From Helicobacter pullorum NCTC 12824 (GTDB taxonomy: Bacteria > Campylobacterota > Campylobacteria > Campylobacterales > Helicobacteraceae): a stretch of 64,000 nucleotides of DNA. The notes under the pieces were generated by a model that was not told the origin of the DNA, did no database searches, and saw only the letters and a list, made by a program, of their open reading frames with translations. The DNA is taken from contig NZ_JAERIT010000005.1 in assembly GCF_017979475.1 (NCBI RefSeq), forward strand, positions 62,001 through 126,000. Reading direction: 5' to 3'. Shown one piece after another: positions 1 through 64,000 of the stretch. The stretch's first letter is position 1. The number at the start of each line of letters is the position of its first letter. Made by a program: the position numbers and the translations under genes.

Positions 1-41
1 AGAGGAGAATACAATAAACTCCATAGGTTTATGGAAGACGA

Positions 42-575
42 TTAGGAAGATTTTGGACGAAAAGCCTTGATAATGTTTTCGTTAGTTTCAAGATAGGCAA
101 CCCCAATCAAATCTAGGCAGTAAGGCACTGCTGGAAACACTGCATCAAGGCATTCGCGGATAGACTTTGGTTTGCCCGGTAGATTGATGATGAGGGTTTG
201 GTTGCGGATTCCTGCGGTTTGTCGAGATAAAATAGCAGTGGGGACATATTGCAAACTAGTTTGTCGCATAAGCTCCCCAAAACCCGGTAGCATTTTTTGG
301 CAAACTGCTTCAGTAGCTTCTGGAGTAACATCTCTGATTGCCGGACCTGTGCCACCTGTTGTGATGATTAAATCGCATTTGTCAATATCGCTTAATTGTA
401 TGAGTTTTGCTTCAATAGTCTGTTGGTTATCTTCTATGATACAATAAACTTTTTCCCAAGGGGAAGTGAGATATTCTGTGAGAGTTTCTATGATTGCTTT
501 TCCAGAGATATCTTCATAGATCCCTGCACTTGCTCTATCAGAAAGTGTAAGAATGCCTATTTTTGCTTTTTTCAT
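42..575 (-). CDS. mogA: Molybdopterin adenylyltransferase MogA
   Basis: MogA adenylylates molybdopterin before molybdenum insertion in molybdenum cofactor synthesis, in the cytoplasm. The 177-residue product has the MoCF-binding fold hallmarks: LSDRAS near residue 11, the GGTG loop at 74-77 followed by RDVTPEAT, and a late NLPGKPKSI motif. Length is normal for the family. It is the last gene of a minus-strand moaD-moaE-mobB-mogA run and overlaps mobB by 4 bases, which implies translational coupling. The GGTG context and short length favour MogA over the related MoaB or CinA proteins. Confidence 0.9.
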   Translation of the reverse strand: MKKAKIGILTLSDRASAGIYEDISGKAIIETLTEYLTSPWEKVYCIIEDNQQTIEAKLIQLSDIDKCDLIITTGGTGPAIRDVTPEATEAVCQKMLPGFGELMRQTSLQYVPTAILSRQTAGIRNQTLIINLPGKPKSIRECLDAVFPAVPYCLDLIGVAYLETNENIIKAFRPKSS

Positions 576-1057
576 TTATAATCCTTTATATTAGCATTAA
601 TCCATTCTAAAATTTCTTGTGGTTGATTGAGATTTAAAATCGCAAGATGTTTGGGGATAGAATCTTTAGAAATGCTTGAATCAATAGCAACAGCATCAAT
701 ATAGGGAAAAAATCTTTCATCTATCATTTCTCTTGCGACGCAGATTCTAGGGAGTGGAATCTCTTTTAATCCCTCTACAAATAGATAATCACAATGCCCA
801 AACTTTTGGATTATTTTATCCAAATCAAAGCTGTGATGGAATCTAAAGGTAGTTTGAATCGGGCTAAGAATTGCTACATTTGCCCCAGCTTTATAAAAAA
901 TATCCGAATCTTTGCCCTCTGTATCAATATTTGCTTTATTTTTTGGGTCGTGTTTGATGATACTCACGCTTTTTTGAGGTGTAAGCAAAAGGGTTAATTT
1001 TTGGATTAAAGTAGTTTTGCCACTATTAGAATTTCCCGTAAAGGCAACGGCTTTCAT
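572..1057 (-). CDS. mobB: Molybdopterin-guanine dinucleotide biosynthesis protein MobB
   Basis: This small P-loop GTP-binding protein assists attachment of GMP to molybdopterin. The Walker A motif GNSNSGKT lies at residues 8-15, followed by an IIKHDPK segment and a D-T-E-G-K-D-S stretch typical of MobB. At 161 residues it is a normal stand-alone MobB. Its start overlaps the end of moaE by 4 bases and its end overlaps mogA by 4 bases, so the molybdenum cofactor genes form a tight operon. No mobA is in the window. Confidence 0.87.
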   Translation of the reverse strand: MKAVAFTGNSNSGKTTLIQKLTLLLTPQKSVSIIKHDPKNKANIDTEGKDSDIFYKAGANVAILSPIQTTFRFHHSFDLDKIIQKFGHCDYLFVEGLKEIPLPRICVAREMIDERFFPYIDAVAIDSSISKDSIPKHLAILNLNQPQEILEWINANIKDYK

Positions 1058-1509
1058 TGCAAAATCCCGCTAAATGGGAGTTTATAACTCCTATCTTTTG
1101 CATAGATTCTTTTTCCTTCTTTTAAATCGTATTTCCAAATGGGTGCTTTGTGTTTGAAATCTTCAATAAAATCCTCAAAAAGTTCTAAACAAACTCGCCT
1201 TTTGGAGCTAAAAATACCAGCCATATAAGAGCTTTTGTGGTTGGGGACATCACCTCTAGAATGTGCCATTTTTAAAAAGGCGCCTTTTTGAAGTGCTTTT
1301 TTATTCCAGTTTAAAAACCATTGATTTAAAAGTGGTTCATAAATATCAAAACTTAAACCATCACAATTATTTTCAGCACGCACAATGCCGGTAAAAATTG
1401 CATTTGCACCAAGATTGTTTTGTGTAGAAAAGAAATACCAATTTTGATAAATGGTTGTGGTGTCTAAAGGTGTATCAAAAATTTCTAATCCCATTGTGTT
1501 AAGAAGCAT
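1054..1509 (-). CDS. moaE: Molybdopterin synthase catalytic subunit MoaE
   Basis: MoaE pairs with the thiocarboxylated tail of MoaD to put sulfur into precursor Z, giving molybdopterin. The 151-residue product shows an N-terminal GAxxxFxGxVR-like segment (GANAIFTGIVR) and, near the C-terminus, HKAPIWKYD, which carries the conserved lysine region of the active site. The start codon follows the moaD stop codon without a gap, so the two subunits are probably co-translated. A second Met at residue 6 could be the true start. The fit to the family is clear although the HR-G-x region is less canonical (SRGDVPNHKSS). Confidence 0.85.
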   Translation of the reverse strand: MLLNTMGLEIFDTPLDTTTIYQNWYFFSTQNNLGANAIFTGIVRAENNCDGLSFDIYEPLLNQWFLNWNKKALQKGAFLKMAHSRGDVPNHKSSYMAGIFSSKRRVCLELFEDFIEDFKHKAPIWKYDLKEGKRIYAKDRSYKLPFSGILQ

Positions 1510-1731
1510 TTAGCCACCACAAACAGGGGGTAAAAGTGCTATTTTATCCCCATCTTTAAAAGAAATATCTAAAGAGCTAATAATTTCTCCATTAAGGGCG
1601 ATTGCACAATGTTGTAACCATTTTTGTATTTCTGTATCTTTTTGTAGCTCTTGTTTTAATTCATAGAAGTTTTTAGCTTCGCTTGTAAGGCTTTTGTTGC
1701 CAAGTGGTCCTAATAATTCGATTGTAACCAT
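1510..1731 (-). CDS. moaD: Molybdopterin synthase sulfur carrier subunit MoaD
   Basis: This 73-residue ubiquitin-like protein ends in PPVCGG. The terminal Gly-Gly is where a thiocarboxylate forms and donates sulfur to MoaE. A KDGDKIALLPPV segment precedes the tail, as in MoaD. It is the first gene of the molybdenum cofactor operon read on the minus strand and abuts moaE directly. ThiS is the main alternative for such a small GG-ending protein, but the adjacent moaE settles it. Confidence 0.88.
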   Translation of the reverse strand: MVTIELLGPLGNKSLTSEAKNFYELKQELQKDTEIQKWLQHCAIALNGEIISSLDISFKDGDKIALLPPVCGG

Positions 1732-1757
1732 ATATTCCCTTTGCTTATAAACTTTAT

Positions 1758-2111
1758 TTACAGAAGCTCTAAGCGTTCTTCTTTCATCTTATAAGGGAGA
1801 ATCTTGTTATTTTTTGGGGGTGTTTTTTGTGGGATAATTTTGGGAGATTTTTTTGTATTGAAATTTTTTAGCGGCACAGTTGAGAGGATTTTTCCTGTGC
1901 GTGCATCAATAATAAAAGCGGTATTTTTGGGGTGTTTTTGGATTTCGTTTTGAATAGTTCTATCAATTTTTGTTGGAGGTTGGATTTTGTGCTGTGGTTT
2001 TGGATGGACTTGAACGAAGTTATCTGCATAGGCATTTGAAAGCAATAAAGCACTTGTGCAACATACACTAGCAAGAAATTTTATTTTTGATGAGAGTGAG
2101 ATAAATTTCAT
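1758..2111 (-). CDS. Small exported protein of unknown function
   Basis: I do not recognise this 117-residue protein. Residues 1-29 form a clear Sec signal peptide: basic start, hydrophobic core ASVCCTSALLLS, probable cleavage after AYA. The mature part is short and rich in proline, lysine and threonine. It includes FIIDARTGKILSTVP near residue 67, which resembles a single short beta-hairpin repeat. It lies just upstream of moaD on the same strand, with 26 bases between, and is divergent from ridA. Probably periplasmic. Confidence 0.6.
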   Translation of the reverse strand: MKFISLSSKIKFLASVCCTSALLLSNAYADNFVQVHPKPQHKIQPPTKIDRTIQNEIQKHPKNTAFIIDARTGKILSTVPLKNFNTKKSPKIIPQKTPPKNNKILPYKMKEERLELL

Positions 2112-2145
2112 GGTATTAGTTTCCTTATCTAAGTTTGAATTAATT

Positions 2146-2154
2146 TGCTATAAT
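2146..2154 (+). promoter_or_regulatory. Extended -10 element upstream of ridA
   Basis: TGCTATAAT reads as a consensus extended -10 (TG-N-TATAAT) 41 bases before the ridA start. No clear -35 is present, which is normal for vegetative promoters in Helicobacter and Campylobacter. Confidence 0.6.
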
Positions 2155-2194
2155 TTTATAATATTTCAAAAGCAAAGTAAAGGAGATTTAAATA

Positions 2195-2569
2195 ATGTTG
2201 AAAATAGTATCTACAAATCAAGCCCCACAAGCTATTGGTCCATATTCTCAAGCAATTTGTGTCAATGGAATGGTATATACTTCAGGTCAAATTGGATTAA
2301 CTCCATCAGGAGAAATGGTGCAGGGTATAGAGGCACAAACTAGACAAGTTTTGGAAAATTTAAAAGCAATCTTAAAAAATGCTGGAAGCGGTTTTGATAA
2401 AGTGGTTAAAACTACTATTTTTCTTAGCGATATGGATAATTTTGGGATTGTAAATGGAATCTATGCGGAATTTTTTGGAGAGCATAAGCCAGCTAGAAGC
2501 ACAGTAGCAGTAAAATCTCTACCCAAAGAAGCATTAGTGGAAATTGAATGTATTGCATTCAGCAATTAA
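2195..2569 (+). CDS. ridA: RidA family reactive enamine/imine deaminase
   Basis: RidA proteins hydrolyse reactive 2-aminoacrylate and related imines formed by pyridoxal-phosphate enzymes, and so protect metabolism. The 124-residue product has the full family pattern: AIGPYSQA near residue 13, YTSGQIGL near 28, and the C-terminal signature PARST with the substrate-binding arginine at 101, then a VEIECIA ending. It has its own promoter and an AAGGAG ribosome site, and stands alone between the molybdenum genes and rplU. Confidence 0.9.
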
Positions 2570-2664
2570 AGTATTATTAATAAAAAAATAGGTAAAATAG
2601 CGACTTTTATTAAATTTTTTAATAAAAAACTTCAAATTAATTTTATATTTTAAGGAATTGTATT

Positions 2665-2976
2665 ATGTATGCAATCATTCAGAATGGAGGCAAACAATAC
2701 AAGGTAAGCGAGGGTGATATTTTATTGCTTGATTGCTTAAACCTTGAGCCAAAGTCAAAAGTTGAAGTAACAGAAGTTTTAGCTCTTTTTGATAATGGAG
2801 ATGTAAAGCTTGGCAGTCCTTATGTAAGTGGGGCAAAAGTGGAGCTAGAAGTTATCAACGAGGGAAGAGGTAAAAAAGTTATTACTTTTAAAAAGCGTAG
2901 AAGAAAAGATAGTAAAACCAAAAGAGGTTTTAGAAGAGATTTTACGCGAGTTCGTGTTATTAAAATCGCAGCATAA
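2665..2976 (+). CDS. rplU: 50S ribosomal protein L21
   Basis: L21 binds 23S rRNA in the large subunit. The 103-residue product starts [14 protein letters not shown] and carries the basic [14 protein letters not shown] segment near residue 76, both diagnostic. It lies 22 bases before rpmA, the near-universal L21-L27 pairing. A TAAAAT stretch at 2593-2598 may serve as its -10 box. Confidence 0.97.
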
Positions 2977-2998
2977 GATTGCTACATAAGGAGTAAAA

Positions 2999-3256
2999 AT
3001 GGCACACAAGAAAGGACAGGGGAGTACCCAAAATAACCGAGATTCTGCTGGGCGTCGTCTAGGAGTAAAAAAATTTGGAGGACAATTTGTCCGTGCAGGG
3101 AATATCATTATCAGACAAAGAGGGACAAAAGTTCATCCCGGAAATAATGTAGGAATGGGTAAAGATCACACTATTTTTGCACTTATTGATGGAATTGTCT
3201 CTTTTGAAAGAAAAGATAGAAACCGCAAAAAAGTTTCTATTTATCCTGCTTCTTAA
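2999..3256 (+). CDS. rpmA: 50S ribosomal protein L27
   Basis: L27 reaches toward the peptidyl transferase centre. The 85-residue product starts [10 protein letters not shown] directly, with no N-terminal extension of the kind that is cleaved off in Firmicutes. [11 protein letters not shown] and [10 protein letters not shown] follow as expected. It forms an operon with rplU upstream and obgE 52 bases downstream. A CCCC-TTTT-GGGG sequence lies between rpmA and obgE. Confidence 0.97.
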
Positions 3257-3308
3257 ATAAACTGCAAAGTCCCCTTTTGGGGCGAACTCATAAAAATTAA
3301 GGTAAATT

Positions 3309-4397
3309 ATGTTTGTTGATAGGGTTGAAATCTTTGTATCCTCCGGCAAAGGTGGAGAAGGTGCTGTTTCTTTCCATAGAGAAAAGTTTGTCATCAATGG
3401 TGGTCCAGATGGTGGAGATGGTGGCAAAGGTGGAAATGTTTATTTTGTGGTGGATAGGAATACAGATACACTTTCGCATTTTAGAGGACACAAACATTTC
3501 AAAGCACAAAATGGTAAGCCCGGGCTTGGTAGAAATAAATATGGCAAAAAGGGCGAGGATTTAATCATTAGTGTTCCACCCGGCACTCAAGTTTTTGATG
3601 TAGAGAGTGGAAAGCTTTTGCTAGACTTACTTGAAGAATCTCAAAAAATTTTATTTTTAGAAGGTGGCAAGGGTGGATTGGGCAATGCACACTTCAAAAG
3701 TGCTACCAACCAGCGTCCAACTTATGCTCAAAAAGGAATGCCGGGTGTTGAAAAAAATATCCGTTTAGAATTGAAATTAATCGCTGATGTGGGCTTAGTT
3801 GGATTCCCAAATGTTGGCAAATCAACACTTGTTTCGGTGCTTTCTAATGCCAAACCAGAAATTGCAAATTATGAATTTACGACTTTGATTCCTTCTTTGG
3901 GGATTGTGAATGTTGGGGATTATCAATCTTTTGTGATAGCGGATATACCCGGAATTATTGGGGGTGCTAGCGAGGGAAAGGGATTAGGATTAGAGTTTTT
4001 GAGGCATATTGAGCGGACTAGATTTTTGCTTTTTGTATTAGATATAGCAAATTATCGAGATATTAACACGCAATTTGATATTTTGCAAAAAGAATTAAAA
4101 AATTTCAGTCAAGAATTGGCAATGCGTCCTTTTGGGATTATGCTTTCAAAAAGTGATACACAAGAAAATAAGCAAGAGATTTTAGAAGAGTTTTTAAAAA
4201 GTGAAGCATTAACGCTTATGCCCCATAGCAAGATTCCATATTGTTTTATCTCAAGAGACAAAGAGGATTTTACCTCCCCAAAAGATATTTCAAAACCTAT
4301 GTTTGTTGTATTGGTATCAAGTGTGGGGGGAGAAAATATCGATTCTTTGAAACATTTGCTTTATGAATGTTTGCAAGAAAACAAAGAGGAAAAATAA
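3309..4397 (+). CDS. obgE: Obg family GTPase
   Basis: ObgE/CgtA is an essential GTPase in late 50S assembly and stress control. The 362-residue product has the glycine-rich Obg domain over residues 1-158 (for example [12 protein letters not shown] and [11 protein letters not shown]). The G domain follows, with P-loop GFPNVGKST near 164-172, DIPGI near 212 and an SKSD motif near 280. The C-terminal extension of some orthologs is short. Its stop codon overlaps the proB start by one base. Confidence 0.95.
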
Positions 4398-5173
4398 TGC
4401 AAAAGAAAAGAGTTGTCGTAAAAGTAGGAAGCGCGATTTTAGTAGAGAATCAATTGATTAATAAAACAAGAATGGAAGCATTAGTCAAGCTTATTGCTAA
4501 ATTGCGTGATAAATATGAAGTTATTTTGGTAAGTTCTGGTGCTGTAGCTGCAGGATACACTAAAATCAAACTTGACAAAAATCACCTACCCAACAAACAA
4601 GCTCTTGCTGCCATAGGACAACCGCTATTGATGCAAACTTATACCGATTTATTTGCACCTTATGGGATTGTGGTTGCTCAAGTTTTGCTCTCGGCTTATG
4701 ATTTTGATTCACGCAAAAGAACACAAAATGCAAGAAATGCAATGGAGGTTTTGCTGCAAAGCAATGTTTTGCCTATCATTAATGAAAATGATGTTACTGC
4801 AACGGGAGAATTATCGTTGCTATTAGAATTTGGGGATAACGATCAGTTATCTGCCCATGTGGCACATTTTTTTAATGCAGAGATTTTGGCGATTTTAAGT
4901 GATATTGAGGGGTATTATGAAGAGAATCCTATTATCAATCCTAATGCCAAAATTTATCCAAAAGTTGAAAAAATTTCACAAGAAGAATTAAAAGCACAAA
5001 CGACCCCTAATAATATTTTTGCCACAGGCGGAATTGTAACGAAGCTAAAAGCGGCAGATTTTTTGCTAAAAAACAATCGAAAAATGTTTTTGTCAAGTGG
5101 GAAGCGTTTGGAGATTTTAGAGAAGTTTTTGCTAGAGGGGATTCAGCTAAGCGGAACTTTGTTTGCTAATTAA
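4397..5173 (+). CDS. proB: Glutamate 5-kinase, catalytic domain only
   Basis: ProB phosphorylates glutamate in the first step of proline synthesis. The 258-residue product covers only the amino acid kinase domain: VVKVGSAIL at the start, VSSGAVAAG near residue 45, a PIINEND motif and TGGIVTKL near the end. The C-terminal PUA domain of E. coli ProB (about 100 residues) is absent, as is usual in Campylobacter relatives. The start at 4397 shares one base with the obgE stop. A longer frame from 4367 exists but overlaps obgE and lacks conserved sequence. Confidence 0.9.
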   Translation: MQKKRVVVKVGSAILVENQLINKTRMEALVKLIAKLRDKYEVILVSSGAVAAGYTKIKLDKNHLPNKQALAAIGQPLLMQTYTDLFAPYGIVVAQVLLSAYDFDSRKRTQNARNAMEVLLQSNVLPIINENDVTATGELSLLLEFGDNDQLSAHVAHFFNAEILAILSDIEGYYEENPIINPNAKIYPKVEKISQEELKAQTTPNNIFATGGIVTKLKAADFLLKNNRKMFLSSGKRLEILEKFLLEGIQLSGTLFAN

Positions 5174-5470
5174 AAATGTTTGTAAAATCTACTAAGTTTT
5201 GCCTTGATAGATAAAATTTACATTGCTAATAAGTATTTTATGGATTCTATAAAGGAATTTTAAAAATACGCATACTTTAAATCTAGGGCATTATAGTATT
5301 TTGTCTTGTAAGTGGTTATAGTTTGTGGCGTATTGTATGGTTTGTGCGTATTTTGTATCGCTCCCTTTAATAGTATTAATAAATGAACCTTTAATGATTT
5401 TAAGCCCTAAATTGCTTTATTTCTTAATAGTAATAGAAATTTAATTATTTCATTGCAAATCCTCTACAAT
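5174..5470. other. Non-coding gap at the edge of the glycosyltransferase block
   Basis: These 297 AT-rich bases lie between the convergent ends of proB and the GT8-like pseudogene. I find no credible gene, RNA or strong terminator. A 36-codon open stretch from about 5333 has no ribosome binding site and a hydrophobic low-complexity translation, so I do not call it. Confidence 0.5.
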
Positions 5471-6779
5471 TCAACAAGTTTGCTCCACTAATCCCTTAAA
5501 TTCTAATATCAAATTAGAATAGTCAATTTCTATATTTTTAGTAAAATAATACACAATTATCTCTCCATTACTTCGGTTGTCCTTTAGTGTGTAAGTTTCA
5601 TCTAGTCTTCTTTGCACCTCATTTGCAAAATATCTTAACTTTCCTTTTTCTTTGCATACGATTTGAATCTCGCACTTTGATTTTAGCTCTGCATTGCCTC
5701 CACCATCTAGATTTAAAGCAAAACGATAAAAAATATCACCTTGGAATCTTTTGGAATAAATGTCTAAATATCTATCTTTTATGGGAAGCTTTAAATATAA
5801 TTTATATTGTGCATTATTTGTTATAAAATCTTGTAAAAGTGGTAAAAGGGGGCAGAAGAGATGATAATAAATTAAAAACAAATAAACTTTATCAGGTGTA
5901 TCCATGCTGCCAAAATTTAAACTGCGTAAAGAAAATCGTCTCTCATCCCCACTAATATTTTTCCATATTTTGTGGTTGATAGCCCATTCGCTAAATGCCA
6001 CATAACTAAAAGGCGATTCCCAAAATTTAGTTTTTCCCATAGTGTGAATAATATTACTATTCCTAGAGCTTTGTGGTAAAGTATTATAAAATCCCTTTTT
6101 GTTTTGAACTTTAAAATCATACAAATAAGTCAAGATTCCAAAAGGAATTTCATCGCTTGTAGCAGGATAAATTAAACATTCATATTTATAGAGCTCTTTT
6201 AAAATCTCAAAACATTGTTGTGTTAAATTAATCCCACTTACGCCACCATTAGTTTTATTTAAACATTGTTTGGAAAAAGATAAAACGCCTCCAACAGGTT
6301 TCATAATGGGTTTATTTGTGTTTAATAATCCTTTAGCTTCCAAATATTTTGTTGCACCATCAATTCTGCCTCCACAATCACACTTGAAATCCATCTCATC
6401 TAAACATAAAAAATCCTTAATTCCTATCCACCACCAAAGTATCACAATCAAGCCACACCGCACAATCATACTTTTCTAGCAATTCAAAAATGTGGAATTT
6501 CGCATAGACAAATCTCTCACCAAACCTAGAAGTTAGCGGAACCTTGCCAATATCTCCGCCTAAATCTCTCAAAAAATCTTCGTGAGTATATTCTATAAAG
6601 ATTATTTTGTCTTCCCATAATCTTGAAATTTTGCCTCTTGTTTCCTCTGTTATATCATGATACACCACAATATTTGTAATCAAATCTTCATTATATCGCC
6701 TAAGCCCAATAATTACATTTGCTAAAGCAAAGGCATAATTTTCATTGCAAGCCAAAAATACACAAGTTTTCTTCTCCAT
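5471..6779 (-). pseudogene. GT8-like glycosyltransferase, broken by a frameshift
   Basis: Two reading frames join into one protein. The first (6779 down to about 6417) starts MEKKTCVFLACNENY and reaches AVWLDCDTLVVD, whose DCD is the DxD nucleotide-sugar and metal site of family GT8. It then hits a stop. The second frame resumes at GIKDFLCLDEMDFKCDCGG and continues for about 310 residues, with an IIHTMGK motif resembling the C-terminal GT8 metal-binding histidine. The junction near 6420-6430 behaves like one extra base. There is no homopolymer there, so phase variation is unlikely; mutation or sequencing error are the choices. Translation starts 3 bases after the upstream 743-residue transferase. 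Confidence 0.7.
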
Positions 6780-6782
6780 TTT

Positions 6783-9014
6783 CTACCTCACTAATAATTT
6801 AATCGGTTTCATCAAAGGTTTTTTAGAATCCATTACAAAATCTTTTGGACGAGTGATAAGCTTCCTAAAAAGCCGATAAAACTTCGTGTGTGAAATCTCA
6901 TTTGAAACTTTCTTTGCCACTTGCGTTGCCACCACACTTTTTGTATTTGCCATTTTAGGAAAGACATTTTTAATCTCATATAAATAGGGCTTATAGGCAA
7001 AGTTATTGAGTTTATAAGCAAATCTCTCTACGCTCTCACATTCTAGTAGTTTCTCCCCGCAGAATCTGATTTTATAAAAATCAATCCCCTTCGTTCTATG
7101 GAAGGTTTTGTTATTTTTCTCATCTTTTACTAACTCTTTTGTAGATACCCCATAGCTATAAAATTCATTTTTCAAATATCTAATAAATCGTAGCATTTTA
7201 TCTCTATCAAAGCTAAATCCATTCTCCAAAATATCCACAATATACCTTTTTAATTCCGCTTCGTCTTTAGCTTGTAGATTGAGTTTGCTAAAGCGATAAA
7301 ACGCATTCCCACATAGCACACAAGGCTTTTCGCTCATCATTGCATACACACCCACACCAGAATTAATCATCACTGTCATATCACAGAGATTTAGCAAATC
7401 TAAAAAATTCGTATTATCTGCCACAAAAGTAAGATTAGGATATTTTTCTTTATTTACCTCTAGCATTAATGGATGCTTTTTGGCTAAAAATACCACATCA
7501 TCATTGGCTAGTTCGCCAGCAATTTTATTGATGATTTCTAAAAACCCCCAAAAACTAAAAGGCTCATAAGTGAAATATTCAATAACTTTATCCGTATGCA
7601 CTTGCAATGGTACAAATATCACTCTTTTGTGGCGGATTCCAAGCTTGCGTCTTAGCTCCAAAACACCCAAAGAATCCCCTTGAGATTCCAAAGTATTTTT
7701 ACCCACCAAAAGCTCTTTTATGTATTTTTCTGTGGCTTCTTTGTCCTCTATGCTTAATGGTTTATTCCAATGTTTTTCACCATAAGAGCTAGAATCATAA
7801 TTAAACCCATTAGTATCAAAAAACCAAGAATCAGGCAATGCACCTCTTTCCCAGCAAATATAATTAATCCCCATTTTTCGCACAAATTCATAAATGCTTA
7901 ATCGCATTGTATTGCCATAAGGATTTGGAAAAAGCACATAAGAAATCTCAAACTTTTTTAAAAACTTCATAAACTTTTGCTCCAAAAACTCATCGCCGCT
8001 AAAAAACTCAAACTCCCTTTTGCAAACAATCTCTCCAAGATAAATGCTAATCCCACGCACACAATTAGTAGCTGCACTATCATATACACCAAAAAATAAA
8101 ATTCTATGCCCAAAAGCCCTTTTATCTTGCAAACAATCTGGACCATCATAGAGATTATTAAATCTTTTTAGATTTTTATAAAATTTCTGATGATTAAGTT
8201 CTCTATTATCTAAATAGTTATTTTGGTTAGGCTCAATATGCCAAAAATGATAAAGATAGATTCCAAAAGCTGCCATTTCATTCCCCACAATACTAAACCA
8301 AGCACGGAATCCCTTAAAACTATCAAAACTCCAATTTCTAAAATCAAAATCCAAATTCATAGGCATTTTTTCAAAAACCGCACAAGATTTAAATACTCTC
8401 ATCATAAAATCAAAATCCTCATATCCATGTCCAATGTAAACATTGTCATTTCCGCCTATTTCTAAATATTTGTGGCGATTTAGCACCATAGAGCTAGAAG
8501 CGGGGGAATAAAATTTCACAAGTTTATTTGCACCACTTTGCACATCAAATCCCACTAGGGAATCCCACATTTCTTCAGGTTTAGAGAGCAAGAATTCATT
8601 TCCTTCTTCTTTTAAATATGCACAAGGTAGCACCAAAAATGCATTAGGATTCCTATCAATCCCCTTGATTTGGATAATTTCTAAAAGTTTTTCTAAATTT
8701 TTTTGTGATAAATAGCAATCTACATCCAAAGCCATCACTGCAGGAGAGTTTGCATACATTACGCCTAGATTGCGACATTGTCCTAAACTATAAGCTCCCA
8801 TTTTCTGTTGTTTTTCGTCCTTGCAATACTCATGCCCGCATTCTGCAATGATTAATGGAATTTCCTTGCAAGCCAAACTTGAAAATCCCTCTACAAAAAT
8901 ATATTTAACTTTGTCATTGCTTTTGTATTTTCTTGCTTTTTGTATTACTCTTTCTTTGATATAAGGACGCTCTTTGCTTGTCCCAAAGGGAATGATGATA
9001 GATAATAGTGCCAA
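6783..9014 (-). CDS. Large two-domain glycosyltransferase (GT2-like N-terminus, capsule-synthesis-like C-terminus)
   Basis: Probably builds a surface polysaccharide. Residues 1 to about 270 look like a GT2/GT-A fold: LSIIIPFGTSKERP at the start, DVDCY near 95 as the DxD-type site, and GHGYEDFDFMMRV near 196, the acidic motif of chondroitin-polymerase-like galactosyltransferases. From about residue 310 a second part carries CWERGALPDSWFFDTNGFN near 385 and FVPLQVHTDK near 468, which resembles KpsC/KpsS-type capsule proteins. The start is TTG with AAGGA seven bases upstream. The domain assignment of the C-terminal half is inference; the exact sugar is unknown. Confidence 0.7.
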   Translation of the reverse strand: MALLSIIIPFGTSKERPYIKERVIQKARKYKSNDKVKYIFVEGFSSLACKEIPLIIAECGHEYCKDEKQQKMGAYSLGQCRNLGVMYANSPAVMALDVDCYLSQKNLEKLLEIIQIKGIDRNPNAFLVLPCAYLKEEGNEFLLSKPEEMWDSLVGFDVQSGANKLVKFYSPASSSMVLNRHKYLEIGGNDNVYIGHGYEDFDFMMRVFKSCAVFEKMPMNLDFDFRNWSFDSFKGFRAWFSIVGNEMAAFGIYLYHFWHIEPNQNNYLDNRELNHQKFYKNLKRFNNLYDGPDCLQDKRAFGHRILFFGVYDSAATNCVRGISIYLGEIVCKREFEFFSGDEFLEQKFMKFLKKFEISYVLFPNPYGNTMRLSIYEFVRKMGINYICWERGALPDSWFFDTNGFNYDSSSYGEKHWNKPLSIEDKEATEKYIKELLVGKNTLESQGDSLGVLELRRKLGIRHKRVIFVPLQVHTDKVIEYFTYEPFSFWGFLEIINKIAGELANDDVVFLAKKHPLMLEVNKEKYPNLTFVADNTNFLDLLNLCDMTVMINSGVGVYAMMSEKPCVLCGNAFYRFSKLNLQAKDEAELKRYIVDILENGFSFDRDKMLRFIRYLKNEFYSYGVSTKELVKDEKNNKTFHRTKGIDFYKIRFCGEKLLECESVERFAYKLNNFAYKPYLYEIKNVFPKMANTKSVVATQVAKKVSNEISHTKFYRLFRKLITRPKDFVMDSKKPLMKPIKLLVR

Positions 9015-9075
9015 AACTTATTCCTTTTTATAAAATAACAAGGCTGAAATTTTATAAATTCTTATTATATGTAAC

Positions 9076-9099
9076 CGATAATTGCGTTATTGATTATCG
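9076..9099. promoter_or_regulatory. Inverted repeat in the divergent transferase/XRE intergenic region
   Basis: CGATAAT at 9076-9082 is matched by ATTATCG at 9093-9099, a perfect 7-base dyad with a 10-base spacer. It sits 56 bases before the XRE regulator start and 62 bases before the glycosyltransferase start. That is where an autoregulatory operator controlling both directions would be. Binding by the neighbouring XRE protein is inference. Confidence 0.4.
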
Positions 9100-9154
9100 A
9101 TATTGTGTTAGTTTAGAATATTGAAAATTATTAGTTTTTCAAAGAAGTAAAGTA

Positions 9155-9580
9155 ATGAAAGTGGTTGAACGCATTAATGAGATTCTAAAAGAAAAAAATA
9201 TGAGCAAAAAAGAATTAGCCAATCGCTTGATAAATCTAGGAATGAAAGCTAATAAAACAGGAGAGATTCCGACACTTTCAAGCATTTATGCGTATTTGAA
9301 TGGAAATATTGATATCAAAGCGGATATGATACCTTTTATTGCCGATGCTTTGGGTGTGTTTGAGCAGGAGCTTTTTATGGATAAAAAAGAGAAAAATTTA
9401 AAAATATTGAGCAAAATTTATAGTTTTCATACAGAAAAAAATTACCAACAACTAATAGAATTGTTAGAATATCTTTCGCCTAGAAGTTTGGAATACTTGG
9501 AGGAAATTTTGTATCAAAATAAAAAGCAAGTTTTGGAATTAAATACCGCACTAGAATCGGGATTGAATAAAAATAAATAG
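9155..9580 (+). CDS. XRE-type helix-turn-helix regulator
   Basis: Residues 1-75 resemble a Cro/C1-type DNA-binding domain: VVERINEILKEKNMSKKELANRL, a loop containing GEIPTLSSIYAYLNG as recognition helix region, and MIPFIADALGVFEQEL closing the fold. The remaining 65 residues are helical and charged, with LIELLEYLSPRSLEYLEEIL, likely for dimerisation. The 141-residue protein is divergent from the glycosyltransferases and precedes fmt. It is a plausible local regulator of the accessory block. I do not recognise a named ortholog. Confidence 0.75.
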   Translation: MKVVERINEILKEKNMSKKELANRLINLGMKANKTGEIPTLSSIYAYLNGNIDIKADMIPFIADALGVFEQELFMDKKEKNLKILSKIYSFHTEKNYQQLIELLEYLSPRSLEYLEEILYQNKKQVLELNTALESGLNKNK

Positions 9581-9645
9581 GATTTGAATCTTTGTTTAAA
9601 GCATTTTGAAGTATGATTCCCAAATGATTTTGCAAAGGCGATAAA

Positions 9646-10548
9646 ATGAATATTGTATTTATGGGGACACCTTCTTATGCAGCAGTAATTTTGGAATCTC
9701 TTCTAAAAAGCCATACTATTAAAGCTTTGGTTTGTCAGCCAGACAAAAGGGCGGGGCGGGATATGCAATTAAAAATGCCAGCTACCAAAGAATTGTTATT
9801 AAAAAGTGGCTTGGAAGTGCCTATTTTACAGCCACAAGCTCTTGATTTGGATTTTGTAGATTTACTCAAACAAATACAATTTGACATTATTGTTGTAGCT
9901 GCTTTTGGGAAAATACTCCCAAAAGAGATTTTGAATCTCGCACCTTGTGTAAATTTGCATACCTCAATATTGCCAAAATATCGAGGAGCAAGCCCTATAC
10001 AAGAAAGCATTTTGGCTAATGAAAAGTTTTTTGGCGTTACACTTATGAAAATGGAAGAAGGATTGGATAGTGGAGATATTTTGGGGATGAGGATTATCAA
10101 GAATCATCAGCAAAATTCAAAAGAACTCTTTGGTGAATTATCAAATGCAGCGGCTATTTTGACTTTGCAATATTTAGAAAAAAGAGATTTGATTGTCCCT
10201 ATGCAGCAAATAGGGGCTGATGCCACTTATTGCAAGAAAATCAAAAAAGAAATGGGGATAGTGGATTTTGGTGATGCAGAAAATTTGTATCGCAAGGCGT
10301 TGGCTTATGAGGGGTGGCCCGAAATTTTTTTGAAAAATGGCTTAAAAATCAAAGAAGTTGTTTTAAATGAAATTCAAAGTTGTAATTTAGCAGGAGAAAT
10401 ATTAGAAATCACAGAAGATAAGATTTTGGTAGGTTGTCTGCAAGGAAGTGTGTGGATAGGGACTTTGCAAGCACCTTCTAAAAAAGCGATGAGTGCTTAT
10501 CAATATTTGCAAGGAAGAAGATTAAGAAAGGGTGATATTTTAAGCTAA
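9646..10548 (+). CDS. fmt: Methionyl-tRNA formyltransferase
   Basis: Formylates initiator Met-tRNA using 10-formyltetrahydrofolate. The 300-residue product has the catalytic-domain motif HTSILPKYRGASPIQ (family H-S-L-L-P-x-Y-R-G-A-x-P-I) near residue 105 and EEGLDSGDILG near 138, then the C-terminal tRNA-binding barrel. It heads the conserved string fmt-birA-parA-parB-atp. Its stop overlaps the birA start. Confidence 0.94.
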   Translation: MNIVFMGTPSYAAVILESLLKSHTIKALVCQPDKRAGRDMQLKMPATKELLLKSGLEVPILQPQALDLDFVDLLKQIQFDIIVVAAFGKILPKEILNLAPCVNLHTSILPKYRGASPIQESILANEKFFGVTLMKMEEGLDSGDILGMRIIKNHQQNSKELFGELSNAAAILTLQYLEKRDLIVPMQQIGADATYCKKIKKEMGIVDFGDAENLYRKALAYEGWPEIFLKNGLKIKEVVLNEIQSCNLAGEILEITEDKILVGCLQGSVWIGTLQAPSKKAMSAYQYLQGRRLRKGDILS

Positions 10549-11180
10549 TGAAAGTAATTGTTTTTGAGGAATTGCCTTCAACTCATCTCTTTTTGGCAGA
10601 AAAGATTAAAAATCAAGAAATATTGCCTCCCGTTTTGGTTTTGACTCATCATCAAAGTAATGGAATAGGAAGTAGAGGAAATGTATGGAATGAGGTTAAA
10701 AAGGGTTTGTATTTTTCTTTTGCACTCTATGAAGAGGATTTGCCAGAAGACTTGGCATTAGAATCTGTTTCGATTTATTTTGGTTATATTTTTAAAGAAG
10801 TTTTGGCTAAAAATGGTTCAAAGGTTTGTTTGAAATGGCCTAACGATTTGTATTTGGGGCAAAAAAAAATCGGTGGAATTTTATGCACAAAAATCAAAAA
10901 TGTCATTTTAGTGGGGATTGGGTTAAATTTGAATGCAGAATGTTCAGAGTTTGGCGATTTGGATATTGAAATTTCTAGGGAAGAAATAATCAATGATTTT
11001 ATTAAGGAAATAAAAAAATATACATGGAAGCAAATTTTTAGCAAATATAAGTTAGAATTCTTCCAAAATTTTAACTATAGTTTTCATCATAAGGGCAAGC
11101 TTATTTCGCTAAAAGAGGCTCAGCTTTTGGAAGATGGCTCTATTTTGTTAAAGGGTGAAAGAATTTATAGTCTAAGATAA
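10548..11180 (+). CDS. birA: Biotin-protein ligase, non-regulatory type
   Basis: Attaches biotin to the carrier protein of acetyl-CoA carboxylase. The 210-residue product begins directly with the ligase fold (ELPSTHLFLAEK). It shows GIGSRGNVW near residue 43, the biotinyl-AMP loop, then KWPNDLY and KKIGGIL. The N-terminal DNA-binding domain of E. coli BirA is absent, so it should not repress biotin genes. It overlaps fmt and is followed at once by parA. Confidence 0.9.
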   Translation: MKVIVFEELPSTHLFLAEKIKNQEILPPVLVLTHHQSNGIGSRGNVWNEVKKGLYFSFALYEEDLPEDLALESVSIYFGYIFKEVLAKNGSKVCLKWPNDLYLGQKKIGGILCTKIKNVILVGIGLNLNAECSEFGDLDIEISREEIINDFIKEIKKYTWKQIFSKYKLEFFQNFNYSFHHKGKLISLKEAQLLEDGSILLKGERIYSLR

Positions 11181-11191
11181 TGGAGCGGAAA

Positions 11192-11980
11192 ATGTGTGAA
11201 GTGATTTGTATAGCAAATCAAAAAGGTGGGGTTGGGAAAACAACGACAGCAGTAAATTTGGCAGCCTCTTTGGCGGTTGAAGAAAAAAAGGTATTATTGA
11301 TTGATGCTGATCCTCAAGCAAATGCAACAACAAGCTTGGGATACCACAGAAATAGCATTGAATTTAATATCTATCATGTTTTAATAGGCACCAAAAAAAT
11401 TTCACAAATTATACAAAAGACTTCGATTCCTACATTATTCTTAGCTCCCTCAAATATCGGTTTAGTTGGTATTGAAAAGGAATTTTATAGTCAAAAACGC
11501 AATGGTAGAGAGTTGATACTTAAAAAAAAGATTGAAGAGGCAAGCACGGCTTATGATTATATCATTATAGATTCTCCGCCCGCATTAGGACCGCTTACTA
11601 TTAATGCCTTAAGCGCATCAGATTCTGTGATTATTCCTATACAATGTGAGTTTTTTGCATTAGAGGGATTAGCGCAATTGCTAAATACCATTAAATTATT
11701 AAAAAAAGAGATTAATCCTGATTTGCAAATCAAAGGTTTATTGCCAACAATGTATAGCGGTCAAAATAATCTTTCACGCCAAGTTTTTACGGATTTGTTG
11801 CAACATTTTGAAGGGCAATTAATCAAAAACAATAACACAGAAAATATCATAGCAATTCCGCGTAATATTAAACTTGCAGAATCTCCGAGTTTTGGAAAGC
11901 CTGTAATTTTGTATGATATTCGTTCTCAAGGGAATATTGCTTATCAGAATCTTGCTAAAGCTATTTTAAAGAGGGCTTAA
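11192..11980 (+). CDS. parA: Chromosome partitioning ATPase ParA/Soj
   Basis: ParA moves the ParB-parS complex of the chromosome origin. The deviant Walker A motif KGGVGKTT lies about 10-17 residues in, followed by LLIDADPQANATT (Walker A') and YIIIDSPPALG (Walker B). I place the start at 11192 because GGAG at 11182-11185 is correctly spaced for it. An in-frame ATG at 11180 would give four extra residues and overlap birA. parB overlaps the stop by one base. Confidence 0.95.
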   Translation: MCEVICIANQKGGVGKTTTAVNLAASLAVEEKKVLLIDADPQANATTSLGYHRNSIEFNIYHVLIGTKKISQIIQKTSIPTLFLAPSNIGLVGIEKEFYSQKRNGRELILKKKIEEASTAYDYIIIDSPPALGPLTINALSASDSVIIPIQCEFFALEGLAQLLNTIKLLKKEINPDLQIKGLLPTMYSGQNNLSRQVFTDLLQHFEGQLIKNNNTENIIAIPRNIKLAESPSFGKPVILYDIRSQGNIAYQNLAKAILKRA

Positions 11981-12873
11981 TGGCGAAAAAGAATGCAGGT
12001 TTGGGGCGTGGGCTTAGTGCGATTTTGGGGGAAGTTGAGGAAGCATATCAAAATAATTTAAATGATAATTCTGGGTTGGTGGTTGAAATTGAAATTGACA
12101 AAATCAAACCAAATCCCTTGCAACCAAGAAAGGTTTTTGATAATGAGAGTTTGCAAGAATTAGCAGCTTCTATTCAAGAGCATGGACTTTTGCAGCCTAT
12201 TTTGGTTTATGAAGATATGGATAATTCTGATGAATATTTTTTGATTGCTGGTGAGCGTCGCCTAAGGGCTAGTAAGATAGCACACAAAGAAAGCATTAAG
12301 GCAATTATTGTAGATGTTCAAGAAGAGAAATTAAGGGAATTAGCACTCATTGAAAATATCCAAAGAGAGGATTTAAACCCCATTGACTTGGCTCAATCTT
12401 ATAAAGAATTAATAGAAGATTATGGGATTACACACGAAGAATTAGCTAAGAAGTTATCAAAATCAAGAACACAAATTACTAATACTCTTCGTTTGTTGGA
12501 GTTGGATAAAAATGTGCAAAAGTATGTTTTGGAGAATAAAATCTCTCAAGGACATGCAAAGGTGCTGGTTGCCTTACCTAAAGAACAGCAAAATATTATT
12601 GCAAATTCTATCATTGGGCAAAAGCTAAGTGTGCATGATACAGAAAATCTTATTAGAAAATTAAAAGAAGGGCAATTGCAAGATAAAAAAATCCCTTCTT
12701 TGGCTCAAAATAGAATCTCTTCGCATTCAAAAGAGCAATTGGAGAAAATCTGCAAGGCAATACAAAAACAAAATTTGAATATAAAATTGCAAAAAAACAA
12801 AATAATTGTAGAGTTTAGTAACGACGAGGAGGTGGAGAGGTTTAGTAAAATTTTACCAAATATAAGTTTTTAA
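11980..12873 (+). CDS. parB: Chromosome partitioning protein ParB
   Basis: This CTP-dependent clamp binds parS near the replication origin. The 297-residue product has the N-terminal GRGLSAIL motif, IKPNPLQPRK near residue 43, the CTP-binding box AGERRLRA near 91 and ENIQREDLNPID near 126. An HTH region (THEELAKKLSKSRTQITNTLRL) and a C-terminal dimerisation tail follow. It overlaps parA by one base. The parAB-atp linkage is standard in this phylum. Confidence 0.95.
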   Translation: MAKKNAGLGRGLSAILGEVEEAYQNNLNDNSGLVVEIEIDKIKPNPLQPRKVFDNESLQELAASIQEHGLLQPILVYEDMDNSDEYFLIAGERRLRASKIAHKESIKAIIVDVQEEKLRELALIENIQREDLNPIDLAQSYKELIEDYGITHEELAKKLSKSRTQITNTLRLLELDKNVQKYVLENKISQGHAKVLVALPKEQQNIIANSIIGQKLSVHDTENLIRKLKEGQLQDKKIPSLAQNRISSHSKEQLEKICKAIQKQNLNIKLQKNKIIVEFSNDEEVERFSKILPNISF

Positions 12874-12893
12874 GAAAAACTTAGAAAAAGTCG

Positions 12894-12902
12894 TGATAAA
12901 AT
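12894..12902 (+). promoter_or_regulatory. Extended -10 element upstream of the ATP synthase operon
   Basis: TGATAAAAT fits TG-N-TAAAAT and lies 39 bases before atpF'. It is the first plausible promoter in the 68-base gap between parB and the ATP synthase genes. Promoter function is inferred from position and sequence only. Confidence 0.45.
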
Positions 12903-12941
12903 TAGAAACATTTTTATTTCAATAAAAAGAAAGGAGTTCAA

Positions 12942-13367
12942 ATGACTATTATCCCAACTCCTTGGGTGATGGCGTTAGTATTTGTTACTTTTCTTGTCTT
13001 GGTTTATTTATTGAATCGTATTTTGTATAAACCTTTGTTGGGGTTTATGGAAGCGCGCGATTCTTCAATAAAAAAAGATAGTGAAGGTATCGAGGGGAAT
13101 GCAACAGAAATCAAAGCATTGAAGAAAGAGATTGAGGAAATTTTGCACAATGCAAAACAAGAAGCAGCCCTTATCAAAAACAAAGCACAAGAAGATGCTA
13201 AACAAAAAGCAGAGGCTAAGATTGCTCAAAAAAGAGAAGAGTTGAATATAAAGTATAAAGATTTTGTCGTTGGATTGGATGAAGAGAAAATCAATCTACG
13301 CAATTCTTTATTGTCTCAAGTTCCTCTTTTTAAAGAAAGCTTAAAAGCAAAACTTGGTAAATTATAG
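12942..13367 (+). CDS. atpF': ATP synthase F0 subunit b'
   Basis: Peripheral stalk protein of F1F0 ATP synthase. The 141-residue product has one N-terminal membrane helix (residues about 8-27) and the NRILYKPLLGFMEARD junction typical of b and b' subunits, then a long charged coiled coil. It is shorter than the next gene product and precedes it, the usual b'-b arrangement of epsilonproteobacteria. A strong AAAGGAG site lies just upstream. Confidence 0.9.
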   Translation: MTIIPTPWVMALVFVTFLVLVYLLNRILYKPLLGFMEARDSSIKKDSEGIEGNATEIKALKKEIEEILHNAKQEAALIKNKAQEDAKQKAEAKIAQKREELNIKYKDFVVGLDEEKINLRNSLLSQVPLFKESLKAKLGKL

Positions 13368-13376
13368 GAAGAAGAA

Positions 13377-13892
13377 ATGAAGAAGAATATTTATTTTTTA
13401 GTTTTTGTATTTTCTCCATGTATGCTTTTTGCAGCTTCTGGAAGTGGTGAAGTGGATATTGTAGAGAGGACGATTAATTTTGTAATATTTTTTGCCCTTA
13501 TTTATTATTTTGCAGCTGATAAAATAAAAGCCGTTTTCAAAGAAAGGCGTGAGGGAATAGCGGATTCTTTGGCAAAGATTCAAGAAAAATTGCAAGAATC
13601 CAAAAAAGCAAAGCAAAAAGTTATGAATGAATTAGAGGAAGCAAAGAAAAATGCAAAAGAGATTATAGAGACAGCTCACAAAGAATCTTCTATCATTTTG
13701 CAAAAATCTGAAGAAAATACTAAAAATGAGATTGAACATTTGGTGCGTCAATTTAATGAGAGTATGGCATTTGAAAGAAGAAAAATGGAAAAGCTTGTTA
13801 TTAGTGAGATTTTAAATGAGTTTTTAAATCAAGATGCTGTTGTATTGAATAAAGATATTTTGGCACAAGCCTTATTGAAAAAGGTTGCATAA
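13377..13892 (+). CDS. atpF: ATP synthase F0 subunit b
   Basis: Second peripheral stalk subunit. The 171-residue product begins with a signal-like hydrophobic stretch ending at LFAAS, then a membrane helix (TINFVIFFALIYYFAADKI) and an extended lysine/glutamate coiled coil that docks on the delta subunit. It lies 9 bases after atpF'. Two N-terminal hydrophobic segments are a known trait of epsilonproteobacterial b subunits; cleavage of the first is inference. Confidence 0.9.
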   Translation: MKKNIYFLVFVFSPCMLFAASGSGEVDIVERTINFVIFFALIYYFAADKIKAVFKERREGIADSLAKIQEKLQESKKAKQKVMNELEEAKKNAKEIIETAHKESSIILQKSEENTKNEIEHLVRQFNESMAFERRKMEKLVISEILNEFLNQDAVVLNKDILAQALLKKVA

Positions 13893-13893
13893 A

Positions 13894-14430
13894 ATGAAAG
13901 AGTTGATTGCAAAAAGATACATTAAGGCATTGTCACAAAGCCTAAAACAAAAAGAATTGGAAGAAAGTTTGCAAATATTGGAAAAACTTGCTAATGTTTG
14001 CACAATTAACAAGTTTCAGGAAATTATGGATTCTCCATATATTAGTGTTGAGCAAAAGATTGAATTTATTTTGCAAGTCATTTTGGAAAATAAATCTAAT
14101 TCAAAGTTTGCTAATTTTATTAGGATTTTAGCCGAACATAAAAGATTGGATTTATTTCAAGAATTGTATGCAGAATTATCTAGCTATTTGGCTTCTTTGA
14201 ATAAAGAATATGTGGCAAAACTGATGGTAAGTGATGCCTATGATGAAGCGGTATTAAAAGAAATAGAGAGTAAGTTTAGCCAAAAATTGGGTGTTAATTT
14301 GGTGTTAGAGCAGCAAATTACCCAAAAAAATGGGATTAAACTAGTGGTAGAAGATTTGGGAGTTGAAATCTCTTTTTCTCAAGAGAGATTCATTCAAGAT
14401 TTGAAAAACCATATTTTTAGAGCATTTTAA
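13894..14430 (+). CDS. atpH: ATP synthase F1 subunit delta
   Basis: Connects the b/b' stalk to the top of F1. The 178-residue product starts MKELIAKRYIKALSQ, the OSCP/delta N-terminal helix motif, and ends near GVEISFSQERFIQDLKNHI. The start at 13894 fits better than an in-frame TTG nine bases earlier that overlaps atpF. It lies between atpF and atpA as expected. Confidence 0.92.
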   Translation: MKELIAKRYIKALSQSLKQKELEESLQILEKLANVCTINKFQEIMDSPYISVEQKIEFILQVILENKSNSKFANFIRILAEHKRLDLFQELYAELSSYLASLNKEYVAKLMVSDAYDEAVLKEIESKFSQKLGVNLVLEQQITQKNGIKLVVEDLGVEISFSQERFIQDLKNHIFRAF

Positions 14431-14450
14431 ATTTTAAATAAGGAGTAATA

Positions 14451-15965
14451 GTGGTAGCAAAGTTACAAGCTGATGAAATTAGTTCCATCATTAAAGAGAG
14501 AATTGACAATTTTGAGTTAGATTTAAATATTGCACAGACAGGAAAAGTTATCGCTTATGCTGATGGTGTTGCAAAAGTTTATGGCTTAAAAGATGCTATG
14601 AGTTATGAAATGGTTGAATTTGATACCGGCGATAAAGGACTAGCATCGAGTTTGGAAGAAGGCAGTGTAGGTGTAGTTGTTTTGGGAGCTGGAAAAGAAA
14701 TCAAAGAAGGCACTTCTGTAAAACGACTCGGGAAGCTTTTACGTGTTCCTGTAGGTGATGATTTAATGGGAAGAGTTGTTAATGCATTAGGGGAGCCTAT
14801 TGATGGAAAAGGTGCAATTGAAGCCAAAGAGTATAGATTTATGGAAGAAAAAGCACCCGGAATTATGGCAAGAAAATCTGTGCATGAACCATTACAAACC
14901 GGTATTAAAGCTATCGATGCACTTGTGCCAATTGGTAGAGGGCAAAGAGAGTTGATTATCGGAGATAGACAGACAGGTAAAACCACTGTGGCAATTGATA
15001 CTATCATCAATCAAAAAGGACAAGATGTAGTATGTATTTATGTAGCTATCGGACAAAAAGAATCCACTGTAGCACAAGTAGTTAGAAAATTAGAAGAACA
15101 TGGTGCAATGGAATATACTATTATTGTTAATGCGCCTGCTTCTGATTCTGCTGCTATGCAATATTTAGCGCCTTATGCGGGTGTTACAATGGGTGAGTAT
15201 TTTAGAGATAATGGAAGACATGCTTTGATTGTTTATGATGATTTAAGTAAGCACGCAGTTGCTTATCGTGAAATGTCTTTGATTTTGAGACGCCCTCCTG
15301 GTCGTGAAGCATTCCCCGGAGATGTTTTTTACTTGCATTCAAGATTGTTAGAAAGAGCTGCAAAAGTAAGTGATGAGCTTGGAGCTGGTTCTTTAACTGC
15401 ATTGCCTATCATTGAGACACAAGCAGGAGATGTTGCGGCTTATATTCCAACAAATGTTATTTCAATTACAGATGGACAAATTTTCCTTGAAACAGATTTG
15501 TTTAACTCCGGGATTCGTCCTGCTATCAATGTTGGACTTTCTGTATCTCGCGTTGGTGGTGCTGCACAAATTAAAGCAACTAAGCAAGTTTCAGGGACAT
15601 TGAGATTAGATTTAGCACAATATAGAGAACTTCAAGCGTTTGCACAATTTGCTTCAGATCTTGATGAAACAAGTAGAAAGCAGCTTGATAGAGGGCAAAG
15701 AATGGTGGAAGTTTTGAAGCAACCTCCTTATTCTCCATTGCCAATTGAAAGACAAGTGGTAATTATTTTTGCTGGAGCAAGAGGCTTTATGGATGATATT
15801 TCAGTAGCAAATATTACAAAATTTGAAGCAGACTTGTATCCATTCTTGGAAGCAAAGTATCCTCAAATTTTTGAAGATATTCGCTCTAAAAAAATGCTTG
15901 ATAAAGATATTGAGGAAACTCTCAGTAAAGCTTTAGAAGAATTCAAAGCTGGTTTTTCAGTGTAA
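14451..15965 (+). CDS. atpA: ATP synthase F1 subunit alpha
   Basis: Non-catalytic nucleotide-binding subunit of F1. The 504-residue product has Walker A GDRQTGKT near residue 169, [12 protein letters not shown] near 255, and the signature [20 protein letters not shown] near 280. It begins with GTG after a GGAG site at 14442-14445. Sequence is strongly conserved and full length. It sits in the order H-A-G-D-C. Confidence 0.97.
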
Positions 15966-15978
15966 GTAGGGAGTTGTT

Positions 15979-16866
15979 ATGGGAAACAACTTAAAAGATA
16001 TTCGAAAACAAATTTCAAGTGTATTAAATACGCAAAAAACTACGCGTGCAATGAAGCTTGTTTCTACTTCTAAATTGAAAAAAGCCGATGAAATGGCAAG
16101 GCATTCAAAAATGTATGCTGGCAAAATTGTAGAAGTTATTGCAGAGATTAAGGCTAGGGTAGCAAATGGGGAAAATATCCAAGATAATCCTTATTTTGCC
16201 CCCGAAAATAAAGAAATAGGTCTCATAGATATTGTTTTGATTACTGCTGATAAAGGATTGTGTGGCGGATTTAATATTAATACAATTAAAGAAGTAAATC
16301 GCATTATCGCAGAACATAAAGCAAAAAATATGAAAGTTCGTTTGCGTGTAGTTGGAAAAAAAGCAATTGAATATTATAAATTTAATGAAATTGAAGTATT
16401 AGATAGTGTTGTTGGGTTAAGTGCGACGCCTGATTATACGCAAGCTGCAGATTTCATCAATAAAGCTGTGAGCGATTATTTGCAGGGGATAACTTCAAAA
16501 ATCATTTTGGTGCATAATGGTTTTAAAAATATGATTTCTCAAGAAATGAAAGTATCCCAGCTTTTGCCTATTGAAAGCATTGAAGCATCACAAGAGCAAA
16601 ATTCAATTTTGGAAATTGAGCCTAGTGAGCAAGAAAAGGAAGTTTTGAATCAACTTGCAAAAAAATACATTGAATTTAGTATGTATTATGCACTTGTAGA
16701 TTCATTAGCGGCAGAACATAGTGCAAGAATGCAAGCAATGGATGCTGCAACAAATAATGCAGGTGAATTGGCAAAGAGTTTGACAGTGGCTTATAATAAA
16801 GCAAGACAAGAAGCAATAACAACAGAGCTGGTAGAAATTAATACCGGTGTTGAGTCAATGAAATAA
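15979..16866 (+). CDS. atpG: ATP synthase F1 subunit gamma
   Basis: Central rotor shaft of F1. The 295-residue product shows the N-terminal helix NLKDIRKQISSVLNTQKTT, an ITADKGLCGGFN motif near residue 92 and the C-terminal helix HSARMQAMDAATNNA near 248, all family hallmarks. It lies 13 bases after atpA and 12 before atpD. Confidence 0.96.
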   Translation: MGNNLKDIRKQISSVLNTQKTTRAMKLVSTSKLKKADEMARHSKMYAGKIVEVIAEIKARVANGENIQDNPYFAPENKEIGLIDIVLITADKGLCGGFNINTIKEVNRIIAEHKAKNMKVRLRVVGKKAIEYYKFNEIEVLDSVVGLSATPDYTQAADFINKAVSDYLQGITSKIILVHNGFKNMISQEMKVSQLLPIESIEASQEQNSILEIEPSEQEKEVLNQLAKKYIEFSMYYALVDSLAAEHSARMQAMDAATNNAGELAKSLTVAYNKARQEAITTELVEINTGVESMK

Positions 16867-16878
16867 GGAGTGTAATAA

Positions 16879-18294
<1,416 letters not shown>

Positions 18295-18303
18295 GGAGCT
18301 TTA

Positions 18304-18696
18304 ATGGAAACCTTGAAATTGGATATTGTAACTCCAGAAGGTAAAATTTTTTCTAATGATGTCAAAAGTGTAACTCTCCCCGGAAGTGAGGGAGAATTTG
18401 GCGTTCTACCGGGGCACATTGGCATTGTTACTACGCTAAATAGCGGTGTAATTGAAATTGAAAAAAAAGATGGCAAAAGAGAAATAGTTGCTATCAATTG
18501 GGGTTATGCAAAAGTTGATGAAACTAGCGTAGATGTTTTGGCAGAAGGTGCAGTGGATATTAATGGCGATAGTGAGAGTGAGATTGCTCAAGCTATTGCT
18601 AATGCTAAAAAACTGCTTGAAGATTCTACGGATAATAAGGTTGCTGTTTCTATGGTTGTTTCACGGATTGAAAATTCTGCAAAGAGTATATTGTGA
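18304..18696 (+). CDS. atpC: ATP synthase F1 subunit epsilon
   Basis: Connects the gamma shaft to the c-ring and can inhibit hydrolysis. The 130-residue product starts LKLDIVTPEGKIFS and has LPGSEGEFGVLPGHIG near residue 26, the epsilon beta-sandwich signature, then a helical C-terminus. It closes the ATP synthase cluster and its stop overlaps the GTG start of the next gene. Subunits a and c are not in the window, as is normal in this group. Confidence 0.94.
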   Translation: METLKLDIVTPEGKIFSNDVKSVTLPGSEGEFGVLPGHIGIVTTLNSGVIEIEKKDGKREIVAINWGYAKVDETSVDVLAEGAVDINGDSESEIAQAIANAKKLLEDSTDNKVAVSMVVSRIENSAKSIL

Positions 18697-19265
18697 ATCT
18701 TCTTTCTTTCAGTGGCGATTATGGAATCACAACAATAGTTGTTCTTGTATGGCTTTCTTTGTATTTTATTTTTGTGGTATGGGTTTTTTTGTATCGCTAT
18801 ATTCGTTTATCTGTATTGACAAGAGGTGAAAAAGAATGCTTGGAGGATTTGCTAAGGGGTAGAAATCTACTCCCTAGAAATTCTATATTAAATATCAATT
18901 TAGGAAAAATAGACAAAAAACCAACAGAATCAATGTTGCAATATTCTATCAATAAGGCAATCAAAGATTCTACTGCTGGTTTGACTTTTTTGGGAATAGT
19001 GGCTTCAACTGCTCCCTTTATTGGCTTGTTTGGGACGGTCGTTGAAATATTAGAGGCATTTTCTAAGTTGGGTATGGATTCTAAAGCTACTTTGGATGTT
19101 ATAGCTCCAGTAATTTCAAAAGCATTGATTGCGACAGCTGCTGGTATTTTGACGGCAATACCTGCTTATTCTTTTAATCTTGTTTTAAAAAGAAAAGTTT
19201 TTGAATTAAATACCTATTTGCAGCTACAAATAAATGTTTTAATGTCCTCCAAAAATGAGCATTAG
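18693..19265 (+). CDS. exbB: TolQ/ExbB-type proton channel protein
   Basis: MotA/TolQ/ExbB-family inner membrane protein that uses proton flow to drive the Tol system. The 190-residue product has a first membrane helix around residues 10-35 and two more around 95-160. The conserved pore-lining segments STAPFIGLFGTVVEIL and ISKALIATAAGILTAIPAYS are visible. GTG start overlaps atpC. It is followed by exbD, tolA, tolB, pal and cpoB, so its role here is Tol-Pal rather than TonB-dependent iron uptake. Confidence 0.9.
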   Translation: MNLLSFSGDYGITTIVVLVWLSLYFIFVVWVFLYRYIRLSVLTRGEKECLEDLLRGRNLLPRNSILNINLGKIDKKPTESMLQYSINKAIKDSTAGLTFLGIVASTAPFIGLFGTVVEILEAFSKLGMDSKATLDVIAPVISKALIATAAGILTAIPAYSFNLVLKRKVFELNTYLQLQINVLMSSKNEH

Positions 19266-19671
19266 AGATAGTATGAAAGTGAATTTTAATTGGGAAGAGA
19301 ATCCAGAGCTTAATATCACTCCATTGGTGGATATTATGCTTGTGTTGTTGGCAATTTTAATGGTAACAGCACCTGTGATTGTTTATCAAGAGGAAATAGC
19401 ACTTCCGCAGGGTTCTAAAACTGCGAAAATGCAAGAAGATTCAAAGATTGAAATAAGGGTAGATATCAAAAGAAATATTTATCTAAAAGACAATGTTTTG
19501 GATTTTAAAAGCTTTCCAGATGCCTTTATAGCTTTTGTCAATGGATATGATAGAAATACACAAGTTTATATTAGGGCTGATAAAAATCTTAAGTATGATG
19601 ATATTATTTATATTTTAAAGATTGCTAAGCAAAGTGGATTTAGCAGAGTTTCATTAGTGACTGATGGGTAA
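19255..19671 (+). CDS. exbD: TolR/ExbD-type protein
   Basis: Partner of the ExbB-type channel. The product of about 138 residues has the family's single membrane helix with the essential aspartate (ITPLVDIMLVLLAIL) near residue 21 and a small periplasmic domain ending YILKIAKQSGFSRVSLVTDG. The frame opens at 19255, inside the exbB end, but ATG at 19273 has a closer GAGA site and may be the true start. Overlaps the next gene by 8 bases. Confidence 0.9.
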   Translation: MSIRDSMKVNFNWEENPELNITPLVDIMLVLLAILMVTAPVIVYQEEIALPQGSKTAKMQEDSKIEIRVDIKRNIYLKDNVLDFKSFPDAFIAFVNGYDRNTQVYIRADKNLKYDDIIYILKIAKQSGFSRVSLVTDG

Positions 19672-20422
19672 TTTTTTCTTAGGATTGTTTAGCGGCGGTG
19701 TAGCCGTTTTTAGTTATCTTGCTATTCTTTTTTTGTTTTTATGGAATTTTTATTTTCTTGATGAAGCCCCCAAACAATATACTTCTTATAAGGAAACAAC
19801 TTTTAATATAGAATTGTTTGAGGAAGTAAAAACGATAGAAAAAAAAGAAAAAAATATTCAAAAAACACAAAAAACGCAGAAAAAAATCGAGAATGTTTTA
19901 GAACATAAACAAGAAAGTGCTTCTAAAACAGCTAATGTTGGAGTTGGCATTAATGAGTTATTTCAGCAGGTGGAAGCAAAAAGAAATGTTCCAAAAGAAG
20001 CATTAAAGCCTCAAAGTCAAGATGATAAAATCGCAAGAAGAAAAAAAGCCTTGCAAAGTATCCAAAAAATAGAGGATAATTTAAAAGAAGATATTGAAAA
20101 AATTATCTCTAATGTAGAAGTCAAAAAGACAATGAGTTTTGCAGTCCCAAAAGGGGAATATAATGAATTTTACGCTAAAGTCCAAGAAATTTTATATGAA
20201 AATTGGAATCCAATTAAGGATCAAAATGAAAACCAAGCAGAAGTTCAAATTGCAATAGACTATCAGGGTAAGTTTTCTTATGAAATTTTAAAGCTATCTG
20301 GAAATTTGGAATTTGATAAAGCTTTAAAAGAGTTTTTGGATATAATGTGTAACAAAGAGTTTCCTCAATATAAAGGTGGAAATAGAACAAATATTATTGT
20401 AATTTTCAAAACAGAGGTATAA
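19664..20422 (+). CDS. tolA: TolA-like envelope protein with TonB-type C-terminus
   Basis: Bridges the inner membrane to the outer membrane Tol-Pal parts. The 252-residue product has an N-terminal membrane helix (about residues 5-28), a long lysine/glutamine/glutamate-rich middle predicted helical, and a compact C-terminal domain. That domain has YENWNPIKDQ, QIAIDYQGKFSYEILKLSG and a FDKAL segment, as in TonB/TolA C-terminal folds. Identity rests on position between exbD and tolB as well as architecture. Confidence 0.82.
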   Translation: MGNFFLGLFSGGVAVFSYLAILFLFLWNFYFLDEAPKQYTSYKETTFNIELFEEVKTIEKKEKNIQKTQKTQKKIENVLEHKQESASKTANVGVGINELFQQVEAKRNVPKEALKPQSQDDKIARRKKALQSIQKIEDNLKEDIEKIISNVEVKKTMSFAVPKGEYNEFYAKVQEILYENWNPIKDQNENQAEVQIAIDYQGKFSYEILKLSGNLEFDKALKEFLDIMCNKEFPQYKGGNRTNIIVIFKTEV

Positions 20423-20423
20423 A

Positions 20424-21704
20424 ATGAAAAAAATTTGTGTATGGGTATTATTGTGTGTAAATTGTTTGTTTGCAAATCAAGAAATAGATGCAACTTTAGA
20501 GGTTGTTAAGAAGTTTGGGAATTTGCCTAATATCTTAGTTCAATATAGTGGAAAAGATTATAATCAAAAGGAATATACTCTTAGAATCTTTAAAATGTTG
20601 GTTGCAGATTTGAAAGTAACAGGGCATTTTACAGTGCAAGAAGATGGAAATATTGCAAATGAGATGGTATTGAATTTTGATGAATATCGCAAAGCCAAAA
20701 TTGATCTCATTGCAAGAGTGTCTGCGGAAATATTGCAAGATGGGTTGGTGGTTAATTTGCAGCTTTATGATGCTAATTCAGGGACGCTCGCTTTAAGCAA
20801 AGAATATAAAAATTCAAGAGCAGAAACCTATCCTTTTTTGGCACATAAATTAGCAATTGATATTAATGATTATATTCAAGCTCCTAATGTAGATTGGATG
20901 GAAAGAATTGTGGTGGTTTCTTATTATACAAAGCCCGGAGAAAGTGAGATTTTATTGAGTGATTATACATTGACTTACAAAAATAGCCTTATAAAAGGCG
21001 GATTAAATATCTTTCCAAAATGGGCAAATGAGCAACAAAATGCCTTTTATTATACGAAATATTTAGATAAACCTACTTTATTTAAATATGACTTAACCAC
21101 AGGGCAAAATACTCAAATTATCAGTAGCGAAGGTATGCTTGTGGCTTCAGATGTTAGCAAAGATTCTACTAAAATATTACTTACTATGGCACCTAATGAG
21201 CAGGCAGATATTTTTCTTTATGATATTCCAAGTGCGAAACTTACAAAGCTAACAAATTATCGCGGGATCGATGTAAGTGGAAATTTCATCGAAGATGAAA
21301 AAAGAGTAATGTTTATTTCTGATCGTTTAGGTTATCCAAATGTATTTGCAATTTCTGTGGAGGGTGAAGCTAATGGGAGCTTAGAGCAAATGGTATTCCA
21401 TGGCAGAAATAATAACGCAGCAAATGCGTTTGGGGAGTATATTGTGTATTCAAGTCGTGAAACTAATGAGGACTTTAGTCGAAATACTTTTAATCTTTAT
21501 TTGGTATCTACCAAAAGCGATTTTATTAGGCGATTGAGTGCAAATGGTATCAATCAACTTCCCCGTTTCTCAAAAGATGGTGAAACTATCATGTATGTCA
21601 AACATGAATCTAATCAAAGTGCTTTGGGAATTATACGCCTAAATTACAATAAAACTTTATTATTTCCATTGCGTGGCGGCATTATTCAATCAATGGATTG
21701 GTAG
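20424..21704 (+). CDS. tolB: Tol-Pal system beta-propeller protein TolB
   Basis: Periplasmic partner of Pal. The 426-residue product has a signal peptide (residues about 1-18, cleavage near LFAN) and an N-terminal alpha/beta domain. The six-bladed propeller shows repeated segments such as ILLTMAPNEQADIFLYD, RVMFISDRLGYPNVF and FSKDGETIMYVKH. Starts one base after tolA ends and precedes pal. Confidence 0.93.
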   Translation: MKKICVWVLLCVNCLFANQEIDATLEVVKKFGNLPNILVQYSGKDYNQKEYTLRIFKMLVADLKVTGHFTVQEDGNIANEMVLNFDEYRKAKIDLIARVSAEILQDGLVVNLQLYDANSGTLALSKEYKNSRAETYPFLAHKLAIDINDYIQAPNVDWMERIVVVSYYTKPGESEILLSDYTLTYKNSLIKGGLNIFPKWANEQQNAFYYTKYLDKPTLFKYDLTTGQNTQIISSEGMLVASDVSKDSTKILLTMAPNEQADIFLYDIPSAKLTKLTNYRGIDVSGNFIEDEKRVMFISDRLGYPNVFAISVEGEANGSLEQMVFHGRNNNAANAFGEYIVYSSRETNEDFSRNTFNLYLVSTKSDFIRRLSANGINQLPRFSKDGETIMYVKHESNQSALGIIRLNYNKTLLFPLRGGIIQSMDW

Positions 21705-21725
21705 TTTGTATAATTTTTGAAAATA

Positions 21726-21734
21726 TGTTACAAT
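21726..21734 (+). promoter_or_regulatory. Extended -10 element upstream of pal
   Basis: TGTTACAAT fits TG-N-TACAAT and lies 34 bases before the pal start, giving this abundant lipoprotein its own promoter besides read-through from tolB. A second TATAAT at 21709-21714 is close by. Confidence 0.45.
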
Positions 21735-21768
21735 GCTTGATATTTTTATTTATAGGGAGAAAGTTTAT

Positions 21769-22287
21769 ATGAAAAAAAGTTTAGTTTTAGGTTCATTGGC
21801 AGCTGCATTGTTGATGGTTGGTTGTAGTCAAAAAAGTGGTGTAGATACAAGTGCTTCACAAACACAAAATATGCAAAATGCACAACAAGGTTATGTGGCA
21901 GGCAAAGATAATTTTGTGAATATTGAGGATAGAATCCAGTATGTAGAAAATGGATTGCAAAATATTTTCTTCAATTTTGATCAATTTTCAATTCGTCCAG
22001 ATATGCAAAATGCAGTAGATAATGATGCTAATGTTTTAAAAGATACTGCTGCAAATCCTCTAACAGTAAGAATTGAAGGTAATACTGATGAGTGGGGAAC
22101 AGATGAATATAATTATGCTTTGGGATTGAAAAGAGCAGTTGCAGTTAAGGATGCTTTGGTGGCTAGAGGTGTAAGTGAAGGTAAAATGGTGCTTGTAAGC
22201 TATGGTGAAAGTAAGCCTACTTGTATGGAAAAAACAAGAGAGTGCTGGGCAGAGAATAGAAAAGTTACCTTTAAAATGTTGCCATAA
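21769..22287 (+). CDS. pal: Peptidoglycan-associated lipoprotein Pal
   Basis: Anchors the outer membrane to peptidoglycan. The 172-residue product has a lipoprotein signal with lipobox LMVGC (Cys 19). Its OmpA-like domain shows NIFFNFDQFSIRP and then GNTDEWGTDEYNYALGLKRA, the peptidoglycan-binding motif. I chose 21769 because GGAGA at 21756-21760 is well spaced; an in-frame ATG at 21733 lies ahead of that site. Homologous to Campylobacter Omp18. Confidence 0.95.
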   Translation: MKKSLVLGSLAAALLMVGCSQKSGVDTSASQTQNMQNAQQGYVAGKDNFVNIEDRIQYVENGLQNIFFNFDQFSIRPDMQNAVDNDANVLKDTAANPLTVRIEGNTDEWGTDEYNYALGLKRAVAVKDALVARGVSEGKMVLVSYGESKPTCMEKTRECWAENRKVTFKMLP

Positions 22288-22299
22288 GTAATAAGATAG

Positions 22300-23256
22300 A
22301 TGAAATTGCAAAAACCAATTATTGCTAGTGCATTATTAATTAGCTTTTTGTATGGAGTAGAACCATCAGCTTTTAATGCTGGAGGTGACGCTCCCCTTAA
22401 AACAGAGACACAAATACTTAACGAAAGGCTTTTTAATCTTTCTAATAAAGTTAAAATGCTTGATGAATCACAAGAAGGTTTAAAAAGTGTTTTTGAGGGC
22501 CAAATAAAAAGAATGCAAGAATTTTCTAGTCAATTAAGTCAAATGGCTGATGAAAATAATGCGACAATCTCACAGATGAAAGAGCAGGTGAATACTAATT
22601 TTGCATTGCAGAATGAGAATATCGAAAAACTGCAAGCTAGTATTGTAGCACTTGGAGATTTGGTCCAAAAAGTAAATGCACAGACAAAAGTTGAGATTGA
22701 AGCATTAAAAAAGGCTATTTTAGATGATATAGAAAGTCAAACTTTGACAGATGAAACAGCTAATAAAGAAGTCAAAAAAGATACAATCAAAGAAGATTCG
22801 GTAGAAAATAATGGAAGTGCTCCAAATGCTAATGCAAATATTGCAACCATAGAATCTGCAGAAAATAACCAAAAAGAGTCAAAACAGCCAGAAAAGTCTT
22901 TAGCAGAATTTTTTGCAGAAGGTGAAAAACTTTTAGAAGAGAAAAAATATAAATTAGCTGATGAATATTTGCAAACAGCTATAAAGGGTCATTATAAGCC
23001 AGCAAGGGGAAATTACTTGCTAGGCGAAATAGCATTTGCACAAGGAAGATATGAAGAGGCAATTTATTATTACAAAACAAGTGCTACACGCTATGATAAA
23101 GCAGATTATATGCCGCGGCTTATGTTAAATAGTGCGAAATCATTTGAAAAAATCAATGATAAAGAAAATGCTAAAAAATTTTTAGAAAGTTTAATAGCGC
23201 TTTACCCAGATTCCAATGAGGCTAAGGAAGCTGGGAATCTTTTAATAAAAAAATAG
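22300..23256 (+). CDS. cpoB: Tol-Pal accessory protein CpoB/YbgF
   Basis: Periplasmic regulator coordinating outer membrane constriction with septal peptidoglycan synthesis. The 318-residue product has a signal peptide (cleavage near LYGVEPSA), a long coiled coil over about residues 35-140 and a low-complexity linker. C-terminal TPR repeats follow (YKLADEYLQTAIKGHY, YEEAIYYYKTSATRY, and KKFLESLIALYPDSNEA, a typical YbgF ending). It lies 12 bases after pal. Confidence 0.88.
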   Translation: MKLQKPIIASALLISFLYGVEPSAFNAGGDAPLKTETQILNERLFNLSNKVKMLDESQEGLKSVFEGQIKRMQEFSSQLSQMADENNATISQMKEQVNTNFALQNENIEKLQASIVALGDLVQKVNAQTKVEIEALKKAILDDIESQTLTDETANKEVKKDTIKEDSVENNGSAPNANANIATIESAENNQKESKQPEKSLAEFFAEGEKLLEEKKYKLADEYLQTAIKGHYKPARGNYLLGEIAFAQGRYEEAIYYYKTSATRYDKADYMPRLMLNSAKSFEKINDKENAKKFLESLIALYPDSNEAKEAGNLLIKK

Positions 23257-23266
23257 GAGACTTTTT

Positions 23267-23782
23267 ATGATAGATAAAAATCAAGTTGTAAGTATTGAAT
23301 ATGAAGTAAAAGAAAATGGGACTGATAAAGTTTTGGATTCTAATGTGGGTGGAAAACCTTTGGAATTTATTATGGGTAGCGGGCAAATTATCAAAGGCTT
23401 AGAGGAAGCAATAGCAGAAATGTCTGTTGGTGATAAAAAAGAGGTGATAGTAGCCCCTGTAAATGCCTATGGAGAGTATATTTCAGATTATATACAAGAG
23501 GTTCCAAGAGATCAGTTTGTTGGAATTGATTTGCAAGAAGGTATGACGCTTTTTGGGCAAGGCGAGAATGGTGAAACTGTGCAAGTGATTGTTAAAGATT
23601 TTAATGATGAAGTTGTAATTGTGGATTATAATCATCCATTAGCAGGAAAAGAATTGAATTTTGTGGTTACAATTCTTGATGCAAGAGAGGCTACAGAAAA
23701 GGAACTTGCATGCGGTTTGCATCATCATGAACACCATAATGGAGGCGGTTGTTGTGGAGGCGGAGGCTGTGGTTGCCACTAG
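23267..23782 (+). CDS. slyD: SlyD-type FKBP peptidyl-prolyl isomerase with metal-binding tail
   Basis: Isomerase and chaperone that can hand nickel to metalloenzymes. The 171-residue product has the FKBP half (EYEVKENG, LEFIMGSGQIIKGLEEAI), the IF insert domain, and VDYNHPLAGKELNFVV near residue 125. Its last 25 residues are almost all His, Cys and Gly, a strong metal-binding tail. Follows cpoB by 10 bases, as in Campylobacter. Confidence 0.93.
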   Translation: MIDKNQVVSIEYEVKENGTDKVLDSNVGGKPLEFIMGSGQIIKGLEEAIAEMSVGDKKEVIVAPVNAYGEYISDYIQEVPRDQFVGIDLQEGMTLFGQGENGETVQVIVKDFNDEVVIVDYNHPLAGKELNFVVTILDAREATEKELACGLHHHEHHNGGGCCGGGGCGCH

Positions 23783-23797
23783 AATGAAAGTTAAGGA

Positions 23798-24934
23798 ATG
23801 AATTATTCTTACGCTTATACGCATTCAAAAATCGATTTTCATTTTCGACAAAATACGAGAGATTTTGTAGTAGAAGAGATTCCTCTTTATGCTTTTAGTC
23901 AAGAGGGAGCTCATCTTATATTAAAGATTCGCAAAAAAAATCTTACCACTTTTGAGCTTATTAATATTTTATCTTCGCATTTTGGAATCAAGGCTCATGA
24001 AATAGGTTATGCGGGATTAAAAGATAAAAACGCATTAACCATTCAATACATCAGCATTCCAAAACATCTTTTGAAAAATGTCTCTTTGGATACTTTTTCT
24101 CATACTAATATTAAAATCTTAGAAACAACTTCACACAATAATAAAATCAAAATTGGGCATTTAAAGGGGAATAATTTTTTCATTCGCATTAAAAAGCTAG
24201 ACAATCTTAATTCACAAAAGATTCAGCAGGTTTTAAAACAAATTGAAAGATTTGGGATTCCCAATTATTTTAGTTATCAACGCTTTGGTAAAAATTTGGA
24301 TAATTATTTGCTGGGCAAGGAAATTGTTGAAGGCAAGAAAAGAATGCGCGATAGAAAAATGCAAAATTTTTTGATTAGTGCATACCAAAGTCATTTATTT
24401 AATCAATGGTTGTCTTTGAGAATTGATATTTCACATTTGATAACAAAAATAAAAGAAAGAGAAATCTATCAAGCCTTAGAAATGTATTTTCATACAAAAG
24501 AGATTCCACAAGCTTTTTTAGATATGAATTATTGTGAAATGCTAAAAATGCAACCCCATTTTTTTAAAATTTTCTATGGGGATTATATGTGCCATTATCC
24601 TTTTGGCAAAAATTTTTTAGTAGAAGAAGAATTATTGGTAGATTCTAGGCGGTTTATGGAGAAAGATATTGCGCCAACTGGTTTATTAAGTGGTATAAAA
24701 TCGCAAATTTCTCAAAAAGAAGCAGGATTTTTTGAGAGTAAATTCATTGATTCTCGCATTAAAAGTGTAGGGCAAAGGCGATATGCGTGGATTTTTCCCG
24801 AGAATCTTCAATTTTTATATAAACAAGAAGAGGCACAAGGGGAATTAAAATTTTTCTTACCCAAAGGTGCATACGCTACTAATTTGCTAAGGGAATTAGC
24901 CCATAGAGAGATTATGCAAGAGGAGGAAGAATAA
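23798..24934 (+). CDS. truD: tRNA pseudouridine(13) synthase TruD
   Basis: Makes pseudouridine at position 13 of some tRNAs. The 378-residue product has GYAGLKDKNAL with the catalytic aspartate at residue 76 and a SYQRFGKNLDN motif (family NYFG-x-QRFG) near 161. An APTGLLSG-type segment appears late in the TRUD insert region. Its last base is the first base of htpX. Confidence 0.92.
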   Translation: MNYSYAYTHSKIDFHFRQNTRDFVVEEIPLYAFSQEGAHLILKIRKKNLTTFELINILSSHFGIKAHEIGYAGLKDKNALTIQYISIPKHLLKNVSLDTFSHTNIKILETTSHNNKIKIGHLKGNNFFIRIKKLDNLNSQKIQQVLKQIERFGIPNYFSYQRFGKNLDNYLLGKEIVEGKKRMRDRKMQNFLISAYQSHLFNQWLSLRIDISHLITKIKEREIYQALEMYFHTKEIPQAFLDMNYCEMLKMQPHFFKIFYGDYMCHYPFGKNFLVEEELLVDSRRFMEKDIAPTGLLSGIKSQISQKEAGFFESKFIDSRIKSVGQRRYAWIFPENLQFLYKQEEAQGELKFFLPKGAYATNLLRELAHREIMQEEEE

Positions 24935-25857
24935 TGTTTGATAAAATTATTAGAGAAAATCATTTTAAAACTTTATGTGTTATTGCAATCTATATTTTTA
25001 TTTTCATTGTAATTGGACTTCTTGTGGATATTATAAGAATCAATGCAACTAGCCTCTCTTTTGGATTTTATGAACTTCTTACTTTTAGGGAGTTTCCATT
25101 GGTAACGCTTTGTATGTTGGGTTTAGCTTGTGGGATTGTGTTGTATTGTGTTGGAAATTTTAAGCAGATTTTGTTAAGTGGTAATGAATATAAAGAAATC
25201 ATTTATGGGCAAGAAATAAGCCCTCAAGAGCGAGAATTAAGCAGAATGCTAGATGAATTGCTGCAAAATGCACAATTGAATTTTCGCCCTAAGTTGTATT
25301 TGATGGAAGCTCCCTTTATGAATGCGTTTGCGAGTGGTTGGAATGCGGATAATTCACTCATTGCCCTAACAACGACTTTGGTAAAAAACCTCTCCAAAGA
25401 TGAAGTAAAAGCGGTAATGGCACATGAACTAAGTCATATTAGGCATGGAGATATTCGTTTGACTTTGGTAGTTGGTGTTTTGAGCAATATTATGTTGTTA
25501 GTTGTAAATTATGGGGTTTATATGTTTTTGGGAAATTCAAGGGAAAAAGGAGCAAATGCTGCGCGCAGTATTCTTTTGATTTTGCAATTTGTGTTACCCC
25601 TACTTACAATTGTCTTGCAAATGTTTTTAAGTCGCAGTCGTGAATATATGGCAGATTCTGGAGCAGCTTACTTGATGGGAGATAGTACCCCTATGATACG
25701 AGCATTGCAAAAAATTAGCGGAAGTTATGCGCAATCAGACTTTAGTGATATTGATACAAATCCAACAAGATCGGCTTTGTATATTGTGGGATTTAAAGAA
25801 ATATTTAGCACACATCCGAGTATAGAAAATCGCATTAAAGCTTTACTGGGTAAATAA
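24934..25857 (+). CDS. htpX: HtpX-type membrane zinc metalloprotease
   Basis: M48-family protease in inner membrane quality control. The 307-residue product has four hydrophobic segments, two N-terminal, two after the active site. The zinc site HELSH within MAHELSHIRHGD lies near residue 165, and the downstream glutamate is in SRSREYMADSGAA near 236. Overlaps truD by one base and precedes folE. Confidence 0.9.
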   Translation: MFDKIIRENHFKTLCVIAIYIFIFIVIGLLVDIIRINATSLSFGFYELLTFREFPLVTLCMLGLACGIVLYCVGNFKQILLSGNEYKEIIYGQEISPQERELSRMLDELLQNAQLNFRPKLYLMEAPFMNAFASGWNADNSLIALTTTLVKNLSKDEVKAVMAHELSHIRHGDIRLTLVVGVLSNIMLLVVNYGVYMFLGNSREKGANAARSILLILQFVLPLLTIVLQMFLSRSREYMADSGAAYLMGDSTPMIRALQKISGSYAQSDFSDIDTNPTRSALYIVGFKEIFSTHPSIENRIKALLGK

Positions 25858-25866
25858 AGGAAAAAT

Positions 25867-26409
25867 ATGGAAGAAAAAATTAGAGCCTTTTTTGATTATA
25901 TTGGAGAAGATAGGGATAGGGAAGGATTGTTGGAAACGCCAATGAGGGTGATAAAGAGTTGGGAGCATCTTTATAGTGGTTATAAGAGCGATCCAAAAGA
26001 GATTTTAGGAAAGTGCTTTAGTGATGGAGCTTGTGATGAGATGGTTGTTTTGAAGGATATTGAATTTTATTCTGTATGCGAACATCATCTTTTACCATTT
26101 TTTGGGAAAATTTCTATTGGTTATATTCCTGATTCCAAAGTTGTTGGAATCTCTAAGTTGGCAAGGCTTGTAGAGGTGTTTTCAAGGCGTTTGCAGATTC
26201 AAGAAAAAATGACCAGTCAAATTGCTGATACCATTATGGAAGTTTTACAGCCTAAGGGTGCAATGGTTGTTGCGGAGGCAAAACATATGTGTATGGTAAT
26301 GCGTGGAGTAGAAAAACAAAATAGCATAATGACTACTAGTGCAATTCGAGGGCTTTTTAAGAGTGATCATCGCACACGAGAAGAGTTTATGGGGCATATC
26401 CGCTCTTAA
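25867..26409 (+). CDS. folE: GTP cyclohydrolase I
   Basis: First step of folate synthesis, GTP to dihydroneopterin triphosphate. The 180-residue product has the zinc-binding SVCEHHLLPFFGKISIGYIP near residue 70, SKLARLVEVFSRRLQIQE near 97 and a CMVMRGV motif near 140 with the second conserved cysteine. Its end overlaps the convergent minus-strand gene by 4 bases. Confidence 0.95.
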   Translation: MEEKIRAFFDYIGEDRDREGLLETPMRVIKSWEHLYSGYKSDPKEILGKCFSDGACDEMVVLKDIEFYSVCEHHLLPFFGKISIGYIPDSKVVGISKLARLVEVFSRRLQIQEKMTSQIADTIMEVLQPKGAMVVAEAKHMCMVMRGVEKQNSIMTTSAIRGLFKSDHRTREEFMGHIRS

Positions 26410-27305
26410 AGCAAAGAAGCGTCGAATTTTTTTTGTAAATAGAGTGGTTGATAGGATTGCTTTGCTTTTCTTAATCCTTCAATCCCCAAATCTTCCTCCC
26501 GATTAACTAGTGTGTAATTACTCCATTCATTTGCTAAAAATTCCCTATTTATAGCTTGGTAGGCACCTTGATATTCAATATCCGCTTTTTCTATATGAAT
26601 GACAATGGTTTCATCATTGAGTGGTTCTCCAAAGCTAAATGCAATAATTTTATCTTCAACGCGAATAATGCCTCCCTTAAAATCCAAGGAAGGAAATTTT
26701 TTAAGAGATTCTATGATGCCGATGTATTCATTTTTTAATCCCTCACTTGCTGTATCGCTTATTTTGCCAAACCATTCTTGGTAAGTTATGATGAGTTCTT
26801 CTAAATTATCTTGACAAAGAGATTCGTATTTGAAATCATAACGCTCCACAAAGCGATTAAGGTGAGTTTTTTTCTTGTGATATTTTTTGCCTTTAAGCTC
26901 TATAAGTTCTGGAATCGAGTAAATATAATCACTTCTATCTTCTCTATAGGTAAATTTAAAGGTGTTAGGTAAAATAGCTTCTAGCTCTTCTTTATCAACA
27001 CAGCTTAAAGAGTGTATGGAAAATTCCATACCTTTTGCCTTGCAAATTTCCATAATATCTAAAATAGTTTGTTTTTTTGCTTCTTTGTTGTTATTTTTGT
27101 GAAAAGGGTAAAAAATAAAAGGGTTTTGGTTGGGATATTGTGTTTTGATAACTAAACATTCATTTAAGATAATATAGCTAATATGGCGTGAATAATGCCA
27201 TAGATAGAGATTAGTAAAAGTAAAATCTGACGCAAGAATATGGTTAGCGCTAAAGAAACTATTTATAATTTCTTTATCTTCTATATCGATTGGTTTCCAT
27301 TGCAT
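26406..27305 (-). CDS. DUF2156-type GNAT-fold protein (LPG synthase C-terminal domain family)
   Basis: The product of about 299 residues resembles the C-terminal aminoacyl-transferase domain of phosphatidylglycerol lysyltransferases, as free-standing proteins common in anaerobes. Visible marks are KGKKYHKKKTHLNRF near residue 140 and an IIAFSFGEPLNDETIVIHIEKAD segment. Near the end comes NREEDLGIEGLRKAKQSYQP, a D-x-G-x-x-G-L-R-x-A-K-x-S motif. I chose 27305 because AAAGGAATT lies just before it; a longer frame reaches 27344. Substrate unknown. Confidence 0.75.
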   Translation of the reverse strand: MQWKPIDIEDKEIINSFFSANHILASDFTFTNLYLWHYSRHISYIILNECLVIKTQYPNQNPFIFYPFHKNNNKEAKKQTILDIMEICKAKGMEFSIHSLSCVDKEELEAILPNTFKFTYREDRSDYIYSIPELIELKGKKYHKKKTHLNRFVERYDFKYESLCQDNLEELIITYQEWFGKISDTASEGLKNEYIGIIESLKKFPSLDFKGGIIRVEDKIIAFSFGEPLNDETIVIHIEKADIEYQGAYQAINREFLANEWSNYTLVNREEDLGIEGLRKAKQSYQPLYLQKKFDASLL

Positions 27306-27348
27306 TTTTAATTCCTTTCTGTATAAAAGTGAATTGTAATACAAAGAA

Positions 27349-27600
27349 TTAAAAAGATAGATTAAGTTTTTGCACTCTTTCTTGTTTTGGTAAAAATTTT
27401 TTGGTTTGTTTGAGTTTTCTCATTTCTTGAGCAAGTTTTTCTTTTTGCGCTTTTGCATATTCTCCAATTTGCTCTAAAACTGCTAATGCTTCAAACATTT
27501 CATCTCTTGTTTGTAAAACCGGAGTATTTGCCATTAGTTCTGTTATTTTTGCGTCATTTTTATTGAGATATGCCACTTTTAATTCATTAAGCCAATTCAT
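27349..27600 (-). CDS. Small helical protein after fliS, possible FliT-like chaperone
   Basis: The 83-residue, strongly helical and lysine-rich protein overlaps the end of fliS by 14 bases. The position after flaG-fliD-fliS matches an unnamed small gene in H. pylori and the fliT slot of other bacteria. There is no clear FliT sequence motif, so a role as flagellar export chaperone is inferred from place, size and helical nature only. Confidence 0.6.
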   Translation of the reverse strand: MNWLNELKVAYLNKNDAKITELMANTPVLQTRDEMFEALAVLEQIGEYAKAQKEKLAQEMRKLKQTKKFLPKQERVQKLNLSF

Positions 27601-27967
27601 TGTGATTTACTTCCTTCCAAGCTTCAAGTAAGCCTTTTGTTACTTTGATTACAATATCAATTTTTTCTTTGCTATTTTCCATATTCGCTTGTGTTAAAAG
27701 CTTTATTTGATGGGTGTAGAGTCCTGTCAAATAGTGTGCGACTTGACCGCCTTTTTCGTAATCCAAAGAATTAAGTAATTCTACAAAAATATCTGTCGTG
27801 CGATTGATATAATAAATCTTTTTTTCTATATCTTCTGCATCAATGCAGCGCTTTGCCATTGAAGCAAAACGCAAGATACCTTCATAAAGCATTTCTACGA
27901 GCTTTGCAGGAGATTCAACGGCAACAGAATTTTGCTGATAAGAATTATAAGCCAAGTTGCTTTTCAT
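27587..27967 (-). CDS. fliS: Flagellar export chaperone FliS
   Basis: Binds flagellin in the cytoplasm and prevents early polymerisation. The 126-residue product starts with AYNSYQQNSVAVESPAKLVEMLYEG, the classic FliS N-terminus, and ends with a VTKGLLEAWKEV helix. It follows fliD by 14 bases on the minus strand. Confidence 0.92.
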   Translation of the reverse strand: MKSNLAYNSYQQNSVAVESPAKLVEMLYEGILRFASMAKRCIDAEDIEKKIYYINRTTDIFVELLNSLDYEKGGQVAHYLTGLYTHQIKLLTQANMENSKEKIDIVIKVTKGLLEAWKEVNHNELA

Positions 27968-27981
27968 TATTTGCCCTTTAT

Positions 27982-30042
27982 TTAAGAATTCATTGCTTGA
28001 TTAATGAGCTGTGTAATGGTGTTTGCAGATTGCTGCATTTGTGCAATCATTTGGTCATAAGCGGACCATTTTTCAGCCATAATCTCGTATTTGGTGTCAA
28101 TTGATTCTTGTGTGGAAGTTTTGTCCTCATTAAGTGTTTTTTGTTCGTTAATGAGAGTGGTTTCTAGAATCTTAAGGGTAGAATTACTTCCGGTAATAAG
28201 AGAATCCATTGTATCTCTAAGATTAGTGAAAACTCCATCTGTTTCAATAGTTTGACCTTTTGAAGTTGTTGCAGAGCTTCTAAAAAATTCTACTGCAGCA
28301 TCGGGGTCTTCTTGAAAAGCGGTGTTAAAAGTATCTTGTTCAAAAGTCAATGTCCCATCTTCATTCATATAAACGCCATATTTGACAAGGCTAGTTCCAT
28401 TAGCGTCAGTAGAATTTATGATGGCGTTGAGCTGGCGTGTAATACTTCTAATTTCACTATTTCCATTGAATACTCCAGAAATCTCAGTTTCAGCGTCATA
28501 TTTGGTAAGCTCTTGGAGTTTGTTATACATTTCATTGTAGCTTTCTACAAAAGCCTGCATTTCCTCAGCAATGCCTTCATCATCTCTTGCGATTCGGACA
28601 ATTACATCTTTTCCTGTTTCTGTAATTGAAGTGAGTTCTAAGGATAATCCAGAAACAATATCATCAATGTTGTTGGTATCTCTTTCAATAGGAATACCAT
28701 TGTAAGTGAGCTTTGCATCTTGAGCTTTTTGGATATTAGTAATATCCATTTTATCTAGCAATCCTTGAGAAGAAGTGTATGAACCAGCTACCATACCAAT
28801 AGAATCTAAGACTTTTGTTTGTTCGCTTGCATCAGCCCCTTCAGCTCCAATGGTAACACTTTTGCCCACTAAGCTAATCGCACCATTTTTGCCTTCTTCG
28901 GCCTTGATTCCTGCGGATTGCAAGGTAGAGTTACTATTGATGGCATTGAGTATTGCTGCACGATTTTGTTCTGCGGTATTATTTGCATTTGTTAGCTGGC
29001 TTAAATCAAATTTTTCCCCATTAATGGTAAAAACACCCGTAAGAGCACCCGCTGCGATTTTCATTTCTGTTAAAGTTTCATCTCCTCCAACAGAAGTTTT
29101 AACAAATCCCAAATCTGTATTGGTTTCACTTGCTCCTTGTGAAGCTTGTAGTTTGACATTGTTAGCTTCTACTTTGATTGTGCCACCTGAAGCGTCATTA
29201 AACATAAGTCCATTACCAGAACTATTTAGGCTAATTGTGATTTCACCTTTATCGATTTTATCTTTGAGGTTGGTATGGTTAGTTTCAATTTCTTTGTTGA
29301 TTGCATCAAGTATAAGGCTTGCATTGTCTTTTGCTTCATTACCAAAATCACTGCCAATTTGGCTCATATCAATGCTAATTTTTTCTCCACCAATCTCAAT
29401 ATCAAGCGTCCCGCTAGTGATTTTACCACCGGGTGTTGCAGCACTTTCTAGTGTGCTACCAAAATAGATTTTGTTATTTGCCCCTGTATTTTTGGATTGA
29501 ATCATAAGCTGGTAGGGATTTTCTCCGCCTGTTTTCATAATGATACCCATAACTTCACCATTTGTCGCATCTGTAATGCTTTGTGCAACTTCTGAAAGTG
29601 TAGCCCCAGCTTTGATATCTACACTATAATTAGAGCCATTATAGTAAAAGTTCAAAGTCGTGTTATCACTACTAAAGATACTATCTCTTGAAGCAAATTT
29701 AAGTCCGACTTGATTAACATCATTTTGTGCAAGTTGTGAGACATTAATGGTAATATCTTGGATTGCTAATCCATCTCCCGCTGTTGCTTTGACACCACTT
29801 CCTTCCACCGTCGCTTGTCTTTTTTGATAAGTGCTATAATCTGATAGATTCTTAAAACTTGTATTCAAAGAAGTCATCATGGTTAGTAAAGAGGTAAGCT
29901 CTGTTTGTTGCTCCATATTTTTTTCAAGTTTTTCAGTGATTGGATCGATTTGATTGCTAACATCAAGATCTTTCATTTGCTCGATAACATCCCATGTTAG
30001 GTTACTTGAAATACCTAATACTGATTGTGTTCCTAGTGCCAT
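27982..30042 (-). CDS. fliD: Flagellar filament cap protein FliD
   Basis: Caps the filament and guides flagellin assembly. The 686-residue product is long, as in Helicobacter (E. coli FliD is under 500). It shows the N-terminal helical domain, FLGLIN-like beta domains in the middle with many Gly/Thr/Asn segments, and the C-terminal coiled region ending MIAQMQQSANTITQLINQAM. A long open frame on the opposite strand (28775-29467) is a shadow of its codon use. Preceded by flaG. Confidence 0.93.
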   Translation of the reverse strand: MALGTQSVLGISSNLTWDVIEQMKDLDVSNQIDPITEKLEKNMEQQTELTSLLTMMTSLNTSFKNLSDYSTYQKRQATVEGSGVKATAGDGLAIQDITINVSQLAQNDVNQVGLKFASRDSIFSSDNTTLNFYYNGSNYSVDIKAGATLSEVAQSITDATNGEVMGIIMKTGGENPYQLMIQSKNTGANNKIYFGSTLESAATPGGKITSGTLDIEIGGEKISIDMSQIGSDFGNEAKDNASLILDAINKEIETNHTNLKDKIDKGEITISLNSSGNGLMFNDASGGTIKVEANNVKLQASQGASETNTDLGFVKTSVGGDETLTEMKIAAGALTGVFTINGEKFDLSQLTNANNTAEQNRAAILNAINSNSTLQSAGIKAEEGKNGAISLVGKSVTIGAEGADASEQTKVLDSIGMVAGSYTSSQGLLDKMDITNIQKAQDAKLTYNGIPIERDTNNIDDIVSGLSLELTSITETGKDVIVRIARDDEGIAEEMQAFVESYNEMYNKLQELTKYDAETEISGVFNGNSEIRSITRQLNAIINSTDANGTSLVKYGVYMNEDGTLTFEQDTFNTAFQEDPDAAVEFFRSSATTSKGQTIETDGVFTNLRDTMDSLITGSNSTLKILETTLINEQKTLNEDKTSTQESIDTKYEIMAEKWSAYDQMIAQMQQSANTITQLINQAMNS

Positions 30043-30056
30043 ACTTGCCTCCTTAT

Positions 30057-30431
30057 TTAAGCTTGTTTATCAAAAATCATTCCCACAATTTCTTTCATTT
30101 TTGCCGCTAACTGCATTGCCTCATCACTTGGTATTTTGCGTATAAGGCGATTTGTATCACGTTCGCTTACAGTAATATATAATCCTTCAATATCTTCGCT
30201 AAAGTTAAAAGCAATACTTGTATTAAGAGGGCTTAACTCTTTGTTGAGCTGCTGTGCTAATTGACTAAGCTCTTGTTTTTGCTCTTCAATATTTTTTTGC
30301 TCGTTACTTTCTTGAATGTTTTGCTGCATTGTCGCAGAAGAAACATTATTTGAATAGGTGCTTTCTCCTTGTTGATAAGAATTCACTTGCATATTACCAG
30401 CAATATTCATTCCATTTTCTGTGATATTCAT
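30057..30431 (-). CDS. flaG: FlaG family flagellar protein
   Basis: Influences filament length. The 124-residue product has a polar, glutamine-rich N-terminal half and the conserved FlaG core: LNKELSPLNTSIAFNFSEDIEGLYITVSE, then LIRKIPSDEAMQLAAKMKEIVGMIFD. It is the first gene of the flaG-fliD-fliS set, with a sigma-28-like box upstream. Confidence 0.9.
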   Translation of the reverse strand: MNITENGMNIAGNMQVNSYQQGESTYSNNVSSATMQQNIQESNEQKNIEEQKQELSQLAQQLNKELSPLNTSIAFNFSEDIEGLYITVSERDTNRLIRKIPSDEAMQLAAKMKEIVGMIFDKQA

Positions 30432-30469
30432 AGCAATCTCCTTATTATCTATGGAATCATTTTAAAAGT

Positions 30470-30476
30470 ATATCGG
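30470..30476 (-). promoter_or_regulatory. Sigma-28-like -10 box upstream of flaG
   Basis: On the minus strand this reads CCGATAT, matching the CGATWT core of FliA promoters in Campylobacter and Helicobacter, 38 bases before the flaG start. The -35 region is T-rich and not convincing. Late flagellar genes are often FliA-dependent, so the call fits, but only the -10 core is visible. Confidence 0.45.
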
Positions 30477-30506
30477 ATATTTTACAAAAAAATGAAACAA
30501 AAATGA

Positions 30507-31739
30507 TTAATTTTTTAAAGAAATTAACTCTAATGGGTCAATATGCTTATCTTTTAATGTAACTTCAAATTTTAATGTATTTTCTATTCTTCCTATTGTA
30601 TAGCCTTTTTTGATGGTTGTTCCGGGTTTAATAGTGGGGGCTATTTTGTCGAGTTGTGCATAAATGGTGTGCATATTATCCTTGTGCTCAATGATGACAA
30701 CTTTTTTTAAAATAGGGGTATCTTTGGCAAAAACGACCTTGCCATCTAACACACTTTTTACTTTATCATCACCTTTTGTGAGTAAAGTAACTGATTCGTT
30801 AAAAACTTTCATTTTATAAACTGGATCATAATAAGGTCCGAATCTTTTTTGTATTTCAAAATCATCTAGGGGTGCGATAGTTTTGGAGCCTTTGTATTTT
30901 GTGGTGCTAATATTGTGATAAGAGCTTGCTACTTGGCGGACATCAAAATCATTTTGGGTTTGGGGAGTTTGAGATTTTTCTTGACTTTTGGCTAATTCTT
31001 CTCGTTTTTTGCGTTTTTCTTCTTCTTGGCTTTTAAGGATATTGAGTTGAACTAGAATCTCTTGCAAGCTATCACGCTCTTTGACGATTTGCTGGAGTTC
31101 TTTGTTGTATTTATCCATTTCTTTTTGATAGGTGGCTAGAATCTTTTTTTGTTTGGCTTGCAAGTCTTTGAGATTATTTCTTTTTTTGTCTTCTAGGGAA
31201 ATAAATTTTTCTAGTTGCGTTATTTCATTTTGTAGGGCTTGTATGTCTTGTATAATTTGTGTTTGTTGTTGGCTTAGATTGGTTAGTTGCTCTTTTGTGG
31301 AGTGATTGATTGCTTTGAAACTTTCTTCTGTGATTAGATCTTGGATAGATTCTGGTTGAAAATCGTTTAATAAAATGGCAAAAGAAATATCTTTGGCTAC
31401 CAAATCTATAATAGCAAGTTCGATGTTTTTGCGTTTTTGATAAAGGGTTTCTTGCTCGTTAGATAAGGTTTTGATGAGTTTTTCTTTTGTGGTGTATTCT
31501 TGCTTATTTTTGGAGATGTTTTTTTCGCTTTCTTGGATGATATTTTCCAAAGTTTCTAATTCTTCTTTTTGTTTGTTGATGTGATTCCCGATTTCTTGGA
31601 GTTTTTGATTGATTTGTGCTTCTTTTTTCTTTTTGCTTTCTAAAGCGGTTTTATTTTGTGAAATTTTTTGAGTGATTTCTTTTTGGTCGGCATTAAGGCT
31701 AATAAAACAAAGAAATATAACAAGAATTTTGAATGGCAT
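30507..31739 (-). CDS. EnvC-like murein hydrolase activator with degenerate LytM domain
   Basis: The product of about 410 residues has a signal peptide (MPFKILVIFLCFISLNA), a long coiled coil over about residues 25-265, and a C-terminal M23/LytM domain. In that domain the usual HxGxD zinc motif is replaced by FNESVTL, and the second histidine motif reads TIYAQLD. It is therefore probably not a peptidase itself. EnvC in E. coli is a non-catalytic amidase activator regulated by FtsEX, and ftsE-ftsX lie directly upstream. I chose 31739, where AAGGA is well placed. Confidence 0.85.
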   Translation of the reverse strand: MPFKILVIFLCFISLNADQKEITQKISQNKTALESKKKKEAQINQKLQEIGNHINKQKEELETLENIIQESEKNISKNKQEYTTKEKLIKTLSNEQETLYQKRKNIELAIIDLVAKDISFAILLNDFQPESIQDLITEESFKAINHSTKEQLTNLSQQQTQIIQDIQALQNEITQLEKFISLEDKKRNNLKDLQAKQKKILATYQKEMDKYNKELQQIVKERDSLQEILVQLNILKSQEEEKRKKREELAKSQEKSQTPQTQNDFDVRQVASSYHNISTTKYKGSKTIAPLDDFEIQKRFGPYYDPVYKMKVFNESVTLLTKGDDKVKSVLDGKVVFAKDTPILKKVVIIEHKDNMHTIYAQLDKIAPTIKPGTTIKKGYTIGRIENTLKFEVTLKDKHIDPLELISLKN

Positions 31740-31740
31740 T

Positions 31741-32547
31741 TTAGTCCTTTTGTTGCAAACTAACAATCCACACAGAAACCAAAGAAACTACCAAACCAAC
31801 AAGCAATAAAACAATAGAATCGCTTAAAGGCGAGAAAATATCAGGCTTTAATCCAAGTTCTTGCATAAAAATCAAAAGAGTAGGGTTTGTAGATACATAA
31901 AACAATCCAATCCCTACTATAATGGTGGCAATAATGGTATCCAAGCAAGCAAGACGGAATAAAATTTGCGAACGCATCCATAAAGGCGCACCAAGCAAAG
32001 TCATAATTTCCATTCTTTCTAAATGTTGGAATTTCCAAATTTCAATTTGTTTAAACATTAAAAGAAGGCTAATTAATGCAATGAGGCTAGAAAAAATAAT
32101 AACGCTGCTATTAATTATTAAAAGAAGTTGGTAGATTTGGCTGTGGCTTTTGGTGAAAGTTTCTACTCGTATGATGCCATCAATTGATTTTAGGGAATTA
32201 TTGATGACACTAAGGCGAGCAGAGCTAGGGTAAGTATTGAGACTTAGGGAATAAAAATGTGGCAATGTGTTTTTTAAAACAATAAGATTTGCTTGACTAA
32301 TATTATCTTTTAGGCGGTCAAGCACAATTTTGGAATCTATTGAAGTAAGGCTTTGGGATTCGCTAATTTTTTCTTTGATGTCTTGTAAATTTAGCTCTTT
32401 TGTAGAAGCTAAAATGATTGCATAGTTTTTTCCAAGCGTGTTTTCATAATCATTCAAGGTGCGATTAACGAGCAAAATGCTTTCTAATGCAAATAAGAGC
32501 GCAACTAAAGGAATAATTAGAGATAAATGGTTTTTAAGAGAGTTCAT
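31741..32547 (-). CDS. ftsX: Cell division protein FtsX
   Basis: Membrane partner of FtsE that relays ATP hydrolysis to periplasmic murein hydrolase control. The 268-residue product has four predicted membrane helices: one N-terminal (LIIPLVALLFALESILL), then three after residue 145. An extracytoplasmic loop lies between the first two, and an FKQIEIWKFQHLERMEIMTLLGAP loop resembles the family. Overlaps ftsE by 14 bases; one base separates it from the EnvC-like gene. Confidence 0.9.
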   Translation of the reverse strand: MNSLKNHLSLIIPLVALLFALESILLVNRTLNDYENTLGKNYAIILASTKELNLQDIKEKISESQSLTSIDSKIVLDRLKDNISQANLIVLKNTLPHFYSLSLNTYPSSARLSVINNSLKSIDGIIRVETFTKSHSQIYQLLLIINSSVIIFSSLIALISLLLMFKQIEIWKFQHLERMEIMTLLGAPLWMRSQILFRLACLDTIIATIIVGIGLFYVSTNPTLLIFMQELGLKPDIFSPLSDSIVLLLVGLVVSLVSVWIVSLQQKD

Positions 32548-33202
32548 AAATTACTCCTTCTTCAATGTGTAGATGTCTGTATTTAATACCAAAAGTTTCT
32601 GGGATTCTGTGAGTTACAACAACAATAGTAATGCCAAGCTGTTCATTAACACCTTTTAATAAGCTCCAAATTACTTCGCTAGAATAATCATCTAAGTTTC
32701 CGGTTGGTTCATCTGCCAAAATCAAAAGTGGATTATGAGAGAGCGCTCTTGCCATTGCTACTCTTTGTTGTTCTCCCCCGCTTAATTCCAAAGGATATTT
32801 ATTGCCTTTGTGGGAGAGTTTTATGTGTGCTAGAAGTCTATCAGTTTGAGCTTTGCAAGATTCTTTTGTGAAACCCCCGATAATCATAGGAAGCATAACA
32901 TTTTTTTCGACATTGAAATCTTTGATTAATTTGTAGTCTTGAAAAATAATACCAAGATGGCGGCGTAGATTTTCTATGTTTTTTTTGCTGGTTTTAAACA
33001 TTTCCACTCCGCATACTTCCAAAGAGCCACTTTTGAGCGGTAAATCTCCATAAATAGAGCGTATGAGTGTGCTTTTTCCACTTCCACTAGGACCACTAAT
33101 AAAAACAAATTCTTGTGGAAAAATATTAAAGCTGGCGTTTTTGATGATAATTTCATCTTTGTAGCCTAAGTTAATGCCTTGTGCTTTGATGATTGCTTCC
33201 AT
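32534..33202 (-). CDS. ftsE: Cell division ATP-binding protein FtsE
   Basis: ABC ATPase of the FtsEX division complex. The 222-residue product has Walker A GPSGSGKST near residue 36, the Q-loop IIFQDYKLIKD, signature LSGGEQQR near 141 and Walker B LLILADEPTGNLD near 162. The adjacent ftsX and EnvC-like gene distinguish it from LolD-type ATPases. Confidence 0.93.
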   Translation of the reverse strand: MEAIIKAQGINLGYKDEIIIKNASFNIFPQEFVFISGPSGSGKSTLIRSIYGDLPLKSGSLEVCGVEMFKTSKKNIENLRRHLGIIFQDYKLIKDFNVEKNVMLPMIIGGFTKESCKAQTDRLLAHIKLSHKGNKYPLELSGGEQQRVAMARALSHNPLLILADEPTGNLDDYSSEVIWSLLKGVNEQLGITIVVVTHRIPETFGIKYRHLHIEEGVIYELS

Positions 33203-33204
33203 AA

Positions 33205-34434
33205 TTAAAGTCCTTGTGTTGGTTTTTGGTTTAAGAGTGAAATAAGCAGCTGGTGGGCTTTGTGATTAATTTGCGTTGGTAATGGATTTTCTCTAAAATA
33301 ATGCAAATGTGTATCTTCTATAAGGTAGCGAGTTTCTGGATAATTGAAATCGCCAAATGCAATTTTGAGTAATTTGCAATCTGTGGAATCTGCAATCAAT
33401 AAGTCTTCTAAGTGCAAAAAATAATCCTCTTGAATAATTTTCTTTTTTTGAAAGAATTTTTGAAGGGAAGTGTTTGAAAAATCAAATGTATAATCAAAAG
33501 ATATAGGGCTACTGCTTTGTTTTGCAAAGATTTCAAGATTGTAAATATTTTTTTGCTGTTTTAGCCATCTAGCTTCATATTTGCTGATAATCTCTTCTTG
33601 TGCATTTGAAGTGTATTGAATCTCTAAATTAGGGTTAGAGATTGCAAGCTCTTTTGCGTAGCAAAAATACTCATAGCTATCTGTGCGTAATTGTAAATGT
33701 CCATTTGGTATTAACACTCTTGAGGCTTGAGAGAGAAAGGCATTGCTAAAGATTCTTCTATGGGGTTTTTTATCCCAAGGGACTGGAAAATGCACGAATA
33801 TTTTTTCAAGTGTATTGGAGGGAAGAAGCTCTAAGAAGATTCTAGCATCGTAGGCTAAAAGTAGGATATTATCAAGTTTATTTAATTCAATTTGTCTAGC
33901 AACTTGCTCCAAAGATGGATAATGAATCTCTAAACCAATGTGTAAAATATTAGGGTGTTTTTGGGCATTATAGAGGAGATGCCTACCGCTACCAAAGCCG
34001 ATTTCAAGCCAAACTTTTGGATTTTTAAGTTTTTGTTTTTTGAGTAGAGTGTCAAAATCCAAGAAATCTTCAATATGCTTAATAAAGGGTATTTTTCCCA
34101 AATAGAGATTATTTTTTTCATGAAGATTGTGGGTGAGTAAGGAATCTTGAAATTGAGAGAGAATTTCTAGGGATTTTTTGATAATGCCAATGGGGGCAAT
34201 TTTTGAGTTTTTATCGCATTTTACAATGGTTTCATGGTTAGTTTTTTTGATTTCTAGGAAGTAGTCTTTGTTTTTTAGCGAAGAAAGAGTAGGGGAGAAA
34301 TGCACTTGCAAAAGCGAAAAATTAGGATTATTAGCCGAAGTAAATAAATTGGTAAAAGTAAATTCCCCTTCTTTTGTTGTAGAGGTAAATGGAAGGGGAG
34401 GAAGGGTGAGGCTTTGAGTTTTGAAATGTGGCAT
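33205..34434 (-). CDS. trmB: tRNA (guanine-N7)-methyltransferase TrmB, long form
   Basis: Methylates G46 of tRNA. The 409-residue product is much longer than E. coli TrmB (about 240). The methyltransferase core sits in the middle, with WLEIGFGSGRHL near residue 141 binding S-adenosylmethionine, then HFPVPWDKKPHRRIF near 215 and a LRTDSYEYF motif. About 120 extra residues lie on each side, as in Campylobacter orthologs. Its neighbours flpA and ftsE match the Campylobacter order. Confidence 0.88.
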   Translation of the reverse strand: MPHFKTQSLTLPPLPFTSTTKEGEFTFTNLFTSANNPNFSLLQVHFSPTLSSLKNKDYFLEIKKTNHETIVKCDKNSKIAPIGIIKKSLEILSQFQDSLLTHNLHEKNNLYLGKIPFIKHIEDFLDFDTLLKKQKLKNPKVWLEIGFGSGRHLLYNAQKHPNILHIGLEIHYPSLEQVARQIELNKLDNILLLAYDARIFLELLPSNTLEKIFVHFPVPWDKKPHRRIFSNAFLSQASRVLIPNGHLQLRTDSYEYFCYAKELAISNPNLEIQYTSNAQEEIISKYEARWLKQQKNIYNLEIFAKQSSSPISFDYTFDFSNTSLQKFFQKKKIIQEDYFLHLEDLLIADSTDCKLLKIAFGDFNYPETRYLIEDTHLHYFRENPLPTQINHKAHQLLISLLNQKPTQGL

Positions 34435-35690
34435 TATTTGGCAGGTAAAAATAGCATAATTTCTTCAGTTTGTTTTGATTCTAAGCCATTTTCATCAACA
34501 GCGCTGATTCGGTAATAGTATTTTTCTCCAGCCCTAACTTCATTATCAATAAATTCTGGTGTAAGGACTTTATTGTAACGCAAAGTTTCCCCAAAAAAGC
34601 TTGAATCTTTTTTATACACAATATATTCTACTGCACGATTATCTTGTGGATTCCAGCGTATAACTGCAGAATTTCCTTCAATTTGTGCATAAGTGATTAA
34701 AGGGGTATTAGGCAATCCCAAAGTAGTTCCTATAATCGGTCCTGTTTCAAGGCTTTCTATGCCATCTTTATCAGTAGCGGTAATTTTGTAATAATATTGT
34801 TTGCCATTATCGTCAATAATATCTTGGTAAGTATTGGTATTATTTGGAATTGTGGCTAATTTGCTAAAAAAATTAGATTCAAAACTTGAGCGAAAGAGGT
34901 TGTATTGTGTAATTTCTGGATTTTGATGCAAATCCCATTTGAGTGTGATTTGTTTGGGGATATTGTTGCTTGCGGTAAAATTAGAAATAGGGGTTGGTTT
35001 GGGTTTTGTGGTCGCACTTACAATTTGTGAGGGGAGGGATAGAGTTTTATTGACATTGTAAGCAAAGATTCTATATTCATGCGTTGCGTTATCTTCAAGC
35101 TTGGTATCCAAATATTCCACTAATAAGCGATTATTTATATCGGCTAATTTATCCCAGTTTCCTTTGGAATCTTTTTTTTCTATAATATAGCCTATTACCC
35201 TTGTATCTTGGTGAGGATTCCAAATGATTTTAATTTTTCTAGGGTAGTTTCCTATGGCTTCAATATAACTTACAGCGGTGATAAATTGTGTTTTTGCACT
35301 AATGGGTGAGGAGAATTGAGAAATGTTTTTTTGTGCATCAAAAGAAGCAAATTGATAGAGATATTCGGTATTGGATTCAAGTTTATTGTCTGCATAATGT
35401 GTTGTGAAACGAGAATCTAGCGTGGCAATTTTGCTAAAGCTTGTTTCATTTGGCTTTTTGCGATAGATATAATAACCTGCTATTTCTGGATTTTGGATTA
35501 GATTCCATTCAAATGCAATTGTATTAACATCGCTTAATACACGAATGTCACTAGGAGGAGTAATGTTTGGATTAATAGAGGGTGTGCTCCCAAAACTAAA
35601 ATTGCTACTTGAACTACTACAAGCACTAAAAAATGCGGCAATAACTAATATTAAAAGCTTAAAAAAAGTGTTTTTAAATAAAAATAACAT
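34434..35690 (-). CDS. flpA: Fibronectin type III repeat lipoprotein, FlpA-like
   Basis: Surface or periplasmic lipoprotein. After a hydrophobic leader with lipobox FFSAC comes a serine-rich spacer and about four fibronectin type III repeats, seen as recurring W-x-L/P...Y-x-I/V-x-R/K patterns such as IAGYYIYRKKPNETSF, RVIGYIIEKKDSKG and ITQYNLFRSSFES. Campylobacter FlpA has the same architecture and lies between the same genes, where it binds host fibronectin; adhesion here is inference. ATG at 35690 is better spaced from AAGGA than TTG at 35696. Confidence 0.82.
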   Translation of the reverse strand: MLFLFKNTFFKLLILVIAAFFSACSSSSSNFSFGSTPSINPNITPPSDIRVLSDVNTIAFEWNLIQNPEIAGYYIYRKKPNETSFSKIATLDSRFTTHYADNKLESNTEYLYQFASFDAQKNISQFSSPISAKTQFITAVSYIEAIGNYPRKIKIIWNPHQDTRVIGYIIEKKDSKGNWDKLADINNRLLVEYLDTKLEDNATHEYRIFAYNVNKTLSLPSQIVSATTKPKPTPISNFTASNNIPKQITLKWDLHQNPEITQYNLFRSSFESNFFSKLATIPNNTNTYQDIIDDNGKQYYYKITATDKDGIESLETGPIIGTTLGLPNTPLITYAQIEGNSAVIRWNPQDNRAVEYIVYKKDSSFFGETLRYNKVLTPEFIDNEVRAGEKYYYRISAVDENGLESKQTEEIMLFLPAK

Positions 35691-35816
35691 AATCAAGAAT
35701 CCTTAAATTTCCTAAAATATGCTTTTAGGTTTTGATTTGTAAATAATTAAAAAGTTTTATCATAGCATAGATTTGCCAAAAAATCTATTATTTTTATAAA
35801 TTAGCTAAGTTTTGTT

Positions 35817-36809
35817 TTAAGTAAATTTTGAAAGATAAATATCTTGTAAAGGCAAAATGAAATTTTTTGCAAATGATTCAAAATCTTGTGAGGCATAAAA
35901 ATTTTGGTGCAAAAAAAGAAGCATATCCTCAAAAAGAGGTGCATAGATTTTTAAGTGTTTTTGGGTGGTGGGGTGCTTTAGATAGAGCAAAGAAGAGTGG
36001 AGAAGAATCCTTTGTGTGTAATTTCCTTTGTAGTTGTAAAAAAAATCTCCTAGAATATGGCGATTAATTTTGCTTAAATGAGCGCGGATTTGATGTGTTC
36101 TGCCACTAAAAAGTTTTGCGCCTATGAGTTCAGTTTTGCCATTATCGATGATTTTGAAAAATGCAGTTTTTGCATCTTTGGAATCTGGAGTTTGCTTGGA
36201 AGTTGTAATGTATTTTAAGCGATTTTTTGGGTGTCTTATCAAAGGCGAATCTATAATAATATCTTGTTTGAGAGGTTGGTTGATAACACAAAGATAATAG
36301 CGTCCCATTTCTTTGGTTTTGAGTTGTTGGCTTAAGATTTGATGGGAATGGTTATTTTTGGCAATGACAATGGCGCCACTGGTGGTTTTGTCTAATCGGT
36401 GAATAATGCCCTCTCGATAAGAATCTCCCAAATTGGAGAGTTTGAAATTTTGCTCTTTTAGCCACTCATGGAGCGTGTATTGGGTGTCTTCTTGGTTGGT
36501 TTTATGCACAACCAAATTAATGGGCTTGTTGAGGACTAATAAATCTTCATCTTCATATAAGATTGGAATGTGGATTTTTGGAGTGGGTTTGGCAGCTTCC
36601 AAAAGAGAAGGGAAGATATGAATTTGGTCTTGTTCTTTGAGGATAATTCCATTTTTTGAGGCTTGTATTTGATTGAGGGTGATTTGTTTGTTGTGAAGCA
36701 TTTTGTTGATTTTATTGCGTGATAAATTTAGTTTTGTTGCCAAAAAAATATCTAAACGCATTCCAGATTCTTGAGAGGTTACCAAAAAATTTAAAATTTC
36801 TCTTTCCAT
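35817..36809 (-). CDS. rluD: RluA-family 23S rRNA pseudouridine synthase
   Basis: The 330-residue product has an N-terminal S4 RNA-binding domain (RLDIFLATKLNLSRNKINKMLHNKQI) and the catalytic motif HRLDKTTSGAIVIAKN with the active aspartate near residue 144. A late FSGRTHQIRAHLSKINRHILGD completes the RluA fold. The gene order rluD-flpA-trmB-ftsEX matches Campylobacter. Assignment to RluD rather than RluC is from neighbourhood. Confidence 0.85.
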   Translation of the reverse strand: MEREILNFLVTSQESGMRLDIFLATKLNLSRNKINKMLHNKQITLNQIQASKNGIILKEQDQIHIFPSLLEAAKPTPKIHIPILYEDEDLLVLNKPINLVVHKTNQEDTQYTLHEWLKEQNFKLSNLGDSYREGIIHRLDKTTSGAIVIAKNNHSHQILSQQLKTKEMGRYYLCVINQPLKQDIIIDSPLIRHPKNRLKYITTSKQTPDSKDAKTAFFKIIDNGKTELIGAKLFSGRTHQIRAHLSKINRHILGDFFYNYKGNYTQRILLHSSLLYLKHPTTQKHLKIYAPLFEDMLLFLHQNFYASQDFESFAKNFILPLQDIYLSKFT

Positions 36810-36884
36810 TGCTAAATGTTTTATTCTTTCCTAGATTAAATTATGTTAAAATTTCTATTATTTATTTTTTAAGGTTTATTTGTT

Positions 36885-56023: not shown

Positions 56024-56520
56024 AACAAATCTTGCTTTTTTTGGCTGTTTTTATGATTTTTGGTTGCCAAAAAATGTCCAGTGGTCTTGCGCCATTAAAA
56101 ACTGATGAATCTTATTTGCAAGCCACAAGAAAAACCGAATTGATTGTGCAGGGAAATACACAAATTGTCGTTATTGCAACCCATCTTAATGAATTTGATT
56201 GGATTAAATTCCCTAGAGAAGAGGGGGAGATTTTCTTTCTTGATGTGTATCAAACCCGTAAAAATAGCAAAGGGTTTTTGAAAAATGGCTATGAGATAAG
56301 ATTGGCAAATGGCACAAAACCAAGCAAAATAACTCGACTTAAAAAAGAAGATTTAGAAGGAATGATTGCTCAAAATGCAACACAATGGGGAGAATATTAT
56401 TGGGTAGAATTTCCTAAGCAAGATAAACGCACACAAGATAGAATGATTTTGGTATTATCGCATAAAGATTTTGGTGAAAATACCCTAGAATTTGGTTTTA
56501 AGAAAATTAAAAAATATTAA
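56017..56520 (+). CDS. Predicted lipoprotein of unknown function
   Basis: The 167-residue protein has a lipoprotein leader with lipobox MIFGC (cysteine near residue 17), followed by a QKMSSGLAPLK linker. The rest is mixed alpha/beta with IVVIATHLNEFDW and a repeated aromatic YYWVEFPK pattern, and I do not recognise it. It overlaps ugd by 7 bases and its last base is the first base of tlyA, so it belongs to this operon. Confidence 0.65.
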   Translation: MLKQILLFLAVFMIFGCQKMSSGLAPLKTDESYLQATRKTELIVQGNTQIVVIATHLNEFDWIKFPREEGEIFFLDVYQTRKNSKGFLKNGYEIRLANGTKPSKITRLKKEDLEGMIAQNATQWGEYYWVEFPKQDKRTQDRMILVLSHKDFGENTLEFGFKKIKKY

Positions 56521-57239
56521 TGCGTTTAGATTTGTTTTGTGTGGTACAAGGATTGTTTGATTCTAGAAATAAAGCTCAAGAATCTATTCAAAAAGGCTTT
56601 GTTTATGTAGATGAAAAACAGATTCTCAAACCCGCTTATGAAGTATCTTTGGATTGCACTATTGCTTTAAAAGAGAGGCAAATATTTGTAAGTCGTGCAG
56701 GAGAGAAGCTTTGGAATTTTTTGGAAAAAAATCCCATTGATATACAAAATGCAAAAGCGTTAGATATTGGCTCTAGCACGGGTGGCTTCACGCAAGTGTT
56801 ATTGCAAAAGGGGGCTAGGGATATTTATTGTGTTGATGTTGGCACAAACCAACTCCACAAGAGCTTAAGAGAGAATCCTAAAATTCATCTTTTTGAAAAA
56901 ACAGATATTAGAGATTTTATCTCTAAAGTATCTAAAATAGAATTTGATATAATTGTCTGTGATGTATCTTTTATTAAGATTGAGCAGATTTTTTATGCCT
57001 TTAATCCATTGATTAAAAAGTGGTTAATTTTGCTTTTTAAGCCACAATATGAAGTGGGTAGAGAAGCCAAACGCAATAAAAAAGGTGTGGTGCTTGATGA
57101 AAAAAAGATTCAAGCATCACTCCAAGAGCTATTAGAGTTTTTAGAAAATCAGGGCTTAAAAGTTCTAATACAAGAAGAATCTTCAATCAGAGGAAAAGAA
57201 GGGAATGCAGAGTTTTTTATCGCTTGTCAAAGAAGCTAA
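56520..57239 (+). CDS. tlyA: TlyA family rRNA 2'-O-methyltransferase
   Basis: Methylates 23S (and in some bacteria 16S) rRNA riboses, which affects capreomycin sensitivity. The 239-residue product has an N-terminal S4 domain (RLDLFCVVQGLFDSRNKAQ), ISRAGEKL-like FVSRAGEKLWN near residue 58, the SAM site ALDIGSSTGGFTQVLLQKGA near 80 and LLFKPQYEVGR near 170. The order tlyA-ribF-cmoA matches Campylobacter. It overlaps ribF by 35 bases. Confidence 0.9.
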   Translation: MRLDLFCVVQGLFDSRNKAQESIQKGFVYVDEKQILKPAYEVSLDCTIALKERQIFVSRAGEKLWNFLEKNPIDIQNAKALDIGSSTGGFTQVLLQKGARDIYCVDVGTNQLHKSLRENPKIHLFEKTDIRDFISKVSKIEFDIIVCDVSFIKIEQIFYAFNPLIKKWLILLFKPQYEVGREAKRNKKGVVLDEKKIQASLQELLEFLENQGLKVLIQEESSIRGKEGNAEFFIACQRS

Positions 57240-58095
57240 AAAGGCTAATAGTTTTACTAGTATTGCTTTGGGAAAATTTGATGGAATGCATATTGCGCAT
57301 CAAGAAATTTTTAAGGCTTTGGATTCTAATGGAATGGTTTTGTGTATTGAATCTAATAGAGGAGAATTGCTGCCTAAGCCTTATCGGGATTTTTATTGTG
57401 AGTTTCCTATTTATCATTTGGCACTAGATATTATCAAAGAGAAAAGTGGTGAAGATTTTGTGCGGTTTATTTGTGGGATTTTGCCTAATCTTAAGCGGAT
57501 TGTTGTGGGGTATGATTTTCGCTTTGGCAAAGATAGGAATTGCTATACTTTTGATTTGCAGAAATATTTTCAAGGCGAGGTTGTTGTTATTGAAGAAGTG
57601 TTTTGTAAAAAACTCTCTGTGCATAGTGGCTTAATTAAAGAATTGCTTATCAATGGGAATCTCAAAGAAGCTAATAAGCTGTTGGGAAGAAATTTTGAGA
57701 TTCATGGCAATATTATTAAAGGGCAGGGGATAGGCAAAAGCAAATTGTATGCAACTATTAATATTGAAAATGATGGTTTTATTTTGCCTCAAGAAGGCGT
57801 ATATGCAGGATATATTCAACTAGGCAAACAAAGCCACATAACACCAAAATACCCTGCGGTGATTTTTGTTGGAAATCGTCTAAGTACCGATAAGGCTTTT
57901 GCGATTGAGGGGCATTTATTGGGAGTGGAAATAGAAGTCAAAGATAAAGAAGCTGGATTTTATTTTTATAGAAAAATTAGGGAAAATTATTATTTTGATA
58001 ATCTTGAATCTCTCAAAATGCAAATCAAGCAGGATATTCAAAAAGCTTATAAAATACTCAAAATAGAAATTCCAAAAGAGGTGGAGAATGGATAA
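57205..58095 (+). CDS. ribF: Bifunctional riboflavin kinase/FAD synthetase
   Basis: Makes FMN and FAD from riboflavin. The 296-residue product has the adenylyltransferase half with GKFDGMHIAHQEIF near residue 22 and VGYDFRFGKDR near 98. The kinase half follows, with LLGRNFEIHGNIIKGQGIG near 159 and a final YFYRKIRENYYFDN. The ATG at 57205 lies inside the tlyA end; a later start is possible. Overlaps cmoA by 8 bases. Confidence 0.88.
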   Translation: MQSFLSLVKEAKKANSFTSIALGKFDGMHIAHQEIFKALDSNGMVLCIESNRGELLPKPYRDFYCEFPIYHLALDIIKEKSGEDFVRFICGILPNLKRIVVGYDFRFGKDRNCYTFDLQKYFQGEVVVIEEVFCKKLSVHSGLIKELLINGNLKEANKLLGRNFEIHGNIIKGQGIGKSKLYATINIENDGFILPQEGVYAGYIQLGKQSHITPKYPAVIFVGNRLSTDKAFAIEGHLLGVEIEVKDKEAGFYFYRKIRENYYFDNLESLKMQIKQDIQKAYKILKIEIPKEVENG

Positions 58096-58792
58096 GATTT
58101 TTATGGAATCGCCCCAAAAGCAATTTGAATTTGATGAAAAAGTGGCTGGCGTTTTTGATGATATGGTAAATCGTTCTATTCCGCATTATAAAGAAGTGTT
58201 GGGGCTTATTGCAGATTTTGCTTTGAAATTTACCAAAGAAGATTCTAATATCTTAGATTTAGGGACTTCCACAGGCTCTATGTTGATAGAAATCGCCTCA
58301 AAAGCGAGTTTTAAGGTCAATCTTTTTGGGATTGATAATTCTAGCTTTATGTTAAAATCTGCTAAAAACAAACTAGAAGCCTATGGAATGGAGGCTAAGC
58401 TCATTTGTGGAGATATTTTAGAAGAATCTTTTATGCAGTGTGATTGCATTATTGCTAATTATACTTTGCAGTTTATCCGTCCATTACAAAGGGAAAAATT
58501 GGCAAAAAAGATCTTTGATTCGCTTAATCCAGAGGGTGTATTTATTTTTTCTGAAAAGGTGATTTGCGAAAACAAAAAACTTGATTTTGAAATGATTGAT
58601 TATTATTTGCAAAGCAAAAAAAAGCAAGGTTATAGCGAGTTTGAAATCACCAAAAAAAGAGAAGCATTAGAAAATGTACTCATTCCTTATAGCGAACAAG
58701 AAAATAAAAAAATGCTAAAAGATTGTGGTTTTTCACATATTGAAACGCTTTTTAGGTGGGTCAATTTCGCAACCTTTATCGCAATGAAATAA
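58088..58792 (+). CDS. cmoA: Carboxy-S-adenosylmethionine synthase CmoA
   Basis: Makes carboxy-SAM for cmo5U modification of wobble uridine in tRNA. The 234-residue product has FDDMVNRSIPHYKEV near residue 21 (family motif F-x-x-x-R-S-I-P-x-Y), ILDLGTSTGSML near 54 and CIIANYTLQFIRP near 119. The partner gene cmoB is not in the window. Last gene of the ugd-to-cmoA run. Confidence 0.9.
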   Translation: MDKIFMESPQKQFEFDEKVAGVFDDMVNRSIPHYKEVLGLIADFALKFTKEDSNILDLGTSTGSMLIEIASKASFKVNLFGIDNSSFMLKSAKNKLEAYGMEAKLICGDILEESFMQCDCIIANYTLQFIRPLQREKLAKKIFDSLNPEGVFIFSEKVICENKKLDFEMIDYYLQSKKKQGYSEFEITKKREALENVLIPYSEQENKKMLKDCGFSHIETLFRWVNFATFIAMK

Positions 58793-59009
58793 CTTTATTA
58801 ATATACTTTTTTGGGGATATTGCTATAAAATTTATTTTTGCAAATACAATATTAAGAAGAATCCATCATGCTAAATTATAAATTTGTTATCACAGGGGAA
58901 ATGGCTTGAGAAATTGAGTGATTTTAGAGGCTTGTTATCCTTGTGTTATGAGCGTTTGATGGATTTGAGAAGTTTTTGTAGTGGGCTAGGGTGCATGGAG
59001 ATTATTATA

Positions 59010-59027
59010 TTTTGCAAGGTTGCAAAA
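59010..59027. terminator. Inverted repeat between converging cmoA and broken acetyltransferase
   Basis: TTTTGCAA and TTGCAAAA flank GG, giving a perfect 8-base dyad in the convergent gap. As a hairpin it would be TTTTGC-(AAGGTT)-GCAAAA, short and AT-rich. It could be a weak bidirectional terminator. Confidence 0.3.
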
Positions 59028-59035
59028 TCAAAATT

Positions 59036-59540
59036 TTATATTTGACTTTGCTTATTCCATTCCTTTTTTAATATTGCAAATTGCATTGTGTTTTCATATA
59101 AAGGTGTGCCATCAGGATTGTTAATAAATGAAATAAACTCTCTAAATAAGCCTTCTTGTCGCATACCTAATTTTTCACAAAGACGCTGTGAGCTTATATT
59201 GTAATCTTCAACATAGACATAAATGCGTCTTGCATTCATATGATTAAAAAGATAATCCAAATATGCCTTAGCAGATTCATAGGCATAACCTTTTCCGCAG
59301 TAATTTGGCAAAAAATTCCAGCAAACACTAAAGGTATCTTTTTCCCAAAGCCCAAATAAATTGCCGATAAATTCGTTGGTATGTTTTAGACATACAGCCA
59401 ATTCTCAAACCATCATTCTTATCTTTTTTGACGAAGATTTCATTGCGCGCTTCCTCAAGATTTTCTATTTTATCTTGTTTGAAACAGTGCACTTTTGGGT
59501 TATTGAGAAGTTTGAAATATGCTTCAAGATTAGTTTGCAC
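59036..59540 (-). pseudogene. RimJ/RimL-type GNAT acetyltransferase, broken by a frameshift
   Basis: The first frame (59540 to about 59404) gives MQTNLEAYFKLLNNPKVHCF...KNDGLRI. The second (from about 59401) continues AVCLKHTNEFIGNLFGL, CGKGYAYESAKAYLDYLF and RIYVYVEDYNISSQRLCEKLGM, the acetyl-CoA site and C-terminal motif of RimL-like acetyltransferases. Joining them needs one base removed near 59403. Together they would make a normal protein of about 168 residues. Mutation or sequence error; the substrate is unknown. Confidence 0.72.
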
Positions 59541-59651
59541 AATTACCCAATGATTAATCTTTTTACCTAAAATTCAATTTTTCCCATTTTGATTCTGCTT
59601 TCAATTAATATAGCTTCAATCATATAAATACAAAATTATTTTTGGTATGGC

Positions 59652-60629
59652 TCACTCCCATTCTATCGTGCCCGGTGGTTTTGAGGTGATGTCATAGACT
59701 ACGCGATTTATGCCCTCAACCTCGTTTATGATTCTATTTGAGACAGATTCTAAAAACTCGTGTGGCAGATGAGAAAAGCTTGCTGTCATGCCATCTAGTG
59801 CCTCCACTGCTCGTACGCAAATCGTATTATCATAAGTGCGGTTATCGCCCATTACTCCGACACTCCTCACATTAAGTAGCACACAAAATGCCTGCCATAC
59901 GCTATCATATAGCCCCCACTTGTGTAATTCCTCGATAAATATAGAATCTGCCTCGCGTAACAAATCCAAATCCTCTTTTGTAACCTCGCCCATTATACGT
60001 ATAGCTAGTCCGGGTCCGGGGAATGGGTGTCGCATAAGCATAGATTCTGGCATTCCTAATTCTCGCCCCAATGCCCTCACTTCATCTTTGAAAAGCTCCC
60101 TTAGCGGCTCGATAAGCTCAAACTTCATCCATTCTGGTAGTCCGCCTACATTGTGATGAGATTTTATCGTCTTAGAAGGTCCTTTTACGCTCACAGATTC
60201 TATCACATCAGGGTAGAGTGTGCCTTGTGCTAGGAATTTTATCTCGCCATTTGTGTTGTGCTTTTTTGCTTCCCTTTCAAAAACCTTGATAAAGGTCTCG
60301 CCGATGATTTTGCGTTTAGTCTCTGGGTCTCTCACGCCTTTGAGTAGCCCCAAAAACTCCTCACTCGCATCTACTGTTATTAAAGGCACTTTGAGATTGT
60401 CTCTAAACATCTTCTCTACCGCCTCTCTCTCGCCCTTACGAAGTAATCCGGTATCGACAAAAATCGGGATAAGATTCTCCCCGATAGCTCGGTAAAGCAA
60501 GGTCGCCACTACACTAGAATCCACCCCACCACTCACGGCACAAAGTACCTTGCTTGGGGTCGGCTTTTGAGTGCTTGTTGTTTTAGTAGAGGGCGTTGTC
60601 TCTTTTAAATTTGATAGTATTTCTTGCAT
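59652..60629 (-). CDS. guaA: GMP synthetase, ATP-pyrophosphatase and dimerisation half
   Basis: Carries out the ATP-dependent half of XMP to GMP. The 325-residue product starts with about 26 low-complexity residues rich in Thr, Lys and Pro. The ATPase half then begins at [14 protein letters not shown] (PP-loop) near residue 28, with PGPGLAIRI near 195 and the proper C-terminus [12 protein letters not shown]. The amidotransferase half is a separate gene at 62293-62970. An AAGGA site six bases before its ATG shows that it is translated on its own. Confidence 0.92.
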
Positions 60630-60631
60630 TC

Positions 60632-60700
60632 TTAGTCCTTAAATGAAATTTGATATTGTATCGTTTTGCTTGTTGTTTGCATAGTTTTATATGCTTTCAT
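60632..60700 (-). CDS. 22-codon reading frame with strong ribosome site directly before guaA second half
   Basis: Encodes [20 protein letters not shown] plus two residues. AAAGGAG at 60706-60712 lies five bases before its ATG, the best ribosome site in this area. Its stop is two bases before the start of the ATP-pyrophosphatase gene, and its last codons contain that gene's AAGGA site. It could be a leader peptide coupling translation, or a leftover of the insertion that split guaA. No homolog is recognised. Confidence 0.45.
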
Positions 60701-60754
60701 AACTGCTCCTTTAATAACTTGTGAATCTTTGTATCATCACTTCTTTATCTTGAG

Positions 60755-62296
60755 TTACCTACTTCTATCTTGTTTTGTTTGTGGGATTTTATAAGGTTTA
60801 TACATTAAGCACGCATTGTTTATAGATTCTCTATTCTCAACAAACTCTGTGGCTTTGCATTCAAAGATATAATGCATTAAGTCTTTGCCCTTATAGTTTT
60901 TGATATTTTCGCCAATTATGCGTCCGCCAAGCTTTCTAGCCACACGCATAGAGGCGAAATTATCCTCCTTGATGAGGCAATACAATCGCTCTAAGCCCAA
61001 AACCTTAAAGGCATACTCTTGCACAGCCCTTGCTGCCTCTGTGCCTAGCCCTTGTCCCCAAAATCTTTTTGCCACGATATAGCCTATCTCGACAATTTCT
61101 TGTTTTACTATGCTCTTTTGATTTGTGAGATTAATGCTCACTCTATCTAGCCCTGCATTGCCAATGATTGTCCCACTAGCCTTATCAATGATAGCCCAAA
61201 TCCCAAAGCCATTTTCTTTATAGCCTCTTAACTGCTTCTCTAGCCATTCTTTGCTTTCATCAATGCTAAAGCCATGCCCCCAAGCATACATTGTCTCTTT
61301 ATCGCTTAGAATCGTATGCAAGGCAGGCAAATCCTCTAGCGTGTATTCTCGCAACTTCAAGCGGTTAGTCTCCAAGATATAGGGAGTCTTTGCGCTATTT
61401 TGCGTGATTCGCTCATCTTTTTTGGAAGTATTGCGTTGGGCATTTTCTCTATGAAACGCACAAGTAATCAAGTGGTCGCACACTAGCCCGATAGATTGCA
61501 TATACGCATACATTCCCACACTTCCCACAAAGCTAAAGCCACGCTTTTTTAAATCCTTTGCTATTTTGTCTGAAAGAGGCGTGCGGGTGGGAATCTGAGC
61601 TAGATTCTTAAAAGCATTCACGATAGGCTCACCTCCCACATAACTCCAAATAAACCTATCAAAGCTACCAAACTCCTCTTGCACTTCCAAAAACCGCTTG
61701 GCATTGTTAATTGCAGATTCTATCTTGGCACGATTGCGGATAATCTTAATATTTGCCATAAGCTCGGCTATTTTCATAGAATCATACTTTGCCACTTTTA
61801 TTGGGTCAAAATCATCAAATGCCTCTCTAAAAGCCTCCCGCTTCTTTAGTATCGTAATCCACGAAAGCCCCGCTTGCATACCCTCTAGCACAAGCTGCTC
61901 AAAAAGTCGCTTTTCATGGTGTTGCGGTACTCCCCATTCAAAATCGTGATAGTCTTGATAGAGTTTTTGTGTATCTTTATCGGCAGTGTTGTAGCCCTGA
62001 TAAATCCAATCACAACGTTGCATAGGCGTTGGCTTTTGGGTAAAAGGCTTGTCTTTTAACGATAAATCGTGGATTACTTCGGTTTGGCTTTGGTCATTTA
62101 TGTCTAATAAACTCCCTCGCCTCGCCTTGTTTCTGCTTACAGTGATGTGAAGCGAAGCGGAACGAAAAAACCCCGATTTCTCATCTAAAATACTTCGCCC
62201 ACTAGGGTTACCATTTTCACAATCTCCGCAAATTCCTACTACCTGCGAATTTTTAGAATCTGCAGATTCTGTATTTTTAGAATCTCTCAAAATCAC
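60755..62296 (-). CDS. tag: Fusion of 3-methyladenine DNA glycosylase I (Tag) and GNAT acetyltransferase
   Basis: The 513-residue protein has three parts. Residues 1-91 match no domain. Residues 92 to about 285 are Tag: MQRCDW, YHDFEWGVP, EGMQAGLSWITILKKREAF and CDHLITCAFH supply the zinc cysteines and histidines of the E. coli enzyme, which removes 3-methyladenine from DNA. From about 305, LETNRLKLREYTLEDL and KRFWGQGLGTEAARAV form a RimJ/RimL acetyltransferase. It lies between the two halves of guaA, starting GTG with a 4-base overlap; TTG at 62290 is better spaced from AGAGGGG. Confidence 0.85.
   Translation of the reverse strand: MILRDSKNTESADSKNSQVVGICGDCENGNPSGRSILDEKSGFFRSASLHITVSRNKARRGSLLDINDQSQTEVIHDLSLKDKPFTQKPTPMQRCDWIYQGYNTADKDTQKLYQDYHDFEWGVPQHHEKRLFEQLVLEGMQAGLSWITILKKREAFREAFDDFDPIKVAKYDSMKIAELMANIKIIRNRAKIESAINNAKRFLEVQEEFGSFDRFIWSYVGGEPIVNAFKNLAQIPTRTPLSDKIAKDLKKRGFSFVGSVGMYAYMQSIGLVCDHLITCAFHRENAQRNTSKKDERITQNSAKTPYILETNRLKLREYTLEDLPALHTILSDKETMYAWGHGFSIDESKEWLEKQLRGYKENGFGIWAIIDKASGTIIGNAGLDRVSINLTNQKSIVKQEIVEIGYIVAKRFWGQGLGTEAARAVQEYAFKVLGLERLYCLIKEDNFASMRVARKLGGRIIGENIKNYKGKDLMHYIFECKATEFVENRESINNACLMYKPYKIPQTKQDRSR
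62255..62270. repeat. 16-base perfect palindrome with flanking direct repeats
   Basis: AGAATCTGCAGATTCT is its own reverse complement. TTTTTAGAATCT occurs at 62250-62261 and again at 62274-62285. These lie in the part of the tag fusion gene that codes for no recognised domain, right at the guaA break. They may be a trace of the insertion. Confidence 0.45.
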
Positions 62297-62970
62297 CCCT
62301 CTTGTGAATTTGTAGATTCTAACCCTGTGATTTTGCGAATCTTTTCTATCTCATAGGCGATGAAATTTTTCATATTCCAATCGGTATTAGCGTGGCAGAT
62401 TTTCACTGCAAAATTCTTTAAGATTTCTCCGCCGCACTCGCTATGCACGACTTCTGGGTGAAACTGCAAGGCATAAATTTGGCGATTAAAATCAGCCATA
62501 ACGCAATAATGCGTGTTGCCAGACTTTGCCAACTCGTTAAAGCCAGACGGTATTTGCTCGACTTTATCAGCGTGGCTCATCCACACGATAGAATCTTGCT
62601 TGACATTGGCAAATAAGGGCGTTGAATCTTTGGCTAAAATTTCTAACCTCGCTTTGCCAAATTCCTGCTCCTTTGCCCTTATTACCTTACCGCCGAAGTG
62701 ATAAGCGATGTATTGCATACCATAGCAGATTCCAAGCACTGGCACTTTTAAATCAAAGATCTTAGAATCTGGCTTATAAGAATCCTTTTCATACACAGAA
62801 GCAGGACCTCCGCTTAATATTATGCCCTTAGGATTTTTTGCTTTTATTGATTCTATTTTTTCAAAATACGGCACGATTTCGGTATAAACTCCAAATTCAC
62901 GCAGTCGCCTAGCGATAAGCTGTGTGTATTGACTCCCAAAGTCTAGGACTAAAATTTGGACTTGATTCAT
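62293..62970 (-). CDS. guaA: GMP synthetase, glutamine amidotransferase half
   Basis: Releases ammonia from glutamine for GMP synthesis. The 225-residue product has ILVLDFGSQYTQLIARR at the start, the nucleophile in LGICYGMQ near residue 82, and FHPEVVHSECGG near 169 completing the catalytic triad. It ends YEIEKIRKITG plus nine residues, exactly where the normal protein would run on into the PP-loop domain. In bacteria this is normally one chain with the ATP-pyrophosphatase; separate subunits are the archaeal arrangement. Confidence 0.92.
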   Translation of the reverse strand: MNQVQILVLDFGSQYTQLIARRLREFGVYTEIVPYFEKIESIKAKNPKGIILSGGPASVYEKDSYKPDSKIFDLKVPVLGICYGMQYIAYHFGGKVIRAKEQEFGKARLEILAKDSTPLFANVKQDSIVWMSHADKVEQIPSGFNELAKSGNTHYCVMADFNRQIYALQFHPEVVHSECGGEILKNFAVKICHANTDWNMKNFIAYEIEKIRKITGLESTNSQEG

Positions 62971-63214
62971 AGATTCTCACTTTTTGTATAATTTTGGCAT
63001 TTAAGTTTTGTAATTATAGCTAATATTGCCTTAAGTTAAGGCTGTGGCTATAAATGCTTAATAAGAATTTATCAAGTTTAAAATATAAAGCATATGGGAT
63101 TGAAAAATTATTATTAATGTATGGAAACAAAGGATTTAATGAAGCTAGAGATATTTGCAAGGATTAATTAAAAAAATAATAGAATGCGATTTTGGTTTGT
63201 ATTATTTTAAATTT

Positions 63215-64000
63215 TTAAGTAAGAATCTTTGCACTCACCCATAATCCAAAAAGTGCAGCACACAGCACACAAAGCGTAATGATACAAGCAAAGCTTAGGT
63301 AGGCTAGTAGTGAGATTTGCACACCAGAGATTTTAAGCTTTAGTAGAAAGAGTAGGGTAGCAAGCGAGCCTATGGGTGTGAGTTTTGAGCCGATATTGCA
63401 ACCAAGCAAATGGGCAAGGGCAAGGGTGGTTTGGTGCAGTGAATCTAGCTCAAAAGATTGCAAAGTGAGATTACCCAAAAGCACCATAGGAAGGTTGTTT
63501 GCTATGCTAGAACCCAGACTTGAAAACAGCCCAATGCTAAAAATCTGCACAAACAGCGGTGCGGATTCTATGCTCCCAAAAATAGCACGCATAGATTCTA
63601 TAAATCCTGCATTTTTCACACCAAAAACTACTACAAACAACCCAAAGCTAAAAATTATGACCGAAATGGGTGTTTCTTTGAGTAAAGTAGAGATCTTAAT
63701 AAGGCTGAAAGTTGCTCCATAGCATAGAGCTATCGCACTTGTAAAAAACAAAACAACATACAAAGGCACACCGAATTTTTGTCCGATAGCTATGCTCATT
63801 AAAAGAAAAATAATAAGGGTATAGCATAGAGCTAGTGTCGTTTTGGAGGGGGGTTTAGGATTGTGGGTAGTTGTGGATTGTGGGCTAAAGTGTAGCGTGC
63901 GTGGGAGAAATTTCCTAAAACACAGCCATGTGATACCCACAAAGGCAAGCAAACCAAAGACTTGAGGCAATGCCATCATCAATGCAAAATAAGTAAAATC
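63215..64000 (-). CDS. ArsB-like anion permease, partial at the window edge
   Basis: At least 261 residues of a membrane protein with about seven helices. SSIANNLPMVLLGNLTLQSF and LAHLLGCNIGSKLTPIGSLATLLFL match the C-terminal half of ArsB/ArsB-NhaD transporters, which export arsenite. The frame stays open to base 64000, so the N-terminal half lies outside; the apparent starts at 63982-63976 are internal. No arsC or arsR is in the window, so arsenite as substrate is inference. Confidence 0.75.
   Translation of the reverse strand, partial: DFTYFALMMALPQVFGLLAFVGITWLCFRKFLPRTLHFSPQSTTTHNPKPPSKTTLALCYTLIIFLLMSIAIGQKFGVPLYVVLFFTSAIALCYGATFSLIKISTLLKETPISVIIFSFGLFVVVFGVKNAGFIESMRAIFGSIESAPLFVQIFSIGLFSSLGSSIANNLPMVLLGNLTLQSFELDSLHQTTLALAHLLGCNIGSKLTPIGSLATLLFLLKLKISGVQISLLAYLSFACIITLCVLCAALFGLWVSAKILT

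Follow-up and report, generated by a model that had tools for sequence, protein, structure and literature searches.

A guaA gene split around a Tag-GNAT fusion in Helicobacter pullorum and the mobility of guaA in Helicobacteraceae

GMP synthetase is a two-domain protein in bacteria and eukaryotes and a two-subunit enzyme in many archaea (PMC10526850). As described in the sections of that article on the two-subunit form, the ATP-pyrophosphatase (ATPPase) on its own can use ammonia, and the subunits associate transiently, helped by substrates (PMC10526850). The enzymes of M. jannaschii and P. horikoshii resemble the one considered here in that the glutamine amidotransferase (GATase) and the ATPPase are separate proteins with the same folds (PMC10526850). 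Unlike in the archaeal enzymes, the two halves reported here are of bacterial type, with bacterial GuaA models as their best NCBIfam matches; the GATase half scores 176.5 bits with the archaeal-type subunit A model NF001975, below its cut-off of 198, and a Tag-GNAT gene lies between the halves. An insertion in the GATase is known from Plasmodium falciparum GMP synthetase, where it measures 32 residues (PMC10526850). It is short compared with the whole GNAT domain found in Helicobacteraceae GuaA and may lie in the same loop; the best stretch shared by the P. falciparum enzyme and the N half studied here covers only residues 5-116, next to site A.

In Helicobacter and Campylobacter, Kojima and Kobayashi (2015) found the gene of GMP synthase directly followed by a restriction-modification (R-M) pair of the PabI family (PMC4615327). 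They described the transfer of guaA with such genes from Helicobacter to C. upsaliensis, and one Campylobacter case in which only a C-terminal GMP synthase fragment lies upstream of the R-M genes (PMC4615327). The loci analysed here are similar in having R-M genes immediately 3' of guaA and a transfer of guaA to Campylobacter. That paper, in its passages on GMP synthase, concerns a single R-M family and a single transfer (PMC4615327). The loci studied here involve many R-M families and most of the sampled genera, and tail-separated arrays, R-M genes in the linker, GNAT and Tag inserts and split genes go beyond that case. R-M genes beside guaA and guaA transfer are already known in this one instance; a central metabolic gene as carrier is unusual. 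No report of split guaA, inserted domains or exchange on this scale was found in the open-licence literature. For H. pylori, Nobusato et al. reportedly described in 2000 how R-M genes insert with long target duplication. There, long repeats of a host-gene end flank the R-M genes, and the guaA 3' tails found here may be comparable; no such repeats were found around the linker inserts, and no extra guaA 3' tails in the window.

The split guaA locus of H. pullorum

The window is the whole stretch of 64,000 nucleotides of H. pullorum NCTC 12824 that was analysed. Its minus strand, on which all features below lie, carries three intact ORFs in three reading frames: guaA-N, a Tag-GNAT gene and guaA-C. 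The GATase half, guaA-N (62293..62970), encodes 225 aa with Cys82 and an HPE motif at 171-173, and matches Pfam GATase with 168.8 bits and TIGR00888 with 262.1 bits against a cut-off of 172.15. Its C-terminus is KIRKITG followed by nine residues, LESTNSQEG, and its stop overlaps the start of the middle ORF by 4 bases. The ATPPase half, guaA-C (59652..60629), follows the middle ORF after a gap of 125 bases. It starts with ATG at 60629, six bases downstream of an AAGGA (60636..60640) that by consensus is a likely ribosome-binding site, and encodes 325 aa with the PP-loop SGGVDSS at residue 33, matching Pfam GMP_synt_C with 151.2 bits and TIGR00884 with 491.4 bits against a cut-off of 338.75. Its first 26 residues form a Thr/Pro-rich leader, after which GuaA sequence resumes at [13 protein letters not shown]. 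Nothing of GuaA is missing, since guaA-N covers positions 1-212 and guaA-C positions 213-512 of the single-chain model NF000848 (512 positions).

The middle gene (60755..62296) encodes a Tag-GNAT fusion of 513 aa. Its start is GTG at 62296, with TTG at 62290 as an alternative. A leader of about 93 residues (62018..62296), which has no Pfam match, is followed by a Tag domain, 3-methyladenine DNA glycosylase I, at residues 94-280 (61457..62017) and a RimL/SpeG-like GNAT domain at residues 308-473 (60878..61375). The Tag part matches Pfam Adenine_glyco with 258.8 bits (cut-off 25) over residues 109-281, and scores 205.4 bits with the NCBIfam tag subfamily TIGR00624, below the cut-off of 232.5. 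Its conserved motifs are present. The GNAT part matches Pfam Acetyltransf_3 with 119.3 bits (cut-off 25.4) over residues 312-458. A genome search found one Tag, the one at this locus.

The initial annotation had described a GMP synthetase split into two genes around a 513-residue Tag-GNAT fusion, cut at the linker with nothing lost, the first half ending nine residues after KIRKITG and the second resuming after a short Thr/Pro-rich leader; the ORFs, Pfam domains and NCBIfam models bear this out. Nor was a second, single-chain guaA found in the genome (26 contigs, 93% complete), which gave one GMP_synt_C match. Between the halves no terminator-like site was found on the minus strand, a scan of 59000-64000 gave no Rfam match, and promoter-like sites in 59400-63300 were as frequent as in shuffled sequence (10 against 9.7).

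As judged from their sequences, these halves are best read as a two-subunit GMP synthetase. GuaA-N would hydrolyse glutamine and pass the ammonia to GuaA-C, which would adenylate and aminate XMP. The two would meet in trans in the manner of the archaeal subunits, and may associate transiently with the help of substrates, as two-subunit enzymes do. Tag-GNAT would be a passenger outside the catalytic cycle, acting separately in alkylation repair and acetylation. With good confidence, we regard the locus as probably encoding a working two-subunit GMP synthetase with Tag-GNAT as cargo between the halves, and as one of the forms taken by a guaA gene that moves across Helicobacteraceae.

Elsewhere in the genome, 58 bases of the middle-ORF leader recur at 86% identity at G000:C24:40622-40679 (L045), inside a 715-aa ORF whose start is dehydrogenase-like; they could belong to a dispersed repeat entering coding frames. 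Directly 3' of guaA-C, a GNAT-like gene is present as two overlapping ORFs of 121 and 70 aa (59036-59540, minus strand) and is probably a remnant.

Exchange of guaA between genera

In Helicobacteraceae guaA is mobile: it has been exchanged between genera, lies at differing chromosomal places, carries GNAT and Tag domains in frame at two sites and has gathered R-M genes. Exchange was measured as the number of genus-label changes on gene trees, with two control genes, recA and guaB. For the same 59 genomes the recA tree follows genus with 8 changes, the minimum, against 37 in the PPase (ATPPase half) tree; labels shuffled on the recA tree give 36.8 on average. The GATase tree needs 31 changes for 57 genomes (shuffles 35.9, with a value as low in 3 of 200) and the Tag tree 21 for 36 genomes (shuffles 20.4), against 8 and 7 for recA in the same rows. 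The gene of the preceding enzyme, guaB, behaves like recA, with 6 changes each for guaB and recA and 20 for PPase in 30 genomes.

Poor tree signal was rejected as the source of the scrambling, because starred branches alone force 14 changes (g1) and 9 each (g5, g3). Misbinned contigs were rejected as its full cause: in the 35 genomes whose guaA lies on a contig no shorter than 100 kb, recA needs 7 changes and PPase 21, and neither this result nor the named-species records of H. mesocricetorum and H. aurati are explained by misbinning. On contigs of at least 300 kb (20 genomes) the counts are 7 and 12. The scrambling is not total, since a 78-row PPase tree needs 46 changes against 53.8 in shuffles and neither the H. 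pylori group nor the pair of g10 rows is broken up.

Single pairs of genomes show the same disparity in DNA identity. PPase, recA and guaB are 99.3, 73.4 and 68.0% identical between H. mesocricetorum and H. aurati, 98.8, 75.5 and 69.1% between H. apodemus and G079, and 93.6, 75.3 and 68.3% between the window and G070. Synonymous divergence along the locus is strongly uneven between the window and G070 (dS 0.98 for GAT1, 0.04 for GNAT), so that the locus is a mosaic. Among 58 same-genus pairs, upstream neighbours are homologous in 4 for guaA, 20 for recA and 49 for guaB. The guaA value indicates that the gene also changes place, and the recA value that gene order is loose in Helicobacteraceae anyway.

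Outside Helicobacteraceae, among the matches listed, the Campylobacter-family genome G152 has a Helicobacter-type guaA of 906 aa with a GNAT at each insertion site. As in other Campylobacter, its neighbour is uvrC; the 1.76-Mb contig also carries the recA of that genome, in which no second GMP_synt_C was found. No plasmid record matched at least 80% of the Helicobacter guaA PPase query (59 records gave weaker matches), and none matched the middle gene.

Restriction-modification genes at guaA

R-M genes collect at the guaA linker and behind its 3' end. Behind guaA of H. aurati lie four R-M pairs: a Tsp45I-type endonuclease with a methyltransferase, a methyltransferase with an HNH enzyme, a C5 methyltransferase with a HaeII-type enzyme, and a methyltransferase with a CfrBI-type enzyme. 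Between successive pairs stand guaA 3' tails of 262, 214 and 118 bases. Such tail-separated cassettes accompany guaA in several species. From the Tag part of guaA on, H. mesocricetorum and H. aurati have 7.9 kb in common at 99.7%, and from the start codon on, H. apodemus and G114 have 8.7 kb in common at 96.9%; G079 resembles H. apodemus minus the R-M genes between two tails. The gene of G152 is followed by ICEA and a D12 methyltransferase, and that of G398 by a methyltransferase, a fused type I/II-like enzyme and a type I R subunit. At least 26 extra guaA 3' tails occur in at least 15 of 75 loci, counts that are lower bounds as 28 of the 75 have less than 2.5 kb downstream.

Tail-separated arrays of R-M pairs were seen (oriented, guaA on the plus strand) at L052 8689-17000, L088 8122-16253 and L033 7327-13469. 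In four loci (L026, L041, L080 and L088) the frame of a methyltransferase-type ORF runs on into the GuaA C-terminal peptide and ends with it. Upstream of the full gene, pieces of the guaA 5' end are present at L055 927-1112 and L096 1887-2183 (oriented); that at L055 is followed by genes resembling R-M pairs, and insertions may duplicate the 5' end too.

Genomic islands are known to sit at guaA in other bacteria, and the extra 3' tails look like attachment-site duplications. Both would fit a site-specific integrase that places R-M islands at the 3' end of guaA, with guaA moving along, but the tails vary from 36 to 296 bases with no common inner boundary, no integrase or transposase family was found in the 20 cassette ORFs scanned, and the exchange also covers the N half and the linker; we consider this explanation unlikely. 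Because no recombinase was present among the scanned ORFs, exchange of guaA is instead likely to proceed by homologous recombination, which would act over conserved guaA sequence after DNA uptake.

Domain inserts and split loci among relatives

Outside the H. pylori group, 60 of 69 related loci encode single chains, of 515-2285 aa. Recognised domains occur in 43 of these 60 at two fixed sites: GNATs in a GATase loop, and GNATs or Tag in the linker. In 51 of the 60, the GATase or the linker is longer by at least 40 residues. These shares refer to the fetched loci; ten other genomes of the family, not of the H. pylori group and with ordinary frames of 514-536 aa, are not among them. The long H. 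hepaticus GuaA that the initial annotation mentioned fits this pattern, with a frame of 1391 aa (1375 aa from the second Met) in G073, which may be H. hepaticus ATCC 51449. An AlphaFold model of the fused N-Tag-C GuaA of G003 had a mean pLDDT of 66, with values below 50 across much of Tag, and was disregarded as poor. A free-standing double-GNAT gene lies directly 5' of guaA in H. burdigaliensis and H. valdiviensis (L027 4539-5546 and L042 3925-4920, oriented).

Seven loci have separate halves: that of the window (G000) and those of G013, G065, G070, G083, G118 and G398. In four of them the halves are separated by R-M-type genes. These are an N6/N4 methyltransferase, a BsaWI-type endonuclease and an ORF below the methyltransferase cut-offs in G013; a DUF6996/DUF6997 protein and an N6/N4 methyltransferase in G065; a C5 methyltransferase and a Bpu10I-type endonuclease in G118; and a D12 methyltransferase and an unnamed 202-aa ORF in G083. 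G070 has a GNAT, a 155-aa ORF and Tag-GNAT, and G398 a 162-aa ORF on the opposite strand between the N half and Tag-GNAT. A gene of 155-171 aa between the halves was seen at L061 4538-5053 and L065 4841-5308 (oriented), the L061 copy being without a Pfam match.

The Tag-GNAT product might also be a third subunit or a regulator that links or modifies GMP synthetase within one complex, for example by sensing damage or acetylating GuaA. Tag over the cut-off was found in 15 of the 19 congeneric genomes searched, in all 15 within the guaA locus, and GNATs recur at both GuaA sites, as one complex would predict. Yet the four congeners without Tag have intact GuaA, combinations of domains change freely between loci, and R-M genes stand in the same place in four of the seven split loci, as cargo would. 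We therefore think a single complex improbable and retain Tag-GNAT as a probable passenger.

Since six other assemblies have separate halves, four of them with R-M genes between, the split in the window is not an assembly slip. Catalytic motifs are conserved throughout: GxCYG is present in 72 of 72 loci, QFHPE in 75 of 77 (QYHPE in the other two), SGGVDSS in 71 of 75 (SGGVDST in the other four), and the Tag motifs in 34 of 38, one of the four misses being a contig-end cut. Against G398, G070, G065 and G013, dN/dS of the window is 0.03-0.08 for PPase, 0-0.13 for the GATase parts, 0.13-0.18 for Tag and 0.22-0.59 for GNAT, the value of 0.59 being that against G070, with few changes. The intact motifs and purifying selection agree with the earlier view that both halves are probably functional. 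On the basis of this selection and of the split relatives, an assembly error or a pseudogene was rejected. That a fused GuaA was broken by real or sequencing frameshifts, leaving GMP to salvage, is very improbable: the three frames follow in close succession, close relatives G003-G005 encode fused N-Tag-C proteins and the Tag region of G083 consists of overlapping short ORFs, but independent assemblies are also split with unrelated genes between the halves, both halves are under purifying selection, the motifs are intact, and guaA-C has a good ribosome-binding site. In four genomes of the H. pylori group (G036, G047, G045 and G022; L104, L105, L106 and L107), guaA is broken into overlapping frames, which may be real or assembly faults.

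In the PPase tree six of the seven split loci form one clade (support 99/95), and G118 lies in a different clade among fused genes, so that separate halves arose at least twice and one form is present in several genera. The window's five clade-mates comprise a Campylobacter-labelled assembly and members of its own genus and of three further genera of Helicobacteraceae. Part of this cross-genus spread could be misbinning, since three of the six other split loci (G065, G070 and G398) are in records titled metagenome-assembled genomes or uncultured bins of other genera. The upstream ORFs of G398 have no match to seven compared Campylobacter loci. The initial annotation had proposed that an insertion at the linker created a two-subunit enzyme. 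The split is real and two subunits remain the best reading, but a one-off insertion into an ordinary guaA does not hold: the PPase half clusters with five other split loci, and relatives already carry inserts. This clustering indicates that the split was inherited or imported as such. An insertion may have separated the gene, or a giant fused gene may have broken. R-M insertion in the linker would separate the genes, and loss of the insert could rejoin them in frame. A search for long direct repeats around the linker inserts gave nothing convincing, the window having only a weak 27-base repeat of 78% before Tag and before PPase.

A wider reading, which is tentative and against which we lean slightly, sees guaA in Helicobacteraceae as the carrier of a cassette system that works without an integrase. 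Genes for R-M, acetyltransferases and repair would dock in the linker, in the GATase loop and behind the 3' end and spread with it across genera, including Campylobacter, leaving giant and two-subunit enzymes. The guaA tail on 3' cassettes would permit docking at another guaA, and the working GMP synthetase would be the part that cannot be lost.

Among close relatives, these loci provide natural bacterial GMP synthetases in one-chain, domain-inserted and two-chain states, and the role of the linker and of association in trans in ammonia transfer becomes directly testable with Helicobacteraceae enzymes. For phylogeny, guaA is unsuitable as a marker in this family. It is a central metabolic gene that behaves as a mobile element with defence cargo, and it offers a testable model in which R-M systems persist by sitting in or behind a gene that is hard to lose.
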